DNA from: an uncultured Alphaproteobacteria bacterium
Lineage (GTDB): Bacteria; Pseudomonadota; Alphaproteobacteria; HIMB59; GCA-002718135
Reading direction: 5' to 3'
Length of the DNA: 64,000 nucleotides
Assembly (NCBI GenBank): GCA_902572735.1
Contig: CACGGX010000003.1
Coordinates: 1 to 64,000 of the forward strand
The notes under the pieces are model-generated. The model ran no database searches, had not been told where the DNA came from, and saw nothing but the letters and a program-made list of their open reading frames with translations. The position numbers and the translations under genes are program-made. Shown piece by piece: positions 1 through 64,000 of this stretch (its first letter is position 1; every line of letters begins with the position of its first letter).

Positions 1-160
1 ATCTTGCCCAGTTGATGCAATAGTCGAAGGACCAAATTTTGAATTTGCCACTGAAACGAGAGAAGAATTAATTTATAATAAAGATAAACTTTTAGAAAAT
101 GGAGATAGATGGGAGCAAGAAATTGCTCAAAATATTCATCTCGATAGAAAATATAGATAA
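1..160 (+). CDS. nuoI: NADH-quinone oxidoreductase subunit I, C-terminal fragment
   Basis: This is the last 52 codons of a gene that enters from outside the window, read in the frame starting at base 2 and ending at TAA 158-160. The peptide opens with [15 protein letters not shown], the second 4Fe-4S cysteine-proline motif of ferredoxin-like subunit I, and runs to a charged tail ending LDRKYR. NuoI carries electrons through the peripheral arm of complex I toward the quinone. nuoJ follows two bases later, as expected for a nuo operon. Identification rests on the motif, the tail and the neighbour. Confidence 0.93.
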
Positions 161-162
161 GA

Positions 163-774
163 ATGATTCTTTATTCATTAACATTTTATCTTTTTTCATC
201 TGTTGCAGTTCTTTCTGCTCTAATGGTTATAAGTGCAAAAAATCCAGTTCATTCAGTTTTGTTCTTAATTTTAAGTTTTGTTAACGCATCAGGACTCTTT
301 GTTTTATTAGGCGCTGAATTTTTAGCAATGATCCTTGTCGTTGTATATGTTGGAGCTGTTGCTGTCCTTTTTCTATTTGTTGTAATGATGCTTGATATAA
401 ATTTTGTAAAGTTGAGAGAAGGTTTTTTGCAATATTTACCTTTTGGAGCATTATTAGGGATAGTTCTAGTAATTGAACTTGGAATACTTTTTTTAACAGA
501 TAGATCGTCTAATATTTACAACAATCAAACACCATTACAACCTATAGTTAGTGAAGTGGAGAATACAAAAATGATTGGGCAAATACTCTACACTGAATAT
601 TTTTATTTATTTCAAATATGTGGGATAATTTTATTAGTCGCAATGATTGGCTCTATTACACTTACATTAAGGGATAAAGGTGGCGTTAAAAGGCAAAATA
701 TTGCTTCACAAAATACAGTTGATGCATCAACAGCTATAGAAAAGAAAAAAGTAAAAATAGGCGAAGGAATTTAA
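163..774 (+). CDS. nuoJ: NADH-quinone oxidoreductase subunit J
   Basis: A 203-residue membrane subunit of complex I with about five hydrophobic helices. The typical NuoJ stretch NPVHSVLFLILSFVNASG lies near residues 27-44, followed by the helix LAMILVVVYVGAVAVLFLFV. The polar tail after residue 175 is lysine rich. NuoJ is part of the membrane arm linking quinone chemistry to proton pumping. The ATG at 163 is two bases after nuoI, and nuoK starts three bases after the stop, so the cluster is cotranscribed. Confidence 0.95.
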   Translation: MILYSLTFYLFSSVAVLSALMVISAKNPVHSVLFLILSFVNASGLFVLLGAEFLAMILVVVYVGAVAVLFLFVVMMLDINFVKLREGFLQYLPFGALLGIVLVIELGILFLTDRSSNIYNNQTPLQPIVSEVENTKMIGQILYTEYFYLFQICGIILLVAMIGSITLTLRDKGGVKRQNIASQNTVDASTAIEKKKVKIGEGI

Positions 775-777
775 TTA

Positions 778-1083
778 ATGATTACTCTTGAACACTATCT
801 TTTTCTCGGCGCAATTATTTTTACCTTAGGTGTTTTAGGAATATTTTTAAATAAGAAAAATTTAATTATAATTTTAATGTCTATAGAACTCATCTTGTTG
901 TCAGTAAATATTAATTTTATTGCTTTCTCAGCATATATTAATGATATTTCAGGGCAAATCTTCGCAATGCTTACACTTACCGTTGCAGCAGCTGAAGCAG
1001 CAATTGGACTCGCCATACTTGTAGTATTTTTTAGAAATTTAGGATCAATAGAAGTAAATAAAATTAATCAGCTTAAGGGATAG
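778..1083 (+). CDS. nuoK: NADH-quinone oxidoreductase subunit K
   Basis: A 101-residue protein with three transmembrane helices, the normal NuoK size. The two membrane-buried glutamates that are functionally important in the family are present: E37 in [13 protein letters not shown] and E73 in [11 protein letters not shown]. It is a Mrp-antiporter-related part of the proton channel in the complex I membrane arm. It lies between nuoJ and nuoL with gaps of three bases on each side. Confidence 0.96.
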
Positions 1084-1086
1084 TAG

Positions 1087-2994
1087 ATGGCAACCTCAAT
1101 TATATTTTTACCTCTACTTGGTTTTCTTTTTTGTTTTTTACTAGGTAAACAGTTTAACTTTAGGGTTTATCAAATATCAACAACTTCAATCCTTTTTCTT
1201 TGTACTTTATTTTCTTGGATAATATTCATTCATTTTATTAACAATAAGGAAACTGAAATAATCTTTATCCTTAACTGGATAAGTTCTGGAAACTTTATTG
1301 TTGATTGGTCAATTAGATTAGACACTTTAACCGCTGTGATGTTCATTGTGGTTACAACTGTTTCTGCCTGTGTCCATTTATATTCAATAGGCTATATGGA
1401 AGATGATCCATCAAAAATAAGATTTATGGGTTATCTAAGCTTATTTACTTTTTTTATGCTTGTTCTTGTATCAAGTAATAACTTGCTGCAAATGTTTTTT
1501 GGTTGGGAAGGTGTTGGGCTAGCCTCATATTTATTAATTGGTTTTTGGCATCATAAAGACTCAGCAAATAAAGCTGCTATAAAAGCATTTGTTGTAAACA
1601 GAGTTGGAGATTTTGGATACGCAATAGGAATTGCTGGAATTTTTTATATTTTTGGCACGGTAAGTTTCGACAGTATATTTTTACAAGTGGATCAATTTAG
1701 TGATCATCAAATTCAATTTCTTTCATTCAGTTTTCCAACTTTAGATTTTTTATGTTTTCTTTTATTCATAGGCGCAATGGGTAAATCTGCCCAATTAGGT
1801 TTACACACCTGGTTGCCAGATGCTATGGAGGGACCTACTCCTGTATCTGCACTAATACATGCTGCAACAATGGTAACAGCTGGTGTATTCTTAGTTGCAA
1901 GAATGAGTCCTCTTTATGAATTTGCTACATTTACTAATTTATTCATTACTTTTATTGGTGCTGCCACAGCTATTTTTGCTGCCTCTATAGCCTTAACGCA
2001 AAATGATATTAAAAGAGTCATTGCATATTCAACATGCAGTCAATTAGGATATATGTTTTTTGCAGCAGGTGTAGGAGCTTATAATGCATCAATATTTCAC
2101 TTAACAACCCATGCCTTTTTTAAAGCTCTTCTATTTCTTTCTGCAGGTTCTGTAATTCACGCAATGCATCATGAACAGGATATGAGAAAAATGGGCGGAC
2201 TTTTCAAAAAAATACCTTTTACTGCTACAATGATGTGGATTGGATCTCTTGCAATTATTGGTTTCCCATATCTATCTGGTTACTATTCAAAAGAAAGTAT
2301 TTTAGAAAATGCTTTCTATACTTCAAATGGAATAGCATATTTTGCATATTTAGTAGGTATTTTAACTGCTTTACTTACCGCTTTTTATTCATGGAGATTA
2401 TTATTCCTAACATTTCATGGTGAAAATAGATCAAATAATAAAACATATGATGACGCCCATGAATCACCTTTAGTAATGACAGTTCCATTATTTATTCTTG
2501 CAATTGGTTCTATTTTTTCTGGAATATTTTTTTCTGATTATTTTATTGGATATTACAAAAAAGAATTTTGGGATAATGCAATATTATTAACAGAAAGCTC
2601 TCATAAATATCTTCCTCTTACGCAATCATTAATATCAAAATCGGCTGTTGCAATTGGAATTCTTGTCTGTGTGTTGATATATTCAAATAATTTAAACAGA
2701 GCAAAAAATCTTTCCTATAACTTAGATCCTTTATATTCTCTTTCTAAAAATAAATGGTATGTGGATGAACTATATCATAAAGTATTTGTTTTAACTTTTT
2801 TCAAATTGGCAAACTTTTTCTGGAAAAAAGGAGATGAAAAAACTATTGATGGTTTAGGACCAAACGGGGTCTCCTGGATTATTTCAAAATCTTCATCTTA
2901 TGTAAGTTTGTTTCAATCAGGGTATTTGTTTCATTATGCTTTTGCTATGCTTGGAGGCTTAGTAATAATTTTAACATGGTTTTTATATTACTAA
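1087..2994 (+). CDS. nuoL: NADH-quinone oxidoreductase subunit L
   Basis: A 635-residue polytopic membrane protein of the antiporter-like family and the distal proton pump of complex I. Family landmarks are FFGWEGVGLASYLLIGFW (about residues 138-155) and GLHTWLPDAMEGPTPVSAL (about 238-256), with the ion-channel lysines and histidines of the central helices following. The C-terminal region supplies the lateral helix and last transmembrane segment typical of NuoL, which explains its greater length than NuoM. The stop TAA is directly followed by the nuoM ATG, so translation is probably coupled. Confidence 0.96.
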   Translation: MATSIIFLPLLGFLFCFLLGKQFNFRVYQISTTSILFLCTLFSWIIFIHFINNKETEIIFILNWISSGNFIVDWSIRLDTLTAVMFIVVTTVSACVHLYSIGYMEDDPSKIRFMGYLSLFTFFMLVLVSSNNLLQMFFGWEGVGLASYLLIGFWHHKDSANKAAIKAFVVNRVGDFGYAIGIAGIFYIFGTVSFDSIFLQVDQFSDHQIQFLSFSFPTLDFLCFLLFIGAMGKSAQLGLHTWLPDAMEGPTPVSALIHAATMVTAGVFLVARMSPLYEFATFTNLFITFIGAATAIFAASIALTQNDIKRVIAYSTCSQLGYMFFAAGVGAYNASIFHLTTHAFFKALLFLSAGSVIHAMHHEQDMRKMGGLFKKIPFTATMMWIGSLAIIGFPYLSGYYSKESILENAFYTSNGIAYFAYLVGILTALLTAFYSWRLLFLTFHGENRSNNKTYDDAHESPLVMTVPLFILAIGSIFSGIFFSDYFIGYYKKEFWDNAILLTESSHKYLPLTQSLISKSAVAIGILVCVLIYSNNLNRAKNLSYNLDPLYSLSKNKWYVDELYHKVFVLTFFKLANFFWKKGDEKTIDGLGPNGVSWIISKSSSYVSLFQSGYLFHYAFAMLGGLVIILTWFLYY

Positions 2995-4479
2995 ATGATT
3001 GACTGGCCATTAGTATCAGTAATAATTTTTTTACCTTTAATTGGTGCTTTAATTATTCTTTTTATTAAAGAAGATGAATTAACATCAATTAATATTAAAT
3101 GGGCTGCTTTACTAGCAACATTAGGAACATTTATTTTAAGTTTAATACTCTGGTTACAATTTGATTATTCCAATCCGTCTTATCAATATGAAGAAAAATT
3201 TAGATGGTTTAATGATTTTAATTTCTTCTACCATGTTGGAGTTGATGGTATCTCACTTTTTATGATTTTACTAAGTACATTTTTGACCCCACTTTGTATT
3301 TTAGCTAGTTGGAATAATATAAAAAAAAGAGTCAAGGAATACATGCTTTCTTTTTTATTTTTAGAGACTGTAATGATTGGAATGTTTGCTTCTATAGATA
3401 TACTTTTATTTTATATTTTTTTTGAAGCAGTATTAATACCAATGTATCTAATCATAGGTATATGGGGAGGTAATAGAAGAATCTATGCTTCTTTTAAATT
3501 CTTTCTCTACACTCTTTTGGGATCAGTACTCATGTTGATTGCTATCATTGTGATGTACAGAAATACAAGTTCAATGAGTATTGAATTCTTACAAGGTAAT
3601 TATTTTTCCTATAATACTCAATTGTTTCTATGGCTCGCCTTCTTTGCGTCCTTTGCAGTTAAAATTCCTATGTGGCCGTTTCATACATGGTTGCCCGATG
3701 CCCATGTTGAAGCTCCAACAGCTGGATCTGTCATTTTAGCCGGAGTACTTTTAAAAATGGGTGGATATGGTTTTATCCGTTTCTCTTTAGGCATGCTTCC
3801 AGAAGCAACAGAGTTTTTTATTCCTTTAATTATGACATTAAGTATAGTTGCCATAATATACACTTCCTTAGTAGCACTAGCACAAACTGATATTAAAAAA
3901 CTAATTGCATATTCATCTGTTGCTCATATGGGAATTGTAACAATTGGAATTTTCTTAGTGAATCAACAAGGCTTAGAAGGAGCAATGATGCAAATGATTA
4001 GTCATGGACTAGTTTCAGCAGCTTTATTTTTATGTGTTGGTGTTATTTATGATCGAATGCATACTAGAGAAATTGAATTTTACGGAGGATTAGTTCAAAG
4101 AATGCCACTTTATGCAACAGTATTCATGATTTTTATGCTGGGATCAGTTGGATTGCCTGGAACTAGTGGTTTTATTGGAGAATTTTTAGTTATTGTTGGC
4201 GCATTTAAATTTTCAAGTTACGTTGTTATTGGCGCGGCTTTTGGAATAATATTATCCGCTGTTTACATGCTATACCTTTATAAAAGAATTATTTTCGGCA
4301 CCATAACTAATAATAAACTTGAAGATATTTTAGATATAAACACAAGAGAGAAAATCATATTAATTCCTTTAGCAATTTCAGTAATATTACTAGGTATATT
4401 TCCAAATCTATTTTTAGATCCTATGAGATTATCACTTGAACTAATTATAACAAACTATGAAATAGCCAATGCTAAATAA
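2995..4479 (+). CDS. nuoM: NADH-quinone oxidoreductase subunit M
   Basis: A 494-residue antiporter-like subunit of complex I with about fourteen membrane helices. The diagnostic block PMWPFHTWLPDAHVEAPTAG (about residues 223-242) is intact, followed by GVLLKMGGYGFIRF with the channel lysine. A conserved acidic residue of the early helix is in FFEAVLIPMYLIIGIWGG. It starts immediately after nuoL and its 3' end overlaps nuoN by 11 bases. Confidence 0.96.
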   Translation: MIDWPLVSVIIFLPLIGALIILFIKEDELTSINIKWAALLATLGTFILSLILWLQFDYSNPSYQYEEKFRWFNDFNFFYHVGVDGISLFMILLSTFLTPLCILASWNNIKKRVKEYMLSFLFLETVMIGMFASIDILLFYIFFEAVLIPMYLIIGIWGGNRRIYASFKFFLYTLLGSVLMLIAIIVMYRNTSSMSIEFLQGNYFSYNTQLFLWLAFFASFAVKIPMWPFHTWLPDAHVEAPTAGSVILAGVLLKMGGYGFIRFSLGMLPEATEFFIPLIMTLSIVAIIYTSLVALAQTDIKKLIAYSSVAHMGIVTIGIFLVNQQGLEGAMMQMISHGLVSAALFLCVGVIYDRMHTREIEFYGGLVQRMPLYATVFMIFMLGSVGLPGTSGFIGEFLVIVGAFKFSSYVVIGAAFGIILSAVYMLYLYKRIIFGTITNNKLEDILDINTREKIILIPLAISVILLGIFPNLFLDPMRLSLELIITNYEIANAK

Positions 4480-5905
4480 TATTTACAATATTTTTTTTAT
4501 ACCCGAAATTTTTTTAGCATGCTCTTCTTTTGTTTGCTTACTTTTTGGGCTTTTTTTAAAAAGGAATGCATTTAGACAAACTTCCAATCTAGCAGTTTTC
4601 GTTTTATTATTAACCATTTTGCTTGTTTACTATAATAGTGAATCAAATTTTGCAAATTATAAAAGTTTATTTAGCCACTCTTCTTTTATAAATTTTTTTA
4701 AAATTTTAGCTCTATTAGGATCTATAGCTAGTATCATCATTTCTAAAGATTATTTCTTAGGCATTAAGCTTAAAAATTTTGAAATTCCTGTTTTATTTTT
4801 ATTTTCTACACTTGGGATGATGTTAATGATTGCTTCAAATAATCTTATGTCCATGTATCTAGCAATAGAACTACAAAGTTTATCTCTATATGTTGCTGCA
4901 GCAATAAAAAGAGATTCAATCTCATCAGCTGAGTCAGGAGTAAAATACTTTATTTTAGGAGCATTATCGTCTGGTATACTTTTGTACGGCTTCTCCTTAA
5001 TTTATGGATTTACTGGTTCAATGAATTTTGATGATATAAGTTACTATTTATCAAAATATGATAATTTAAATTTAGGTCTAATATTTGGGCTTGTATTTGT
5101 GATGGTAGGCTTGGCTTTTAAGGTTTCAGCCGTACCTTTCCATATGTGGACTCCTGATGTTTATGAAGGAGCTCCAAACTCAATTACAGGTTTTTTTGCT
5201 ATTGTCCCTAAGATTGCTGCAGTAGCTTTAATTTATCGTTTTTGCTTAGTTCCATTTGAAAATTTTTACATAGAATGGAGTCAAATAATTCTATTTTTAT
5301 CAATAGCCTCAATGTTTCTTGGAGCTGTAGCGGCTATAGCGCAGTCAAATATTAAAAGATTATTAGCCTATAGTTCTATCGGACATATAGGTTATATCTT
5401 AATCGCTTTAGTTGCCGCAAATGATGATGGAATTAAAGCAGCATCAATTTATATGTTTTCATACATGATAATGAATGTTGCTATTTTTGCTATTTTACTT
5501 TCGTTAAAAGTTAAAAATGAATATTTAATTAATATAAGTGATTTAAAAGGGTTAAGTAAAAGTAATCCAATTGTTAGTCTTTCTATTTCAATAATAATGC
5601 TATCTATGGCTGGCATCCCACCCTTTATAGGATTTTTTGGAAAGTTTTATGTTTTCATTGCTGCAATTGAACGAGAATTATATGTACTTTCAGTTCTTGG
5701 CGTCCTAGCTAGTGTTATTTCTGCTTTTTATTATTTAAGAATTATTAAGATAATGTATTTTGATGAAAGTAAAAGTGAAGGAATAATTAATTTTCAAATT
5801 TCTTTTCAATCAAAAATTATCCTGTCCTTAAGTTTGTTTGTAATTATTTGTTTTATATTTTACCCGTCTTTATTGATTAATATATCAGCAAGTTTGACCA
5901 TTTGA
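4469..5905 (+). CDS. nuoN: NADH-quinone oxidoreductase subunit N
   Basis: A 478-residue antiporter-like subunit, the proximal of the three homologous proton pumps in complex I. The motif KVSAVPFHMWTPDVYEGAPN (about residues 218-237) is the NuoN version of the quinone oxidoreductase signature, and SNNLMSMYLAIELQSLSLYV carries the helix-5 glutamate. The ATG at 4469 lies inside the end of nuoM. It is the last gene of the nuo operon; birA follows after three bases, so the downstream genes are probably on the same transcript. Confidence 0.96.
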   Translation: MLNNIYNIFFIPEIFLACSSFVCLLFGLFLKRNAFRQTSNLAVFVLLLTILLVYYNSESNFANYKSLFSHSSFINFFKILALLGSIASIIISKDYFLGIKLKNFEIPVLFLFSTLGMMLMIASNNLMSMYLAIELQSLSLYVAAAIKRDSISSAESGVKYFILGALSSGILLYGFSLIYGFTGSMNFDDISYYLSKYDNLNLGLIFGLVFVMVGLAFKVSAVPFHMWTPDVYEGAPNSITGFFAIVPKIAAVALIYRFCLVPFENFYIEWSQIILFLSIASMFLGAVAAIAQSNIKRLLAYSSIGHIGYILIALVAANDDGIKAASIYMFSYMIMNVAIFAILLSLKVKNEYLINISDLKGLSKSNPIVSLSISIIMLSMAGIPPFIGFFGKFYVFIAAIERELYVLSVLGVLASVISAFYYLRIIKIMYFDESKSEGIINFQISFQSKIILSLSLFVIICFIFYPSLLINISASLTI

Positions 5906-5908
5906 CTA

Positions 5909-6643
5909 ATGTCATTAGATAAAATTAAAAATCTATTAGATAAAAACAATTTTGATTTTCATTTTATTGAATCTGTAGATTCTACAATGTCAGAAGTTAA
6001 AAAACTTATTTATAATAGAAATATATGTTTGATGGCAAATGAACAAAAAAAAGGATTTGGAAGACGGGGAACAACTTGGGAAAGTCCAAAAAATAATGTT
6101 TATATTTCTATTTTATCTAAAAATATATTGCCAATAGAAAATCATTTTTTAAATAATGCTTTTATTACTAATATGATATGTTCTGTGATTGAAAATATTT
6201 GTAATGTTAAAACTCAAATTAAATGGCCAAATGACATTTTAATTAATAAAGAAAAAATTTCTGGAATAATTTCTGAAATATTTACTATCAAAAGCGATAA
6301 ATATATAAATACTGGTTTCGGAGTTAATATAGTATCCTCTCCAAAAATTGAAAATTACCCAACAACTAATATTAATAAATACAATAAAGAAATTAACAAT
6401 TTTTACTTTGTGTATGAAATTATGGAAGAGTATTTTAATAATTTTAAACAACTGCTAAATAATCACGAAAAAATTATGACTGAATATAAAAGTAGATTAT
6501 TATATTTAGGAAGCAATATTAATTTAAAAATTGATGAACAAAATGTAAAACATGGAATATTTCATAATCTTAACCCAGATGGTTCAATCACTTTAAAAAA
6601 TAATATTAATTTTGAAAATATATATAATGCTAGAATAATTTAA
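5909..6643 (+). CDS. birA: Biotin--[acetyl-CoA-carboxylase] ligase (catalytic domain only)
   Basis: A 244-residue biotin protein ligase that activates biotin with ATP and attaches it to the carboxyl-carrier lysine of biotin enzymes. The ATP/biotin loop reads KKGFGRRGTTWESP (about residues 47-60) and the ligase motif KWPNDILI is at about 107-114. SVDSTMSEVK near the start matches the family's substrate-site beginning. There is no N-terminal helix-turn-helix, so unlike E. coli BirA it should not act as a repressor. The position directly after nuoN and before coaX is common in alphaproteobacteria. Confidence 0.92.
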   Translation: MSLDKIKNLLDKNNFDFHFIESVDSTMSEVKKLIYNRNICLMANEQKKGFGRRGTTWESPKNNVYISILSKNILPIENHFLNNAFITNMICSVIENICNVKTQIKWPNDILINKEKISGIISEIFTIKSDKYINTGFGVNIVSSPKIENYPTTNINKYNKEINNFYFVYEIMEEYFNNFKQLLNNHEKIMTEYKSRLLYLGSNINLKIDEQNVKHGIFHNLNPDGSITLKNNINFENIYNARII

Positions 6644-7404
6644 TGATTGTTATAGATGCAGGTAATACGAATATAGTTATAGGTTTTTATACAAAAAATA
6701 AATTAATTAAAATTATTAGATTAAAAACAGAAAAAAAAATCAATATTACAAAAAAAGAAATAAATAAATTTTTTAAATCTAACAAAAAGTTGATTAATAA
6801 TCTTAAAGATAGATTTTGTATTTTGTCCTCTGTTGTACCTTCTGTAAATTTAATCTTTAAAAATATTTTTCAAAAGAATAAATTCAAATTTTATGTAATT
6901 AATCCCAAAAAAATATCATTTAGAAAAAGTATCAATTATAATTTAAATCAAATTGGAAGTGACCGAATAGCAAACTATGCATATGTATATAGTAAGAAAA
7001 TCAAAGACTGTATAATTCTCGACTTTGGTACAGCTACTACTTTTGATGTCATTAAAAATAATCAATATTTAGGTGGATTAATTTTTCCAGGTATAAATCT
7101 TTCAATGGAGACACTTTTAAAAAATGCTGAGTTAATAAAAACTTCAAAAATCTCAAAATCAAATAAAATTGTTAATAATAATACATCAGCTTCTATTCAA
7201 TCAGGTTTCTATTTTGGTTATTTGCATGCTGTTAACGGCATATTAAAGCAAATTATTAAGGAGAATAACTTTAAGCCCAAAGTCTATATTACGGGTGGTC
7301 TAGGTAAAATATTTAGGGATAAAATTATTTATAAACCTATATATATGGAACATTTGACTTTAGAAGGAATAAAAGAAATCGGTAACAAACATTTTTATGA
7401 GTAA
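6643..7404 (+). CDS. coaX: Type III pantothenate kinase
   Basis: A 253-residue ASKHA-fold kinase catalysing the first step of coenzyme A synthesis, pantothenate to 4'-phosphopantothenate. Visible motifs are the N-terminal phosphate loop MIVIDAGNTNIVIGFY with the catalytic Asp5, the GSDRIAN pantothenate-binding motif (about 107-113), and the second phosphate motif DFGTATTFDVI (about 127-137). The type III enzyme is usually not feedback-inhibited by CoA. The ATG overlaps the birA stop by one base; the 3' end overlaps rnj by 8 bases. Confidence 0.93.
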   Translation: MIVIDAGNTNIVIGFYTKNKLIKIIRLKTEKKINITKKEINKFFKSNKKLINNLKDRFCILSSVVPSVNLIFKNIFQKNKFKFYVINPKKISFRKSINYNLNQIGSDRIANYAYVYSKKIKDCIILDFGTATTFDVIKNNQYLGGLIFPGINLSMETLLKNAELIKTSKISKSNKIVNNNTSASIQSGFYFGYLHAVNGILKQIIKENNFKPKVYITGGLGKIFRDKIIYKPIYMEHLTLEGIKEIGNKHFYE

Positions 7405-9070
7405 TTATTTACAACTAGATGATTTTAAAGAAGGACTACATTTTTTATCTCTTGGAGGTATTGGAGAAATAGGTGCAAATTGTTATCTTTACGGATGTGA
7501 TGGAAAATGGATAATGATAGATTTAGGTCTTTCATTTGCTGATGAAAAGTTTCCTGGTGTAGATTTATTGGTACCAAAAATAGATCATATTGAAAGTTTA
7601 GAAGATAATCTCGAGGCTATTATTATCAGTCATGGTCATGAAGATCATGCAGGAGCTGTTGCGTTCTTAGCAAATAAAATTAAATGTCCTGTATATGCTA
7701 GTAAATTTGCAAAATTTCTTATCGAAAATAGGCTTAAAGAATTTAATAAAGTAGAAGAATTTACTTTAAAAGAGATAAATTTAGACAAGAAATTAATACT
7801 AAATAATTTTGATATAAGTTTTATTCCAACTACACACTCAATTCCTGAACCAACTGCAATAGTAATTAAAACAAAATATGGATCATTACTCCATACTGCT
7901 GATTGGAAAATAGATCATTCACCTACTTTAGGAGATTCATTTTCAAAAGAAAAATTTGAAAAATTAGGAAATGATGGATTACTTGCCCTAATAGGTGACT
8001 CTACTAACGCAAATGTGCCTGGTAGATCTGAATCTGAAAGTGATGTTAGGGACGAACTTACAAGTATATTTTCAAGATTTTCTAATAGAATTGTTGTTAC
8101 CTGTTTTTCTTCAAATATTGCACGAATGAAAAATATTATTCAAGCAGCAAAAAAAAATAAAAGAAAGGTTGCTCTTGTAGGTAGGAGTATGAAAAAAAAT
8201 ATCGAAGTAGCAAGAAAATGTGGTTATGTTGCAGATGATGAAATTTTTATTAGTGAAGATGAAGCTTCTTATATACCAAGAGAAAATTTAGTCATAATTT
8301 GTACTGGAAGTCAGGGTGAAAAAAGATCTGCACTTTTCAGAATAGCTTATAATTCTCATCAACATTTACATTTAGAGCCTGAAGATGTAGTAATTTTTAG
8401 CTCCAGAGATATTCCTGGTAATGAAAAATCAATAAATAATTTAAAGAACTTACTTATTAGACAAAGAGTTGAGATAGTAACTGCTGATGACGATCTAGTA
8501 CACGTTTCAGGTCATGGTTATGCAGATGAAATAAAACAAATGTATAATTGGACAAAACCGTACTTATCTATTCCTGTTCATGGTGAACCTATGCATCTAG
8601 AGGCGCATAAACAATTATCTTACTCATCTCAAGTACCATTTACTAAAATTTTAGAAAATGGAAAATGTCTCAAAATTGCACCAGGTGAACCTAAAATTGT
8701 AGAAAAATTTGAAACTGGAAAGTTAATTGTTGAGGGTAAAAATCTTTACGACTCTGACTCTACATTTATTAAAGAGAGAAGGAAATTTTCATTTGAGGGG
8801 CTAGTTTTAATTTCTTTAATTATCAATGATGATGACTATTCAATTAATAAAAATATGTTAATTACCTTAAAGGGATTGCCAGGAATAGATGAAGAAAATA
8901 TTAAAAATGATTTTAAAATCCTTTTAATAGAAAACTATACAAAACTTAACAATGATCAAAAATCATCAGACCTTATAGTATCTGACTTAGTTAAAAGTAG
9001 TTTTAGAAAGATTATAAAAAATTCAATTCAAAAAAAACCAGAAATTGAAGTTCATTTAATACGATCTTAA
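7397..9070 (+). CDS. rnj: Ribonuclease J
   Basis: A 557-residue metallo-beta-lactamase/beta-CASP ribonuclease with 5'-3' exo- and endonucleolytic activity in mRNA decay and RNA maturation. The metal site motif HGHEDH is at residues 79-84, a second metal ligand region THSIPE follows, and the beta-CASP region includes GDSTNANVPGRSESE and the late HGYADE/PVHGEPMHL motifs. The length matches the family. RNase J at this spot, between coaX and proS, is a normal alphaproteobacterial arrangement. Confidence 0.94.
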   Translation: MSNYLQLDDFKEGLHFLSLGGIGEIGANCYLYGCDGKWIMIDLGLSFADEKFPGVDLLVPKIDHIESLEDNLEAIIISHGHEDHAGAVAFLANKIKCPVYASKFAKFLIENRLKEFNKVEEFTLKEINLDKKLILNNFDISFIPTTHSIPEPTAIVIKTKYGSLLHTADWKIDHSPTLGDSFSKEKFEKLGNDGLLALIGDSTNANVPGRSESESDVRDELTSIFSRFSNRIVVTCFSSNIARMKNIIQAAKKNKRKVALVGRSMKKNIEVARKCGYVADDEIFISEDEASYIPRENLVIICTGSQGEKRSALFRIAYNSHQHLHLEPEDVVIFSSRDIPGNEKSINNLKNLLIRQRVEIVTADDDLVHVSGHGYADEIKQMYNWTKPYLSIPVHGEPMHLEAHKQLSYSSQVPFTKILENGKCLKIAPGEPKIVEKFETGKLIVEGKNLYDSDSTFIKERRKFSFEGLVLISLIINDDDYSINKNMLITLKGLPGIDEENIKNDFKILLIENYTKLNNDQKSSDLIVSDLVKSSFRKIIKNSIQKKPEIEVHLIRS

Positions 9071-9303
9071 TGGCACTATTTACTCACGTTCTAATTTTTA
9101 TCCTTATTTGGTGGATTTTATTTTTCATACTCCTACCGATTAAGATAAAAGTACCACAAAAAGTAGAATCTGGACATGCAAAAAGTGCTCCGAGTAAGCC
9201 ATATCTTCTAATAAAATTTATAGCAACTTCATTAATATCAGCTTTAATTTTATTTTTTTTGATTTTATTTGGATTTGATTTATCAAATATATTTAATAAA
9301 TGA
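9070..9303 (+). CDS. DUF1467 family small membrane protein
   Basis: A 77-residue protein with two predicted transmembrane helices (about residues 5-25 and 47-70) and a short loop containing IKVPQKVESGHAKSAPSKP. It resembles the DUF1467 family, which occurs almost only in alphaproteobacteria and is often found between rnj and proS. No function is established for the family. It overlaps rnj by one base and proS by four bases (ATGA), so it is translated as part of the same operon. The family assignment is from memory of sequence and context. Confidence 0.8.
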   Translation: MALFTHVLIFILIWWILFFILLPIKIKVPQKVESGHAKSAPSKPYLLIKFIATSLISALILFFLILFGFDLSNIFNK

Positions 9304-10595
9304 AATATTCTAACTTTTTTCTTCCAACTATTAAAGATGCGCCATCAGATGCTGAAATAATTTCACATAAATTAATGATCAGAGCTGGCATGATTAAACA
9401 ATCTAGTGCCGGCATTTATTCGTGGTTACCTCTAGGTCTACTTGTATTAAAAAAAATTGAACAGATTGTTAGAGAGGAACAAAATAATGCAGGAGCAGTA
9501 GAACTGCTTATGCCTACGATTCAATCTTCGGATTTATGGATTAAATCAGGAAGATACGATGATTATGGAAAAGAAATGTTAAGGATTACAGATAGAAGTG
9601 GAAGGGAAATGCTTTACGGCCCAACAAATGAAGAATTAATTACAGATATATTTCAATCACATATAAATTCTTACAAAGATCTTCCAAAAAATCTTTATCA
9701 TATTCAATGGAAATTCCGAGATGAAGTTAGGCCTAGGTTTGGAGTAATGCGAGGAAGAGAATTCTTAATGAAGGATAATTATTCATTTGATCTTGATGAA
9801 AGCGAAGCAAAGAAATCTTATGACAATATGTTTAAAGCATACATAAAAACTTTTATTAGAATGGGTTTAACACCAATTTCCTTAAGAGCAGAAACAGGAC
9901 CAATTGGAGGTAACTTAAGTCATGAATTTCAAATACTAGCTAAGACTGGTGAAAGTACACTTTATTATGATAAAAAATTAGAAACACTAAACCCTGAAAC
10001 TATAGACCCAAGTGAGTTGCAGTCATTTTATGCTGCAGTTGATGATCAACATGATGAAAAAAATTGCCCAATTTCAAATGAAGATTTAAAAATTTCTAAG
10101 GGCATTGAAGTTGGTCATATATTTTATTTTGGAACAAAATATTCTGAGAAATTAAAAGCATTTGTTCAAGATAAAAGTGGGAAAAATGTTCCAGTGCATA
10201 TGGGATCATATGGCATTGGTGTTTCAAGACTTGTGGGCGCAATTATAGAAGCTTATCATGATGAAAAAGGAATTAGGTGGCCTTTAGAAGTTGCTCCATT
10301 TAAGGTTTCAATAGTTAATTTAATGCCAGAAGATCAAGATTGTGCCACAAAATCATCAGAATATTATGAATATTTTATGAAAAATAATATTGAAGTTATT
10401 TTAGATGATAGAATCTGCAGTATAGGAAAAAAATTATCTGATAATGAGTTAATTGGGACACCATATCAAATTATTATTGGCAAAAGAGATTTAAAAGATA
10501 ATTTAGTAGAAATAAAAAATCGCCAAAATAATGAAAGTGAAAAAATTTCATCCAGTAGTGTATTTGATTTTATTAATAATAAGTTAAAAAAATAG
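9300..10595 (+). CDS. proS: Prolyl-tRNA synthetase, short form without editing insertion
   Basis: A 431-residue class II aminoacyl-tRNA synthetase charging tRNA-Pro. Motif 2 is in YHIQWKFRDEVRPRFGVMR (about residues 136-154), and the class II motif 3 region GSYGIGVSRLVGAIIEA is at about 302-318. The C-terminal anticodon-binding domain begins near residue 340. The roughly 180-residue editing insertion of the E. coli-type enzyme is absent, as in other alphaproteobacterial short ProRS. Any clearing of Ala-tRNA-Pro would need a separate deacylase. lolC starts immediately after the stop. Confidence 0.94.
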   Translation: MKYSNFFLPTIKDAPSDAEIISHKLMIRAGMIKQSSAGIYSWLPLGLLVLKKIEQIVREEQNNAGAVELLMPTIQSSDLWIKSGRYDDYGKEMLRITDRSGREMLYGPTNEELITDIFQSHINSYKDLPKNLYHIQWKFRDEVRPRFGVMRGREFLMKDNYSFDLDESEAKKSYDNMFKAYIKTFIRMGLTPISLRAETGPIGGNLSHEFQILAKTGESTLYYDKKLETLNPETIDPSELQSFYAAVDDQHDEKNCPISNEDLKISKGIEVGHIFYFGTKYSEKLKAFVQDKSGKNVPVHMGSYGIGVSRLVGAIIEAYHDEKGIRWPLEVAPFKVSIVNLMPEDQDCATKSSEYYEYFMKNNIEVILDDRICSIGKKLSDNELIGTPYQIIIGKRDLKDNLVEIKNRQNNESEKISSSSVFDFINNKLKK

Positions 10596-11846
10596 ATGAT
10601 TTCTAAATCAGAACGATTACTGATTTTTAGGTTTTTATTTTCTAAGAAATCTGACGGCTATGTGTCTATTTTTTCTTGGTTTTCAATAATAGGTATTAGT
10701 TTGGGAGTAGCAGCAATTATTATAGTAATGTCTGTTATGAATGGTTTTAGAATTGATCTAACTAACAGAATAATTGGACTTAATTCACACCTCAATATTT
10801 ATAGTTTTGATAATGAGATAACAAATAAGCAAGCTGATGAACTCATTTTGAATATTGATAATTCTTTTTTTTACCAACACTACAAATCTATTGAAACAAA
10901 TGGATTAATTATAAAATCAAATAACTCAAAAGGAGTTATGATCAAAGGCTATGATGCTTATGATAAAAATCATTATTTGTTTAATTCAATTAATATGGGC
11001 TCATTAATTCAAAATTCAAAAAGTGAAATATTAATTGGAGACTCCTTAGCGAACGAAATGAATTTAAGCGTGGGAGATAAGGTTAAAATTGCAATTCCAA
11101 AGACTGATAAAACAATATTAGGAAATATTCCAAGATTTAAAACATTGGAGGTAGTAGGTGTATTTGATCTAGGTTTATATGAATATGATTCAAATTTAAT
11201 TTTTTTATCTTCAGAACTTGTTAGAAAATTACTCTTATATGATGAAGATATATATAACAAAATTGAATTCTTTACATCATCTCCTAATGAAATTGAATTA
11301 TTTAAAAATAAAGTAGAATTAGAAACATCTAATCTTTTATTAAATTTTTATTCAATATCTTGGAAGGATCAAAACAAAACTTTAATAAATGCACTTAAGG
11401 TGGAAAAGAATGTTATGTTTATTATTCTTTCTTTAATTATCTTAGTTGCATCATTAAATATAATTTCTGGATTAATTATATTTGTAAAAGAAAAAAACAA
11501 AGATATTGGTATTTTAAAAACTATTGGAATGAGTAATAAAAGTATTATAAAAATATTTTTTACTATTGGAATCTCAATTGGTTTAATAGGATCTTTAATA
11601 GGATTAATAATTGGAATTCTTTTCACAATAAATATTAAATCAATTCAAAGTTTTTTAGAATATTTACTTGGAACAAAACTGTTTTCTGAAGAAGTTTATT
11701 ATTTATCATCTTTACCTTCTAAAATTAGCGTAAATGAGGTAGTTTACGTACTTTGTGTAGCAATAATCATATCAATTATATCAACTATTTTTCCAGCTTT
11801 AAGTTCAGCTAGAATAGACCCTGTTAAAAGTTTAAGAAGTGAATAA
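10596..11846 (+). CDS. lolC: Lipoprotein-releasing ABC transporter permease LolC/LolE
   Basis: A 416-residue inner-membrane permease of the LolCDE system, which extracts outer-membrane lipoproteins from the inner membrane for delivery by LolA. It has one N-terminal helix (SIIGISLGVAAIIIVMSVMN, about residues 25-44), a large periplasmic MacB-like domain, and three C-terminal helices in FtsX-type arrangement. VKEKNKDIGILKTIGMSNKS is the cytoplasmic coupling element. Alphaproteobacteria usually have one LolC/E-type permease acting as a homodimer, so the LolC name is by convention. lolD overlaps its end. Confidence 0.92.
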   Translation: MISKSERLLIFRFLFSKKSDGYVSIFSWFSIIGISLGVAAIIIVMSVMNGFRIDLTNRIIGLNSHLNIYSFDNEITNKQADELILNIDNSFFYQHYKSIETNGLIIKSNNSKGVMIKGYDAYDKNHYLFNSINMGSLIQNSKSEILIGDSLANEMNLSVGDKVKIAIPKTDKTILGNIPRFKTLEVVGVFDLGLYEYDSNLIFLSSELVRKLLLYDEDIYNKIEFFTSSPNEIELFKNKVELETSNLLLNFYSISWKDQNKTLINALKVEKNVMFIILSLIILVASLNIISGLIIFVKEKNKDIGILKTIGMSNKSIIKIFFTIGISIGLIGSLIGLIIGILFTINIKSIQSFLEYLLGTKLFSEEVYYLSSLPSKISVNEVVYVLCVAIIISIISTIFPALSSARIDPVKSLRSE

Positions 11847-12528
11847 TAAATATTTATTAGAGATAACCAATCTTTGTAAAAATTATACAAATGAAAATAA
11901 TTCAAAAATTGAGATAATTAAACATTTAAATTTTAAATTAAAGATAAGCACTAAAGTTTCAATTGTCGGGCCTTCAGGTTCAGGCAAAACAACTTTTCTT
12001 AATATTATTGGTTTACTTGATTCAGAATATGATGGAAACTTTTATTTTAAGAATAAAGATATTTCTTTATGCTCTAAACATGAAACGAATAAAATTAGAG
12101 GATTATCCATTGGTTTTATTCATCAATTTTTTCATCTGATTCCTGAACTCACTGTGATCGAGAATGTTATGCTTCCATTATTAATAAATAAAAATGAAAA
12201 GAAAAGTTATGAAATTTCTAAAAAACTACTTCTTGAATTTGGTTTAGATGAAAGGATAAATTACAAACCTTTAAAATTATCAGGAGGAGAGCAGCAAAGA
12301 GTCGCTATTGCAAGATCTTTAGTAAATGATCCAGATTTAATTTTAGCTGATGAGATGACCGGCAATCTTGATGAAGATACTGCTAACAATATTTTTAAAT
12401 TTTTTATAAATTATATCGAACAAAATAACAAAACTTTAGTATATGTTACACATAACAAAACTTATTCTTTATTAGCTGATGAAATTTATTATTTTAAAAA
12501 TAAGAAAATACATTTGACAGATGAATAA
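11839..12528 (+). CDS. lolD: Lipoprotein-releasing ABC transporter ATP-binding protein
   Basis: A 229-residue ABC ATPase that powers the LolC permease. Walker A is GPSGSGKT at residues 44-51, the Q-loop region reads [12 protein letters not shown] as in LolD, the signature is [10 protein letters not shown], and Walker B is LILADE followed by MTGNLD. The usual proline after the catalytic glutamate (ADEPTGNLD) is methionine here. The start is a GTG at 11839 that overlaps the lolC end by 8 bases. dnaE begins inside the lolD stop region. Confidence 0.93.
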
Positions 12529-15500
12529 TCCTTTTATTCATTTACGATCTCTTTCTTCATATTCTCTCTCTGAAAGTACTCTAAAAATTACTACTTTAGT
12601 GGATCTTGCTAAAAAAAATAACATGCCTGCAATTGCCATTACAGATAATAATAATATGTTTGGAGTATTTGAATTTTCTAAAGAATGTGTAAAAAATAAT
12701 ATTCAACCTATAATTGGAACTTCAATAAATTTATTAGATATTATTGTAAATAATCAAATTTCCCAAATTACCTTTTTAGTCAAAAATGAAATTGGGTATA
12801 GAAATCTATTAGAATTAAGCTCACTTTCTCATCTTAATGAAGGAAACAATATTGGTATATACTTTTCGCAATTAGAAAAATTTTCTGATGGTTTATTCTG
12901 TTATATGGGAGGAGAATTAAATCCTTTACTTTTATTAAATAAAGAAAACAGAAAAAAAGATATAATTCAATTAATCACCAATTTTAAAGGAATATTTAAA
13001 AAAAATTTTCTCTTTGAAATTCAGAGGATCAAAGATCAAAATATAGATTTTTTTGAAAAAGAATTCATAAATTTATCAAAAGAATTTAACATACCCCTTA
13101 TTGGCTCAAATAATATTAAGTACGCTAATAAAGATGATTATTCAGCTCACGATGCATTGTTATGTATTGCACAAAAATCTACTATTAATAATTCTCAAAG
13201 AAATACCTCTAATGAAAATATATATTTTAAGTCAAGTGAGGAAATGCATTTAAATTTTGAAGATATTCCAGAGATAATAAAAAATAATTTAAATATTTCT
13301 CTATCTTGTAATTATTTTCCTGAATCTACAAAACCACAATTACCTGAATTTATAAATGATCAAAATTTATCAGCTGAAGATTTTTTATTACAATCATCAG
13401 ATCTAGGTCTTGATAAAAAAATAAAAGAAAAGAATATTAAGAATGTAGAAATTTATACTGATAGATTGAAATATGAAAATGAAATAATAATTAGAATGGG
13501 ATTTGCAGGATACTTTTTAATAGTAGCAGATTTTGTTAATTGGGCTAAAGATCAGCAAATACCTGTAGGCCCAGGTAGAGGATCGGGTGCCGGGAGTTTG
13601 GTAGCTTGGTGTTTAGGAATAACCGATTTAGATCCATTAGAATACGATCTGTTATTTGAAAGATTTCTAAATCCAGAAAGAGTATCAATGCCAGATTTTG
13701 ACATAGATTTTTGTCAAACTAGAAGAGATGAGGTTATTGAGTATGTTAATAAAAAATATGGTAGTGAATGTGTAGCTCATATAATTACATTTGGTACACT
13801 AGCTTCAAGAGCAGCAGTAAGGGATATTGGCAGGGTATTAGAAGTTCCATATGGAGAGGTAGATTCTTTTGCTAAACTGATACCTTTTAACCCATCAAAT
13901 CCTCTAACTTTAAGTGAATCAATTAAATCCGAAAAAAGTTTGCAAGAGAGGATCAGAGTTGATGAACGAATTTCTAATATTATTGATATAAGTCTTAAAA
14001 TTGAAGGAACGCATAGACATGCTTCGACACATGCTGCTGGAGTTGTTATTGGTCATGAAAAGCTATCTAAAGTAGTTCCCTTATACAAAGATCAAAATAC
14101 TAATACAAATGCAACACAATTTTCTATGAAATACGTTGAAGAGGCTGGTTTAATAAAATTTGATTTTCTTGGTTTAACAACTTTATCTATTATTGATGAT
14201 TGTGTAAAATTAATATTAAGAGAAAATAAGAATTTTTTAATTGAGAATATACCTTTGAATGATTCAAAAACTTATGATCAGTTAAGTAAGGGTGACACAG
14301 TTGGAATATTTCAATTGGAAAGCAATGGCATGGGTAGTGTTCTTCGTCAATTGCAACCAGATAGATTTGAAGAAATAATTGCAGTTGTAGCTTTATTTAG
14401 ACCTGGTCCAATGGACAATATTCCCTCTTTTTGTAATAGAAAACATGGCCGTGAAGAAATCAAATATCTTCATTCTATGTTAGAGGATGTTTTAAAAGAA
14501 ACGTATGGAATTATTGTTTATCAGGAGCAAGTAATGCAAATCGCACAGGTTTTATCAAACTATTCTTTAGGTGAAGCAGACTTGTTAAGAAGAGCAATGG
14601 GAAAAAAAATTCAAAAAGAGATGGATAGACAAAAATCAAGATTTATTGAGGGAGCAATTCAAAATAAAATTGAAAAAAAAGAAGCTTCAAAAATATTTGA
14701 TCTAGTTGATAAATTTGCAGGATATGGTTTTAACAAAAGTCATGCTGCTGCATATGCTTTAATATCTTACCAAACAGCATATCTTAAAGCTAATTTTCCT
14801 CACGAATTCCTAACAGCAACATTAAACTATTCCATTGATAGGACAGAAAAAATTATTTTACTTAAACAAGAAATAGAAAGGCTAAATATAAATTTTCTAA
14901 AACCAGATATTAATTATTCAAATCCATTATTTTCAATTGAAACAAATGAAAATTCAAAATCTATTAGATTTGGCCTTGGCGCAATTAAAGGAGTAGGAAT
15001 TAAATCTATCTCTAGTATGGTAGATGAAAGAAATAAAAATGGTAAATTTAAAAATATTATTGATTTTATGAATAGGGTTTCAAAAGAAGTAATAAATAAA
15101 AGACAGCTTGAAAAACTTATACAAGCTGGAGCGTTCGATAGTATAGAATCAAACAGGTCAAAATTATTTACTAATGTTCCAAAATTTGTTGATTTATATG
15201 GCTCAGAAAAAGATCTAAATCAAGATATGCTTTTCGAAGATAACGAGATCTCTTTTAATGATAAAAATCTTTTTAATCAAAATTATAAAACCTGGAAGAA
15301 CTCAGAAATTTTATCAAATGAGCTCGAAGTTATAGGATTTTATTTTTCTGATCATCCACTTAACCATTATCCAAGAAAATTTTTTGAATTAGAAAACATA
15401 AACTCATTTAAGGATTATTCTGAAAATAATAACAATGGTTCGATTAAAGTTTGTGGTGCAATTTTGGATATTAAAGAGAGATCAAATAAAGATGGTAAAA

Positions 15501-15925
15501 AATATGCATTTATCACAGTTTCAGAAATTGGTTATCAGTTCGAGTTAACAATATTTAGTGAAAATTTATATAAATTTCGCCCTATCTTAAAAGAGGGTAA
15601 TTTATTAGTATTTACAATAGACATTGTAAAAAATAATGCAGATACTCGTTTTATTATTAGAGATATTTTTTCCCTTGACTCAATTTTTGCAAAAAATAGA
15701 TATAAGTTTAATATTTATTCAAATATGAGTAACATGATCGAATTAAAGAATAATATTTTTGAAAAAAAACATAATAACACTACAAATAATTTTATTGAAT
15801 TATTCATAACAGTTGATCAAAAACTAATTAACTTTGATTTTAATAAATATTCAATTAAATCATTCAAAAAACTTGATGAACTAAATAAATCCAAAATCTT
15901 AGATTATTCTTTAGAAATCTCTTGA
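12521..15925 (+). CDS. dnaE: DNA polymerase III alpha subunit
   Basis: A 1134-residue replicative polymerase of the C family. It opens with a PHP domain whose metal motif is degenerate (FIHLRSLSSYSLSES), as in other proteobacteria that rely on a separate epsilon proofreader. The catalytic aspartates lie in MPDFDIDFCQTRRDEV at about residues 388-403, preceded by the nucleotide-handling motif GPGRGSGAGSLVAWCLGITD. FNKSHAAAYALISYQTAYLK and the fingers/beta-binding regions follow, with an OB-type region after residue 960. It overlaps lolD by 8 bases. It is the last gene before the 98-base gap in front of rpsB. Confidence 0.96.
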   Translation: MNNPFIHLRSLSSYSLSESTLKITTLVDLAKKNNMPAIAITDNNNMFGVFEFSKECVKNNIQPIIGTSINLLDIIVNNQISQITFLVKNEIGYRNLLELSSLSHLNEGNNIGIYFSQLEKFSDGLFCYMGGELNPLLLLNKENRKKDIIQLITNFKGIFKKNFLFEIQRIKDQNIDFFEKEFINLSKEFNIPLIGSNNIKYANKDDYSAHDALLCIAQKSTINNSQRNTSNENIYFKSSEEMHLNFEDIPEIIKNNLNISLSCNYFPESTKPQLPEFINDQNLSAEDFLLQSSDLGLDKKIKEKNIKNVEIYTDRLKYENEIIIRMGFAGYFLIVADFVNWAKDQQIPVGPGRGSGAGSLVAWCLGITDLDPLEYDLLFERFLNPERVSMPDFDIDFCQTRRDEVIEYVNKKYGSECVAHIITFGTLASRAAVRDIGRVLEVPYGEVDSFAKLIPFNPSNPLTLSESIKSEKSLQERIRVDERISNIIDISLKIEGTHRHASTHAAGVVIGHEKLSKVVPLYKDQNTNTNATQFSMKYVEEAGLIKFDFLGLTTLSIIDDCVKLILRENKNFLIENIPLNDSKTYDQLSKGDTVGIFQLESNGMGSVLRQLQPDRFEEIIAVVALFRPGPMDNIPSFCNRKHGREEIKYLHSMLEDVLKETYGIIVYQEQVMQIAQVLSNYSLGEADLLRRAMGKKIQKEMDRQKSRFIEGAIQNKIEKKEASKIFDLVDKFAGYGFNKSHAAAYALISYQTAYLKANFPHEFLTATLNYSIDRTEKIILLKQEIERLNINFLKPDINYSNPLFSIETNENSKSIRFGLGAIKGVGIKSISSMVDERNKNGKFKNIIDFMNRVSKEVINKRQLEKLIQAGAFDSIESNRSKLFTNVPKFVDLYGSEKDLNQDMLFEDNEISFNDKNLFNQNYKTWKNSEILSNELEVIGFYFSDHPLNHYPRKFFELENINSFKDYSENNNNGSIKVCGAILDIKERSNKDGKKYAFITVSEIGYQFELTIFSENLYKFRPILKEGNLLVFTIDIVKNNADTRFIIRDIFSLDSIFAKNRYKFNIYSNMSNMIELKNNIFEKKHNNTTNNFIELFITVDQKLINFDFNKYSIKSFKKLDELNKSKILDYSLEIS

Positions 15926-15949
15926 AAAAATTACATATTACAATAATAG
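15922..15949 (+). promoter_or_regulatory. Candidate promoter for rpsB operon
   Basis: TTGAAA at 15922-15927, overlapping the dnaE stop codon, is separated by 16 bases from TAATAG at 15944-15949. A transcript from here would begin near 15956 and carry the leader hairpin described at 15972-16015. The assignment is by resemblance to sigma70 hexamers in AT-rich DNA, so it is tentative. Confidence 0.35.
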
Positions 15950-15971
15950 ATCAAACAAATTAAATCTAGCA

Positions 15972-16018
15972 CACAGAAAAAACCGGTGTTTTTCTTTCTG
16001 TGGAGGTTAAACCGGGAG
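15972..16018 (+). ncRNA. Structured 5' leader of rpsB (candidate autoregulatory element)
   Basis: An 8-bp perfect stem pairs 15972-15979 (CACAGAAA) with 15995-16002 (TTTCTGTG). Its loop contains CCGG at 15983-15986, and CCGG recurs at 16012-16015 just before the ribosome-binding sequence GGGAG (16014-16018). CCGG is self-complementary, so loop and downstream copy can pair (CCGGU with ACCGG, 5 bp), forming an H-type pseudoknot that would mask the ribosome-binding site. Ribosomal protein S2 is known to repress its own operon through the leader in other bacteria. That this leader does so is inference. Confidence 0.5.
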
Positions 16019-16023
16019 TTATT

Positions 16024-16779
16024 ATGAATTTACCAGAAGTTAAAATCGAAGATCTTCTTGAATCTGGCGTACACTTTGGTCACAATGTAAGAAGATGGAA
16101 TCCAAAAATGAAAGAATACATATATGGTGTAAGAAATAACATTCATATTTTTGACTTAAGAATTACAGTAGAGTTATTAAATACTGCTCTTACTAAAATT
16201 CATGAAACTGTTTCAAAATCTGGAAAGATACTTTTTGTTGGAACAAAAAAACAGTGTAGCGAAGTTGTAAAAGAATTAGCAATGTTAGATAATAATTTTT
16301 ATGTAAACAAAAGATGGTTGGGTGGAACTTTAACTAATTGGAAAACAATCTCAAATTCAATTAAGAGATTAGAAGAAGTAGAATTATTTTTAAAAGATAA
16401 CGATTTATCAAAAAATTTATCAAAAAAAGAATTACTGGACATTTCAAGGGAAAAGCAAAAACTTGAATTGAATATTGGTGGAGTCAGAAATCTAAATGGT
16501 AAACCAGACTTATTAGTAGTTTTTGACGTTATTAAAGACAAGATAGCAGTAAAGGAAGCTGCAAAACTTAATATACCAGTTGTTGCTGTAGTTGACTCTA
16601 ATGCTGATCCAGAAAATATTGATTATATTATCCCTGGAAACGATGATGCACTTCGATCAATAAATTTATATAAAAATTATTTTTTTGAAACTATTAAAGA
16701 TGCAACTAACCTCCAAGATAAAACTACTAATAAAGAGAGTGAAATTATTGGAGATGTAAAAATAAAGGATGAAAAATAA
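16024..16779 (+). CDS. rpsB: 30S ribosomal protein S2
   Basis: A 251-residue S2 protein starting MNLPEVKIEDLLESGVHFGH, followed by the conserved RRWNPKMKEYIYG. Near the C-terminal part, VVAVVDSNADPENIDYIIPG is a signature region. The ATG at 16024 is chosen over an in-frame GTG at 16000 because the family begins near LPEVKI, GGGAG lies six bases upstream, and the GTG sits inside the leader stem. S2 binds late on the 30S body/head junction. The stop overlaps the tsf start by one base, the universal rpsB-tsf pairing. Confidence 0.95.
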   Translation: MNLPEVKIEDLLESGVHFGHNVRRWNPKMKEYIYGVRNNIHIFDLRITVELLNTALTKIHETVSKSGKILFVGTKKQCSEVVKELAMLDNNFYVNKRWLGGTLTNWKTISNSIKRLEEVELFLKDNDLSKNLSKKELLDISREKQKLELNIGGVRNLNGKPDLLVVFDVIKDKIAVKEAAKLNIPVVAVVDSNADPENIDYIIPGNDDALRSINLYKNYFFETIKDATNLQDKTTNKESEIIGDVKIKDEK

Positions 16780-17627
16780 TGAGCATAACAGATCTTATTA
16801 AGGAATTAAGAGAAAAAACTGGTGCTGGTTTCTTAGATTGTAAAAAATCACTAGAAGAAAACAATAATGATATCGAAAAATCAATTGAATCTCTTAGAAA
16901 AAAAGGATTAGCTAAAGCATCAAAAAAAAGTGAACGTGCTGCCATTGAAGGAGCAGTTGGCTTTTACTCAAATCAAGATATTACTGTATTAATTAAAGTT
17001 AATAGTGAAACTGATTTTGCAGCTAAAAGTAATACCTTTTTAGATTTTCTAGATAGTTTAGGTAATTTAGTTTTAGATAATAATAAAAGTTTAGACAAGG
17101 ATCAGTTTCTTAAAATTAAGTATGATAATGGTACTGTTCAAGATTATTTTAATTCAATGATAGCAAAAGTAGGTGAGAATTTAGTTCTAAATGAATTGAT
17201 TATTAAAGAAAATAAAAATTCTCATTATTCATTTTATATACATAATAGTTATAGAAAAAATATAGGTAAAATTATTTCTCTCTTAGAGTATTCAACTACT
17301 GAAAAAAATACTGAAATTGAAAGTTTATCTAAGAATTTATGTATGCATATTGCCGCAATGAAACCTGAGTCTATAGATATTATTGATCTAGATAAAGAAC
17401 TTATAAGTAAAGAAGAAAAAATTCAAAAAGAGTTAATTCTTAATTCTGGAAAACCATCAAATATAGCTGATAAAATATTAGAAGGTAAAATGAAAAAATT
17501 TTATAGTGAGATAACTTTACTAAATCAATCTTATATTTTGGATCAAGATCAGACTGTAAGAAAAATCATTGATCAATATTCAAAATCTAATTTTAAAATT
17601 ATTTCTTTTGAATTGATTAGTTTATAA
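16779..17627 (+). CDS. tsf: Elongation factor Ts
   Basis: A 282-residue nucleotide exchange factor that regenerates EF-Tu-GTP. The N-terminal UBA-like domain has KELREKTGAGFLDCKKSLEE (about residues 9-28), and the core exchange motif NSETDFAAKS is at about 76-85. The second core repeat contains MHIAAMKPESI. The length matches the family. It overlaps rpsB by one base and is followed by pyrH after one base. Confidence 0.95.
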   Translation: MSITDLIKELREKTGAGFLDCKKSLEENNNDIEKSIESLRKKGLAKASKKSERAAIEGAVGFYSNQDITVLIKVNSETDFAAKSNTFLDFLDSLGNLVLDNNKSLDKDQFLKIKYDNGTVQDYFNSMIAKVGENLVLNELIIKENKNSHYSFYIHNSYRKNIGKIISLLEYSTTEKNTEIESLSKNLCMHIAAMKPESIDIIDLDKELISKEEKIQKELILNSGKPSNIADKILEGKMKKFYSEITLLNQSYILDQDQTVRKIIDQYSKSNFKIISFELISL

Positions 17628-17628
17628 T

Positions 17629-18330
17629 ATGAATAAAAGAATCCTATTAAAGATCTCAGGTGAGTCATTAATGGGTTCCTCAAGTTATGGCATTGATGTT
17701 TCTACCATTAATAAAATTTCAAATGAGATAAAAAATGTTTATAATAAAAAATACCAAATTTGCCTAATTATAGGCGGTGGCAATATCTTTAGAGGAATAA
17801 AAGGAGCTTCTGAAGGAATAGACAGATCTACTTCTGATCATATGGGAATGTTGGCTACTGTGATGAATGCTTTATCCCTACAAAGTAGTTTAGAAAAAAT
17901 TAATGTACCAACCAGAGTTCAATCAGCAATTACTATGTCGCAGATAGCAGAACCTTATATTCGCAGAAGGGCAATAAGGCATTTGCAAAAAAATAGAATT
18001 GTAATTTTTGCTGCCGGAACAGGAAATCCTTTCTTTTCTACAGACACAGCTGCAACTTTAAGAGCTTCTGAATTGGACTGTAAGTTGATTATAAAAGCAA
18101 CTAAGGTTGATGGTATTTATAACAAAGATCCAATTAAAAATAAAGAAGCTAAGTTAATTAAACAAATTTCATATAATGATGTCATTAAAAAAAATTTAAA
18201 AGTAATGGATTTAACAGCAATAAGTTTAGCTAAAGATACAAAAATACCAATTTTTATAACTAACATTTTTAAAAAAAACTCACTAATTAATGTTTTGAAT
18301 CGTAAAGGATCATATAGTAGGATAAGTTAA
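17629..18330 (+). CDS. pyrH: Uridylate kinase
   Basis: A 233-residue amino-acid-kinase-fold enzyme that phosphorylates UMP to UDP. Family motifs are LLKISGESLMG (residues 5-15), the glycine loop IGGGNIFRG (about 47-55), DHMGMLATVMNALSLQ (about 70-85), and FAAGTGNPFFSTDTAA (about 126-141). UMP kinase supplies nucleotides for both RNA and UDP-sugar synthesis. The tsf-pyrH-frr order is conserved across bacteria. Confidence 0.95.
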   Translation: MNKRILLKISGESLMGSSSYGIDVSTINKISNEIKNVYNKKYQICLIIGGGNIFRGIKGASEGIDRSTSDHMGMLATVMNALSLQSSLEKINVPTRVQSAITMSQIAEPYIRRRAIRHLQKNRIVIFAAGTGNPFFSTDTAATLRASELDCKLIIKATKVDGIYNKDPIKNKEAKLIKQISYNDVIKKNLKVMDLTAISLAKDTKIPIFITNIFKKNSLINVLNRKGSYSRIS

Positions 18331-18333
18331 ATT

Positions 18334-18876
18334 ATGAGTGATTTAGAGAATAAAATGAATTCTGCTGTATTACATTTTGAGAAAGAATTAAATTCTTTAA
18401 GAACTTCAAGAGCTAACCCATCAATGTTAGATAATATATTTGTTGATGCATATGGTTCTAAAACACCCTTAAATCAATTAGGAAATATTTCAGTACAAGA
18501 TGCAAGTACAATTACAATTCAGATTTGGGATTCATCTCTGATTAAACAAATTGAAAATGCTATAACAGAATCAAATCTTGGAATTAATCCTCAAAGTGAT
18601 GGTCAACTAATAAGGTTGCCAATTCCAAAATTAAGTGAAGAAAGAAGAATTGAAATTATTAAAATTGCATCTGAATTTGCTGAAAACTCTAAAGTTACTA
18701 TTAGAAATATTAGAAGAGATTTTATAGAAATATCAAAAAATGATAAGAAAGACTCAAATTTATCTGAAGATGAATTAAAAAGAAAATTGAACGAAATTCA
18801 AAAAATTACTGATGATAACATAGGTAAAATTGACAAAATATTAGAATTAAAAAAAAATGATATTTTGAAAGTATAA
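18334..18876 (+). CDS. frr: Ribosome recycling factor
   Basis: A 180-residue two-domain protein that, with EF-G, splits post-termination ribosomes. Typical segments are LNSLRTSRANPSMLDNIFVD (about residues 19-38), YGSKTPLNQLGNISV and the C-terminal helix RNIRRDFIEISKN with KIDKILELKKNDILKV at the end. Length is within the usual 180-186 range. uppS starts with TTG three bases downstream. Confidence 0.95.
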   Translation: MSDLENKMNSAVLHFEKELNSLRTSRANPSMLDNIFVDAYGSKTPLNQLGNISVQDASTITIQIWDSSLIKQIENAITESNLGINPQSDGQLIRLPIPKLSEERRIEIIKIASEFAENSKVTIRNIRRDFIEISKNDKKDSNLSEDELKRKLNEIQKITDDNIGKIDKILELKKNDILKV

Positions 18877-18878
18877 GT

Positions 18879-19562
18879 TTGTTAAATAACTTAAACCATA
18901 TCGCACTTATTCTTGATGGAAATAAAAGATGGGCAAAAAAAAATAAGCATACCAATTTATATGGATATACAAAAGGTTTTGAAAATATTAAAAATTTAGT
19001 TACTTATACTTTATCTAAAAAAATTCCCCATTTAACAATTTTTGCACTATCTTCTGAAAATTTCAATCGATCATCTATCAATATAATTTATGATATTATC
19101 TATGAAAATTTTTCAAATACTTTTAATGATTTAGTTAAAGAAAAAGATGTTAGAATCAAAATATTTGGATCAAGAAAAAATTTACCAAAAAAAATTTTAG
19201 AAATTTTTGAAAATATTGAATTATCTTCATCCAATAATAATCAACTAAATTTAAATATTGCATTTAATTACGGTTTTAAAGATGAAATCAAAAATGTTTT
19301 ACAACTAATAATAAATAATCATAATAATATTAATTTTGATAATGATAAAGATATTAACAAACTATTTTATTTAGGCTCATTTCCAGATCCTGATATATTA
19401 ATAAGAACTGGAGGTTATAATAGATTGAGTAATTTTATAATGTATAATTTGACATATACAGAACTTTTTTTTACAGAAACTCTTTGGCCAGATTTTTCTG
19501 AAAATGAATTTAACTCAATAATAAATCAATTTTTAAAAATTGATAGAAAATATGGCTTATAA
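18879..19562 (+). CDS. uppS: Undecaprenyl pyrophosphate synthase (cis-prenyltransferase)
   Basis: A 227-residue enzyme making the C55 lipid carrier for peptidoglycan and LPS. The catalytic motif is HIALILDGNKRWAKK (residues 7-21), with Asp14 as the metal-binding catalytic residue. TIFALSSENFNR, LNIAFNYG and DPDILIRTGGYNRLSNF (substrate and pyrophosphate binding) follow, and ELFFTETLWPDFSE closes the fold. The start is a TTG at 18879; no ATG occurs before the catalytic motif. The last 11 bases overlap cdsA. Confidence 0.93.
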   Translation: MLNNLNHIALILDGNKRWAKKNKHTNLYGYTKGFENIKNLVTYTLSKKIPHLTIFALSSENFNRSSINIIYDIIYENFSNTFNDLVKEKDVRIKIFGSRKNLPKKILEIFENIELSSSNNNQLNLNIAFNYGFKDEIKNVLQLIINNHNNINFDNDKDINKLFYLGSFPDPDILIRTGGYNRLSNFIMYNLTYTELFFTETLWPDFSENEFNSIINQFLKIDRKYGL

Positions 19563-20169
19563 TAATTTTATTTTAAGATTTCTATTTTCAATATTATTCA
19601 TTTCGATTTATTTTATTTTCGTTTTTTTTAATTTTAGCTATGTATATTATTTAATTTTATTAATATATTTTTTTGTTTTTTTTGAAATTTACGTTTATTT
19701 CAAATTATATAAATTATTACCTTTACTTTATCTCTTAATTTCATTTATTTTTTTTATGACAATTAATTTTAGTGAAGAATTTTTTTTAAATTTTAATTTA
19801 TTTATTTTAATAGTTATAACTTTTGACATATTTTCTTATATTATTGGTAAAATTTTAGGTAAAAATAAGTTAATTAAAATTAGCCCTAATAAAACTATTG
19901 AAGGTCTTATCGGTGGCTTTATCGCATCTTTTTTTCTTAGTTTATTATTTTCATTTATTTTTGAAATCAATATAAATATTGAACTAATAATTTTTATTTT
20001 TATAATAATAATAGGAGCTTTTATTGGAGATTTAATTGAATCTTACTTTAAAAGAAAAAATAATCTAAAAAATTCAAGTGAATTTTTACCGGGGCATGGA
20101 GGTGTTTTTGATAGATTTGATAGTTTTTTATTTTCAATTATTTTTTATTCCTTATCAATTATTATATAA
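19552..20169 (+). CDS. cdsA: Phosphatidate cytidylyltransferase, short and divergent
   Basis: A 205-residue polytopic membrane protein, shorter than the 270-285 residues usual for bacterial CdsA. The enzyme makes CDP-diacylglycerol for all phospholipids. SPNKTIEGLIGG (residues 111-122) and the C-terminal signature SYFKRKNN...LPGHGGVFDRFDS (164-191) identify it. The PROSITE CdsA signature expects Lys-Asp where this protein has Lys173-Asn174. The first two thirds of the usual membrane domain is reduced. ATG 19552 is preferred to an in-frame TTG at 19540 because it gives the shorter overlap with uppS (11 bases). Confidence 0.87.
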   Translation: MAYNNFILRFLFSILFISIYFIFVFFNFSYVYYLILLIYFFVFFEIYVYFKLYKLLPLLYLLISFIFFMTINFSEEFFLNFNLFILIVITFDIFSYIIGKILGKNKLIKISPNKTIEGLIGGFIASFFLSLLFSFIFEININIELIIFIFIIIIGAFIGDLIESYFKRKNNLKNSSEFLPGHGGVFDRFDSFLFSIIFYSLSIII

Positions 20170-20171
20170 CT

Positions 20172-21314
20172 ATGAATATTAATATTTTTGGAAGTACTGG
20201 TGTTATAGGAAAAAAAACTTTATCTCTAATTGATAATAATTTTTTAAATTTAAAAGTTAATTTATTATGTGCTAAATCAAATTTAAAACTATTATCTAAA
20301 CAAATAGTAAAATATCAGCCAAAGTATGCTTTTCTATATGATCACGAAAAGTTAACTAATTTTGATTATAAAATTGGAAAAACTAAATTTTTAAATCTAA
20401 ATGAGTTACAAAGTTACTTATTATCGAGTAAATCCAATTTAAGTATATTAGCAATATCTGGTTATAAATCTTTATACTTTTTAAATAATATAATTCATAA
20501 TACTGATAATCTTGGACTTGTATCAAAAGAAGCAATTGTATCTGCAGGACATATTTTTAAAAAAAATAATTATTTTAAAAAAACAAACATATTTCCTATA
20601 GACTCTGAACACTTTTCACTTTTTGAGTTTTTTAAAAAAACTAATACAAATTCAACTATAAAAAAAATTATATTAACTGCATCTGGTGGGCCATTTTATA
20701 AAAAAAAATTTAACTCATTAAAAAATGTTAAATTTGAACACGCAATTAAACATCCAAAATGGAAAATGGGATATAAAAATAGTATTGACTCAGCAACTTT
20801 GGTTAATAAATGCTTAGAATTAATTGAAGCTCATTACTTGTTTGATATACCATTCAATAAAATGAAAATACTTATTCATCCCGAAGCTTTAGTTCATTCA
20901 ATTGTTGAGTATAATAACTATGTATCACATTTAAATTTATTTAAAAATGATATGGGAATTCCTATATTGAATTTTTTAAGTCAACCAAACTTTAATTATT
21001 CAAAATATAAAAATAATTTTTATATTAATGAATACAGTGATTTACACTTTGAAAATGTTTCAAATGATATATTCCCAATTTATAATTATTTTAATAAAAT
21101 TAATAAAAAAAAACCCCAAAATTTAATTAAATTTAATATAGGTAATGAGTTTGCTGTAAATTTATATAAAAATAGAATGATTAATTATACAGATATTTAC
21201 AAAATTATTAAAAAAGTAACATCTTTAAATTTGAATTCTTCAGTAAACAATATTAAAGATATTATTCAATATCATGAAGAAGTTGAGCTTAAATTACGAA
21301 ATTTTAAAATTTAA
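20172..21314 (+). CDS. dxr: 1-deoxy-D-xylulose 5-phosphate reductoisomerase
   Basis: A 380-residue NADPH-dependent enzyme converting DXP to MEP, the committed step of the non-mevalonate isoprenoid pathway. Motifs are GSTGVIGKKTL (NADPH loop, residues 7-17), GLVSKEAIVSAG, the metal site DSEHFSLFE, LTASGGPF, and the substrate clamp HPKWKMGYKNSIDSATLVNK. IHPEALVHSIVEY follows. Another pathway enzyme, ispDF, lies at 48921-50060. The 3' end overlaps the bamA start by 41 bases; the rseP gene that commonly sits between them is missing. Confidence 0.95.
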   Translation: MNINIFGSTGVIGKKTLSLIDNNFLNLKVNLLCAKSNLKLLSKQIVKYQPKYAFLYDHEKLTNFDYKIGKTKFLNLNELQSYLLSSKSNLSILAISGYKSLYFLNNIIHNTDNLGLVSKEAIVSAGHIFKKNNYFKKTNIFPIDSEHFSLFEFFKKTNTNSTIKKIILTASGGPFYKKKFNSLKNVKFEHAIKHPKWKMGYKNSIDSATLVNKCLELIEAHYLFDIPFNKMKILIHPEALVHSIVEYNNYVSHLNLFKNDMGIPILNFLSQPNFNYSKYKNNFYINEYSDLHFENVSNDIFPIYNYFNKINKKKPQNLIKFNIGNEFAVNLYKNRMINYTDIYKIIKKVTSLNLNSSVNNIKDIIQYHEEVELKLRNFKI

Positions 21315-23544
21315 TTTAATAATTCTTTTTATTATATTCTTTCTAACAAAATCAGTATTTTCCAATGAAATACTATTTGATATTGAGGGAAATAATTATA
21401 CTGATAGAAATGTAATTATATCATTGTTAAAAGATATTCCTGATAATGCAAGTAAAGAATATAGTAACGAGATAATTCAAATTTTAAATAGCTCTAATTT
21501 TTTTTCTGATGTTGAAGTTAAATTAATTGATAATAAATTTTTAATTATCGTTAAAGAATATCCAAATATAAATAATATTTATTTTCAAAATAATGAAAGA
21601 TTAAAAAATGATGAGCTAGAATCAATAGTATCAGAAATTAATTTTACTAGGTTTAATAGTATTTCTATTAATACATTTATAAGTGAATTAAAAAAAATAT
21701 ATCAATCTTTCGGATATAATAATATTAAAATTGATTATTCATCGAAAGTTTACGAAGAAAACAATACCGTTGATTTATTTTTTAACATAATCGAAGGAGA
21801 AATTACAAAAATAAATAAAATAATTATAAAGAGCAATAACTCAATTTTAGATCAAGATATTAGAGATATAATTAATTCTAAAACAAAAACAATATTAAAT
21901 ATTTTTGCTAATAATAACTTCAAACCTGAGATTGTAGAAAAAGACAAATATGTAATTCTTAATTATTATAGGCAAAATGGCTATATTGATGTGAGTGTTG
22001 AAACTAAAATAGAATATTTAAAATCTAATAGAGTCAATATATATTTTATTATAAATGAAGGTAATGTTTATTCGTTTTCAAATATAAATATTGATGACTC
22101 AAAAAATATTTTAAATGAAAAAATTTTAGATAAAATTAATAATGAAGTTGAAATATTCTTAAATAATGAAACAGTTTTTTCAACAAAAAAAATTCAAAAT
22201 TTTGAAAAAAATATTTCATCTATAATTATTAAAAATGGCCTTGATTTTTTTGAAATAAATACGTTTGAAAAAAAGAATAAAAATAATATTGATATTCTAT
22301 TTCAAATTCTTCCAATCAAACCTAAATATACTAATCAAATTAATATTGTAGGTAATTCAAGAACTTTTGATCATGTAATAAGAAGGGAATTAGAAATAGT
22401 TGAAGGTGACGCAATTCATAAAAATCAAATTAAAAGTATTAGAGATAAGTTAATTTCACTAAATTTATTTGAATCAGTTGAATTAAAGCAGGAAGCAGTT
22501 GATGACAATAATGTTAATTTAATAATTAAAGTTATAGAAAAACAAACTGGAACTTTTAATGCTGGTGTTTCTGTAGGTACTCTTGATGGTTTTGCTATTG
22601 TCACTGGTCTAAATGAAAGAAATTTTTATGGAACTGGAAGGTCTCTAGATTTTCTTGTCAACACGTCAGATGATAGAAATCAATTTAAGTTAATTACAAC
22701 TGATAGATTATCTTATGAAAATGATGCTGATATTAGTTATACTATAAATTATAAGCAAGAAGATTTTTCAAAAGCTAGTTCATATAAATTAGACTCCTTT
22801 ACTTCTGGATTAGGCGTGAATTACAAAATTAATAAAAAATTATTTCATGATATTAGTCTTGATTATGTAATAAAAGATTATAAAATTACTGATACTTCTA
22901 CTGTATCTAATATAATATCAGATTCATCTGGCTCTAATATCAGTTACTTAATAAGTAATAATTTAAGATACTCTACTTTAAATCCTGGATTTATTTCAAA
23001 AACTGGAAATTATTTAAGTTATATTAATACTATCGAAACACCAACAAGTTCAAATAATGGTTTTGTTAGAAATATTTTTAACATAAAGAAATATGTTAGT
23101 AGAAATAAAAACATTTTTGCACTTCAAGGTAAATTTGGAAATATATTTTCTTTAAACAATAATGATATTCTAACAGATGATAAATTTTCACTTGGTGGGA
23201 AATGGTTAAGAGGTTTCGATAATTATGGTGCTGGACCTCGTAATTCAAGAACCTCATATGTAGGAGGTAATAATCTAGCAGTTATTAAATTAGATTATTC
23301 ATATGAGATATCCAAGCAATCTAATTTTCCATTTTATTTAAACTTATTCAATGATTATGGCGTCATTTGGGATAATAAAACTAAACCAACTCAAAGCGAT
23401 AATAATCTTAGATCTTCAGTGGGATTTGGTATAAGATATTATTCACCAATAGGTCCTATTGGTTTCACCTGGGGTTTTCCAGTTATAGATGAAGAATATG
23501 ATATTAATAGAATGTTCTTATTTTCAATAGGAAATTTAGATTGA
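21274..23544 (+). CDS. bamA: Outer membrane protein assembly factor BamA
   Basis: A 756-residue Omp85 protein, the central insertase for outer-membrane beta-barrels. It has a signal peptide (basic start, then LIILFIIFFLTKSVFS, cleavage near residue 30), about five POTRA domains to about residue 425, and a C-terminal barrel. SVGTLDGFAIVTGLNERNFY marks the barrel start, and LGGKWLRGFDNYGAGPR contains the loop-6 VRGF motif in the form LRGF. The last residues are FLFSIGNLD, lacking the terminal aromatic typical of the beta-signal. The ATG at 21274 within dxr is the only start giving a full signal peptide. Confidence 0.93.
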   Translation: MKKLSLNYEILKFNLIILFIIFFLTKSVFSNEILFDIEGNNYTDRNVIISLLKDIPDNASKEYSNEIIQILNSSNFFSDVEVKLIDNKFLIIVKEYPNINNIYFQNNERLKNDELESIVSEINFTRFNSISINTFISELKKIYQSFGYNNIKIDYSSKVYEENNTVDLFFNIIEGEITKINKIIIKSNNSILDQDIRDIINSKTKTILNIFANNNFKPEIVEKDKYVILNYYRQNGYIDVSVETKIEYLKSNRVNIYFIINEGNVYSFSNINIDDSKNILNEKILDKINNEVEIFLNNETVFSTKKIQNFEKNISSIIIKNGLDFFEINTFEKKNKNNIDILFQILPIKPKYTNQINIVGNSRTFDHVIRRELEIVEGDAIHKNQIKSIRDKLISLNLFESVELKQEAVDDNNVNLIIKVIEKQTGTFNAGVSVGTLDGFAIVTGLNERNFYGTGRSLDFLVNTSDDRNQFKLITTDRLSYENDADISYTINYKQEDFSKASSYKLDSFTSGLGVNYKINKKLFHDISLDYVIKDYKITDTSTVSNIISDSSGSNISYLISNNLRYSTLNPGFISKTGNYLSYINTIETPTSSNNGFVRNIFNIKKYVSRNKNIFALQGKFGNIFSLNNNDILTDDKFSLGGKWLRGFDNYGAGPRNSRTSYVGGNNLAVIKLDYSYEISKQSNFPFYLNLFNDYGVIWDNKTKPTQSDNNLRSSVGFGIRYYSPIGPIGFTWGFPVIDEEYDINRMFLFSIGNLD

Positions 23545-24074
23545 AATTAATTTATATAATTATTTTTTTTAGTATAAACTTTTACGCTTTAAATATTTTT
23601 TCGCAAACTGTAGCTGTTGTTAATATACAGTATTTAATTGATGAAAATAAATCGTATCTTGAATTATTAAAAAATATTGAGTTAAGTCAAAAAAAATATC
23701 TCAAAATATTTGAAATAGAGGAAAATCAACTTAAAATACAATTAAAAAAAATTGAAGATTCAAAACTTATACTTAATAAAAATGAAATAAATTTACAAAT
23801 AGATGAATATAATAGTCAATTGTCAGAGTTTACAGTTATGATTGAAAATTTTAATTCTCATTATGAAAATCAAATAATAAATATTAGGGAATTTTTATTG
23901 AGTGAAATAATAAAATTACTTGAAAATTATGCATTAAAAAATAATGTTGATTTAATTTTAGATTCTAATAATTACTTAATTGCTTCAAATTCACTAGATA
24001 TAACAAATCTAATAAATAACGAATTAGAAAATTTGAATTTTAAATTGGAATATAAAGACTTTGAAAAAAATTAA
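23541..24074 (+). CDS. skp: OmpH/Skp-family periplasmic chaperone
   Basis: A 177-residue secreted protein with a signal peptide ([19 protein letters not shown], cleavage near residue 21) and then [15 protein letters not shown], the OmpH/Skp beginning. The middle (about residues 45-125) is highly charged, heptad-like helix, fitting the coiled-coil tentacles that hold unfolded outer-membrane proteins. It starts with TTG whose last bases form the bamA stop (TTGA overlap). Position between bamA and lpxD is the family's standard place. Confidence 0.85.
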
Positions 24075-25047
24075 ATTTATAGATATAAAAAAAATTTTAG
24101 AGAAAAATCTTATAGAAATTAACTCTAAAATTTCTGACAATGAAATATTTTTGAGTATTAAAACTATTTCTAATTCAACAAATGATGATCTAACTTTCTT
24201 TTCTAATTTAAAATATTTAAGTCATTTAAAAAAAATGAAAGGTAAAGCATGTTTAATTGAAGATAAATTTGTTAAATATCTTCCTAAAAATTGTAAGCCA
24301 ATCATTGTGAAAAATCCTTATTTAGCATTAGCTTTAATTAGTAATCTATTTAATAATGAGAATTTAGAATCAAATGGAATTATATCAAATAATACAAGTA
24401 TTAACTCCCTTAGTAAAATAAAAAATAATGTGCAGATCAATTCCTACACAAGAGTTAATGCAAATACTGAAATAAATGAAAATGTATATATAGGTTCAAA
24501 TTCTTCTATTGGACCAAACGTTTTGATTCATAAAGGTGTTATTATTAATGATAATGTTTCTATTTCAAATGCTATTATAAAAGAAAATTGTATCATTAAA
24601 TCTGGTGTAAGAATTGGAGGTGATGGTTTTGGTTTCGAAATGAATACTAAGCAAAAAATATTTCATAGTGGCAACGTAATCATTGGAAAAAATTCATCTA
24701 TCGGCTCAAATACAACAATAGATCGAGCAGTTTTTGATTCAACAACTATAGGAAATTATTCTAATATTGATAATTTAGTTCAAATCGCTCATAATGTTAC
24801 CATTGGAAATTACGCAGTTATTGCAGCACAAGTTGGAATTGCAGGAAGTACAAATATAGGCGATTGTGTAAAAATAGGAGGTCAAGCAGGAATTTCTGGT
24901 CATCTTGATATTGGTGATAATGTTACAATTGCTGCCAAAAGTGGAGTTACTAAAAATATAAATAGCAATGAAATTGTCGCCGGTTTTCCTGCTAAAAATA
25001 TTAAATTGTGGAAAAAAGAAGTAATAAGAAATAGTTTAAAAAAATGA
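24061..25047 (+). CDS. lpxD: UDP-3-O-(3-hydroxyacyl)glucosamine N-acyltransferase
   Basis: A 328-residue left-handed beta-helix acyltransferase, third step of lipid A synthesis. An N-terminal uridine-binding domain (to about 100) precedes hexapeptide repeats such as [20 protein letters not shown] and [12 protein letters not shown]. The catalytic histidine is in [20 protein letters not shown] (about residues 239-258). The last turns read [21 protein letters not shown]. The start is a TTG at 24061 inside the end of skp, and the stop overlaps fabZ by four bases (ATGA). Confidence 0.93.
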
Positions 25048-25478
25048 AATTAAATATTAGTGAAATTAAAAATCTTATACCACATAGAGACCCTTTTTTA
25101 TTTGTAGATACTTGTGAAGTTTTGATACCTGGTGAACATGGCAAATCTCAAAAATTTTTTTCTAAAGATGAGTATTTTTTCAAAGGGCATTTTCCAAACA
25201 ATCCTATTGTACCTGGAGTAATTATTATAGAAGCAATGGCGCAAACAGCTGGAATTGTAGTTTCATATAAACTTAGAGATTATAAAGAAAAATCTGTATT
25301 ATTTATGAGTGTAAATAAAGCAAAATTTAGAAAACCAATATTACCAAATGAAAATGTATCATTTGAAGTTAAGTTTTTAAATAGTGTTAGAGATGTATAT
25401 AAATTTGAAGGCATATGTTTAAAAGAAAATATTAAGGTTTGTGAAGCTGAATTTTCAGCTATGATTACATATAAGTAA
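25044..25478 (+). CDS. fabZ: 3-hydroxyacyl-[acyl-carrier-protein] dehydratase FabZ
   Basis: A 144-residue hot-dog-fold dehydratase of fatty acid elongation. The N-terminal [15 protein letters not shown] and the catalytic region [20 protein letters not shown] (His and downstream Glu of the active site) are standard. It sits between lpxD and lpxA as usual, sharing the 3-hydroxyacyl-ACP pool with lipid A synthesis. The start overlaps lpxD by four bases. A 60-base gap follows. Confidence 0.95.
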
Positions 25479-25538
25479 TAATCAGAAATATTTTATTTAT
25501 TTTAAGTTACATTTTCATAATTTAATAGATTTATAAGT
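25479..25538 (+). promoter_or_regulatory. 60-base gap before lpxA with a weak candidate promoter
   Basis: This AT-rich spacer is the only gap over 20 bases between rpsB and the end of the plus-strand run. TTATTT (25493-25498), a 17-base spacer and CATAAT (25516-25521) could be a weak sigma70-type promoter for lpxA-lpxI-lpxB. No clear Shine-Dalgarno sequence precedes the lpxA ATG. Confidence 0.25.
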
Positions 25539-26324
25539 ATGATTCATCCTACAGCTGTTATTGGAAAAAATACAGAAATTCATGAAACAACAAATATTGG
25601 TCCTTTTTGTATCATTGGTGATGGGGTTAAAATTGGGGAAAATAATAATTTAATTTCCCATGTTTCTATCGTTGGAGATACAACTATAGAAAATAGTAAT
25701 ACTTTTTATCCATTTTGCTCAATTGGTTCTGAACCTCAAGATTTAAAATATAATAAAGAAAAATCGTATCTAAAAATTGGCAGTAATAATAAATTTAGAG
25801 AAAATGTTACTGTAAATCCAGGGACATCTGGAGGGGGGTTAAATACAATAATATCTAATAATTGTTTATTTATGGTAGGTTCTCATGTGGCACATGATTG
25901 TATTATTAAATCAAACGTTATTTTAGCTAATAATGCCACTCTTGCAGGACATGTAGAAATTGATCATAATGCAATTTTAGGAGGTAATTCAGCGATTCAT
26001 CAATTTGTTAGAATAGGAAAATATGCAATGATTGGTGGTATGAGCGGTGTTGAAAAAGATATCATTCCATATGGTTTGTATACAGGAATAAGAGAAAATT
26101 TGAAAAGCTTAAACCTTATTGGTTTAAAAAGAAAAGGCTTAACATCTAATGCAATCAATGAAATTAAAAATCTTATAAATATAATTTTTGATAAAAATGA
26201 TACAATTGAAAATAATATTAAAAATAATTTTGTAGAAAATTCTGAAATATTAGAAATTAAGGAAGTAATTGAATTTCTGAACTCAAATTCAAAAAGAGGT
26301 ATTACCAATTTTGAAAATGACTAA
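25539..26324 (+). CDS. lpxA: UDP-N-acetylglucosamine O-acyltransferase
   Basis: A 261-residue hexapeptide-repeat acyltransferase that starts lipid A synthesis by transferring 3-hydroxyacyl from ACP to UDP-GlcNAc. MIHPTAVIGKNTEIHETTNI opens the beta-helix, FRENVTVNPGTSGGG lies in the acceptor region, and the catalytic histidine is in VGSHVAHDCIIKSNV (about residues 113-127). The helical C-terminal domain starts near residue 195. It overlaps lpxI by 8 bases. Confidence 0.95.
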   Translation: MIHPTAVIGKNTEIHETTNIGPFCIIGDGVKIGENNNLISHVSIVGDTTIENSNTFYPFCSIGSEPQDLKYNKEKSYLKIGSNNKFRENVTVNPGTSGGGLNTIISNNCLFMVGSHVAHDCIIKSNVILANNATLAGHVEIDHNAILGGNSAIHQFVRIGKYAMIGGMSGVEKDIIPYGLYTGIRENLKSLNLIGLKRKGLTSNAINEIKNLINIIFDKNDTIENNIKNNFVENSEILEIKEVIEFLNSNSKRGITNFEND

Positions 26325-27129
26325 AATAGGAATAATTGCTGGAGATGGTAATTTGCCTTTATATATTGGTAAATCATTATTAAGTAAAAATTACGATGTT
26401 ACATTTTTATCTTTAAATAATAAAAATAATAAATTTTATAATAACCATCATGTTGTAGATTTAGATATCTTATCAGTAAAAAAAATCTTTAAAGTTTTAG
26501 ACTCAAATAGAATAAAATATATAATATTTGCAGGAAGTATAAAAAGACCTGGTATTAAAGACTTAGGCTTTGATTTGCCAACATTGTTACTTGCTAAGAG
26601 TCTTTTATTAGAAAAAAAAGGTGACAATAATCTTTTAATGAGCTTGAAAAAATACTTCGAAACTAAAGGATATATTTTTTTTAATTGGACTAAATATTGC
26701 AAGGAATTATTTTCAACTGAAATAAATTTAACAAAAATGAAACCGTCTAAAAATGCAATTCTAAATTTAAAAAAAGCAAAGTCAATATATCATATTTATA
26801 AGAAATTAGATGTTGGCCAAGCTATGATAATTCAAAATCAATTAGTTTTAGGATTAGAAGCTATAGAAGGCACAGATGAATTGTTAAAAAGATGCAAAGA
26901 ATACAAAAGAAAAGATGATAATGGTGTGCTATTTAAATTTTCTAAACAAAACCAGAGTAATCTAATTGATATTCCTTTAATTGGCTTGGATACAATTAAA
27001 AATTTAAAAAAATATAATTATGAAGGTGTATTTTTGCAAAAAAATAAGTGTTTAATTTTAGATAAGAAAAAAATTATTGATTATGCTAGTCAAAATAATT
27101 TATTCATTTCATCAGTCGATCTAAATTGA
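26317..27129 (+). CDS. lpxI: UDP-2,3-diacylglucosamine pyrophosphatase LpxI
   Basis: A 270-residue protein of the LpxI (DUF1009) family, the alphaproteobacterial substitute for LpxH; it produces lipid X and UMP. It starts MTKIGIIAGDGNLPLYIG, contains IIFAGSIKRPGIKDLGFDLP, and ends in a domain with LVLGLEAIEGTDELLKRCKE and LIDIPLIGLDTI, all typical. ATG 26317 is preferred to TTG 26311 two codons upstream. The stop TGA is inside the TTGA overlap with lpxB. Confidence 0.92.
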   Translation: MTKIGIIAGDGNLPLYIGKSLLSKNYDVTFLSLNNKNNKFYNNHHVVDLDILSVKKIFKVLDSNRIKYIIFAGSIKRPGIKDLGFDLPTLLLAKSLLLEKKGDNNLLMSLKKYFETKGYIFFNWTKYCKELFSTEINLTKMKPSKNAILNLKKAKSIYHIYKKLDVGQAMIIQNQLVLGLEAIEGTDELLKRCKEYKRKDDNGVLFKFSKQNQSNLIDIPLIGLDTIKNLKKYNYEGVFLQKNKCLILDKKKIIDYASQNNLFISSVDLN

Positions 27130-28253
27130 AAAAAATAAAAATTTTTGTTTGTTGCACTGAGCAATCTGGTGAAAATATTTGCTCAAATATTTTATCAAGA
27201 ATGAATATAGATAAATACCAATTTGATGGAGTTTGTGGCAAACAATCTGAAAAATATGTTTCTAATAAAATTTATGATTTATCAGAATTTAAATCTATTG
27301 GGCTTTTTGAAATAATACTTTCAATTTCAAAATATTTAAAAATGATAAGAAGATTAAAAAACTATATTATTAAAAATGATTATGATTTAGTTTTAACTAT
27401 AGACTCACCAGATTTTAATTACAAGCTTGTAAACCAATTAAGAAAATCAAATTATAAGAATAAAATAATACATGTAGTTGCCCCAACTGTTTGGGCTTGG
27501 AGATCATATAGGGCAAGGAAATTTGCAAATATTTTTGATGAAATTTTTCTATTGTTTAATTTTGAAAAAAAATATTTCAATTTTGATAATCTAAATAAAA
27601 CTTTTATTGGGCATCCAATTTTTCATATAAAAAAAAGAGAGAATAAAGGAAAATATAAGTATATCTCTTTTTTACCAGGTAGTAGACAAAATGAAGTATT
27701 AAAACTCATGAAATATTTCAGTTATATTGAAAAATATATATCTAAGAATAATCTAAATTATAAAATATTTATTCCAACTTTGCCTCATCTTGTCTCATTA
27801 ATTAAAGAAAATACTAAGCAATGGAAAACTGAGACTATAATCTCAACTGATATGCATAAATTTGATGAATATTATGAAGATGTTTACATTAGTATAACTT
27901 GCTCTGGTACGGCCTCTTTAGAAATTGCCAAAAGGAATATTCCTCAAATAGTAATCTATAAACTTAATTATTTCACAGAAATTTTAATAAAGCCTTTTGT
28001 AAGAGTGAAATATGCAAATCTTATTAATATTATAAGTAACCAAATGATTATTCCAGAGGTTGTTAACTCAAATTTAAATGAAAAAAAATTATTAAATATT
28101 TTTCTAAATTTATTTAATGATAAAAAAAAACAAGAAACTCAAATTAACTCAATCAATATGTATCTTAAGGAAATTATTAGTGATTTTAGCCCTTATGATG
28201 TTAGTGTTAATCGTATAAATAAGTTAATTAATCCTTCTTCCAAAGCCAATTAA
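27126..28253 (+). CDS. lpxB: Lipid-A-disaccharide synthase
   Basis: A 375-residue GT19 glycosyltransferase joining lipid X and UDP-diacylglucosamine. Family landmarks are DSPDFNYKL (about 98-106), [19 protein letters not shown] (about 118-136), [16 protein letters not shown] and [15 protein letters not shown]. The N-terminal loop, GEASGD in E. coli, is diverged to TEQSGE (residues 11-16), keeping the first Glu and Ser-Gly. The start is TTG 27126, formed with the lpxI stop as TTGA. The 3' end overlaps the convergent gltA by 26 bases. Confidence 0.91.
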
Positions 28254-29586
28254 AAATTGATTTTTTTTCCCTAGATGACTCAACTTGATAAGGTCTAGCT
28301 TTATAACCAGTGTATAATTGACGGGGTCTGCCAATTTTATTAATAGGATCCTCTATCATTTCTTTCCATTGTGATATCCAACCTACAGTTCTTCCTATTG
28401 CAAATAGCACCGTAAACATACTTGTAGGGAAACCTAATGCTTTAAGGATTATACCTGAATAGAAATCTACATTTGGGAATAATTTTTTACTAATAAAATA
28501 TTCATCTTTAAGCGCTATTTTTTCTAACTCTATTGCAATTTTAAGTAATGGATCATCTTGCATATTTAGCTCTTCTAAAACCTCATGAGCACTTTCTTTC
28601 ATCACCGTCGCTCTTGGATCATAGTTTTTATAAACCCTATGTCCAAAACCCATTAATCTAAAAGAGTCATTTTTATCTTTAGCTTTATCTATAAATTTTT
28701 GTATATTCGATACATCACCAATTTCTTCTAACATTTTAATTACTGCTTCATTTGCTCCACCATGGGCTGGTCCCCATAAAGATGCAATACCGGCTGCAAT
28801 ACAAGCAAAAGGATTTGCTCCTGATGAACCTGCCAATCTTACTGTTGAAGTAGATGCATTTTGTTCATGATCAGCATGTAACGTAAAAAATCTATCCATT
28901 GCTTTAACAATTTTTGGACTCACCTTGTAATCTTCTGATGGTACAGAAAATGTCATGTATAAAAAATTTTCTGCATAAGAAAGATCGTTTCTTGGATAAA
29001 CAAATGGTTGACCGATGGAATATTTATAAGCCATTGCACCTATTGTCGGAATTTTTGCTATTAATCTATGACAGGCGATCATTCTTTGATTAATGTCTGA
29101 AAAATCAGTACTGTCATGATAAAAGGCCGAAAGGGCACCAACAACACCTACCATAATTGCCATAGGGTGCGCATCTCTTCGAAAACCTCTGTATAAATTT
29201 ACAAGTTGCTCGTGCAACATTGTATGATTAGTGATTACATCTTTAAATTTCTGTTTATCTTCAGGGGATGGTAATTCACCATGAAGTAAAAGATAGCAAA
29301 CTTCAAGAAATTCACTTTTAGATGCTAAATCGTGGATATCATAGCCTCTATGACGAAGAATTCCTTTGTCACCATCAATATATGTTATGCCAGATTCACA
29401 TGAGGCGGTAGAAGTAAAACCTGGGTCAAAAGTAAATAGCCCAGTTTCTTGATAGAGTTTACGAATATCCAATACATTTGGACCATCTTTACTTTCAATA
29501 AGTGGAATTTGATACGATTTACCGCTCTCGTTATTAAATAGAGTAAACTGTTTATCGTTAACTTTTTTATCTTCGTAATCAGCCAT
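28228..29586 (-). CDS. gltA: Citrate synthase
   Basis: A 452-residue type II citrate synthase condensing oxaloacetate and acetyl-CoA. Active-site segments are [15 protein letters not shown] (first catalytic His), [15 protein letters not shown] (second His) and a later aspartate region around [15 protein letters not shown]. The N-terminal part [18 protein letters not shown] is typical. It follows gltX by two bases on the same strand and converges on lpxB with a 26-base coding overlap. Citrate synthase next to the lpx cluster is a common alphaproteobacterial arrangement. Confidence 0.96.
28247..28268 (+). terminator. Weak Rho-independent terminator for the lpxB transcript
   Basis: CAATT (28247-28251), loop AAA and AATTG (28255-28259) form a 5-bp stem, followed by A and eight T residues (28261-28268). 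The stem is short and AT-rich, so the call is tentative. It starts inside lpxB and lies entirely within the 3' coding end of gltA on the other strand. Confidence 0.3.
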
Positions 29587-29588
29587 AT

Positions 29589-30989
29589 TTAATCACCTCT
29601 ATATTGATTTAATCTATCAATAGTATCTTTTTTACCTAATATTATAAAAATATCAGAAATTGAAGGTCCTTGATAGGAATTTATTAATAAAAATCTTATT
29701 GGTTTACCTAGGACAGGGAATTTAATTTCATTATTTTTTAAAAAATCATTAATGACATTTTGAATACTATCTCTATTCCAATCACTTATTCCTTCAATTA
29801 AATTTAAAAATTCATTAAAAAAACTATCAAATTCTGAGGTCAATTTTTCTGTCTTATTTATTTTATAATTTTCATCAAAATAAACTTTAATTAAATTATT
29901 CAAATCACTTAGTTTTTTGATATCTTTTTTATAAACATTAAAAATATTTTTCATTTTTGTCTTATCTTTTTGTAGGTATTTATTTAATTCAACATCACTT
30001 TCACAAAAGCTTAAGAATTCTTCTATTCCGTTTTCTTTTCTTAAATAAAAATTATTAAAAAAATCTAATTTATCAAAACTAAATATACTAGATGATTTAG
30101 ATAAATTTGATATTTCAAAATTTTCAATTATTTCATCTAATTCAATAGTTTCTGACTTCTCATTATTATTTGACCAACCTAAAAGTATAAGATTGTTAAT
30201 AATAGCTTCTTTTAAATATCCATTATTTTTCAAATCTAAAATATTTACTGCCCCATGTCTTTTTGATAATTTTGTTCCATCTTCTCCATGAATAAGTGGC
30301 ATATGAGCATACTGAGGTACATTCCAATTCATAAATTTATAAATATAGTATTGTCTAAAAGTATTAATAAAATGATCATCACCTCTAATAATGTAATTGA
30401 CTCCTAAATCATGATCATCAACTACTACTGATAACATATACGTAGGTGATTGATCTTTTCTAAGTAAAATGAAATCATCTAACTCTAAATTTGCTACTGA
30501 AACATCTCCTTGAATAGTATCATTAATTTTTAAATTCCCTTCATCTGGCACATCTAATCTAACAACAAAACCCTCATCTTTATTTTGAATATCTTTATTA
30601 TTTTTACAGTCATTACATATTTTTTTAGAAGAGTTTTTATTTTCTCTAATTAATTTTCTTTGGTGAGCAATTTTTTCTTCAGAACACACACACTTAAATG
30701 CCTGTTTTTTTTGAAGTAACTCTTTGGCAACTTTTTGATGTCTTGCTAATCTTTTAGACTGAACTTGAATTTCTTCATCCCAATCAAGCCCAAGCCATCT
30801 TAGGGAATTAATTATATTATCTGTGTATTCTTGTTTTGATCTTTCATGATCTGTATCTTCAATTCTCAAGTAAAATTTAGATGATGATGATTTCTTACTT
30901 ACAATATAATTAATTAAAGCCGTTCTAGCGCCTCCAAGATGTAGATTACCAGTGGGAGAGGGAGCAAATCGTGTTTTTAATACAGTCAT
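29589..30989 (-). CDS. gltX: Glutamyl-tRNA synthetase
   Basis: A 466-residue class I synthetase. The HIGH-type motif is [19 protein letters not shown] (residues 7-25) and the KMSKS-type motif is [11 protein letters not shown] zinc-binding insertion with CVCSEE near residue 100 and CNDC about 27 residues later is present. The C-terminal anticodon-binding domain is relatively short and AT-biased. Alphaproteobacteria often carry two gltX genes; whether this one charges tRNA-Glu only or also tRNA-Gln cannot be read from the sequence. lexA ends 20 bases upstream. Confidence 0.94.
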
Positions 30990-31009
30990 CTTAAAATTAA
31001 GATAAACTA

Positions 31010-31636
31010 TTAATTATATTTTCTTATAATGCCAGATAAAGTCCCTTGGACTTGGATTTCACCCGCTTCATATTCCTTTGTCTGAAAACTTTGATTAGCA
31101 GGTATTAATAATACCTTGTTTCTATCAAATTTAATGGTTTTTAGAGTAACCTCGTTATCTTGTGTTATGACAGCTGCAATTTTTCCATTTTCAACATTAT
31201 TTGTCTTTTTTATTACAGCAATATCACCATCAAATATTCCTTTATCTATCATAGATAGGCCTTTTACTTTTAGTCCAAAATATTTAGCATTAGGCGATGT
31301 CATCGAAGATGGTACAGAAACAAATTCATCAGTATTTTCAATTGCTTCTATTGCTTCACCTGCGGCTATTGCACCAATTAGTGGTATATTAATGCTATTT
31401 GATAAAGAATTTACATCAGTAACGTTATCTTTATTAATAATTTCCATTGCTCTTGCTTTGTGCTTTAATCTTTTAATAAACCCTCTTTCTTCTAGGCTTG
31501 TAATTAACCTATGAATACCTGACTTTGATTTCAGATTAACTGCACTTTTCATTTCCTCAAAAGAAGGGGAGATTTCATTACTTGAAATGTAATTTTTTAA
31601 ATAATCGTATAGCTCTTTTTGTTTTTTTGTTAGCAT
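31010..31636 (-). CDS. lexA: LexA repressor (SOS response)
   Basis: A 208-residue repressor-protease when started at ATG 31636 (MLTKKQKELYDYL), the normal alphaproteobacterial beginning. A TTG ten codons upstream is in frame but would place the operator inside the gene. The N-terminal winged helix spans about residues 1-65. The self-cleavage site is Ala92-Gly93 (PLIGAIAAGE), the catalytic serine Ser128 (KGLSMID) and the lysine Lys166 (EVTLKTIK). All parts needed for RecA-triggered autocleavage are present. It has its own operator upstream. moeA and comEC, frequent neighbours in relatives, are absent. Confidence 0.94.
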   Translation of the reverse strand: MLTKKQKELYDYLKNYISSNEISPSFEEMKSAVNLKSKSGIHRLITSLEERGFIKRLKHKARAMEIINKDNVTDVNSLSNSINIPLIGAIAAGEAIEAIENTDEFVSVPSSMTSPNAKYFGLKVKGLSMIDKGIFDGDIAVIKKTNNVENGKIAAVITQDNEVTLKTIKFDRNKVLLIPANQSFQTKEYEAGEIQVQGTLSGIIRKYN

Positions 31637-31640
31637 TACT

Positions 31641-31655
31641 GTTCTATATATGTTC
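31641..31655 (-). promoter_or_regulatory. LexA operator (SOS box) of lexA
   Basis: On the plus strand the sequence is GTTC-TATATAT-GTTC, an exact match to the alphaproteobacterial SOS box GTTC-N7-GTTC. It ends four bases upstream of the lexA ATG, and its TATATA core could serve as the -10 hexamer, so bound LexA would block the promoter directly. Autoregulation of lexA is established in the class. Confidence 0.85.
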
Positions 31656-31660
31656 TGAAA

Positions 31661-31675
31661 GATCAAAACAAGAAC
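31661..31675 (-). promoter_or_regulatory. Second, degenerate LexA box
   Basis: On the minus strand this reads GTTC-TTGTTTT-GATC, one mismatch from GTTC-N7-GTTC with the same 7-base spacing. It lies five bases from the perfect box and in the opposite orientation, which could allow two repressor dimers to bind side by side. It may be chance in such a short sequence. Confidence 0.4.
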
Positions 31676-31704
31676 AAAAATAAATATGTATATTTTTCAA
31701 TAAT

Positions 31705-32160
31705 TTAAATATTAGATTTACCACCCGTTTTCGAAACAAGATGTATATTTTGTATTTTAATTTTTTTATTTAAATACTTACACATGTCATAAATTGTAAG
31801 ACAGCTAATTGTAACTCCAGTTAATGCTTCCATTTCTACTCCAGTATTTGCGTTTGTTTTTACTGTACTTTCAACAATAAGACTAAATTTGTTATCATTT
31901 TTTTTAACCTCAATATTTATGTGATTAATTGGAATATTATGACAAAGCGGTATTAATCTAGAAGTTTCTTTTGCCCCCATAATACCGCCAATGATAGCAG
32001 TTTTTTCTAGGTTCCCTTTTTTTGTCTCAAATGATTTTATTTTTTTATATGTTTCTTTATCAAATTTAATTTCTCCAGAGGCAACTGCTACTCTTTCTGT
32101 GACATCTTTATTTGATACGTCAATTATATAAGGATTTCCTTTTTTATTAATATGACTCAT
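31705..32160 (-). CDS. moaC: Cyclic pyranopterin monophosphate synthase MoaC
   Basis: A 151-residue enzyme of molybdenum cofactor synthesis, converting the MoaA product to cPMP. Conserved segments are DVSNKDVTERVAVASGEI, GGIMGAKETSRLIPLCHNIP (about residues 58-77), and TGVEMEALTGVTISCLTIYDMCK near the C-terminus. It overlaps the end of trpC by 14 bases, as the last gene of the trp operon. No other molybdopterin gene lies in this window; moeA, often next, is missing. If the rest of the pathway is absent from the genome, this gene would be a relic, but its motifs look intact. Confidence 0.94.
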   Translation of the reverse strand: MSHINKKGNPYIIDVSNKDVTERVAVASGEIKFDKETYKKIKSFETKKGNLEKTAIIGGIMGAKETSRLIPLCHNIPINHINIEVKKNDNKFSLIVESTVKTNANTGVEMEALTGVTISCLTIYDMCKYLNKKIKIQNIHLVSKTGGKSNI

Positions 32161-32947
32161 TTAAAAGTAATTCTCCAATTTTCTTTTCTTTATCTTTAGA
32201 TTTTAACAAACTTTCTCCGATTAAAAAATTATATATCCCTGTTGAATTAAATTTTTTTATATCATCGGAAGTTTTAATTCCACTCTCTGCAATTAAAATA
32301 AAATCATTAGTCAAATTTTTATTCAAATTTATTGAGTTATTTAAATTGATTTCAAGACTTTTAAGGTTTCTATTATTAATTCCAATTACAGGATAGTCTA
32401 ATTTAATTGCTCTTTTCAGTTCCTCTTCATCATGAATCTCTATAATACAATCTAATTTTAGTTCATTAGCATAATTTATAAATTCCATTGCTTGAGTGTC
32501 TGATAATATTGATAAAATTAATAATATACAATCGGCTTGATAAATCTTACTTTCTAAAATTTGATATTTATCAATAATAAAATCTTTTCTTAAAATAGGT
32601 AAATTTGTTTTCTTTTTTACTAGAGATAAATGATCAATATTTCCTAAAAAATATTTGCTCTCTGTTAAAATCGATAATGCTTCAACACCAGATCTTTCAT
32701 ATAAAATAGCAATATCTTCTGGTTTGTAATCTGAAATTATTTCACCCGCACTTGGACTTTGTTTTTTTACTTCACCAATTATTAAATTTTTTTTATTTTT
32801 TTGAGCTGAAATTAATTTTTCTTTAAAATCGCGTTTCTCTAATTTTGAGGAAATTAATTTTTCTAATGTTTTAAAAGAACATCTTTTTTTTGTTTCTTCT
32901 AATTCTTTAGATTTATCTTCACAAATTTTTTGAAGTATATTACTCAT
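32147..32947 (-). CDS. trpC: Indole-3-glycerol phosphate synthase
   Basis: A 266-residue (beta-alpha)8 barrel enzyme closing the indole ring in tryptophan synthesis. Motifs are GEVKKQSPSAGEI with the catalytic lysine region (about residues 58-70), LPILRKDFIIDKYQILES (about 114-131), IGINNRNLKSLEI and LIAESGIKT. It is not fused to trpF. It overlaps trpD by 8 bases and moaC by 14 bases in one operon. Confidence 0.95.
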   Translation of the reverse strand: MSNILQKICEDKSKELEETKKRCSFKTLEKLISSKLEKRDFKEKLISAQKNKKNLIIGEVKKQSPSAGEIISDYKPEDIAILYERSGVEALSILTESKYFLGNIDHLSLVKKKTNLPILRKDFIIDKYQILESKIYQADCILLILSILSDTQAMEFINYANELKLDCIIEIHDEEELKRAIKLDYPVIGINNRNLKSLEINLNNSINLNKNLTNDFILIAESGIKTSDDIKKFNSTGIYNFLIGESLLKSKDKEKKIGELLLNESY

Positions 32948-33941
32948 TTATTAGAGAGTTTACAAAATTTTTTGTAACCCCTTCCTCAATAGTTTCCTTT
33001 GCTAACTCAAAACTATCTTTTAGATTATTTCTTAAATTGGATAAATATATTGCTGCTCCTGCATTTATTTCTACAATCATTTGAAATTCTCTGTAATCGC
33101 CGTTAATCATTTTATTAAAACAATTTGCATTATATTCTGGATCTCCACCTTTTATATCTTCTAATTTAATTAAATCATAACCATAGTCTCTTGGATCAAA
33201 ACTATATTCCAGAACTTTATTATCTTTCAATTCATTAATTAGAGTTTTGTCTGATAAACTTATTTCATCTAAGCCATCCAATCCGTGAACAACCATCGCT
33301 TTTTCAGAGCCTAGTTCTTTTAAGCAATTACAATGCATAGAAACTAGATCTCTTGAATAGACACCTAGAAGCTGTTTACCTGCTTTAGCAGGATTAGTAA
33401 GCGGGCCTAATAAATTAAAAATTGTGCGAGTAGCCAAATTCTTACGAACGTTAATTACATTTTTCATGGCAGAATGATGATTTTGAGCAAATAAAAAGCA
33501 AAAATTTTTATTTGATAATGAGTTTTCTAAATCTTCTACATTATTTGTAATTTTATAACCTATTTTTTCTAGCATATCTGCAGAGCCTGATTTTGAACTA
33601 ACCGAACGATTGCCATGCTTTGCTATAGTAACGCCAGCACTTGCAGCAACTATTGCTGCACTTGTTGATATATTTAATGTATCTTTCATATCTCCACCCG
33701 TACCACAAGTATCAATTGTATTTTTAGGAGAGTTTATTTTTAAAGATTTCTCTCTCATTACTTTAGCTGCACCGATAATTTCTTCTTTTGTTTCCCCTTT
33801 TAACTTTAAACCAATTAGTATTGATGTAATTTTAATATCATCTAATTCTCCACTCATAATTTTATTGAATATATACATACTCTCTTCAATATTCAGATTT
33901 TGTTGTTCGAGAATTTTATTTAATATTAAAGTTTGATCCAT
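32940..33941 (-). CDS. trpD: Anthranilate phosphoribosyltransferase
   Basis: A 333-residue enzyme transferring phosphoribose from PRPP to anthranilate. The PRPP loop DTCGTGGDMKDTLNIST is at about residues 79-95, with the second site KHGNRSVSSKSGSADMLE at about 107-124 and ARTIFNLLGPLTNPA further on. The start codon overlaps the trpG stop by one base. Not fused to trpG, unlike in enterobacteria. Confidence 0.96.
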   Translation of the reverse strand: MDQTLILNKILEQQNLNIEESMYIFNKIMSGELDDIKITSILIGLKLKGETKEEIIGAAKVMREKSLKINSPKNTIDTCGTGGDMKDTLNISTSAAIVAASAGVTIAKHGNRSVSSKSGSADMLEKIGYKITNNVEDLENSLSNKNFCFLFAQNHHSAMKNVINVRKNLATRTIFNLLGPLTNPAKAGKQLLGVYSRDLVSMHCNCLKELGSEKAMVVHGLDGLDEISLSDKTLINELKDNKVLEYSFDPRDYGYDLIKLEDIKGGDPEYNANCFNKMINGDYREFQMIVEINAGAAIYLSNLRNNLKDSFELAKETIEEGVTKNFVNSLINE

Positions 33942-34510
33942 TATTTTGCTAAGTTTAAAAAGTTTTTTAAAATAATTTTACCCATATCAGTACCTATACT
34001 TTCTGGATGAAATTGTAGTCCAAATATTGGTAATTTTTTATGTGCAATGCCCATTATAATCTTATTATTTGTTTCAGCAGTAATTAAAAAATCTTTAGGC
34101 ATAGTTTTTTTATCAATTATAAGAGAGTGATATCTAGTTGCTTTAAATTTTCTTTCTACATTTTTAAATATAGAGTGTCCAAAGTGATTAATTGTATCGA
34201 CTTTTCCATGCATGATTTCTTTGCATTTAACAATTTTTCCTCCGAAAGCTTGACCAATAGTTTGATGTCCTAAACAAATGCCAAGTATAGGAAATTGTTT
34301 TGATAATTCTGCAACGATATTAAGACTTATCCCAGCTTCATTTGGTGTGCACGGACCTGGTGAAATAACTATTGATTTAGGTTTTAATTTACGAATTTTA
34401 TTTATAGAAATTTTGTCATTTCTAAAAACAACAACCTTCTGATTTAAATCTAGTAAGTAGTGTTTTACATTGTAAGTAAAACTATCATAATTATCTATTA
34501 ATAATATCAT
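33941..34510 (-). CDS. trpG: Anthranilate synthase component II (glutamine amidotransferase)
   Basis: A 189-residue class I amidotransferase that feeds ammonia to TrpE. The nucleophile elbow GICLGHQTIGQAFGG (Cys near residue 79) and the catalytic His/Glu in QFHPESIGT are present, along with VISPGPCTPNEAG. The genomic place between trpE and trpD favours TrpG over the related PabA, although some bacteria use one protein for both pathways. It overlaps trpE by four bases. Confidence 0.94.
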   Translation of the reverse strand: MILLIDNYDSFTYNVKHYLLDLNQKVVVFRNDKISINKIRKLKPKSIVISPGPCTPNEAGISLNIVAELSKQFPILGICLGHQTIGQAFGGKIVKCKEIMHGKVDTINHFGHSIFKNVERKFKATRYHSLIIDKKTMPKDFLITAETNNKIIMGIAHKKLPIFGLQFHPESIGTDMGKIILKNFLNLAK

Positions 34511-35985
34511 ATATCAAATTTGTATGAATCCTCTGCAGCTGCCATTAAAGCACCAGCTTTATTCAAAATTTCTTGATGTTCATTTTTTGGGACTGAGTCA
34601 TAAACTATTCCAGCACCAGCCTGAATGTATAATTTATTATCTTTTACAAGCCCAGTCCTCAAACTAATACAAGTATCCATGTCTCCATTAGAATCAAAAT
34701 AACCCATACAACCAGCATAAAAACTTCTATTTAAATTTTCAAGTTCCTCTATGATTTCCATCGCTCTTATTTTTGGCGCACCAGAAACTGTACCTGCTGG
34801 AAATCCAGCCATTAAAGCATCTAGAGCGTCTAAATTATTATCTATTTTTCCCTCAACGTTTGAAACAATATGCATTACATGAGAGTAGTATTCTATAATC
34901 ATCTTCTCAGTAACGTTCACTGTTCCTTTTTTTGCAACGCGACCAACATCGTTCCTTCCTAAATCTAAAAGCATTAAGTGTTCTGCGAGTTCTTTCTTAT
35001 CATTTAGTAAGTCATTAGATAAATAAAGGTCTTCAGAGGCATTCTTTCCTCTTTTTCTTGTTCCAGCAATTGGTCTTATCGTAACTTTTTTGTTTCTTAA
35101 TTGAACCATTAATTCTGGACTAGATGCAACAAGGCCAATTTTATCGAAGTTAAGATTTACAAGATAAGGAGATGGATTTAGTCTTCTTAACGATCTATAA
35201 AGATTGATTGCCTTTAAATTATATTTTGTTTCAAATCTCTGTGAAGGCACAACTTGGAAGATATCTCCATTTTTTATATATTCTTTTGCTTTATTTACAA
35301 TTTTATAAAATTGTTCTTTCTTGAAATTTGATTTAAATTTTAATTTAGATTTTTTATTTTTCTTTTGTGCAGGTTTTAAAATACTTTTTTCTAACTTTTT
35401 AATTGTTTTATCAATAAGTAATTTATTTTTTCTATAAGCTTTTTCTGCAGAGATTGTTTTACTTGGATACGTAACTGTCATAAGGGAAATAATATCTTTA
35501 ATATTATCAAAAACTGCGACAATTTTTGGTCTGATTAAAATTGCATCAGGTATTTTTATATTGTCCTTATTACTCAGTTTAATTTTTTCAATATATTGAA
35601 TCATTGGATATCCTAGATATCCAACTAGTGTTGGGAAAGGAACGTCGATTTCATTATTTTTAAATTTTGAAATTTTTACAAGCTCTTTAAGACTATGAAT
35701 TGGCTTTTGATCTAGTTTGTAATCAAAATTATGATCCAAATATTTAACTTTTGCCTTACCTTTTTCAACTGTCCAAATTAAATCTGGATCACAACCCAGT
35801 AATGAATAACGTCCTCTTTTACTTCCACCTTCTACTGACTCTAAAAGAAAGGAATATTTTTCTGATTTACTAATTTTTAACAATGATGAAAACGGTGTTT
35901 CAATATCAGCAATAAGATTTTTTTTTAATATCTGAGGCAAGCCTTTATTATATTGGCTTATAAAATTTTTTTTTTCTAAACTCAT
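34507..35985 (-). CDS. trpE: Anthranilate synthase component I
   Basis: A 492-residue chorismate-using enzyme. The tryptophan feedback site LLES is intact at residues 47-50, so allosteric inhibition by tryptophan is likely. The catalytic C-terminal domain shows PSPYLVNLNF, IRPIAGTRKRG, DLGRNDVGRVA and AGFPAGTVSGAPKIRAMEII. No leader peptide or attenuator precedes it, because the gene overlaps ppiD by four bases; enzyme-level control probably dominates. Confidence 0.95.
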   Translation of the reverse strand: MSLEKKNFISQYNKGLPQILKKNLIADIETPFSSLLKISKSEKYSFLLESVEGGSKRGRYSLLGCDPDLIWTVEKGKAKVKYLDHNFDYKLDQKPIHSLKELVKISKFKNNEIDVPFPTLVGYLGYPMIQYIEKIKLSNKDNIKIPDAILIRPKIVAVFDNIKDIISLMTVTYPSKTISAEKAYRKNKLLIDKTIKKLEKSILKPAQKKNKKSKLKFKSNFKKEQFYKIVNKAKEYIKNGDIFQVVPSQRFETKYNLKAINLYRSLRRLNPSPYLVNLNFDKIGLVASSPELMVQLRNKKVTIRPIAGTRKRGKNASEDLYLSNDLLNDKKELAEHLMLLDLGRNDVGRVAKKGTVNVTEKMIIEYYSHVMHIVSNVEGKIDNNLDALDALMAGFPAGTVSGAPKIRAMEIIEELENLNRSFYAGCMGYFDSNGDMDTCISLRTGLVKDNKLYIQAGAGIVYDSVPKNEHQEILNKAGALMAAAEDSYKFDI

Positions 35986-37802
35986 TTATATTGAGATAAA
36001 AGACCATTTATAAGTTCATCATTAAATGATATTTCTTTTGTCTTAATAATCTCACTACCAAATGCTGTTTTTAAATCACTTATTAAATTAAGATTTGAAG
36101 TATTTTCTCCTTCTTCAGACATTTTGATAATTTTAATATTGGCAAAATAAATAGCATTTTCATCAGATCCAAAAGCTACTTTATCAACATCAGTTTCAAA
36201 AATCTTTTGTTTAAAAGATATTGGCAATTCTTCATTATCACTTAAAGATAAAGTTAGATACTCTGGATTAGTTGCATAAAATTTACTTATATTTGTGAAA
36301 ATCTCTTTATTTTTATTAAAAATATTTTCTGCCTGTTCAGTTTTTTTTGTAAATATAAAATCATTTAAAACACTGTCAAAGATATTATCAATACTCTCTA
36401 TCTTTGAGGGATATATTTCATCGATATTTACAATAAAAGAAGTATCATTACCAACGTCTACTAAATCACTAACAAAATCTTTATTTTGAGTAAAAGAAAA
36501 TGAAATTATATTACTTAAAGTAGGATCATCTTGATTATTATTGTTTATAATTTTTTTCTTATTAATTAATTTAAGATTATTTTGACCTGCTATTTCAGTA
36601 ATTGAAAATCCATCAAGTATTTGTTGGTCGAGACTTGATTTTAATTCATTGAAGTAATTATCTAATTCAAAACTGGTTAACGTATTATTTATTTCATCCT
36701 TAACTTCATCAAATTTTAATTCTTTTTCTGGAAAAATTTCATCTAAAATAATTATATGGTATGCCAAGGCAGTTTGGACTACATCTGATATACTTCCTTT
36801 GGATAATTTAAATATAACGTTTGCAAGTTGTTCTAAAACTTTATTTCTATCTACATTTTTAAATTCATTAAAAATTATATTATTTTCTTCTGCATATTTA
36901 ATAATTTCTTCATTAGTTTTTCCAGAGACACTTAATTTAAACTCATCTGCTTCTTCTTTTGATTTAAAATTAAATTGTTTAAAACTTCTCTCTTCTGGAT
37001 TTATAAATAAGTTTTTATTGTTATTGTAATACTCATTAAGACTGTTTTCTGAAGGTAAAAAATTTTCTCTAAAATCACTTTTATTTATTAATATATATGA
37101 AATATCTCTTTCTTCATTCGTCATATATGAAGCAGAGTTATTATTAAAATAATCTAACAATTCTTCATTATCTTTTGTAATTTGCTCTTTGTTGTAGTCT
37201 TCTAGTTTAATTTCGCCGTAAGGTATTTTAAGTAATTCAATTTCTCTAATCTGATTATCATGCTTATTAAAGTTTATTTGCAATTGTAATGGATAATTTT
37301 TTTGAAAGAAAAGGTTATCAAATACATTAGCTCTAGTTTCATAATTTATTAAATTCACAAGGTCTTCAATTTTTAAACCCTGTCTTCTTAAAAAAGTATT
37401 CAACATTTCATCATCTAATTTATTGTTTATGTATAGATCTGGAAAATTTCTTTTTGTTTCTTTTGCAATTGTAGTGTCATCTAAAATAAAATTTATTTTA
37501 TCGAACTCATTTTCAAAAATTGCATTGTTCACTAAATTTTGAAGAGCAATTTGATGTACTTGGAAGCTTCTTATTTGATCACCAGTTAATTTACTTCCAA
37601 TCATTTGAGAAAATTGATTAATATTCAAATCCATTGAGCGCATAAATTTTGTCGTTGAAATAGGCGTACCAGAAATATTAGCGACAAAATTATCAGAATT
37701 AAATAAATTGGAGTATCTTGCTTGTCCTCTAAAGAAAAACAAGCTAGCTCCAAAAAGAATAGCTAAACCAATTCCAATCCAAGAATTTCTAAAAAATCTC
37801 AT
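35982..37802 (-). CDS. ppiD: PpiD/SurA-like periplasmic folding factor (peptidyl-prolyl isomerase family)
   Basis: A 606-residue protein anchored by one N-terminal membrane helix (GIGLAILFGASLFFF, about residues 11-25), with the rest in the periplasm. Residues about 35-190 form a SurA_N-like chaperone domain, and a diverged parvulin-type region lies near 240-370 (QTALAYHIIILDEIFPE). Such proteins assist folding of exported proteins at the Sec exit. Isomerase activity may be weak or lost, as in E. coli PpiD. It heads the trp operon, divergent from tpiA with 49 bases between. Confidence 0.85.
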   Translation of the reverse strand: MRFFRNSWIGIGLAILFGASLFFFRGQARYSNLFNSDNFVANISGTPISTTKFMRSMDLNINQFSQMIGSKLTGDQIRSFQVHQIALQNLVNNAIFENEFDKINFILDDTTIAKETKRNFPDLYINNKLDDEMLNTFLRRQGLKIEDLVNLINYETRANVFDNLFFQKNYPLQLQINFNKHDNQIREIELLKIPYGEIKLEDYNKEQITKDNEELLDYFNNNSASYMTNEERDISYILINKSDFRENFLPSENSLNEYYNNNKNLFINPEERSFKQFNFKSKEEADEFKLSVSGKTNEEIIKYAEENNIIFNEFKNVDRNKVLEQLANVIFKLSKGSISDVVQTALAYHIIILDEIFPEKELKFDEVKDEINNTLTSFELDNYFNELKSSLDQQILDGFSITEIAGQNNLKLINKKKIINNNNQDDPTLSNIISFSFTQNKDFVSDLVDVGNDTSFIVNIDEIYPSKIESIDNIFDSVLNDFIFTKKTEQAENIFNKNKEIFTNISKFYATNPEYLTLSLSDNEELPISFKQKIFETDVDKVAFGSDENAIYFANIKIIKMSEEGENTSNLNLISDLKTAFGSEIIKTKEISFNDELINGLLSQYK

Positions 37803-37812
37803 AAAATTTCTA

Positions 37813-37840
37813 TTGCTTCTATAATATTAGTTTCTATAAA
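37813..37840 (+). promoter_or_regulatory. Candidate promoter for tpiA
   Basis: TTGCTT (37813-37818), a 16-base spacer and TATAAA (37835-37840) lie upstream of the tpiA ATG at 37852. It interleaves with the opposite-strand ppiD promoter candidate in the same 49-base gap, so the two polymerases would compete. Confidence 0.35.
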
Positions 37841-37849
37841 TAAAAGTAA
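37821..37849 (-). promoter_or_regulatory. Candidate promoter for ppiD-trpEGDC-moaC
   Basis: On the minus strand TTACTT (37849-37844) and TATTAT (37826-37821) are separated by 17 bases. Initiation would fall near 37814, about 11 bases before the ppiD ATG. This is the only gap in which a promoter of the trp operon can lie without being inside a gene. Confidence 0.35.
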
Positions 37850-37851
37850 TT

Positions 37852-38571
37852 ATGGTAAATCTTGATAAATATACCTCAATTTTTATAGCAAATTGGAAAT
37901 TAAATGGAAATTCCTCATTTTTAAAAGATTATTATGAGAAATTAAAAGTTAATTCTAAAAATTGTACAATTATCTGCTCACCCTCAATTTACTTAAAATC
38001 ATTAAAAGGAAATAATGAAAACCTGTTTTGTGGAGCACAAGATGTTTCCTCTTATAAAGAGGGTGCATACACCGGAGAATTATCTGCCTCAATGCTAAAA
38101 GATAATGATATAAATTTTTGTTTGGTAGGGCATTCTGAGCGAAGACAATACTTTGCTGAAACGAATGATAATGTAAGCATTAAAAGCTCAAACCTTATTG
38201 AGGAAAATATTATACCAGTGATTTGTATAGGTGAAACCTTAGAGCAAAAAGAAAAAAACTTAACAGAAGAAATCTTATCGACACAAATTAAGGATAGTAC
38301 TCCTAAATCAGCTAATCATCAAAATGCATTAATTGCTTATGAACCAGTTTGGGCAATAGGAACTGGATTAACTCCGACCTTAGATGAAATAAATCAGGTA
38401 CACGAATTAATCAAAAATTTTGATACTAAATTTAGAAGTTTTAAGGTTCTTTATGGAGGTTCTGTTAAATCTTCAAATTCAAAAGAAATTACTGGATTAA
38501 GTAATGTAGATGGCTGCTTAATTGGTGGAGCATCATTAAAAGTTGATGAATTCAATACAATTATTTCTTGA
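37852..38571 (+). CDS. tpiA: Triosephosphate isomerase
   Basis: A 239-residue TIM barrel interconverting DHAP and glyceraldehyde 3-phosphate. Catalytic residues are visible in ANWKLNG (Lys near residue 16), LVGHSERRQ (His) and AYEPVWAIGTG (Glu, with the start of the mobile loop), and the phosphate-binding YGGSVKSSN is near residue 203. Its place divergent from ppiD-trp and before secG-pyrG is typical for the class. Confidence 0.96.
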   Translation: MVNLDKYTSIFIANWKLNGNSSFLKDYYEKLKVNSKNCTIICSPSIYLKSLKGNNENLFCGAQDVSSYKEGAYTGELSASMLKDNDINFCLVGHSERRQYFAETNDNVSIKSSNLIEENIIPVICIGETLEQKEKNLTEEILSTQIKDSTPKSANHQNALIAYEPVWAIGTGLTPTLDEINQVHELIKNFDTKFRSFKVLYGGSVKSSNSKEITGLSNVDGCLIGGASLKVDEFNTIIS

Positions 38572-38603
38572 TAAATAGAATCAATTTAATATAAAGCGCA
38601 GAT

Positions 38604-38909
38604 ATGACAACTCTAGTAATAATTCAGCTGATACTTGCAATTGCTTTAGTTATATTAGTTTTATTGCAAGGTTCCGATAATGATAGCTTGGGCCTTGGGG
38701 GTGGAACCTCGACTGGATTAATGTCAGCTCGAGGTACTGCAAACCTACTTTCTAGGCTAACTGCTATAACTGCTGGTTTGTTTATGATCATGAGTGTTGT
38801 ACTAACAATAACTGCATCAGTTGGATCAGATCGAAATGTATTAGAGTCACTTCCTTCAATTAATACTGAAGAAACTTCTGAAGAACCATCTATACCAGAA
38901 AATAATTAA
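38604..38909 (+). CDS. secG: Preprotein translocase subunit SecG
   Basis: A 101-residue protein with two membrane helices (about residues 3-21 and 55-75) around the glycine-rich loop LGLGGGTSTGLMSARG, which is the SecG hallmark. RGTANLLSRLTAITAGLFMI begins the second helix. It assists SecYEG-mediated export. The acidic serine/glutamate-rich tail is typical of alphaproteobacterial SecG. It lies 32 bases after tpiA and 47 bases before pyrG. Confidence 0.93.
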   Translation: MTTLVIIQLILAIALVILVLLQGSDNDSLGLGGGTSTGLMSARGTANLLSRLTAITAGLFMIMSVVLTITASVGSDRNVLESLPSINTEETSEEPSIPENN

Positions 38910-38956
38910 TTATATCTTGCTATAAATAGATCTATTATGTATCACGGTATTCCGTA

Positions 38957-40570
38957 ATGCATTTTGTTTTTATTACGGGCGGTGTCGCATCTTCTCTGGG
39001 AAAGGGTATAGCCTCAGCCTCTCTAGCAACTCTCTTAAAAAGTAGAAAATTCAAAGTAAGAATAAGAAAGTTAGATCCTTATTTAAATGTTGATCCAGGA
39101 ACAATGAGTCCATATCAACATGGAGAAGTTTACGTTACTGATGATGGAGCAGAAACAGATTTAGATCTTGGTCATTATGAAAGATTCACAAATCAGTCCG
39201 CTAAACAATCAGATAGTGTTTCATCAGGTAAGATTTATTCTAATGTTCTGCTAAAAGAAAGAAAGGGAGATTACCTTGGTTCAACAATTCAGGTAATTCC
39301 TCATGTTACCAATGAAATAAAATCATTTATTAATAGTGATTTAAAAAATGAAGATATCGCAATTTATGAAATAGGGGGAACAGTTGGAGATATTGAATCT
39401 CTACCTTTCTTAGAAGCAATACGACAAATTAGAAACGATAAAAATATTTCATCAGCATTAATTCATATGACCTATATTCCATATTTAAGTTCAGCAGGTG
39501 AGTTAAAAACGAAACCTACTCAACATTCAGTTAAAGAACTTCTCAATGCTGGTATTCAACCCGATATAATTATGTGTAGATCTGAACAACCAATAGATAA
39601 TGATTCAATTTCTAAAATATCTTTATTTTGTAATGTTAAAAAAGAGTCCGTAATTCCTGCATTGAATGCTAAATCAATCTATGAAGTTCCTTCATTGTAT
39701 TCAAAATATGGTTTGGATGAGGCTTTGCTTAAACAGTTGGGTTATAAGCCAAAAAATCACAAATTAAATTTAAAACCTTGGATAGATCTTCAAAAAAAAA
39801 TTAAAAAAAGAAAACATAAAGTTAAAATTGCAGTAGTAGGAAAATACACAAATCTTAAAGATAGTTATAAATCACTAAATGAAGCATTGACTCACGGAGG
39901 TATAGAAAATTCTGCTGATGTAGATATTCAATGGATTAATTCTGAAAAAGAAAATAACATTAGTTTAATGAAAAAATTAAAAGGTTGTGGTGGAATTCTA
40001 ATTCCAGGTGGTTTTGGTATTCGCGGTATTAATGGAAAAATTAATGCCATCAAATATGCTAGAGAAAACAATATTCCTTTTTTTGGAATATGTCTTGGCA
40101 TGCAGTTAGCTGTTATTGAAATTGCACAAAACGTAATAAAAATTAAAAACGCTCATTCTTCAGAATTTAAGAAAACTACTAAATCAGTAGTTGGATTAAT
40201 GACAGAATGGATAAATAAAAATAAGATCGAAAAAAGAGATAAAAATAGTGATAAGGGTGGAACTATGCGTCTTGGAGCATACAAAGCTGTTTTGAAAAAA
40301 AATTCAAAAATCTTTTCGATATATAAAAGTAAATTAATTAGTGAGAGACATAGACATAGATACGAAGTAAATCAAAAATTTCTATCAAAATTTGAAAACA
40401 AAGGTTATTATTTCAGCGGTATGTCACCAGATGGATTATTACCTGAGGTACTGGAAAGTAAAAAACATAAATGGTTTATTGGAGTTCAATTTCATCCAGA
40501 GTTAAAATCAAGACCATTAGATCCTCATCCTCTTTTTGTATCATTCATTAAGGCTGCAATTAATGATTAA
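38957..40570 (+). CDS. pyrG: CTP synthase
   Basis: A 537-residue enzyme making CTP from UTP and glutamine. The N-terminal synthetase domain starts FITGGVASSLGKGIASASLA (P-loop) and has PYLNVDPGTMSPYQHGEVYV. The C-terminal class I glutaminase begins near residue 290 with FGICLGMQLAV (nucleophile Cys) and ends QFHPELKSRPLDPHPLF. A small GC-rich hairpin sits immediately before its start codon. kdsA overlaps its end by 8 bases. Confidence 0.96.
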   Translation: MHFVFITGGVASSLGKGIASASLATLLKSRKFKVRIRKLDPYLNVDPGTMSPYQHGEVYVTDDGAETDLDLGHYERFTNQSAKQSDSVSSGKIYSNVLLKERKGDYLGSTIQVIPHVTNEIKSFINSDLKNEDIAIYEIGGTVGDIESLPFLEAIRQIRNDKNISSALIHMTYIPYLSSAGELKTKPTQHSVKELLNAGIQPDIIMCRSEQPIDNDSISKISLFCNVKKESVIPALNAKSIYEVPSLYSKYGLDEALLKQLGYKPKNHKLNLKPWIDLQKKIKKRKHKVKIAVVGKYTNLKDSYKSLNEALTHGGIENSADVDIQWINSEKENNISLMKKLKGCGGILIPGGFGIRGINGKINAIKYARENNIPFFGICLGMQLAVIEIAQNVIKIKNAHSSEFKKTTKSVVGLMTEWINKNKIEKRDKNSDKGGTMRLGAYKAVLKKNSKIFSIYKSKLISERHRHRYEVNQKFLSKFENKGYYFSGMSPDGLLPEVLESKKHKWFIGVQFHPELKSRPLDPHPLFVSFIKAAIND

Positions 40571-41393
40571 TATCAATTTAAAAAATTTTTCTATTTCAAA
40601 TAATTCCTCATTTGTTTTAATTGCAGGCCCATGTGTAATTGAAAATGAAAGTCATTCATTAATGATTGCAGAAGAGCTATATAAAATATGTAATGATGTT
40701 GGTATTAATTTAATTTTTAAATCTAGTTTTGATAAGGCAAATCGATCAAGTATTAATAGTGATAGGGGTATTAAGCTAGATGATGCATTAAAAATCTTTG
40801 AAAAAATTAAAACTAATTTTAATTTACCAATACTAACCGATATCCATAATGAAGATCAATGTAATCAATTAAAACAAGATAGTATTATTGATATTATCCA
40901 AATTCCTGCTTTTCTATGTCGTCAAACAGATTTATTACTAGCTGCAGGTATTACAAATAAAATTATTAATGTTAAGAAAGGTCAATTTTTATCACCAACT
41001 GATGTTAAAAATATATTCGCGAAGATAGAAACTACAAATAATAAAAACATTATGATAACTGAAAGAGGAACATCTTTTGGTTACAACACGCTAGTAAATG
41101 ATTTTAAAGGTTTAGATATTATGAAAAGATATGAATACCCGGTAATTTTCGATGCAACTCATTCCGTTCAACAACCAGGAGGATTAGGTGATAAAAGTGG
41201 TGGTCAAAGAGAACATATCCCTTCTTTATGCAAAGCTGCTATATCTATTGGTGTAGCTGGTTTATTTTTAGAAACACATAATGATCCAGATAATGCTCCT
41301 AGTGATGGACCAAACATGATTAATATAAAGGATTTAAAAAATTTATTAGTTCAACTTAAAAAATTTGATGATATAGCGAAAAACAATGCCTAA
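40563..41393 (+). CDS. kdsA: 3-deoxy-D-manno-octulosonate 8-phosphate synthase
   Basis: A 276-residue barrel enzyme condensing PEP with arabinose 5-phosphate to KDO8P for the LPS inner core. Motifs: [50 protein letters not shown] and [17 protein letters not shown]. The cysteine in AGPC indicates the metal-dependent class. ATG 40563 is chosen over an upstream in-frame start at 40536 because it gives the family N-terminus and a short overlap with pyrG. With the lpx genes it shows a full lipid A-KDO pathway is likely. Confidence 0.95.
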
Positions 41394-42666
41394 AATAACG
41401 AATATAAAAGCAAGACAAATAATAGATAGCAGAGGAAATCCTACTGTTGAATGTGATATAGAATTTGAAAATTCTACATTTGGAAGAGCTGCGGTTCCAA
41501 GTGGAGCATCTACTGGAGTGCATGAGGCTCTAGAATTGCGAGATAATGATAAATCCCAATATAAAGGTAAAGGAGTTTTGAAAGCAGTAGGAAATATTAA
41601 TGATACAATTTTTAAAGAACTAGTAGGAAAATCATTTGAAGATATTTCTTCTTTTGATGATTTTTTATTAGAACTTGATGGTACGGAAAATAAATCTAAC
41701 CTAGGCGCTAATGCAACACTTGCTGCAAGCTTAGCTTTTGCAAAATGTTTAGCTTCTTCTGAAGGCCATGAACTTTATTCTTTTCTTGGTAAAGAACATA
41801 AAATGAGTCTTCCAGTTCCAATGATGAACATCATTAATGGAGGATCACATGCAGATAATGACGTTGATATTCAAGAATTTATGGTTGCTCCTATAGGTGC
41901 AAATAATTTTTCAGAAGCACTTCAATATGGTTGCGAAATATTTCATTCATTAAAGTCACTTTTAAAATCAAAAGGCTTAAACACAAATGTTGGTGATGAA
42001 GGTGGATTTGCTCCTAACATAAATAGTTCTAGTGAAGTTATAGAAACGGTTTTGAAATCAGTGGAAGATGCAGGTTTTAAACCTGGAAAGGATATTTATC
42101 TTTCTCTTGACGTTGCATCAACTGAATTTTACAAAAATAATAAATATGATTTACAGGGAGAAAAAATTGTTTTGTCTTCTGATGAGATGATAAAATATTT
42201 AGAGAAATTGGTAGATGCTTATCCTATTTATTCTATTGAAGATGGAATGTCAGAGGATGATTGGGATGGTTGGTCTAATTTAACATCAACAATAGGAAAA
42301 AAAGTTCAGTTAGTTGGTGATGATTTATTTGTTACAAATAAAACAAGATTACAGAAAGGTATTGTAGAGGGTGCGGGTAATTCTATTTTAGTAAAAGTAA
42401 ATCAAATAGGTACTCTAAAAGAAACTTTGGAGTCGATTAAATTAGCAAAAGAAAATAATTTCACTACTATTATTTCACATCGTTCTGGTGAGACTGAAGA
42501 TACGACGATTGCTGATTTATCAGTTGGTGTTTCAGCAGGTCAAATTAAAACAGGATCATTATCTAGAACAGATAGAACAGCAAAATATAATCAATTGTTA
42601 AGAATTGAAGAAGCATTACAAGGTAAAGCAAATTATGCTGGATCATCTATCTTAAATAATAAATAA
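41386..42666 (+). CDS. eno: Enolase
   Basis: A 426-residue glycolytic enzyme converting 2-phosphoglycerate to PEP. Landmarks are [17 protein letters not shown] at the start, [13 protein letters not shown]-type loop as [17 protein letters not shown], metal ligands in [19 protein letters not shown] and [10 protein letters not shown], the catalytic lysine in [14 protein letters not shown] and [15 protein letters not shown]. It overlaps kdsA by 8 bases; the pyrG-kdsA-eno string is an alphaproteobacterial standard. Confidence 0.96.
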
Positions 42667-42697
42667 TTGACAGTTTCGATCTTAAATATGCTATTTA
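42667..42697 (+). promoter_or_regulatory. Candidate promoter upstream of ftsB
   Basis: A consensus -35 hexamer TTGACA (42667-42672) follows the eno stop codon directly. The -10 is unclear: TATGCT at 42687-42692 gives a 14-base spacer and TATTTA at 42692-42697 gives 19. The exact TTGACA in the short gap is the main support. Confidence 0.25.
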
Positions 42698-42705
42698 TAT
42701 AATAA

Positions 42706-43017
42706 ATGAATAAATCTTTAGTTTTAAAAAATAAATTTTATTTTTATTTATCTTTTTTGTTTACTTTTTTTCTATTTGTTTATCTTCTCTATTTTCTTAT
42801 AAATGGTGAGAGGGGATTACTGAAATATTTCAGTCTTAAAAATTTTAATGCTCTATACAATGAACAATATATGTCCTTAAAAAAGGAAAATGAATTTTAC
42901 CTAGATAGAATTAAAAGATTACAACCAAATACTATAGATTTGGACTATTTAGATGAGACATTTAGGAAAGTTACAGGATTTACTTCAGAAAACGAAACAG
43001 TTATAATTATAGAATAG
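42706..43017 (+). CDS. ftsB: Septum formation initiator FtsB/DivIC family
   Basis: A 103-residue single-pass protein: short cytoplasmic start, membrane helix at about residues 13-31, then the NGERGLLKYF motif and a coiled-coil stretch (about 50-75) with a C-terminal YLDETFRKVTGF segment. This is the layout of FtsB-type divisome proteins that bridge FtsL and FtsQ. Its place between eno and pdhA is the usual alphaproteobacterial one, supporting the call. Confidence 0.85.
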   Translation: MNKSLVLKNKFYFYLSFLFTFFLFVYLLYFLINGERGLLKYFSLKNFNALYNEQYMSLKKENEFYLDRIKRLQPNTIDLDYLDETFRKVTGFTSENETVIIIE

Positions 43018-43027
43018 ATTGATTTAT

Positions 43028-43054
43028 TTGACAATAAATCACCCTAATTATAAT
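43028..43054 (+). promoter_or_regulatory. Candidate promoter of the pdhABC-lipA operon
   Basis: Both hexamers match consensus exactly, TTGACA at 43028-43033 and TATAAT at 43049-43054, but the spacer is only 15 bases. TAATTA at 43051-43056 would give 17. Initiation near 43061 would leave only a few bases before the pdhA ATG at 43068, a nearly leaderless mRNA. Confidence 0.45.
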
Positions 43055-43067
43055 TAAAGATTATCTT

Positions 43068-44030
43068 ATGAAGAAACTTCAAAAAGCAGATTATATCAAA
43101 ATGTACTCTTTTATGCTCAAGATTAGAAGATTTGAGGAAAGAGCAGCTCAACTTTACGGAATGGGTAAAATAGGTGGTTTTTGTCATTTGTATATTGGTC
43201 AAGAAGCTGTTGTTGTTGGCATATTAATGACAATTGATAAGAATGACTCAGTTGTAACAACTTACAGAGATCATGGCCATATGATTGCTAGGGGATTAGA
43301 TCCAAAACGTATTATGGCAGAATTGACTGGTAGAGAAGATGGTTATTCTGCTGGTAAGGGCGGTTCAATGCATATGTTTTCAAAAGAAAATAATTTTTAT
43401 GGTGGTCATGGTATAGTTGGAGCTCAAGTTCCAATTGGAACAGGTATTGCATTCACACACAAATATAATGGTGAAAAAAATATATGCAGAACATATATTG
43501 GTGATGGAGCGATGAACAACGGACAAGTTTTTGAAGCTTTTAATCTAGCTGCTTTATGGAAGCTTCCTGTTTTATATATTATTGAAAATAATAAATATGG
43601 AATGGGCACATCTGTAGATAGAGCGGCGGCTGGATTAGACTTATATAAAAGAGGGGAGGCATTTGGTATTCCTGGTGAGAAGGTAGATGGTATGAATGTG
43701 TTCTCTGTTATAGAAGCAGCAGATAAAGCAGGTAAATATGTCAGAGAGGGGAATGGGCCTTATATTATTGAAGTACAAACATATCGATATAGAGGACATT
43801 CAATGTCAGATCCTGCAAAATATAGAACGAAAGAAGAATTAGATAATTATAAGCAAACTGATCCCATTGAAATAGTCAAAGCTGAAATTTTAAAGAAAAA
43901 AATTGCAACTAATGATGAAATTGAAAAAATTAATAAAGATACTTTAGAAGAAATTAAAAATGCAGCTGAATTTGCAACCAATAGTCCTTTTCCAAAGGAC
44001 AGTGAGCTTTATACGGATGTTTATTTATAA
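43068..44030 (+). CDS. pdhA: Pyruvate dehydrogenase E1 component, alpha subunit
   Basis: A 320-residue thiamine diphosphate enzyme subunit that decarboxylates pyruvate together with PdhB. The TPP motif begins GDGAMNNGQVFEAFNLAALW (about residues 145-164) and ends in NNKYGMGTS. TYRDHGHMIARGLDP and the phosphorylation-loop-like YRYRGHSMSDPAKYR are typical of heterotetrameric E1. It is the first gene of the pdhA-pdhB-pdhC-lipA-ratA run. Confidence 0.96.
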   Translation: MKKLQKADYIKMYSFMLKIRRFEERAAQLYGMGKIGGFCHLYIGQEAVVVGILMTIDKNDSVVTTYRDHGHMIARGLDPKRIMAELTGREDGYSAGKGGSMHMFSKENNFYGGHGIVGAQVPIGTGIAFTHKYNGEKNICRTYIGDGAMNNGQVFEAFNLAALWKLPVLYIIENNKYGMGTSVDRAAAGLDLYKRGEAFGIPGEKVDGMNVFSVIEAADKAGKYVREGNGPYIIEVQTYRYRGHSMSDPAKYRTKEELDNYKQTDPIEIVKAEILKKKIATNDEIEKINKDTLEEIKNAAEFATNSPFPKDSELYTDVYL

Positions 44031-44033
44031 ATT

Positions 44034-45413
44034 ATGAGTACAGAAATTTTAATGCCCGCATTATCTCCAACAATGACAGAAGGGAATCTATCTAAGTGGT
44101 TAATTAAAAAAGGAGATACTGTTAAAGCTGGTGATTTGATTGCAGAAATTGAAACTGACAAAGCAACAATGGAAGTAGAAGCTGTCGATGAAGGTGTTGT
44201 TCTTGATCTTTTATTTAAAGAAGGTGAAGCTAATATTCCAGTAAATAAAGCTATAGCGATTATTGGCGATCCAAATGAAAAAGTTGAAGTAAAAAAAGAA
44301 GCTTCTATTGAAAAAGTAATTGAAGAAAAGAAAATTGAAAAAAATATTGAGCCAAAAATTGAGAATAAGAAAACTGATATAATCGATACACCATCACCTA
44401 AAATAGAAGAAGATAGAAATTTAAGTTCAGAAGAAATTACTATGCGCCAAGCACTAAGAGACACAATGGCCGAAGAAATGAGAAAAGATAATAAAGTTTT
44501 CATACTTGGAGAGGAAGTTGCCGAGTATCAAGGTGCGTATAAAGTCACACAAGGTCTTCTTCAGGAATTTGGCAAAGAAAGAGTATTAGACACTCCTATT
44601 TCCGAACATGGATTTACTGGATTAGCAGTTGGAGCAGCGTTTAAGGGATTGAGACCAATCTTAGAATTCATGACTTTTAATTTTTCTATGCAAGCAATTG
44701 ATCAAATTATAAATTCAGCTGCAAAAACACTTTACATGTCTGGAGGGCAAATTAATTGTCCTATTGTTTTTAGAGGTCCAAATGGCGCTGCAGCGCAAGT
44801 AGCTGCACAACATAGTCAGGATTTTTCTTCCTGGTATTCTCAAGTTCCAGGTTTAAAAGTTATTGCACCATCTACCCCTTATAATGCAAAAGGTTTATTG
44901 CGTTCTGCAATATCAGATCCAAATCCAGTAATTTTTCTAGAAAATGAAATTCTTTATGGATTAAAAGGCCCTGTTAATAATGATGTTAATTTTTCAATAC
45001 CAATTGGAAAAGCAAATATTGAAAAAGAAGGAAAAGATTTAACTATAGTAACGTATTCTATCATGTTGCAGAAATCGAAAGAAGCAGCATTAAGACTAAA
45101 AGAGGAATACAATTTAGATGCAGAAATTATTGATCTACAAACTTTACGACCTTTAGATACGGAAACAATTTTAAATTCAGTTAAAAAAACTAATAGACTA
45201 ATCACTGTTGAAGAATCATGGCCATTTGGAAGTGTTGGTTCTGAAATTGCAAATATTGTGCAAAGGGATGCATTTGATTATCTAGACTCACCAGTGATAA
45301 AAGTAAATAGTGCGGATGTTCCAATGCCATACGCATTGAGCTTAGAAAAATTATATCTTCCTCAAGTTGATGATATTATAAATGCTGCAAAAAAAGTAAG
45401 TTATATAAAATAA
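44034..45413 (+). CDS. pdhB: Pyruvate dehydrogenase E1 beta subunit with N-terminal lipoyl domain
   Basis: A 459-residue fusion: a lipoyl domain (residues about 1-80, lipoylated lysine Lys43 in [11 protein letters not shown]), a charged lysine/glutamate linker (about 85-130), then the E1 beta transketolase domain starting [16 protein letters not shown]. The lipoyl-E1beta fusion is characteristic of alphaproteobacterial [20 protein letters not shown]-like segment and [17 protein letters not shown] are in the catalytic domain. It provides a second lipoyl site besides that of PdhC. Confidence 0.95.
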
Positions 45414-46643
45414 ATGGCCATTAAAGTTTTAATGCCTGCATTATCACCTACTATGTCAGAGGGTGTAATTAATAAGTGGTTAGTTAATATTGGCGATACT
45501 GTTTCAGCTGGAGATATATTAGCTGAAATTGAAACAGATAAAGCAACAATGGAAGTTGAGGCAGTCGATGAGGGGGAAATTACACATTTAATTGATACAA
45601 CTCCAGATAAACAAATTGCCGTTAATTCTGTCATTGCACTAATCAATGGTAGTAAAGATGAAAGATTAGAAGATTATAATGATAAAGATCAAGCTTTAAG
45701 CAATGAAGAAAAAAATGAAGTTTCAGAAACATCTAAAGTAAATACTGAAGTAGATAAAAGTCAAATAATAGAAAGAAGTAAAGATTCAAACACTAAACAA
45801 AATACTAATTTTGCTTCACCGTTTGTTAAAAAATTTTCAAAAGATAATAATATTGATTTAACTCTTATTAAAGGATCTGGACCTGATGGTAGAATAATAA
45901 AAAAAGATATTCAAAATTTTGAACTACAAATTAATGATGAAAATATTTCTGTAATTGAGCCCTCTAGTATTAGAAAAATAATTGCTGAAAGAACAACACA
46001 AACAAAAAATGAGGTTCCACATTTTTATCTTACTATTGAAACAAGAATGGATAAGCTAATAAATTTAAGAAAAAAAATTAATTTAAATAGTGATATCAAA
46101 ATCTCTTTTAATGACCTTATTGTTAAAGCATGTGCAATGGCAATGGCTAAAAATCCAGAGACAAATATTTCTTGGGTCAATGGTAAAATTCACCAATATA
46201 AAAATATCGATATTGCTATTGCGGTTGCTTTAAAAGAGGGATTGATTACCCCTATTGTCAAAGAAGCTGATACAAAAGGATTAGCTGAAATTTCAACAGA
46301 AATTAAATTATTAGTAAAAAAAGCTAATCAAAATAAATTATTACCAGAAGAGTATAGCGGAGGCTCTATAACTATCTCTAATTTAGGCATGTTTGGAATC
46401 ACAGAATTTCAAGCAATTATTAATCCGCCACAATCAAGTATTATTGCAATTGGATCTATAATTGAAAAACCCGTTGTTAACGCCAGCAACATTGAAATAG
46501 GGCATACAATGAAATCAACGATTTCAGCAGATCATAGATCATTAGATGGAGCCGTTGCGGCAAAATTACTCAAAGATTTTAGCGATATTTTAGAGGATCC
46601 TTTTCAAATATGGTTGAATAGCTTGGATATGGAAGTTATTTAA
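45414..46643 (+). CDS. pdhC: Dihydrolipoamide acetyltransferase (PDH E2)
   Basis: A 409-residue E2 core protein. An N-terminal lipoyl domain carries Lys43 in [11 protein letters not shown]. The peripheral-subunit-binding domain is at about residues 138-172 ([15 protein letters not shown] and [13 protein letters not shown]). The acyltransferase domain ends with the catalytic [12 protein letters not shown] (His374). It starts directly after the pdhB stop. The gene for E3 (lpd), often next, is missing, so E3 must come from elsewhere in the genome. Confidence 0.95.
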
Positions 46644-46648
46644 CTTAT

Positions 46649-47584
46649 ATGAGTGGTCCACGACATCCTGAAAAAGTAAAAAACAAATCAAATCCAATAC
46701 TAAAAAAACCAAGTTGGATTAGAGTAAAAGCACCAACTTCAAAATTTTTTAAAGAAACAAATAAGCTTTTAAAAGAAAAAAAAATTGTAACTGTGTGCGA
46801 AGAAGCAGCATGTCCAAATATAGCGGAGTGTTGGCAAAAAAAACATGCAACATTTATGATATTAGGAGATATTTGCACTAGAGCTTGTGCATTTTGTAAC
46901 ATTAAAACTGGTAAACCTAATTTTATTGATCACGGTGAAGCTATTAGAATTGCTGAATCAGTTAAACAACTAAACTTAGAACATGTTGTTATAACTAGTG
47001 TTGACAGAGACGATCTAATAGATGGAGGAGCATTACATTTTATAAATGTCATAGATTCAATTAAATCTTTGAATCCAAACTGCACAATTGAAATTCTAAC
47101 ACCTGATTTTAAAAATAAACCTGAAGCAATAGATATTTTATCAAAAAATTTACCTGATGTATTTAATCACAACTTAGAGACAGTACCAAGATTATATCCT
47201 TCAATTCGACCAGGTTCACGGTACTTTGTAAGTTTAAATTTACTTAGTCAAATTAAAGAAAAAAATCCAAGTATATTTACAAAATCAGGTCTAATGGTTG
47301 GTTTAGGTGAAACTAAAGAAGAAGTTTATCAAGTAATGGATGATTTAAGAGCAGCTAATGTTGATTTTATTACTATAGGTCAATACTTACCACCAACACC
47401 AAAGCACGCTAAGCTAGAAAAATTTATTACTCCTAAAGAATTTGATGAATACAAAAAAATGGCATACGCAAAAGGATTTCTAATGGTTGCATCATCACCA
47501 CTTACTCGCTCTAGTTATCACGCATCTGATGATTTTAAAATCATGCAAGAAAATAGGAAAAATAAACTTTATCCAATTCAATGA
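46649..47584 (+). CDS. lipA: Lipoyl synthase
   Basis: A 311-residue radical SAM enzyme inserting two sulfurs into octanoyl groups. The auxiliary-cluster cysteines are in [13 protein letters not shown] (about residues 50-62), the radical SAM triad in [10 protein letters not shown] (about 77-86), and the C-terminal serine motif in PLTRSSYHA. It directly follows pdhC, whose product and PdhB need lipoylation. The lipB partner is not in this window. ratA overlaps by four bases. Confidence 0.96.
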
Positions 47585-48018
47585 AGTCATCAAATAGGGA
47601 GGAGATAGTCGATCACGACGCAAAGGGTCTTTTTGATATTGTTTTAGATATTGAGAGTTATCCTTATTTTATCCCTTGGTGTTCAGCAATGAAAGTACAT
47701 TCAAAAAGTGAAAAAGAAATCTATGCAGATATGGTCGTATGGTATAAATATTTTATGCCTCAAACTTTTGGTTCACATGTAACTTTTGATAAAAAAAAAC
47801 TCTCAATTAGTACAACTTATATAAAAGGACCTCTGAAAGATTTGAAAACTAATTGGATTTTTGAATCATTAAAAAAAAACCAAACACGAATTCATTTTAA
47901 TGTTGAATTTGAATTCACAAGATTTTTTCATCAAAAAATTGCTGAAGCTTTTTTTCCATTGATTGAAAATAAAATGATTGAATCATTTAAAATACGCGCT
48001 GATGAAATATTAGATTAA
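47581..48018 (+). CDS. ratA: Coq10/RatA family START-domain protein
   Basis: A 145-residue SRPBCC-fold protein. [20 protein letters not shown] (about residues 20-39) and [13 protein letters not shown] are typical of the Coq10/RatA family, and the C-terminal helix is amphipathic. Eukaryotic Coq10 binds ubiquinone; bacterial members are usually called RatA, though a lipid or quinone-binding role is at least as likely here. Its place after lipA is common in alphaproteobacteria. It converges on cinA with a 9-base overlap. Confidence 0.88.
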
Positions 48019-48474
48019 TTTATTAATTTTTCTAAATATAAAATCTCTTGTTTTTCTTTGTATATCTAATCTTTTACCTTTGTATATTTTTCTAAAAATA
48101 TAATTTTTTTTATTAATTTTAATCCCAATATACACTAGTCCTACTGGCTTTAATTTTGTCCCACCATTAGGACCTGCTATACCAGTTGTTGAAATACAGA
48201 TTTTTGTTTTCTCATTTTCAAATAAACCGTTTATCATGTCCTCAGCAACTTCTTTACTTACAGCTCCAAATTTAGAGAGATTAGTTTTTGAAACAGATAA
48301 ATACTTAAATTTAGCTTTATTAGAGTAACTAATTATACCATAAGAGAAAATTTTTGAAACTCCACTATGTTTGGTAATAGTATTTGCTATTAATCCTCCA
48401 GTACATGACTCAGCAACAGCAATTGAGATATTTTTTTTTATTAATTTATTTATAATTTTTTTAATAAAGGGCAT
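48010..48474 (-). CDS. pncC: Nicotinamide-nucleotide amidase, CinA C-terminal domain protein
   Basis: A 154-residue stand-alone CinA C-terminal domain, deamidating NMN to nicotinic acid mononucleotide for pyridine nucleotide salvage. SIAVAESCTGGLIANTIT (about residues 17-34), SYGIISYSNKAK and STTGIAGPNGGTKLKPVGLV are the conserved blocks with the catalytic serine/lysine region. The N-terminal molybdopterin-like domain of full CinA is absent. It overlaps pgpA by 14 bases and is the last gene of the ispDF-pgpA-cinA unit. Confidence 0.92.
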   Translation of the reverse strand: MPFIKKIINKLIKKNISIAVAESCTGGLIANTITKHSGVSKIFSYGIISYSNKAKFKYLSVSKTNLSKFGAVSKEVAEDMINGLFENEKTKICISTTGIAGPNGGTKLKPVGLVYIGIKINKKNYIFRKIYKGKRLDIQRKTRDFIFRKINKLI

Positions 48475-48937
48475 TTAATATATAAAGAATAATTATTGTA
48501 TATATTCCAGCTATTAAATCATCAAGAATTACACCAAATGAAGACTTAAGTTTCTTATCAACAATATTTGCAGGAAATATTTTTAAAATATCAAAAAAAC
48601 GAAACAAAATGAAAATTAATATCATTGTAACATAAGGATTTATAATAATAATTTGTTCATAAAATATTAAAATTAAGTGTATTCCTAGAAATTCATCAAT
48701 AACTATTATTTTTGAGTCATGTGAATGTGTGTGTGTAGAGAATTTATTAATAAAAAATAATGATAATAAAAAAAATATAATAAAAACAACTATAAATATT
48801 TCTAAAGAAATAATTTTGTATTCAACAATTGGAAATAAAATAAGTATTGATAAAAAAGATGCAAAGGTTCCTGGTGGTATTATTTTAATATATCCAGCAA
48901 ATGATAACGATACAAAAAAATTAGCTAATTTTATCAT
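48461..48937 (-). CDS. pgpA: Phosphatidylglycerophosphatase A
   Basis: A 158-residue membrane enzyme that dephosphorylates phosphatidylglycerol phosphate. Family motifs are present though diverged: PPGTFASFLSI (about residues 21-31), the metal site IVIDEFLGI (about 78-86), FRFFDILKIFP and the final GVILDDLIAGIY. In E. coli the first motif carries Lys-Asp before IVIDE; here it is HDSKIIVIDE. Four hydrophobic segments. It links to cdsA, which supplies CDP-diacylglycerol to the same pathway. It overlaps ispDF by 17 bases. Confidence 0.9.
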   Translation of the reverse strand: MIKLANFFVSLSFAGYIKIIPPGTFASFLSILILFPIVEYKIISLEIFIVVFIIFFLLSLFFINKFSTHTHSHDSKIIVIDEFLGIHLILIFYEQIIIINPYVTMILIFILFRFFDILKIFPANIVDKKLKSSFGVILDDLIAGIYTIIILYILNALY

Positions 48938-50060
48938 TTGTTATATGGATTATTGACTCTGCTGCAATTCCTTCACCATTTCCAATAAAACCAATCTTCT
49001 CATTTGTAGTCGCTTTAATAGATACAGAGTTATTTTTAATTTGAAGTAATGTTGAAATATTTTTAATCATTTTTGAAACATACTTATTAATTTTAGGTTT
49101 TTCAGCTATTATATTTATATCTAAATTTATAATGGAATAACCTTTTTCTTTGAGTTTATTTCTGCAATAAATAATAAACTTAGATGAATCTGCGTTTTTC
49201 CATTTTTTATCTGTGTTGGGAAAATGATAACCTATATCCCTCATAGAAAGAGCTCCAAAAATACTATCACAAATTGCATGAAGTACAACGTCCGCATCAG
49301 AATGACCAATCAATTTAGAGAAAGGTATTTTAATGCCTCCTAATTTTAATCCATTTTTAGTATTTTTATCAATTTGATGAATATCGTAACCAATACCATA
49401 TTTTGTTATCGGTTTTCTGTATAAATTAAATAACTGAATATCTTCTGGATAAGTAATTTTAATATTATTTTTTTCACCTTTGATAAAATTAATTTTCATA
49501 TTTGATTTTTGTAATAGTCCTGCATCATCACTAAATTCAAAATTTTTATATTTAATATGTTCTTTCAATATTAAATTATAATTAAAACCTTGGGGTGTTT
49601 GTACATTGATTGCTTTTGTTTCCAATTTGCTTTTCTTTATTAATTGTCTGTCGTTATATTCAACATATGGAATTGCATTAGTATTTTTATCTAACTTAGA
49701 AATAATTTTTTTAATTAATTTGTTACTACATATAGGACGTGCAGCATCATGTATTAATACTTTCTTAATTTTAAATTTTTTTAAATTTTTTAGAGCATTA
49801 AAAGAAGAAATTTGTCTAGTATTCCCAGGTTTTGAATAGGTAATTTTTATTTTATCAGAAATTACCTTGTGATTTAAATAAGTATTTTGATATTTTTTAT
49901 CTATTGAAATGTTTATAATATCAAAGTTTGATAAGTCTAAATTTGAAACAAAATAATTTAAAAAATTTGTATTTCCAATTTTTAAGAATTGTTTAGGAAT
50001 TTTTTGACCAAATCTCTTTCCTTTTCCGCCAGCTAGAATTACAAGTGCATTTTTCATCAT
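48921..50060 (-). CDS. ispDF: Bifunctional IspD/IspF (MEP pathway)
   Basis: A 379-residue fusion. The N-terminal IspD cytidylyltransferase starts VILAGGKGKRFGQKIPKQFL, with KKVLIHDAARP and DDAGLLQ. The C-terminal IspF cyclase starts near residue 220 with YGIGYDIHQI (metal Asp/His), then IGHSDADVVLHAICDSIFGA and NGEGIAAESIIHI. The two non-consecutive MEP steps are fused as in many alphaproteobacteria. It starts with two adjacent ATG codons; the outer one is annotated. It diverges from ntrY with 60 bases between. Confidence 0.95.
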   Translation of the reverse strand: MMKNALVILAGGKGKRFGQKIPKQFLKIGNTNFLNYFVSNLDLSNFDIINISIDKKYQNTYLNHKVISDKIKITYSKPGNTRQISSFNALKNLKKFKIKKVLIHDAARPICSNKLIKKIISKLDKNTNAIPYVEYNDRQLIKKSKLETKAINVQTPQGFNYNLILKEHIKYKNFEFSDDAGLLQKSNMKINFIKGEKNNIKITYPEDIQLFNLYRKPITKYGIGYDIHQIDKNTKNGLKLGGIKIPFSKLIGHSDADVVLHAICDSIFGALSMRDIGYHFPNTDKKWKNADSSKFIIYCRNKLKEKGYSIINLDINIIAEKPKINKYVSKMIKNISTLLQIKNNSVSIKATTNEKIGFIGNGEGIAAESIIHITNDKIS

Positions 50061-50120
50061 TTTAATTTATAAATAATATTATTTTATAATCATTATTTGA
50101 AAAATTAACTAAAGTACACA
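50061..50120. promoter_or_regulatory. Divergent ispDF/ntrY intergenic region
   Basis: A 60-base AT-only-like spacer between divergent genes. TATAAT occurs on the plus strand at 50085-50090 but with no good -35 partner. Nothing resembling a known operator is seen. Confidence 0.35.
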
Positions 50121-52265
50121 GTGTTTGACCTATCAAAATTACTTAAATCTATTCATCTATCAAGATTATCTTTTTATTTTTTAATTTTTTTAATCATATT
50201 AAGTTTTTCGATTACATTCTATTTAATGCTACCAAATAACGATTTAGTAAAAGATCCTAGAAGATTACAATTTTTCTTATTGGCTGATGTTATTTTTGTC
50301 ATTTTATTGATTTCAATAATTGTTAGGCAGATTGTCCTTATTTTAGTGAGAAGAAGAAAAAGTTATGATGAATCACGATTATATATAAAATTTGTTAATT
50401 TATTTGCTGCAATGGCTTTGGGTCCTGCCATTGGATTAGTTATCATTACATCACTTTTCTTCAATTTAGAGTTAAGAACTTGGTATGGAGATGCTGTAAG
50501 AGACGCCGTTGTCAATTCTAACATTGTAGCAAAAAATTATGAAAATGAGATTCAGGCAGAAATAGTTTCTGATACTCAGTTAATTATGAGAGAAATATTA
50601 AAAGCTTCTCAAAATAATGAAGTAAATATTCAATCAATAAGATTAGCTTTAAGTGAATTTATAAATTTAAGAACAATTTCAAGTATCTATATTTTTAACA
50701 CTGAAGGAAATATCTACTTAAGTCTTAAAGATCCTGATAATGAAAATTTTTCTCTCCCTTCAAATGAAATATTTAAAGTTGTTAATCAAAACCAAGTTTA
50801 CATTTTTCAATTAGATAAAAATTCTATCACTGCCTATAAAAAAATAAATTTTTTAAACGATGTTTACATGCAAGTTAATAGAAATTTGAATACAAATATT
50901 TGGGATCATATTAGTGCTACAAAAGAGGCATTTGAAATTTATACTTTGAAAGAAGAAGAAAGTTCAGGAATTCAAATAACTTATTCAATGATATTTGTTC
51001 TTTTCTCCATTTGTTTTATATTAGTGGCAATTTTAATTGGGTTTAATCTAGCTAGCAATCTTAGTAAACCAATTACAAATTTAATCAAATCAGCGAATAA
51101 GATATCAGAAGGGAATTTTGATGCTAAAGTTAGTGAAACAGATCAATTTCAAGAGATAAAAGTATTACTATCGTCTTATAATAAAATGATTTCTGAAATT
51201 GAGAATAAACAAAATGAGCTAATATCTAAAAGTCAAGAAGATGAAGAAAAAAGAATTTTTATAGAGGCGATTTTAAGTCTTTTAACAATAGGTGTAATAT
51301 CTTTAGATAAAAATTTTAACATTTTATTATTTAATAAAACTTTAACAAAATTATTTAGAAGCACTAAAAATTTTAAAATTAATAACAATTTTCTATCCTA
51401 TTTCCCTGAATGGAAAAAGATATTTGAGAATTTTGAAATCTCAAACAAAGTATTATTAAATTTTCAATGCGATTTTACATTGTTTGATGATCAAAGAAAT
51501 TTTAATATTAGAATTATTAAAGAAATTAATGATAATAAAATTGAGGGATATGTTGTTGCACTAGATGATGCTACATCTCTAATTTTAGCAGAAAAACATG
51601 CTGCTTGGTCTGACATAGCAAGAAAGATAGCGCATGAAGTTAAAAATCCCCTGACTCCAATTAAACTTTCTGCTGAAAGAATAGAAAAGAAATTTTTAGA
51701 TGCAAAAACAGATAAGAAGGATATTTCACTTTTAACCAAAACAATATCAAGGCAAGTAGATGATATTGGAAAGTTAGTTGATGAATTTTCATCTTTTGCT
51801 AGAATGCCTGAAGCAGAAATCAAGCTTGATAACCTATCAAAATGTTTAGAAGAGGCATTCCTTTTATATTTCAATACAAGGAAGGATATAAAACTTAATT
51901 TAATTAAACCTGAAAATGATATTTATTTTCACTTTGATACTCTTCAAATCTCAAGATGTTTCAGTAACTTAATTAAAAATGCTATTGAAGCTGTAGAAAA
52001 AATACCTAATCCAGCAGTTGAAGTATTATTGGCTACTGATGATAAAAATATAATAATTGAAATAAAAGATAATGGTGTGGGAATTGATGAAAAAATGTTG
52101 AGTAAAATATTTGAGCCTTATTTTACAACTAAAACAAAAGGAACTGGCCTTGGTCTATCTATAGTCAAAAGAATTATTGAAGATCATGGTGGTAAAATAA
52201 AAATTGAGAAAAATAAAAATATGGCAGGCACAAAATCACTAATTAATTTTGAATACAATGCATAA
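50121..52265 (+). CDS. ntrY: NtrY-type sensor histidine kinase
   Basis: A 714-residue membrane kinase. It has hydrophobic helices at about residues 18-36, 53-76, 93-114 and 288-311 flanking a periplasmic-type sensory region, then a HAMP domain (NLSKPITNLIKSANKISEGN), a PAS-like domain (about 375-490), the phospho-acceptor His505 in ARKIAHEVKNPLTPIKLSAE, and an ATPase domain with NLIKNAIEA, DNGVGI and GTGLGLSIVKR. The start is a GTG, as the next ATG lies in the first helix. NtrY responds to nitrogen or redox state in relatives. Its regulator ntrX follows. Confidence 0.93.
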   Translation: MFDLSKLLKSIHLSRLSFYFLIFLIILSFSITFYLMLPNNDLVKDPRRLQFFLLADVIFVILLISIIVRQIVLILVRRRKSYDESRLYIKFVNLFAAMALGPAIGLVIITSLFFNLELRTWYGDAVRDAVVNSNIVAKNYENEIQAEIVSDTQLIMREILKASQNNEVNIQSIRLALSEFINLRTISSIYIFNTEGNIYLSLKDPDNENFSLPSNEIFKVVNQNQVYIFQLDKNSITAYKKINFLNDVYMQVNRNLNTNIWDHISATKEAFEIYTLKEEESSGIQITYSMIFVLFSICFILVAILIGFNLASNLSKPITNLIKSANKISEGNFDAKVSETDQFQEIKVLLSSYNKMISEIENKQNELISKSQEDEEKRIFIEAILSLLTIGVISLDKNFNILLFNKTLTKLFRSTKNFKINNNFLSYFPEWKKIFENFEISNKVLLNFQCDFTLFDDQRNFNIRIIKEINDNKIEGYVVALDDATSLILAEKHAAWSDIARKIAHEVKNPLTPIKLSAERIEKKFLDAKTDKKDISLLTKTISRQVDDIGKLVDEFSSFARMPEAEIKLDNLSKCLEEAFLLYFNTRKDIKLNLIKPENDIYFHFDTLQISRCFSNLIKNAIEAVEKIPNPAVEVLLATDDKNIIIEIKDNGVGIDEKMLSKIFEPYFTTKTKGTGLGLSIVKRIIEDHGGKIKIEKNKNMAGTKSLINFEYNA

Positions 52266-53589
52266 AGTTTTAATTATAGATGATGAAAAGGACATTTGTT
52301 TTCTTATTTCAGAAATTCTAAAAGATGAAAATTATAATACATCAATTGCGCTCAATTCAGATGAAGCAATTAGTAAATTCAAAGAAATTAAACCCGACTT
52401 AGTTATTTTAGATGTGTGGCTATCTAACAGTAAATTAGATGGTATTGAAATTTTAAAAGAATTGAAATCAATTAATAGTAATATTCCAATTATTATTATA
52501 AGTGGTCATGGAACTGTTGATCTTGCAGTAAAATCTATAAAAAATGGAGCATACGACTTTTTAGAGAAGCCATTCAATAGTGATAAATTAATCATTCTTA
52601 CTAAGAGAGCAATAGAAAGTTCATCATTATTGAGTGAAAATAAAAATTTAAAAGATACCTTAATTAAATCTATACCACTAATAGGGAATTCAGAATTCAT
52701 AAAAAAAATTTACAAACATTTAAATGCCCAGAGTTCAAGTAATTCAAGATTATTAATTGAAGGACCATTTGGAACAGGAAAAAAACATTTTACAAATTTA
52801 ATACATCAAAATTCACCATATAAAGATAAGCTCCCTATATCAATTGATTTTAAAAAACTTACAAATGAAGCATTGGATAATATGTTTGTGGAAAATAAAA
52901 ATGCAATTAATGAAAATATTTTTTATCGATCAAACAATAATTCATTAATACTTCTCAATATTGAAACTCTACCAAATATTTATCAAAAAAAACTTTTAAA
53001 TTTTCTAGAAAATAAAAAATTTTTTGAAGATCTTGATATTAAATTAAATCATAAAATTATTACAATTACTGAGAAAAATTTAGAAATAGAAATTGAAAAA
53101 GGTAATTTTATTAAAAGACTATATGATAGAATTTCGACAGACTTTATAAAATTTACCTCTCTTTCTGACAGGAGAGATGATGTTCTTCCTATCCTTAATT
53201 TTTATTTAAATGAAAAAAGTGGAGGAAATTTAAATTTTAAATTTTCTTCTAAAGCCTTAACTAAGTTACAAATGTATGATTGGCCTGGAAATATATCTCA
53301 ATTAATTAACTATGTTGAGAAAAGTCTGATACTTAACCAAGATCAAAATATAAAAGAGTTAGAGGTTGATGATTTAGCTTTACAAATGGGGGATGAAACT
53401 GCGTCAAATTCTTCCAATAATTCACTGGATTTGTCATTAAAAGAAGCAAGATTTGAGTTTGAAAAAAATTATTTAATATCGCAAATTAAGAGATTTAATG
53501 GTAATATAACAAAAGTTTCTGAATTTACAGGAATGGAAAGAACTGCTCTTTATAGAAAATTTAAATCACTAGATATAAAAGTAGAATAA
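52258..53589 (+). CDS. ntrX: NtrX-type response regulator with degenerate AAA+ domain
   Basis: A 443-residue regulator. The receiver domain is complete (Asp8-Asp9, phospho-acceptor Asp52, Lys104 in FLEKPF). The central domain keeps a Walker A (GPFGTGKK, 169-176) but lacks the sigma54-contact GAFTGA loop; the Walker B region reads LILLNIE instead of LFLDEI, and the sensor-II arginine after WPGN is serine. A Fis-type helix-turn-helix (about 400-440, ending ERTALYRKFKSL) binds DNA. ATG 52258 is preferred to TTG 52249 and overlaps ntrY by 8 bases. It likely works with sigma70 polymerase. Confidence 0.92.
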   Translation: MHKVLIIDDEKDICFLISEILKDENYNTSIALNSDEAISKFKEIKPDLVILDVWLSNSKLDGIEILKELKSINSNIPIIIISGHGTVDLAVKSIKNGAYDFLEKPFNSDKLIILTKRAIESSSLLSENKNLKDTLIKSIPLIGNSEFIKKIYKHLNAQSSSNSRLLIEGPFGTGKKHFTNLIHQNSPYKDKLPISIDFKKLTNEALDNMFVENKNAINENIFYRSNNNSLILLNIETLPNIYQKKLLNFLENKKFFEDLDIKLNHKIITITEKNLEIEIEKGNFIKRLYDRISTDFIKFTSLSDRRDDVLPILNFYLNEKSGGNLNFKFSSKALTKLQMYDWPGNISQLINYVEKSLILNQDQNIKELEVDDLALQMGDETASNSSNNSLDLSLKEARFEFEKNYLISQIKRFNGNITKVSEFTGMERTALYRKFKSLDIKVE

Positions 53590-53596
53590 CTAATCA

Positions 53597-54961
53597 ATGA
53601 AAACTATTATTTGTGGTGCTGGAGATGTTGGATATAGTATAGCTGATAAACTATCACGTGAAAATTTTGAAGTTACAGTTATTGATGAAGATGAAACTAG
53701 ATTAAATAAAGTATCTGAAACATTGGATGTCAAAACAATAAATGGCATTCCTAGTATGCCAACAGTTTTAGAAAGTGCCAATGCAATTGACTGCGATATA
53801 CTAATTGCAGTTACTAAGAGTGATGAAACTAATATGGTTATTTGTCAAATTGGCCACTCTTTATTTAAAATAAAAAAGAAAATTGCAAGAATAAGACAAC
53901 AAGATTATTTAAAAAATGATTGGAAAAATTTATATAATGACGAAAATTTTCCAATAGATGCAATTATTTCTCCCGAGCAAGAGGTTGCTAAAGGCATATT
54001 TAGAAGATTAATTTCTCCAGGAACTATAGATATGGTTGAATTATCTGATAAAAAATTAAAACTAATTGGATTAAAATGTGAGGATAATTTTTTACATTCA
54101 GGTTTATCTGTAAGAGAATTATCTGAAAAATTTCCTGATTATCTTGCTAACATAATGTTTATATTTAGAGGAGACCAAAAATTTACTGTAAATTCTTCAA
54201 CTAAAATTGAAAAAAAAGATACCATCTTTCTTGTTGTGGAAACTGATAATTTGACAGACGTGTTATCTGAATTTGGCCATCAAGAATTGCAGGCTAAAAA
54301 AGCAGTTATTATTGGTGGTGGAAATATAGGATTTTCACTTGCACAATTAATTGAAAATTCTGAAACATATATAAAAACTGAACTCATTGAAGCTAATAAA
54401 GAACGCGCAGAATTTCTTGCATCAAATTTAGAAAATATCACAGTGACATGTGGAGATGGCCTGGACAATCAGATACTTGAAGAGGTAAACATATCAGATT
54501 CAGGCTACTCTATATCAATTACAGAAGATGATGAAGTTAACATACTATCATCCTTACTAGCTAAAAGAGCTGGCGCCAATACATCAATAACTTTGATTAA
54601 TAATAGTAATTATTCATCTTTGTTGTCTAATATTGGTGTTGATATGACCATAGATCCAAAAATAATAACAATTTCTAAAATTTTAGAAAAAGTTAGAGGT
54701 GTAAAAATAAGAAATGATTATTCCATAGGTGAAGGTTTTGGTGAAGTAATAGAGGCAGATATTCAATCAGAATCATTTCTTTGTAATAAAAATCTTAAAG
54801 AGTTAGAATTGCCAAAAGGTATACGTATTGGGTCAATTGTAAGAGATAAAAAAATTATAATCCCTAATAGTCAAACTATTTTTAAAGAAAATGATGATGT
54901 TGTTTTTTTTGCAGAAACAAACTGCATAAAAAAACTAGAGAAACTTTTATCAAAAGTTTAA
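53597..54961 (+). CDS. trkA: Trk potassium uptake regulatory protein TrkA
   Basis: A 454-residue cytoplasmic protein with two RCK repeats, each an NAD-binding Rossmann domain plus a TrkA_C domain. The first starts MKTIICGAGDVGYSIADKL with VTVIDEDETRL; the second starts near residue 235 with AVIIGGGNIGFSLAQLIE. It gates a TrkH/TrkG potassium channel, none of which is in the window. The ntrX-trkA adjacency is normal in alphaproteobacteria, but hfq and hflX, which usually follow, are replaced by dat. Confidence 0.94.
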   Translation: MKTIICGAGDVGYSIADKLSRENFEVTVIDEDETRLNKVSETLDVKTINGIPSMPTVLESANAIDCDILIAVTKSDETNMVICQIGHSLFKIKKKIARIRQQDYLKNDWKNLYNDENFPIDAIISPEQEVAKGIFRRLISPGTIDMVELSDKKLKLIGLKCEDNFLHSGLSVRELSEKFPDYLANIMFIFRGDQKFTVNSSTKIEKKDTIFLVVETDNLTDVLSEFGHQELQAKKAVIIGGGNIGFSLAQLIENSETYIKTELIEANKERAEFLASNLENITVTCGDGLDNQILEEVNISDSGYSISITEDDEVNILSSLLAKRAGANTSITLINNSNYSSLLSNIGVDMTIDPKIITISKILEKVRGVKIRNDYSIGEGFGEVIEADIQSESFLCNKNLKELELPKGIRIGSIVRDKKIIIPNSQTIFKENDDVVFFAETNCIKKLEKLLSKV

Positions 54962-54965
54962 TCTA

Positions 54966-55811
54966 ATGCCAAATTTTGCTTTTATAAATAACAAATTAGT
55001 AAATTTTAAATCGGCAAAAATTCATATAGAGGATAGAGGATTGCAATTTGCTGATAGTGTTTATGAAGTTATCGCAGTTTTGAATAATAATTTAATTGAT
55101 TTAGATTTTCATCTTAAGAGATTACAATATTCTCTTCGTGAATTAGAAATCAAATTCAAAATTAATAAAAAAAACTTAACTAATATTTTTCTAAATCTAG
55201 TAAAAAAAAATAAAACAAGAAATGGTATAATATATTTACAAATTACAAGAGGTATTCAATTTAGAGAACACAAATATCAAAAAAATTTAATCCCAACTTT
55301 GATTGTATACACAAGAAATAAAAGTTTTAATTTACCTGGAAAAAAATTTGTAGGAGTAAAAACAATTACATACCAAGATCTTCGATGGAAAAGACGTGAT
55401 ATTAAAACAGTAAATTTACTTCCAAATATTATAGCTGCAAATATGGCCAAAAAGAAAAATGCATATGAGGCAATTCTAATACAAAATGGAAAAGTAACTG
55501 AGGGTACATCTTCTAATATTTGGATTATTAAAAGAAATAATTTAATAACTCATCCAGCAAATTCTGATATTTTAAAAGGAGTAACTAGAACATCTCTTTT
55601 AAAAATTATAAAAAAAACTAACCTTAAACTAATTGAAAAACAATTTACCCATAAGCAATTAATTAATGCTGACGAAGTATTTTTAACAAGCTCTGGAAGT
55701 TTTATTACTCCTATTTTAAAAATTGATAATAAAAAAATAAATAATGGTAAAATTGGTAATATCACATTGAAACTAGCAGAAATGTATACAGAAGCATGTA
55801 TAAATGGATAA
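54966..55811 (+). CDS. dat: D-amino acid aminotransferase (class IV PLP enzyme)
   Basis: A 281-residue fold-type IV transaminase. HIEDRGLQFADSVYEVI (about residues 20-36) and the PLP lysine Lys147 in RRDIKTVNLLPN match D-alanine aminotransferases; EAILIQNGKVTEGTSSNIWI is the cofactor phosphate-binding part. The likely role is interconverting D-alanine and D-glutamate for the cell wall or using D-amino acids as nutrients. Branched-chain aminotransferase or aminodeoxychorismate lyase are related alternatives, but the motif around Lys147 favours Dat. It overlaps the next gene by 8 bases. Confidence 0.85.
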   Translation: MPNFAFINNKLVNFKSAKIHIEDRGLQFADSVYEVIAVLNNNLIDLDFHLKRLQYSLRELEIKFKINKKNLTNIFLNLVKKNKTRNGIIYLQITRGIQFREHKYQKNLIPTLIVYTRNKSFNLPGKKFVGVKTITYQDLRWKRRDIKTVNLLPNIIAANMAKKKNAYEAILIQNGKVTEGTSSNIWIIKRNNLITHPANSDILKGVTRTSLLKIIKKTNLKLIEKQFTHKQLINADEVFLTSSGSFITPILKIDNKKINNGKIGNITLKLAEMYTEACING

Positions 55812-56610
55812 TATAAAGCAAGAGGACATTGAGGACATTTGTTTTAACGTAAGTCAAAATATTATTTTGCCGAAATTTAAAAATTTATCAGAGGATGAAA
55901 TTAATTATAAAAATGGATCTGATTTAGTAACTGCAGCTGATATCGAAGCAGAAAAAGAGTTAAAAAAAAATTTATTAAAAATCTTACCTTCTTCAAATTT
56001 TATAGGTGAAGAGGAATATTCTAGAAATGAAAATATATTAAATTTTTATAATGAAGATGCATATTGCTGGACTGTTGATCCAATAGATGGGACAACAAAT
56101 TTTGCTAATGGTAGAGATAAATTTGCAATTATGATAGCCTTAACATTTAAAGAAAAAATTTTACGTTCTTGGATATATAAGCCACTAGATAAAATTATGT
56201 GTTCTGCTATTGTAAATGAAGGTGCTTATATCGATAATAATAAAATTATCACAAAAGAAGTAAATATAATTGAAGAAACTATAGGATCAATAAGTACAAA
56301 GTATTGGGAACCAGGATTTAAAGAAAGGTTAAAAATATTTAAAAATATATTTAAAGAAGTTAATTCTTATAGATGCATTGGTTTTGAATATATTGATATA
56401 GGTATTGGCATTAGGAATTTTGCTATTTTATCAAAACTATCTCCCTGGGATCATATTCCAGGTATTCTTTTTGTCAGAGAAGCAGGTGGTGCTGACATAG
56501 ATTTTGATAAAAATAAATATGACTTTACAAAAAAGAATAAGAATTTAATTGTTAGTAATTCAGAAGATTTGAATTTTAAAATTTTAGAAAAATTAGGAGA
56601 ATATTCATGA
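55804..56610 (+). CDS. Inositol monophosphatase family protein
   Basis: A 268-residue lithium-sensitive phosphatase-fold protein. Metal-site residues are Glu70/Glu71 in FIGEEEYS, Asp92 and Asp95 in VDPIDGTTNFANG, and the late aspartate in SPWDHIPGILFVREAGG. Substrates in the family include inositol phosphate, histidinol phosphate, PAP and fructose bisphosphate, and the sequence does not decide between them. It is probably not the SuhB of translation control, as it is embedded in a metabolic cluster. It overlaps dat (8 bases) and the next gene (4 bases, ATGA). Confidence 0.88.
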   Translation: MDNIKQEDIEDICFNVSQNIILPKFKNLSEDEINYKNGSDLVTAADIEAEKELKKNLLKILPSSNFIGEEEYSRNENILNFYNEDAYCWTVDPIDGTTNFANGRDKFAIMIALTFKEKILRSWIYKPLDKIMCSAIVNEGAYIDNNKIITKEVNIIEETIGSISTKYWEPGFKERLKIFKNIFKEVNSYRCIGFEYIDIGIGIRNFAILSKLSPWDHIPGILFVREAGGADIDFDKNKYDFTKKNKNLIVSNSEDLNFKILEKLGEYS

Positions 56611-57479
56611 GTATTAAAAATGTTTCTTTTATTGGCTTAGGAGTAATGGGTTATCCAATGGCAGGTCATCTTCAAAACAAAGGTTATAATGTAACTGTAT
56701 ATAATAGAACAACTGCTAAAGCAGAAAAATGGGTAGAAGAATATAAAGGTAGCATGGCTAAAACTCCTGGTGAAGCTTCTCAAAATTCTGAAATTGTTTT
56801 TATGTGTGTTGGACGCGATGAAGATATTATTGAAGTAATGGAAGGTGAGGATGGAATTCTTTCAGAAGTAACTGAAGGATCAATAATCGTTGATCACACA
56901 ACAGCTTCTGCAGAGATAGCAAGAAATTATTATCTAAAACTTAAAGATAAAAAATTGAGTTTTCTTGATGCTCCTGTATCGGGCGGTCAAGCTGGTGCAG
57001 AAAATGGCGTTCTTTCCATTATGATTGGCGGCGATGAAAAAGATTATAATACTGTTAAACCAGTTCTCACATCTTATGGAAAAGCAGTTGAACTTATAGG
57101 TCCATCTGGATCAGGTCAAATAGCTAAAATGATAAATCAAATTTGTATTGCGGGATTAGTTCAAGGTTTATCTGAAGCAATGGCTTTTGGAAAAAAATCG
57201 AATGTAGACATGGAAAAAGTTCTAAGTGTAATATCAAAAGGAGCGGCACAATCATGGCAGATGGAAAATAGATATAGAACTATGCTCGATGGGAAATTTG
57301 ATTATGGTTTTGCTGTAGATTGGATGCGTAAAGATTTATCAATTTGTTTTAATGAAGCTGATAAGAATGGTGCTAATCTTCCTATTACAAAAATAGTTGA
57401 TAAATATTATGAAGAAGTCCAAAAGAATGGTGGTAATAGATTTGACACGTCATCTTTAATGACGCTCGTTGATAAATAG
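56607..57479 (+). CDS. NAD(P)-dependent beta-hydroxyacid dehydrogenase (3-hydroxyisobutyrate dehydrogenase/glyoxylate reductase family)
   Basis: A 290-residue two-domain dehydrogenase. The Rossmann motif is FIGLGVMGYPMAGHL (residues 8-22). The cofactor-specificity strand ends VYNRT (31-35), and Asn-Arg-Thr there is typical of NADPH users such as glyoxylate/succinic semialdehyde reductases. The substrate loop is DAPVSGGQAGAENG (121-134) and the catalytic lysine Lys174 (GQIAKMINQ). Tartronate semialdehyde, glyoxylate or 3-hydroxyisobutyrate could be substrates. Translationally coupled to the phosphatase-like gene upstream and EamA gene downstream. Confidence 0.88.
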   Translation: MSIKNVSFIGLGVMGYPMAGHLQNKGYNVTVYNRTTAKAEKWVEEYKGSMAKTPGEASQNSEIVFMCVGRDEDIIEVMEGEDGILSEVTEGSIIVDHTTASAEIARNYYLKLKDKKLSFLDAPVSGGQAGAENGVLSIMIGGDEKDYNTVKPVLTSYGKAVELIGPSGSGQIAKMINQICIAGLVQGLSEAMAFGKKSNVDMEKVLSVISKGAAQSWQMENRYRTMLDGKFDYGFAVDWMRKDLSICFNEADKNGANLPITKIVDKYYEEVQKNGGNRFDTSSLMTLVDK

Positions 57480-58387
57480 TGGTAAATAAATATTTATTAG
57501 CTATTATTTTATTAATTGCCTCCTCTTTTTTTTGGTCTGGAAATTTTTTTGCTGGTAAAATTGCATATAATACAGACTTGTCTCCGTTTAAATTAAGTTT
57601 TTTTCGATGGACTTTGGCTTTTATTATACTTTTACCTTTTACGTATAGTGCGATAAGAAAAAATTTAAAATATTATAAAGAAAATTTATTATTAATTAGT
57701 TTGATCGCATTTCTTGGTGTAACAATCTTTAATTCTTTTACTTATATATCTTTACAAACAACACTTGTAATTAATTCTGCTCTTATGAATTCTGTAACAC
57801 CAGTTCTAATAATTGGTTTTTCATGGTTGATATTTAAAACGAAGACAAGTTTACTACAATTTATCGGAATATTCTTATCTGTAATTGGTGCATTTTGTAT
57901 TATTTTAAAAGGGAATTTAAATAATCTTTATTCTTTTCAATTTACAAGTGGTGATATTTGGATGTTTATTGCTGCACTTTCATGGTGCGTGTATTCAGTA
58001 CTATTAAGAAAAATTGATAAAAATCTTTCTCAACTTGCAACTTTAGAAGTGCTTATATTTATTGGTTTAATTTTTCTCATACCTTTATATTTAGTAGAGT
58101 CTTCAAATTCTACTTTCATTCCTGATAATAGTACTGATTACTTAATAATTATTTATGTGGCCATATTTGCAAGTATTGTTTCTTTTTTTTCATGGAATAT
58201 GGGAGTTTCAATTATAGGCGCTAACAGAGCTGGGTTATTTTTACACTTAATACCAGTATTTAGTTCAATTTGGGCAATAAGTTTTTTAGGAGAACAATTT
58301 GCTTTATTTCATTTAATTGGAACTATATTTATATTATTGGGAATAATACTCTCAAACTTAAATTTTAAATATGTCAAAGATAATTAA
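57479..58387 (+). CDS. EamA/DMT-superfamily transporter
   Basis: A 302-residue membrane protein with ten predicted helices in two EamA repeats, the second starting near residue 150 (GDIWMFIAALSWCVYSVLLRK). SSFFWSGNFFAGKIA at about residues 15-29 is the family's first-helix signature. Members export amino acids, sugars or other metabolites; the substrate here is unknown. It starts with GTG overlapping the stop of the dehydrogenase gene by one base and overlaps msrB by 17 bases. Confidence 0.9.
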   Translation: MVNKYLLAIILLIASSFFWSGNFFAGKIAYNTDLSPFKLSFFRWTLAFIILLPFTYSAIRKNLKYYKENLLLISLIAFLGVTIFNSFTYISLQTTLVINSALMNSVTPVLIIGFSWLIFKTKTSLLQFIGIFLSVIGAFCIILKGNLNNLYSFQFTSGDIWMFIAALSWCVYSVLLRKIDKNLSQLATLEVLIFIGLIFLIPLYLVESSNSTFIPDNSTDYLIIIYVAIFASIVSFFSWNMGVSIIGANRAGLFLHLIPVFSSIWAISFLGEQFALFHLIGTIFILLGIILSNLNFKYVKDN

Positions 58388-58766
58388 AACAGATGAAGAA
58401 TGGAAATCTCTTCTTACAGAAGATGAATATTACGTAACAAGACAAAAGGGAACAGAACCTCCTTTTTCTGGTAAAAATTTTGAAATTGTTAATGGTGGTA
58501 TTTTTAAATGTAAATGCTGTGGTAATGAATTATTTAAAAGTTCAACAAAATATGATTCTTATTGTGGGTGGCCAAGTTTTTTTGAACAAATTTCACCTGA
58601 AGCAATTAAAACAGAGACTGATAGATCGCATGGAATGGTGCGTATTGAAATTATGTGTGCCAAATGTGATGCCCATTTAGGTCATGTCTTTGATGATGGC
58701 CCTGAGCCTACTGGCAAAAGATACTGTGTAAATTCTCTTTCTATTAATTACGAAGAATTTGAATAA
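58371..58766 (+). CDS. msrB: Peptide methionine-(R)-S-oxide reductase
   Basis: A 131-residue repair enzyme for oxidised methionine. Zinc ligands are Cys47, Cys50, Cys96 and Cys99, the catalytic cysteine is Cys119 in GKRYCVNS, and a probable resolving cysteine is Cys65 in YDSYCGWPSF. SHGMVRIEI and AHLGHVFDDGPEPTG complete the active site. It overlaps EamA by 17 bases and the MFS gene by 8. No msrA is seen nearby. Confidence 0.96.
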   Translation: MSKIIKTDEEWKSLLTEDEYYVTRQKGTEPPFSGKNFEIVNGGIFKCKCCGNELFKSSTKYDSYCGWPSFFEQISPEAIKTETDRSHGMVRIEIMCAKCDAHLGHVFDDGPEPTGKRYCVNSLSINYEEFE

Positions 58767-59940
58767 TACTTTTTACACACTACTATTTTCCTCAATAGGT
58801 CATGCTCTCATGCATATGTTTGCAGCATTTTATTTTGTAATCGTTCTGACGATAGAAAAAGAATGGAATATTTCTTACGATCAATTAATTAGATTATGGT
58901 CTCTTGGAGCTCTACTAATTGGTTTAGGGGCAATTCCTTTTGGGTGGCTAAGTGATAAATGGTCCCGTTCAGGAACAATGACAATTATGTTTATTGGAAT
59001 GGGATTAGCCTCCATTTTATGTGGTTTAAGCACATCAGTTTCTTTTTTATTTTTTTCCTTATCACTTCTTGGACTTTTCTGTTCCATTTATCATCCTGTA
59101 GGCATTCCTTGGGTGATTCATGCAGCTAACAAACAGGGAAGAGCGCTTGGTGTAAATGGTATTTTTGGTGGGGTAGGGATAGGCTCTGGAGCATTTGTAG
59201 CTGGTACTCTGACAGAATTACTAAATTGGCAACTAGCTTTTATATTACCTGGTTTAATATCAATTATTATTGGGTTTATTCTTATTTACTTAATCTTAAT
59301 TGATAAAATATCTTACAAAAATTATTTTATTAAAAATGATGATCAAGATCATTCTCGTAATGAGATGATTTTAATTGCATTAATAATGCTATTATCAATG
59401 TTTGCTCTTGGATTATCTTTTCACAATACACAAACAGCCTTACCAAAGGTTTTTGAAATACGTATCGGCAATATTAATTCTATTCAAATTGGATTTATGA
59501 TAGCAATTATTTATTTTATTTCTGGCGCAACAACATTTGTTGGAGGCTTACTTGCTGATAGATTTAATTTAAAAACCATTTACTTAATTGGTATATTTCT
59601 TCAGTTTCCGTGTTATCTTGGTATAGCTTACATATCTGGTTACTCTTTAGTTGTGTTATGTATTCTTGCTGCCGTATTTAATGCAAGTATTCTGCCTACA
59701 GAAAATCTCCTACTTGGGAGATTTACACCTCAAAAATATCATGGTGTTGTATACGGAATTAAGTTTATTCTCGCATTTGGTTCAGGGCCAATATCAGTAT
59801 TCTTAATTTCAGAAATATATTCGATTACTCTAGAGTTTACTTATTTATTTTTAATTAATGCAGTAATGATGGCTTTAGTTTCAATATTTATTATTTTTTT
59901 ACCAATTCAAAATAAAAATAATATTATTACTCAGGATTAG
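58759..59940 (+). CDS. Major facilitator superfamily transporter
   Basis: A 393-residue protein with about twelve membrane helices. The MFS loop motif between helices 2 and 3 is GWLSDKWSRSGTM (about residues 63-75), and its counterpart in the second half is GGLLADRFNLKTIY. The start helix GHALMHMFAAFYFVIVLTI resembles the fosmidomycin-resistance (Fsr) type of MFS protein, but substrate cannot be assigned. The start is TTG 58759, overlapping msrB. The 3' end overlaps the convergent small gene by 14 bases. Confidence 0.87.
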   Translation: MNNTFYTLLFSSIGHALMHMFAAFYFVIVLTIEKEWNISYDQLIRLWSLGALLIGLGAIPFGWLSDKWSRSGTMTIMFIGMGLASILCGLSTSVSFLFFSLSLLGLFCSIYHPVGIPWVIHAANKQGRALGVNGIFGGVGIGSGAFVAGTLTELLNWQLAFILPGLISIIIGFILIYLILIDKISYKNYFIKNDDQDHSRNEMILIALIMLLSMFALGLSFHNTQTALPKVFEIRIGNINSIQIGFMIAIIYFISGATTFVGGLLADRFNLKTIYLIGIFLQFPCYLGIAYISGYSLVVLCILAAVFNASILPTENLLLGRFTPQKYHGVVYGIKFILAFGSGPISVFLISEIYSITLEFTYLFLINAVMMALVSIFIIFLPIQNKNNIITQD

Positions 59941-60154
59941 ATTTTAATATTTCGAGATAATCAGTAACATTATTAAATTTATCATCTGGTATATCTTTAT
60001 ATGTCATACCAAAATGATTTTTTACTTCTAAAGCAACATGAGCATAAGGATTTCTACCCTTAGGATGATTTGGATGATCTGGTAATTTACCTTTTAAAAA
60101 ATCACCTGTTTCTTGAATTAGCTTCCAGAGTTTACTTGCGTTTTCTTTATTCAT
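59927..60154 (-). CDS. Conserved-looking small protein of unknown function (75 residues)
   Basis: I do not recognise a named family. From ATG 60154 the protein has 75 residues: a helical start (NASKLWKLIQETGDFLKG), a central proline/histidine-rich motif (PDHPNHPKGRNPYAHVALE) and a C-terminal part with FGMTYKDIPDDKF and VTDYLEIL. No signal peptide or membrane helix. The codon use and well-formed amphipathic helices suggest a real gene. An in-frame TTG at 60169 is less likely as start. It converges on the MFS gene (14-base overlap) and diverges from the desaturase gene 37 bases away. I can assign no function. Confidence 0.7.
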   Translation of the reverse strand: MNKENASKLWKLIQETGDFLKGKLPDHPNHPKGRNPYAHVALEVKNHFGMTYKDIPDDKFNNVTDYLEILKSNPE

Positions 60155-60191
60155 ATTTAAAAATATCAATATTAAAATATAATTAATTACT

Positions 60192-61187
60192 ATGCACGCA
60201 GATTCATCAACTTGGTTTAAGCCTAAAATTGATAAAAATAAATTAAAAGAACTTTCAAAAAGAAGTGATATTCCAGGACTTATTCATTTTGCAGTTTACT
60301 TTTTATCATTAATTATTTTTGGTTACCTTTCTTTTATTTTTTGGGGAACGTGGTTTTTTTTAATATTTTTTTTCATTTATTCTACAATTTATACATTTGC
60401 TGTGGCTAATGGACATGAAACAATTCACAGGACAGCATTTAAATCTCGATGGATCAATGAAGTGTTTTGTTATATTTCTTTTTTTCAACTACATTCAGAG
60501 CCCTTAAGTTTTAGATGGAGCCATACCTTTCATCATTCAAACACATTACAAACAGAAGGAGAGTATGATCATGAAATTGAAGTGAAAAGACCTACTGATT
60601 TATTAAAATTTTTTTTAAAATTTATTCCTTTAACCGATTTATTTTATATTCATCAGTCAAGTTTTGTTACAGTAACTAAGCTTGCTTTTGGAATAATGAA
60701 TCCAAGTAATATAATATCAGCTCCAAAAAATCAGTGGAACAAAATTATCTGGAATGCTAGAATTCTAATACTCTTTTGGATTTTAATTATTACAGCTTCG
60801 ATTTATTTACAAACGTTCTGGTTTCTTATTTTTTATTTTTTACCACCATTTGTAGGCAGACCTATTCACTTTGCTGTAAATGTTACTCAGCATTTAGCAG
60901 CGAAATTTGATACTCATGACCATCGATTAAGTACTCATACTATTATTTTAAATCCAATATTAAGTTTTTATTATTGGCATATGGAGTATCACCTTGAGCA
61001 TCATCTTTTTCCAATGGTGCCTTCTTATAATCTCAAGAAACTACGAAAAGAAATTAAGGATGAACTACCTGAACCATTTTATGGGTTATTCCATTTCTAT
61101 AAAACAACATTACCTTATCTTATCAAGTTAGCGTTTAATTCTGAAAATTATTATAGAGTAGATATTTCAAAAATATCAAAAACTTGA
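60192..61187 (+). CDS. Membrane fatty acid desaturase / hydroxylase family
   Basis: A 331-residue integral membrane di-iron enzyme. The three histidine boxes are HETIH (75-79), HTFHH (111-115) and HLEHH (267-271), with four or more hydrophobic segments between. The third box with FPMVPSYNLKKLRKEI is typical of acyl-lipid desaturases; related hydroxylases (alkane, carotenoid) share the layout. A role in membrane fluidity is likely but unproven. Its stop codon is immediately adjacent to the stop of the convergent pepC. It has its own 37-base upstream gap. Confidence 0.88.
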   Translation: MHADSSTWFKPKIDKNKLKELSKRSDIPGLIHFAVYFLSLIIFGYLSFIFWGTWFFLIFFFIYSTIYTFAVANGHETIHRTAFKSRWINEVFCYISFFQLHSEPLSFRWSHTFHHSNTLQTEGEYDHEIEVKRPTDLLKFFLKFIPLTDLFYIHQSSFVTVTKLAFGIMNPSNIISAPKNQWNKIIWNARILILFWILIITASIYLQTFWFLIFYFLPPFVGRPIHFAVNVTQHLAAKFDTHDHRLSTHTIILNPILSFYYWHMEYHLEHHLFPMVPSYNLKKLRKEIKDELPEPFYGLFHFYKTTLPYLIKLAFNSENYYRVDISKISKT

Positions 61188-62510
61188 TTATCCTGCCAAA
61201 GCTCCCATAGGATCCCAAGGAGCTAGCGCAACTGGTTCCATATCTAAGTATTTTAAAAGTCTTTTATTAAGATATTTTTTATCAATGACAACTTCATAGG
61301 TATATTCATCAAACCATTCATCAGTCATCATCATATATCCTTGATTACCACTTTTTGTTCCCCAGCTATTTTCAATTTTCCATTTTGTTGAATTTCTTTT
61401 TTTAATATCAACACCCGTTAAAAGCATGGCATGAGTCATTTCACTATCACCGTACTCTAAACGTGTTTGCTTATTCATCTTAAATGAAGTTTGAAAAACA
61501 TTTTCATAGTCATAAATGCCCATATCAAGTACACCCATATCACGACTAAAACGTTTCCCAACATCACAACCAAACCATACAGCTTCATTGTTTTTTATTG
61601 AGTCCATCGCAGATTTTTTTAATTCTTTAATATCTACATTTAAATATTTAATAATTTGTCCCTCAACAACATTACCAAGATATTCAACCGTGTACATTGT
61701 ATTAAATTTTTTATTACTCATGGGAGCATGAATTAAGCAAACTTTATCTTTAATATTAATATCAGCATATTTTTTGCAAAAATCGATTGGTGTCATATCT
61801 GAAATGACAATGTGTCTATTATCTTTATTCCTAGTAGACCAATTGATAACATCTGGTGGTTGACCAAGAAACATTGCTAGTAAATTATAAATTGTTTCCA
61901 TCATATCTTTTTTTAGAGCTGCAGAATTTTTTGCTGGTTTCTTTCTTAGTATAGAAGCAAACTCTCTTAATTTATGAGTCAAAATATAATTCATGGCGCC
62001 AGATTTACTACTATGGTTTGTTTCAGGCATTACGTCTTTAGGTACTGCACCATACTTATTAATTAAGTTTACAAACATATCCCACTGTCCACCATCTTGC
62101 ACCGGTGCTTTTAAAAGATGAGTAATTAATCTGCTCTCATATGATTCATCTCTTGATTTGATAATATTCTCTAAAAAATAGTTTGCTTTCTCTAACTTAT
62201 CCCAAAACATGAAATAATTTTGTGAAAACTCAAATGTATTTAGTTCAAGGCTATCAACAACTTGCAAACGCATAAGATTTAATCCTGCAAATCCCCAACA
62301 TCTACCTGATGCCATTTGATTTGTTGCAGGTAGTTCTTTTTTTATTAGATTAGAAAAATTATGGTTGATTTGACTAAAATTTTCCCAATTGAGTGCAACA
62401 TTAGCTAAATCATTTTTAATTAATGCATTTCGTGAAGCTGTATTTTTATTATTTCTTAAAAATTTATTTTTGAAAGTTTTGATTGTTGATAGAGATATAT
62501 TTTTTGCCAT
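61188..62510 (-). CDS. pepC: Aminopeptidase C / bleomycin hydrolase (peptidase C1B)
   Basis: A 440-residue papain-fold cytosolic aminopeptidase. The catalytic triad is Cys71 (NQMASGRCWGFAG), His360 (SEMTHAMLLTG) and Asn381 (WKIENSWG). The C-terminus EPVALAPWDPMGALAG is the arm that enters the active site and limits the enzyme to aminopeptidase activity, as known for yeast Gal6 and bacterial PepC. No signal peptide. It starts 30 bases after topA on the same strand. The family is more familiar from Firmicutes, Bacteroidetes and eukaryotes than from alphaproteobacteria, so transfer is possible. Confidence 0.93.
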   Translation of the reverse strand: MAKNISLSTIKTFKNKFLRNNKNTASRNALIKNDLANVALNWENFSQINHNFSNLIKKELPATNQMASGRCWGFAGLNLMRLQVVDSLELNTFEFSQNYFMFWDKLEKANYFLENIIKSRDESYESRLITHLLKAPVQDGGQWDMFVNLINKYGAVPKDVMPETNHSSKSGAMNYILTHKLREFASILRKKPAKNSAALKKDMMETIYNLLAMFLGQPPDVINWSTRNKDNRHIVISDMTPIDFCKKYADINIKDKVCLIHAPMSNKKFNTMYTVEYLGNVVEGQIIKYLNVDIKELKKSAMDSIKNNEAVWFGCDVGKRFSRDMGVLDMGIYDYENVFQTSFKMNKQTRLEYGDSEMTHAMLLTGVDIKKRNSTKWKIENSWGTKSGNQGYMMMTDEWFDEYTYEVVIDKKYLNKRLLKYLDMEPVALAPWDPMGALAG

Positions 62511-62540
62511 AGTCTCTATTTAAAACTATTTCAGCTTAAT

Positions 62541-64000
62541 TCAATTCTTAACTGTTTTTTTCTTTTTTTTGAGACCCATTTTAGCTTTTCTTTCATCAAT
62601 TAACCTAATGGCATCTTCAAGTTTTAAGCTATCTATTGTTTGATCACCAAGAATTGATGCATTTATTTTTCCACATTTTACATATGGTCCAAATTTTCCA
62701 TCATGAGCAGTAATATTTTTCTTTTCTGTTGGATGCTCTCCAAATGTTTTTAACGTAGCATTACCTCTCTGTGTAGGTTTAGCAATTAATTCAATGGCTC
62801 TTTCAAGTTCTATATCAAGAATATTATCTGTTTTTTCGAGAGCTTTATATTTTTTATCATGCAGAATATATGGACCGTACATTCCTATACCTGCACTAAC
62901 CGTTTTATTTGTTTCCGGATGAAATCCTAATTTACGTGGTAAACCAAGTAATTGAATAGCTGTGTTTAATCCTATTTCATCTGGCTCAAAATTTTTAGGA
63001 ATAGAAACTCTTTTTGGTTTCTTTTCTTTTGTCCCTTCACCAACTTGCATATAAAATCCATAAGGACCTTTTCGCAGAGTAATCATTTCACCTGTTTCTG
63101 GATAAATACCAATTTCTTTTGGTCCGCTAAGAGCAGCACCATCTTTATCATTTAATTGATTAAACTGAACTGTATATTTGCAATCAGGATAATTAGAGCA
63201 ACCAATAAATCCTCCAAACTTTCCAACTTTAATTCCTAGTCTTCCATTATCACAGGTTGGACAGTTCCTCTTTTCATCTGCTCCATTTGGTGGAAAGAAA
63301 TGCGGACCTAGTGCTTCATCTAACACATCAATGACTTCTCTGTTTGATTTACCTACAGTTTCGTCACAAAGTTGTTTAAAAGTTTCCCAAAATTTTCTTA
63401 GAACCTCTTTCCAATCAAGCTTACCATCAGAAATTTCATCAAGTTGATTTTCAAGATCAGCGGTAAAGTCATATTCTACATATTGATTGAAATATTTCTC
63501 TAAAAATATCGATACTATTCTTCCTCTATCATGAGGATTAAAACGTTTTTTATCTAAAATTACATAATCTCTATCTTGTAGAACTTTAATAATAGAAGCA
63601 TAAGTAGACGGTCTGCCAATACCAAGTTCTTCAAGTTTTTTTACTAAGCTTGCTTCTGTGTAACGAGGAGGAGGGGAGGTAAAATGTTGTGTCTTTTCAA
63701 GTTCTTTTAAATTTAAACTCTCTCCTTCACTCATGGCAGGAAGAATTGTTTCTTTTTCTTCATCTTTATCATCATCTTTAGCTTCTTGATAAACTTTGTA
63801 CATTCCAGGAAACTTAATTGTTGATCCATTTGCTCGTAAAACAATTTTTTTATCTTCGTTTGTAATATCAACAGCTACTTGATCTAATACAGCGCTCGCC
63901 ATTTGTGAACTTACCGCTCTTTGCCAAATAATTTCATATAGCTTGTATTCTTCTAAAGTAATATATTGCTTAATATCTTTTGGTGTTAGGTAAATATTTG
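62541..64000 (-). CDS. topA: DNA topoisomerase I, C-terminal part
   Basis: The open frame runs off the window edge, so only about 486 C-terminal residues are visible. The visible start, YLTPKDIKQYITLEEYKLYE and then WQRAVSSQMASAVLD, aligns with the middle of the type IA core; FTSPPPRYTEASLVKKLEELGIGRPSTYASII is split here as conserved motif regions near 63650. The active-site tyrosine lies outside. A C4 zinc-finger (CPTCDNGRLG to CSNYPDCKYT) is followed by repeated topoisomerase C-terminal modules rich in GxYGPYI-type motifs and a lysine-rich end. TopA relaxes negative supercoils. Confidence 0.95.
   Translation of the reverse strand, partial: NIYLTPKDIKQYITLEEYKLYEIIWQRAVSSQMASAVLDQVAVDITNEDKKIVLRANGSTIKFPGMYKVYQEAKDDDKDEEKETILPAMSEGESLNLKELEKTQHFTSPPPRYTEASLVKKLEELGIGRPSTYASIIKVLQDRDYVILDKKRFNPHDRGRIVSIFLEKYFNQYVEYDFTADLENQLDEISDGKLDWKEVLRKFWETFKQLCDETVGKSNREVIDVLDEALGPHFFPPNGADEKRNCPTCDNGRLGIKVGKFGGFIGCSNYPDCKYTVQFNQLNDKDGAALSGPKEIGIYPETGEMITLRKGPYGFYMQVGEGTKEKKPKRVSIPKNFEPDEIGLNTAIQLLGLPRKLGFHPETNKTVSAGIGMYGPYILHDKKYKALEKTDNILDIELERAIELIAKPTQRGNATLKTFGEHPTEKKNITAHDGKFGPYVKCGKINASILGDQTIDSLKLEDAIRLIDERKAKMGLKKKKKTVKN

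Follow-up and report, generated by a model that had tools for sequence, protein, structure and literature searches.

A compact rpsB leader with a pseudoknot strand on the Shine-Dalgarno sequence, assigned to the published rpsB motif

The leader of rpsB in the window (the whole 64,000-nt stretch of DNA analyzed here) belongs, as judged by sequence comparison, to the rpsB leader motif published by Meyer et al. (2009; Rfam RF01815). Our main reading, to which we give a probability of roughly 0.75, is that this leader is a compact member of the family in which a pseudoknot hides the ribosome-binding site and that ribosomal protein S2 would stabilize the pseudoknot, with excess S2 repressing rpsB-tsf. 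This reading draws on the leader's sequence and on analogy with the Escherichia coli leader.

The genome carrying the window is 1.32 Mb in 40 contigs, with a completeness of 83%. The leader lies between dnaE and rpsB in a spacer of 98 nt (15926 to 16023). The claim of the original prediction that this is the largest spacer in the window holds among ORFs of at least 70 amino acids (aa), where the next spacers are ∼60 nt; the first 162 bases of the window contain no such ORF and stand outside this ranking. The features are collected in Table 1.

Table 1. Position of the rpsB leader, its parts, and the neighboring genes in the window
Feature	Position	Strand	Basis
dnaE, upstream neighbor of the rpsB leader	ends at 15925		
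Whole rpsB leader element (P1, loop, linker, pseudoknot 3' strand, Shine-Dalgarno)	15969..16018	+	model R1 match
P1 5' strand, CACAGAAA; conserved CA just before	15972..15979	+	sequence; P1 covariation
Loop strand (5') of the pseudoknot, CCGGU; conserved G (15988) next	15983..15987	+	genus conservation; class compensation
P1 3' strand, TTTCTGTG	15995..16002	+	sequence; P1 covariation
Linker, GAGGUUAA, P1 to pseudoknot strand	16003..16010	+	comparison with class and E. coli
Pseudoknot 3' strand, ACCGG, overlaps Shine-Dalgarno	16011..16015	+	comparison; overlap count
Shine-Dalgarno, GGGAG, 5 nt upstream of ATG (16024)	16014..16018	+	sequence
rpsB, ribosomal protein S2, 251 aa	16024..16779	+	ORF; NCBIfam TIGR01011, E 8.4e-92
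tsf, elongation factor Ts, same operon as rpsB	16779..17627	+	ORF; named by sequence and place

The perfect 8-bp stem of the original prediction (P1) was found at the positions in Table 1, as were its two CCGG tetramers, one in the loop (15983 to 15986) and one in the GGGAG region (16012 to 16015). In the window, the pseudoknot would have five pairs, CCGGU/ACCGG, joining the loop with the 3' extension after P1; inside P1, 3 nt precede the loop strand and about 7 nt follow it. The original prediction also held that these GC-rich tetramers stand out in AT-rich DNA, and they do: the window is 27.0% GC and has 14 CCGG in 64 kb. A census of perfect 8-bp stems with loops of 8 to 25 nt on both strands of the window returned 216 hairpins (108 on each strand), and among them only the rpsB leader hairpin had in its loop an all-GC tetramer able to pair at most 16 nt downstream. 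This combination did not occur in ten Markov-1 random 64-kb strings. Nested folding of the leader was unremarkable (z = +0.71; 153 of 200 shuffles were equally or more stable), and thus the case for structure is comparative rather than thermodynamic.

Of 91 genomes searched in the genus (own genome included), most of them incomplete, 63 have an rpsB match. Adding 17 named records, which partly repeat these genomes, gave 80 leader records; in all 80 the loop has CCGGUG and the ATG is preceded by ACCGG. P1 is nearly invariant within the genus, with a compensated CAGGAA/UUCCUG in one genome (L062 and its named copy). Because the pseudoknot pair is invariant there, the genus alone is unable to test it; we tested it instead on the sister family (37 leaders) and on leaders sampled evenly across the class.

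In 30 training leaders from outside the genus, two-sided changes occur at all eight P1 pairs and at two of the five pseudoknot pairs. All pseudoknot cells in these leaders are paired, a share that is biased upwards because the leaders were picked for compactness, P1 was located by complementarity, and two leaders of family f2 (L079 and L090) were skipped. The covariation score of the 30 leaders was 0.766, compared with 0.254 ± 0.022 for shuffles and at most 0.201 for slid structures; because rows within families are kin, shuffle counts here and below are not probabilities. In a second alignment (A2) of 22 rows that includes the window, all 13 pairs form in every row, and the pseudoknot changes are one-sided only.

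In 77 leaders from the class, we counted CCGGU/ACCGG 60 times and two-sided changes 10 times; 3 leaders lack a convincing pair. The two-sided variants are UCGGU/ACCGA (four leaders), CUGGU/ACCAG (three), and CUGGU/ACUAG, UUCGU/ACGAG, and GCGGU/ACCGU (one each). Of 12 variant 3' strands, 11 had their own loop partner (mean for shuffled strands, 1.0; max, 6; 500 trials). Alone, this count does not discriminate, because 9 of the 12 leaders concerned also contain the standard CCGGU partner if wobble pairs are allowed. The class set takes in eight named records (L152, L154, L155, L156, L158, L160, L162, and L166), several of them closely related, and L005 of the compact family f10. The leaders without a convincing pseudoknot are L133, L250, and L251; these and L247, which by eye has UUCGGU/ACCGAA, were excluded from the distance and Shine-Dalgarno counts given below. 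The 77 leave out six loci without the GxHFGH anchor (L153, L224, L240, L242, L243, and L254), of which five show the motif by eye and L254 has no visible motif. Outside the class set, L262 of family f10 was likewise not anchored. Four of the 86 class genomes have no rpsB match, and six others (G144, G167, G187, G189, G205, and G210) have an incomplete rpsB, so that their leaders were not included. One of the anchorless loci, L243 (G166:C140), carries CCGAU/AUCGG, by eye a further two-sided pseudoknot change outside the 77 counted.

The loop pairing proposed in the original prediction, an H-type pseudoknot expected to show a conserved CCGG pair and covariation, is thus supported by comparison: all 80 genus records keep the pair, some other members of the class have it in compensated form, and P1 covaries at 8 of 8 pairs. 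The same evidence bears on the reading of the structure as a terminator or a chance hairpin at the end of dnaE. The hairpin does follow dnaE directly and a T run is present, but a scan returned no terminator-like sites, and conservation together with P1 covariation across families already refutes this reading, whose probability we consider negligible.

We built a covariance model (R1) of P1 and sequence, 58 positions long, from the 30 compact leaders, none of which came from the window's genus. In the window, a cmsearch with R1 found the leader element with 40.5 bits (E = 1.1e-10), the next best match having 9.3 bits; in the own genome, the leader had an E value of 2.3e-9 and the next best match 16.2 bits. 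Over 151 relatives, 104 genomes were matched at an E value of ≤0.01. R1 matched every one of the 63 genomes of the genus that carry rpsB, every one of 37 in the sister family (13 of these leaders were in the training set), and 3 of 8 other relatives (two of the three were in the training set). A weak match in a genome without a detected rpsB (G034; E = 0.0099) was taken as chance. The E. coli leader was matched weakly (12.9 bits; E = 0.013 in 13 kb).

The original prediction left open whether the leader belongs to a described rpsB leader family; it does. Like the RF01815 motif, which according to the published text lies nearly always 5' of rpsB (Meyer et al. 2009; PMC2704228), the element stands directly upstream of rpsB, here after dnaE. 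It shares the long stem P1 (8 bp in the window), a pseudoknot of about five pairs, the CCGGUG and AACCGG sequences, and a GMGG linker, a form common to the window, most of the class, and E. coli; the same pseudoknot is part of the published description as given there (PMC2704228). Unlike the usual motif, the window leader lacks the side stems P2 and P3, and the 3' strand of its pseudoknot, which in the usual motif is upstream of the Shine-Dalgarno sequence, overlaps that sequence here. The lack of P2 and P3 is not disqualifying, because the published definition treats these stems as optional and describes members without them (PMC2704228). A Pelagibacteraceae record (L153) has the P1 of the window (GCACACAG...CUGUGG) with P2 and P3 retained inside it.

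The Rfam search suggested in the original prediction did not bear out this membership. RF01815 (cut-off, 40 bits) failed to match the window leader, and Rfam as a whole returned nothing useful for it at the gathering threshold or at an E value of ≤10 (rli60 and mir-703 were far below their cut-offs). None of the 151 relatives had an RF01815 match above the cut-off, which counts against the assignment to the rpsB motif, although the cut-off is a curation threshold and not a biological feature. Weak matches of 19 to 26 bits were located exactly at the leader in seven other genomes of the genus; a match in the own genome (C7, 20.1 bits), away from the leader, was taken as chance. In the class, 49 of 86 genomes were matched at an E value of ≤0.001, and 21 of 86 were above the cut-off. 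Rfam probably misses the window copy because P2 and P3 are gone. The family, then, was described in 2009 and is covered by an Rfam model, which simply misses the window copy. Meyer et al. already list gammaproteobacterial members in their text (PMC2704228), and compact marine forms may already be within their alignment. A literature search on RF01815 and the rpsB motif returned, by title, no paper on the window's lineage. The part of a 2020 survey of new ribosomal leaders consulted here gives no new S2 leader (PMC7247131), and a Magnetospirillum transcriptome includes an Rfam "rpsB" match with a mapped transcript start (PMC9549626).

The window leader also resembles the E. coli rpsB leader (t44; RF00127), which has CACAC before P1, GUGGAGGNNUAAC after it, a 7-nt linker, and GGUG in the loop. 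The E. coli pseudoknot, GGGGU/ACCCC, is in the same register and in the same frame of P1, GAGG, and linker. In contrast to the window leader, the E. coli leader has long inner stems, and its pseudoknot strand, as read from the sequence, ends 24 nt before the ATG, with a separate Shine-Dalgarno. The RF00127 model matched none of 58 class genomes, own genome included. By our reading of the sequences, RF01815 and RF00127 would be parts of one family; the Rfam rpsB and t44 models look like two parts of it, with the compact members in streamlined marine bacteria missed.

The loss of P2 and P3 is reflected in the distance from P1 to CCGGU, with a median of 3 nt in the genus and the sister family compared to 33 nt in the class sample. 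The distance from the end of the pseudoknot strand to the ATG had a median of 8 nt in the genus (range, 5 to 9; n = 63), 7 nt in the sister family (range, 7 to 12; n = 37), and 17 nt in the class (range, 8 to 37; n = 73). Among the same leaders, the pseudoknot 3' strand overlaps the Shine-Dalgarno in 60 of the 61 with a recognized Shine-Dalgarno in the genus, in 36 of 36 in the sister family, and in 7 of 72 in the class. The rpsB leaders of family f10 (L005 and L256 to L269) are likewise compact, without P2 or P3, and in 12 of 13 the pseudoknot strand lies 7 to 9 nt before the start, which is ATG in those 12. They differ from the window in that most have CUGGU in the loop (with a U-G pair to ACCGG) and a linker other than GAGG. 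Since f10, which is AT-rich, is also compact, compaction and fusion with the Shine-Dalgarno appear to go together in small AT-rich genomes. We suggest, with a little less than even confidence, that the S2 leader in the window's order and in one further AT-rich family has been cut to a bare H-type pseudoknot of ∼50 nt with its 3' strand on the Shine-Dalgarno. It would be a minimal natural S2 operator acting by direct occlusion, unlike the E. coli operator, which is reported not to include the ribosome-binding site. With such a candidate ∼50-nt target, the question of how translation is repressed by S2 could be put to a simple occlusion model.

In the proposed mechanism, P1 forms and the loop CCGGU pairs with the downstream ACCGG as an H-type pseudoknot, the step for which comparison argues. 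Because the last two G of ACCGG are shared with the Shine-Dalgarno in the window's lineage, the folded pseudoknot should, from its position, hide the ribosome-binding site. In E. coli, free S2, assisted by S1, represses rpsB-tsf via the leader, according to the account in PMC10931766. By homology, free S2, perhaps with S1, would bind and stabilize the knot here, and excess S2 would lower the translation of rpsB-tsf; S2 repression of the operon is in our view a sound inference from this analogy. The homology with E. coli does not extend to the occlusion step, because the Shine-Dalgarno there is said, in the same account, to lie outside the S2 operator (PMC10931766). Since the Shine-Dalgarno is part of the window pseudoknot, direct occlusion stabilized by S2 would be the simplest reading.

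An alternative we regard as unlikely is that the pseudoknot serves as a fixed element, setting the translation rate of rpsB or protecting the mRNA, and that S2 has ceased to act on it in this streamlined lineage. In favor of this reading, the leader has lost P2 and P3, and AT-rich, tightly spaced genomes may retain just a structure that tunes the ribosome-binding site. Against it, the GGUG of the loop, the linker, and P1 are conserved between E. coli and the window, and this conservation favors a retained protein target; Meyer et al. also describe members without P2 and P3 (PMC2704228). That the ligand would be another factor of the operon or ribosome in place of S2, such as EF-Ts or S1 alone, is very improbable: although tsf is directly 3' of rpsB and S1 aids S2 in E. 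coli, the cited passages give S2 as the repressor of the homologous E. coli leader (PMC10931766) and place the motif nearly always before rpsB (PMC2704228).

The original prediction also proposed an inner extension of the hairpin that would leave the start of rpsB open, that is, a two-state switch in which P1 with an A/U-rich inner helix and a CCGGUG hexaloop leaves the Shine-Dalgarno open and the pseudoknot closes it. One genome (L011 and its named copy) has a compensated inner pair, AUAAA/UUUAU, but in a related genome this change lacks compensation (AAUAAA with UUUUU), and the A/U inner helix is not shared by f2, f10, or the class. Adding a 3-bp inner helix to P1 was computed to be less stable (−6.6 versus −7.9 kcal/mol). 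The two states are not necessarily mutually exclusive, because the hexaloop could still make the pseudoknot. This part of the prediction is weakly supported, by one compensatory change; the extension gives no energy gain in the tested form and is not needed, and we consider the switch improbable. The S2-stabilized pseudoknot remains our preferred reading.

Several minor features of the region were observed. GGAGG in the linker (16002 to 16006) resembles a second Shine-Dalgarno 17 nt upstream of the ATG; because the class has A or C as its middle base, the RNA motif more probably accounts for it. A GTG start for rpsB at 16000 was dropped, as the GTG is not kept by all relatives. In many leaders of the genus, TATAAT-like DNA lies ∼30 nt before P1 (15930 to 15955 in the window), possibly a −10 box, from which a leader of ∼65 to 70 nt would result. 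A simple promoter scan of the window found nothing convincing and did not call this site. TTGA upstream, present in 63 of 63 leaders, was not used as a promoter element; in the window it coincides with the dnaE stop codon. In two f2 genomes (L107, G131:C3; L106, G126:C27), rpsB is split or stop-ridden while the leader is intact, perhaps through sequencing errors or decay. A palindromic repeat at L003:194-379 matched Rfam WsnRNA46 (Wolbachia sRNA 46) below the cut-off on both strands, with 37.0 and 33.7 bits.
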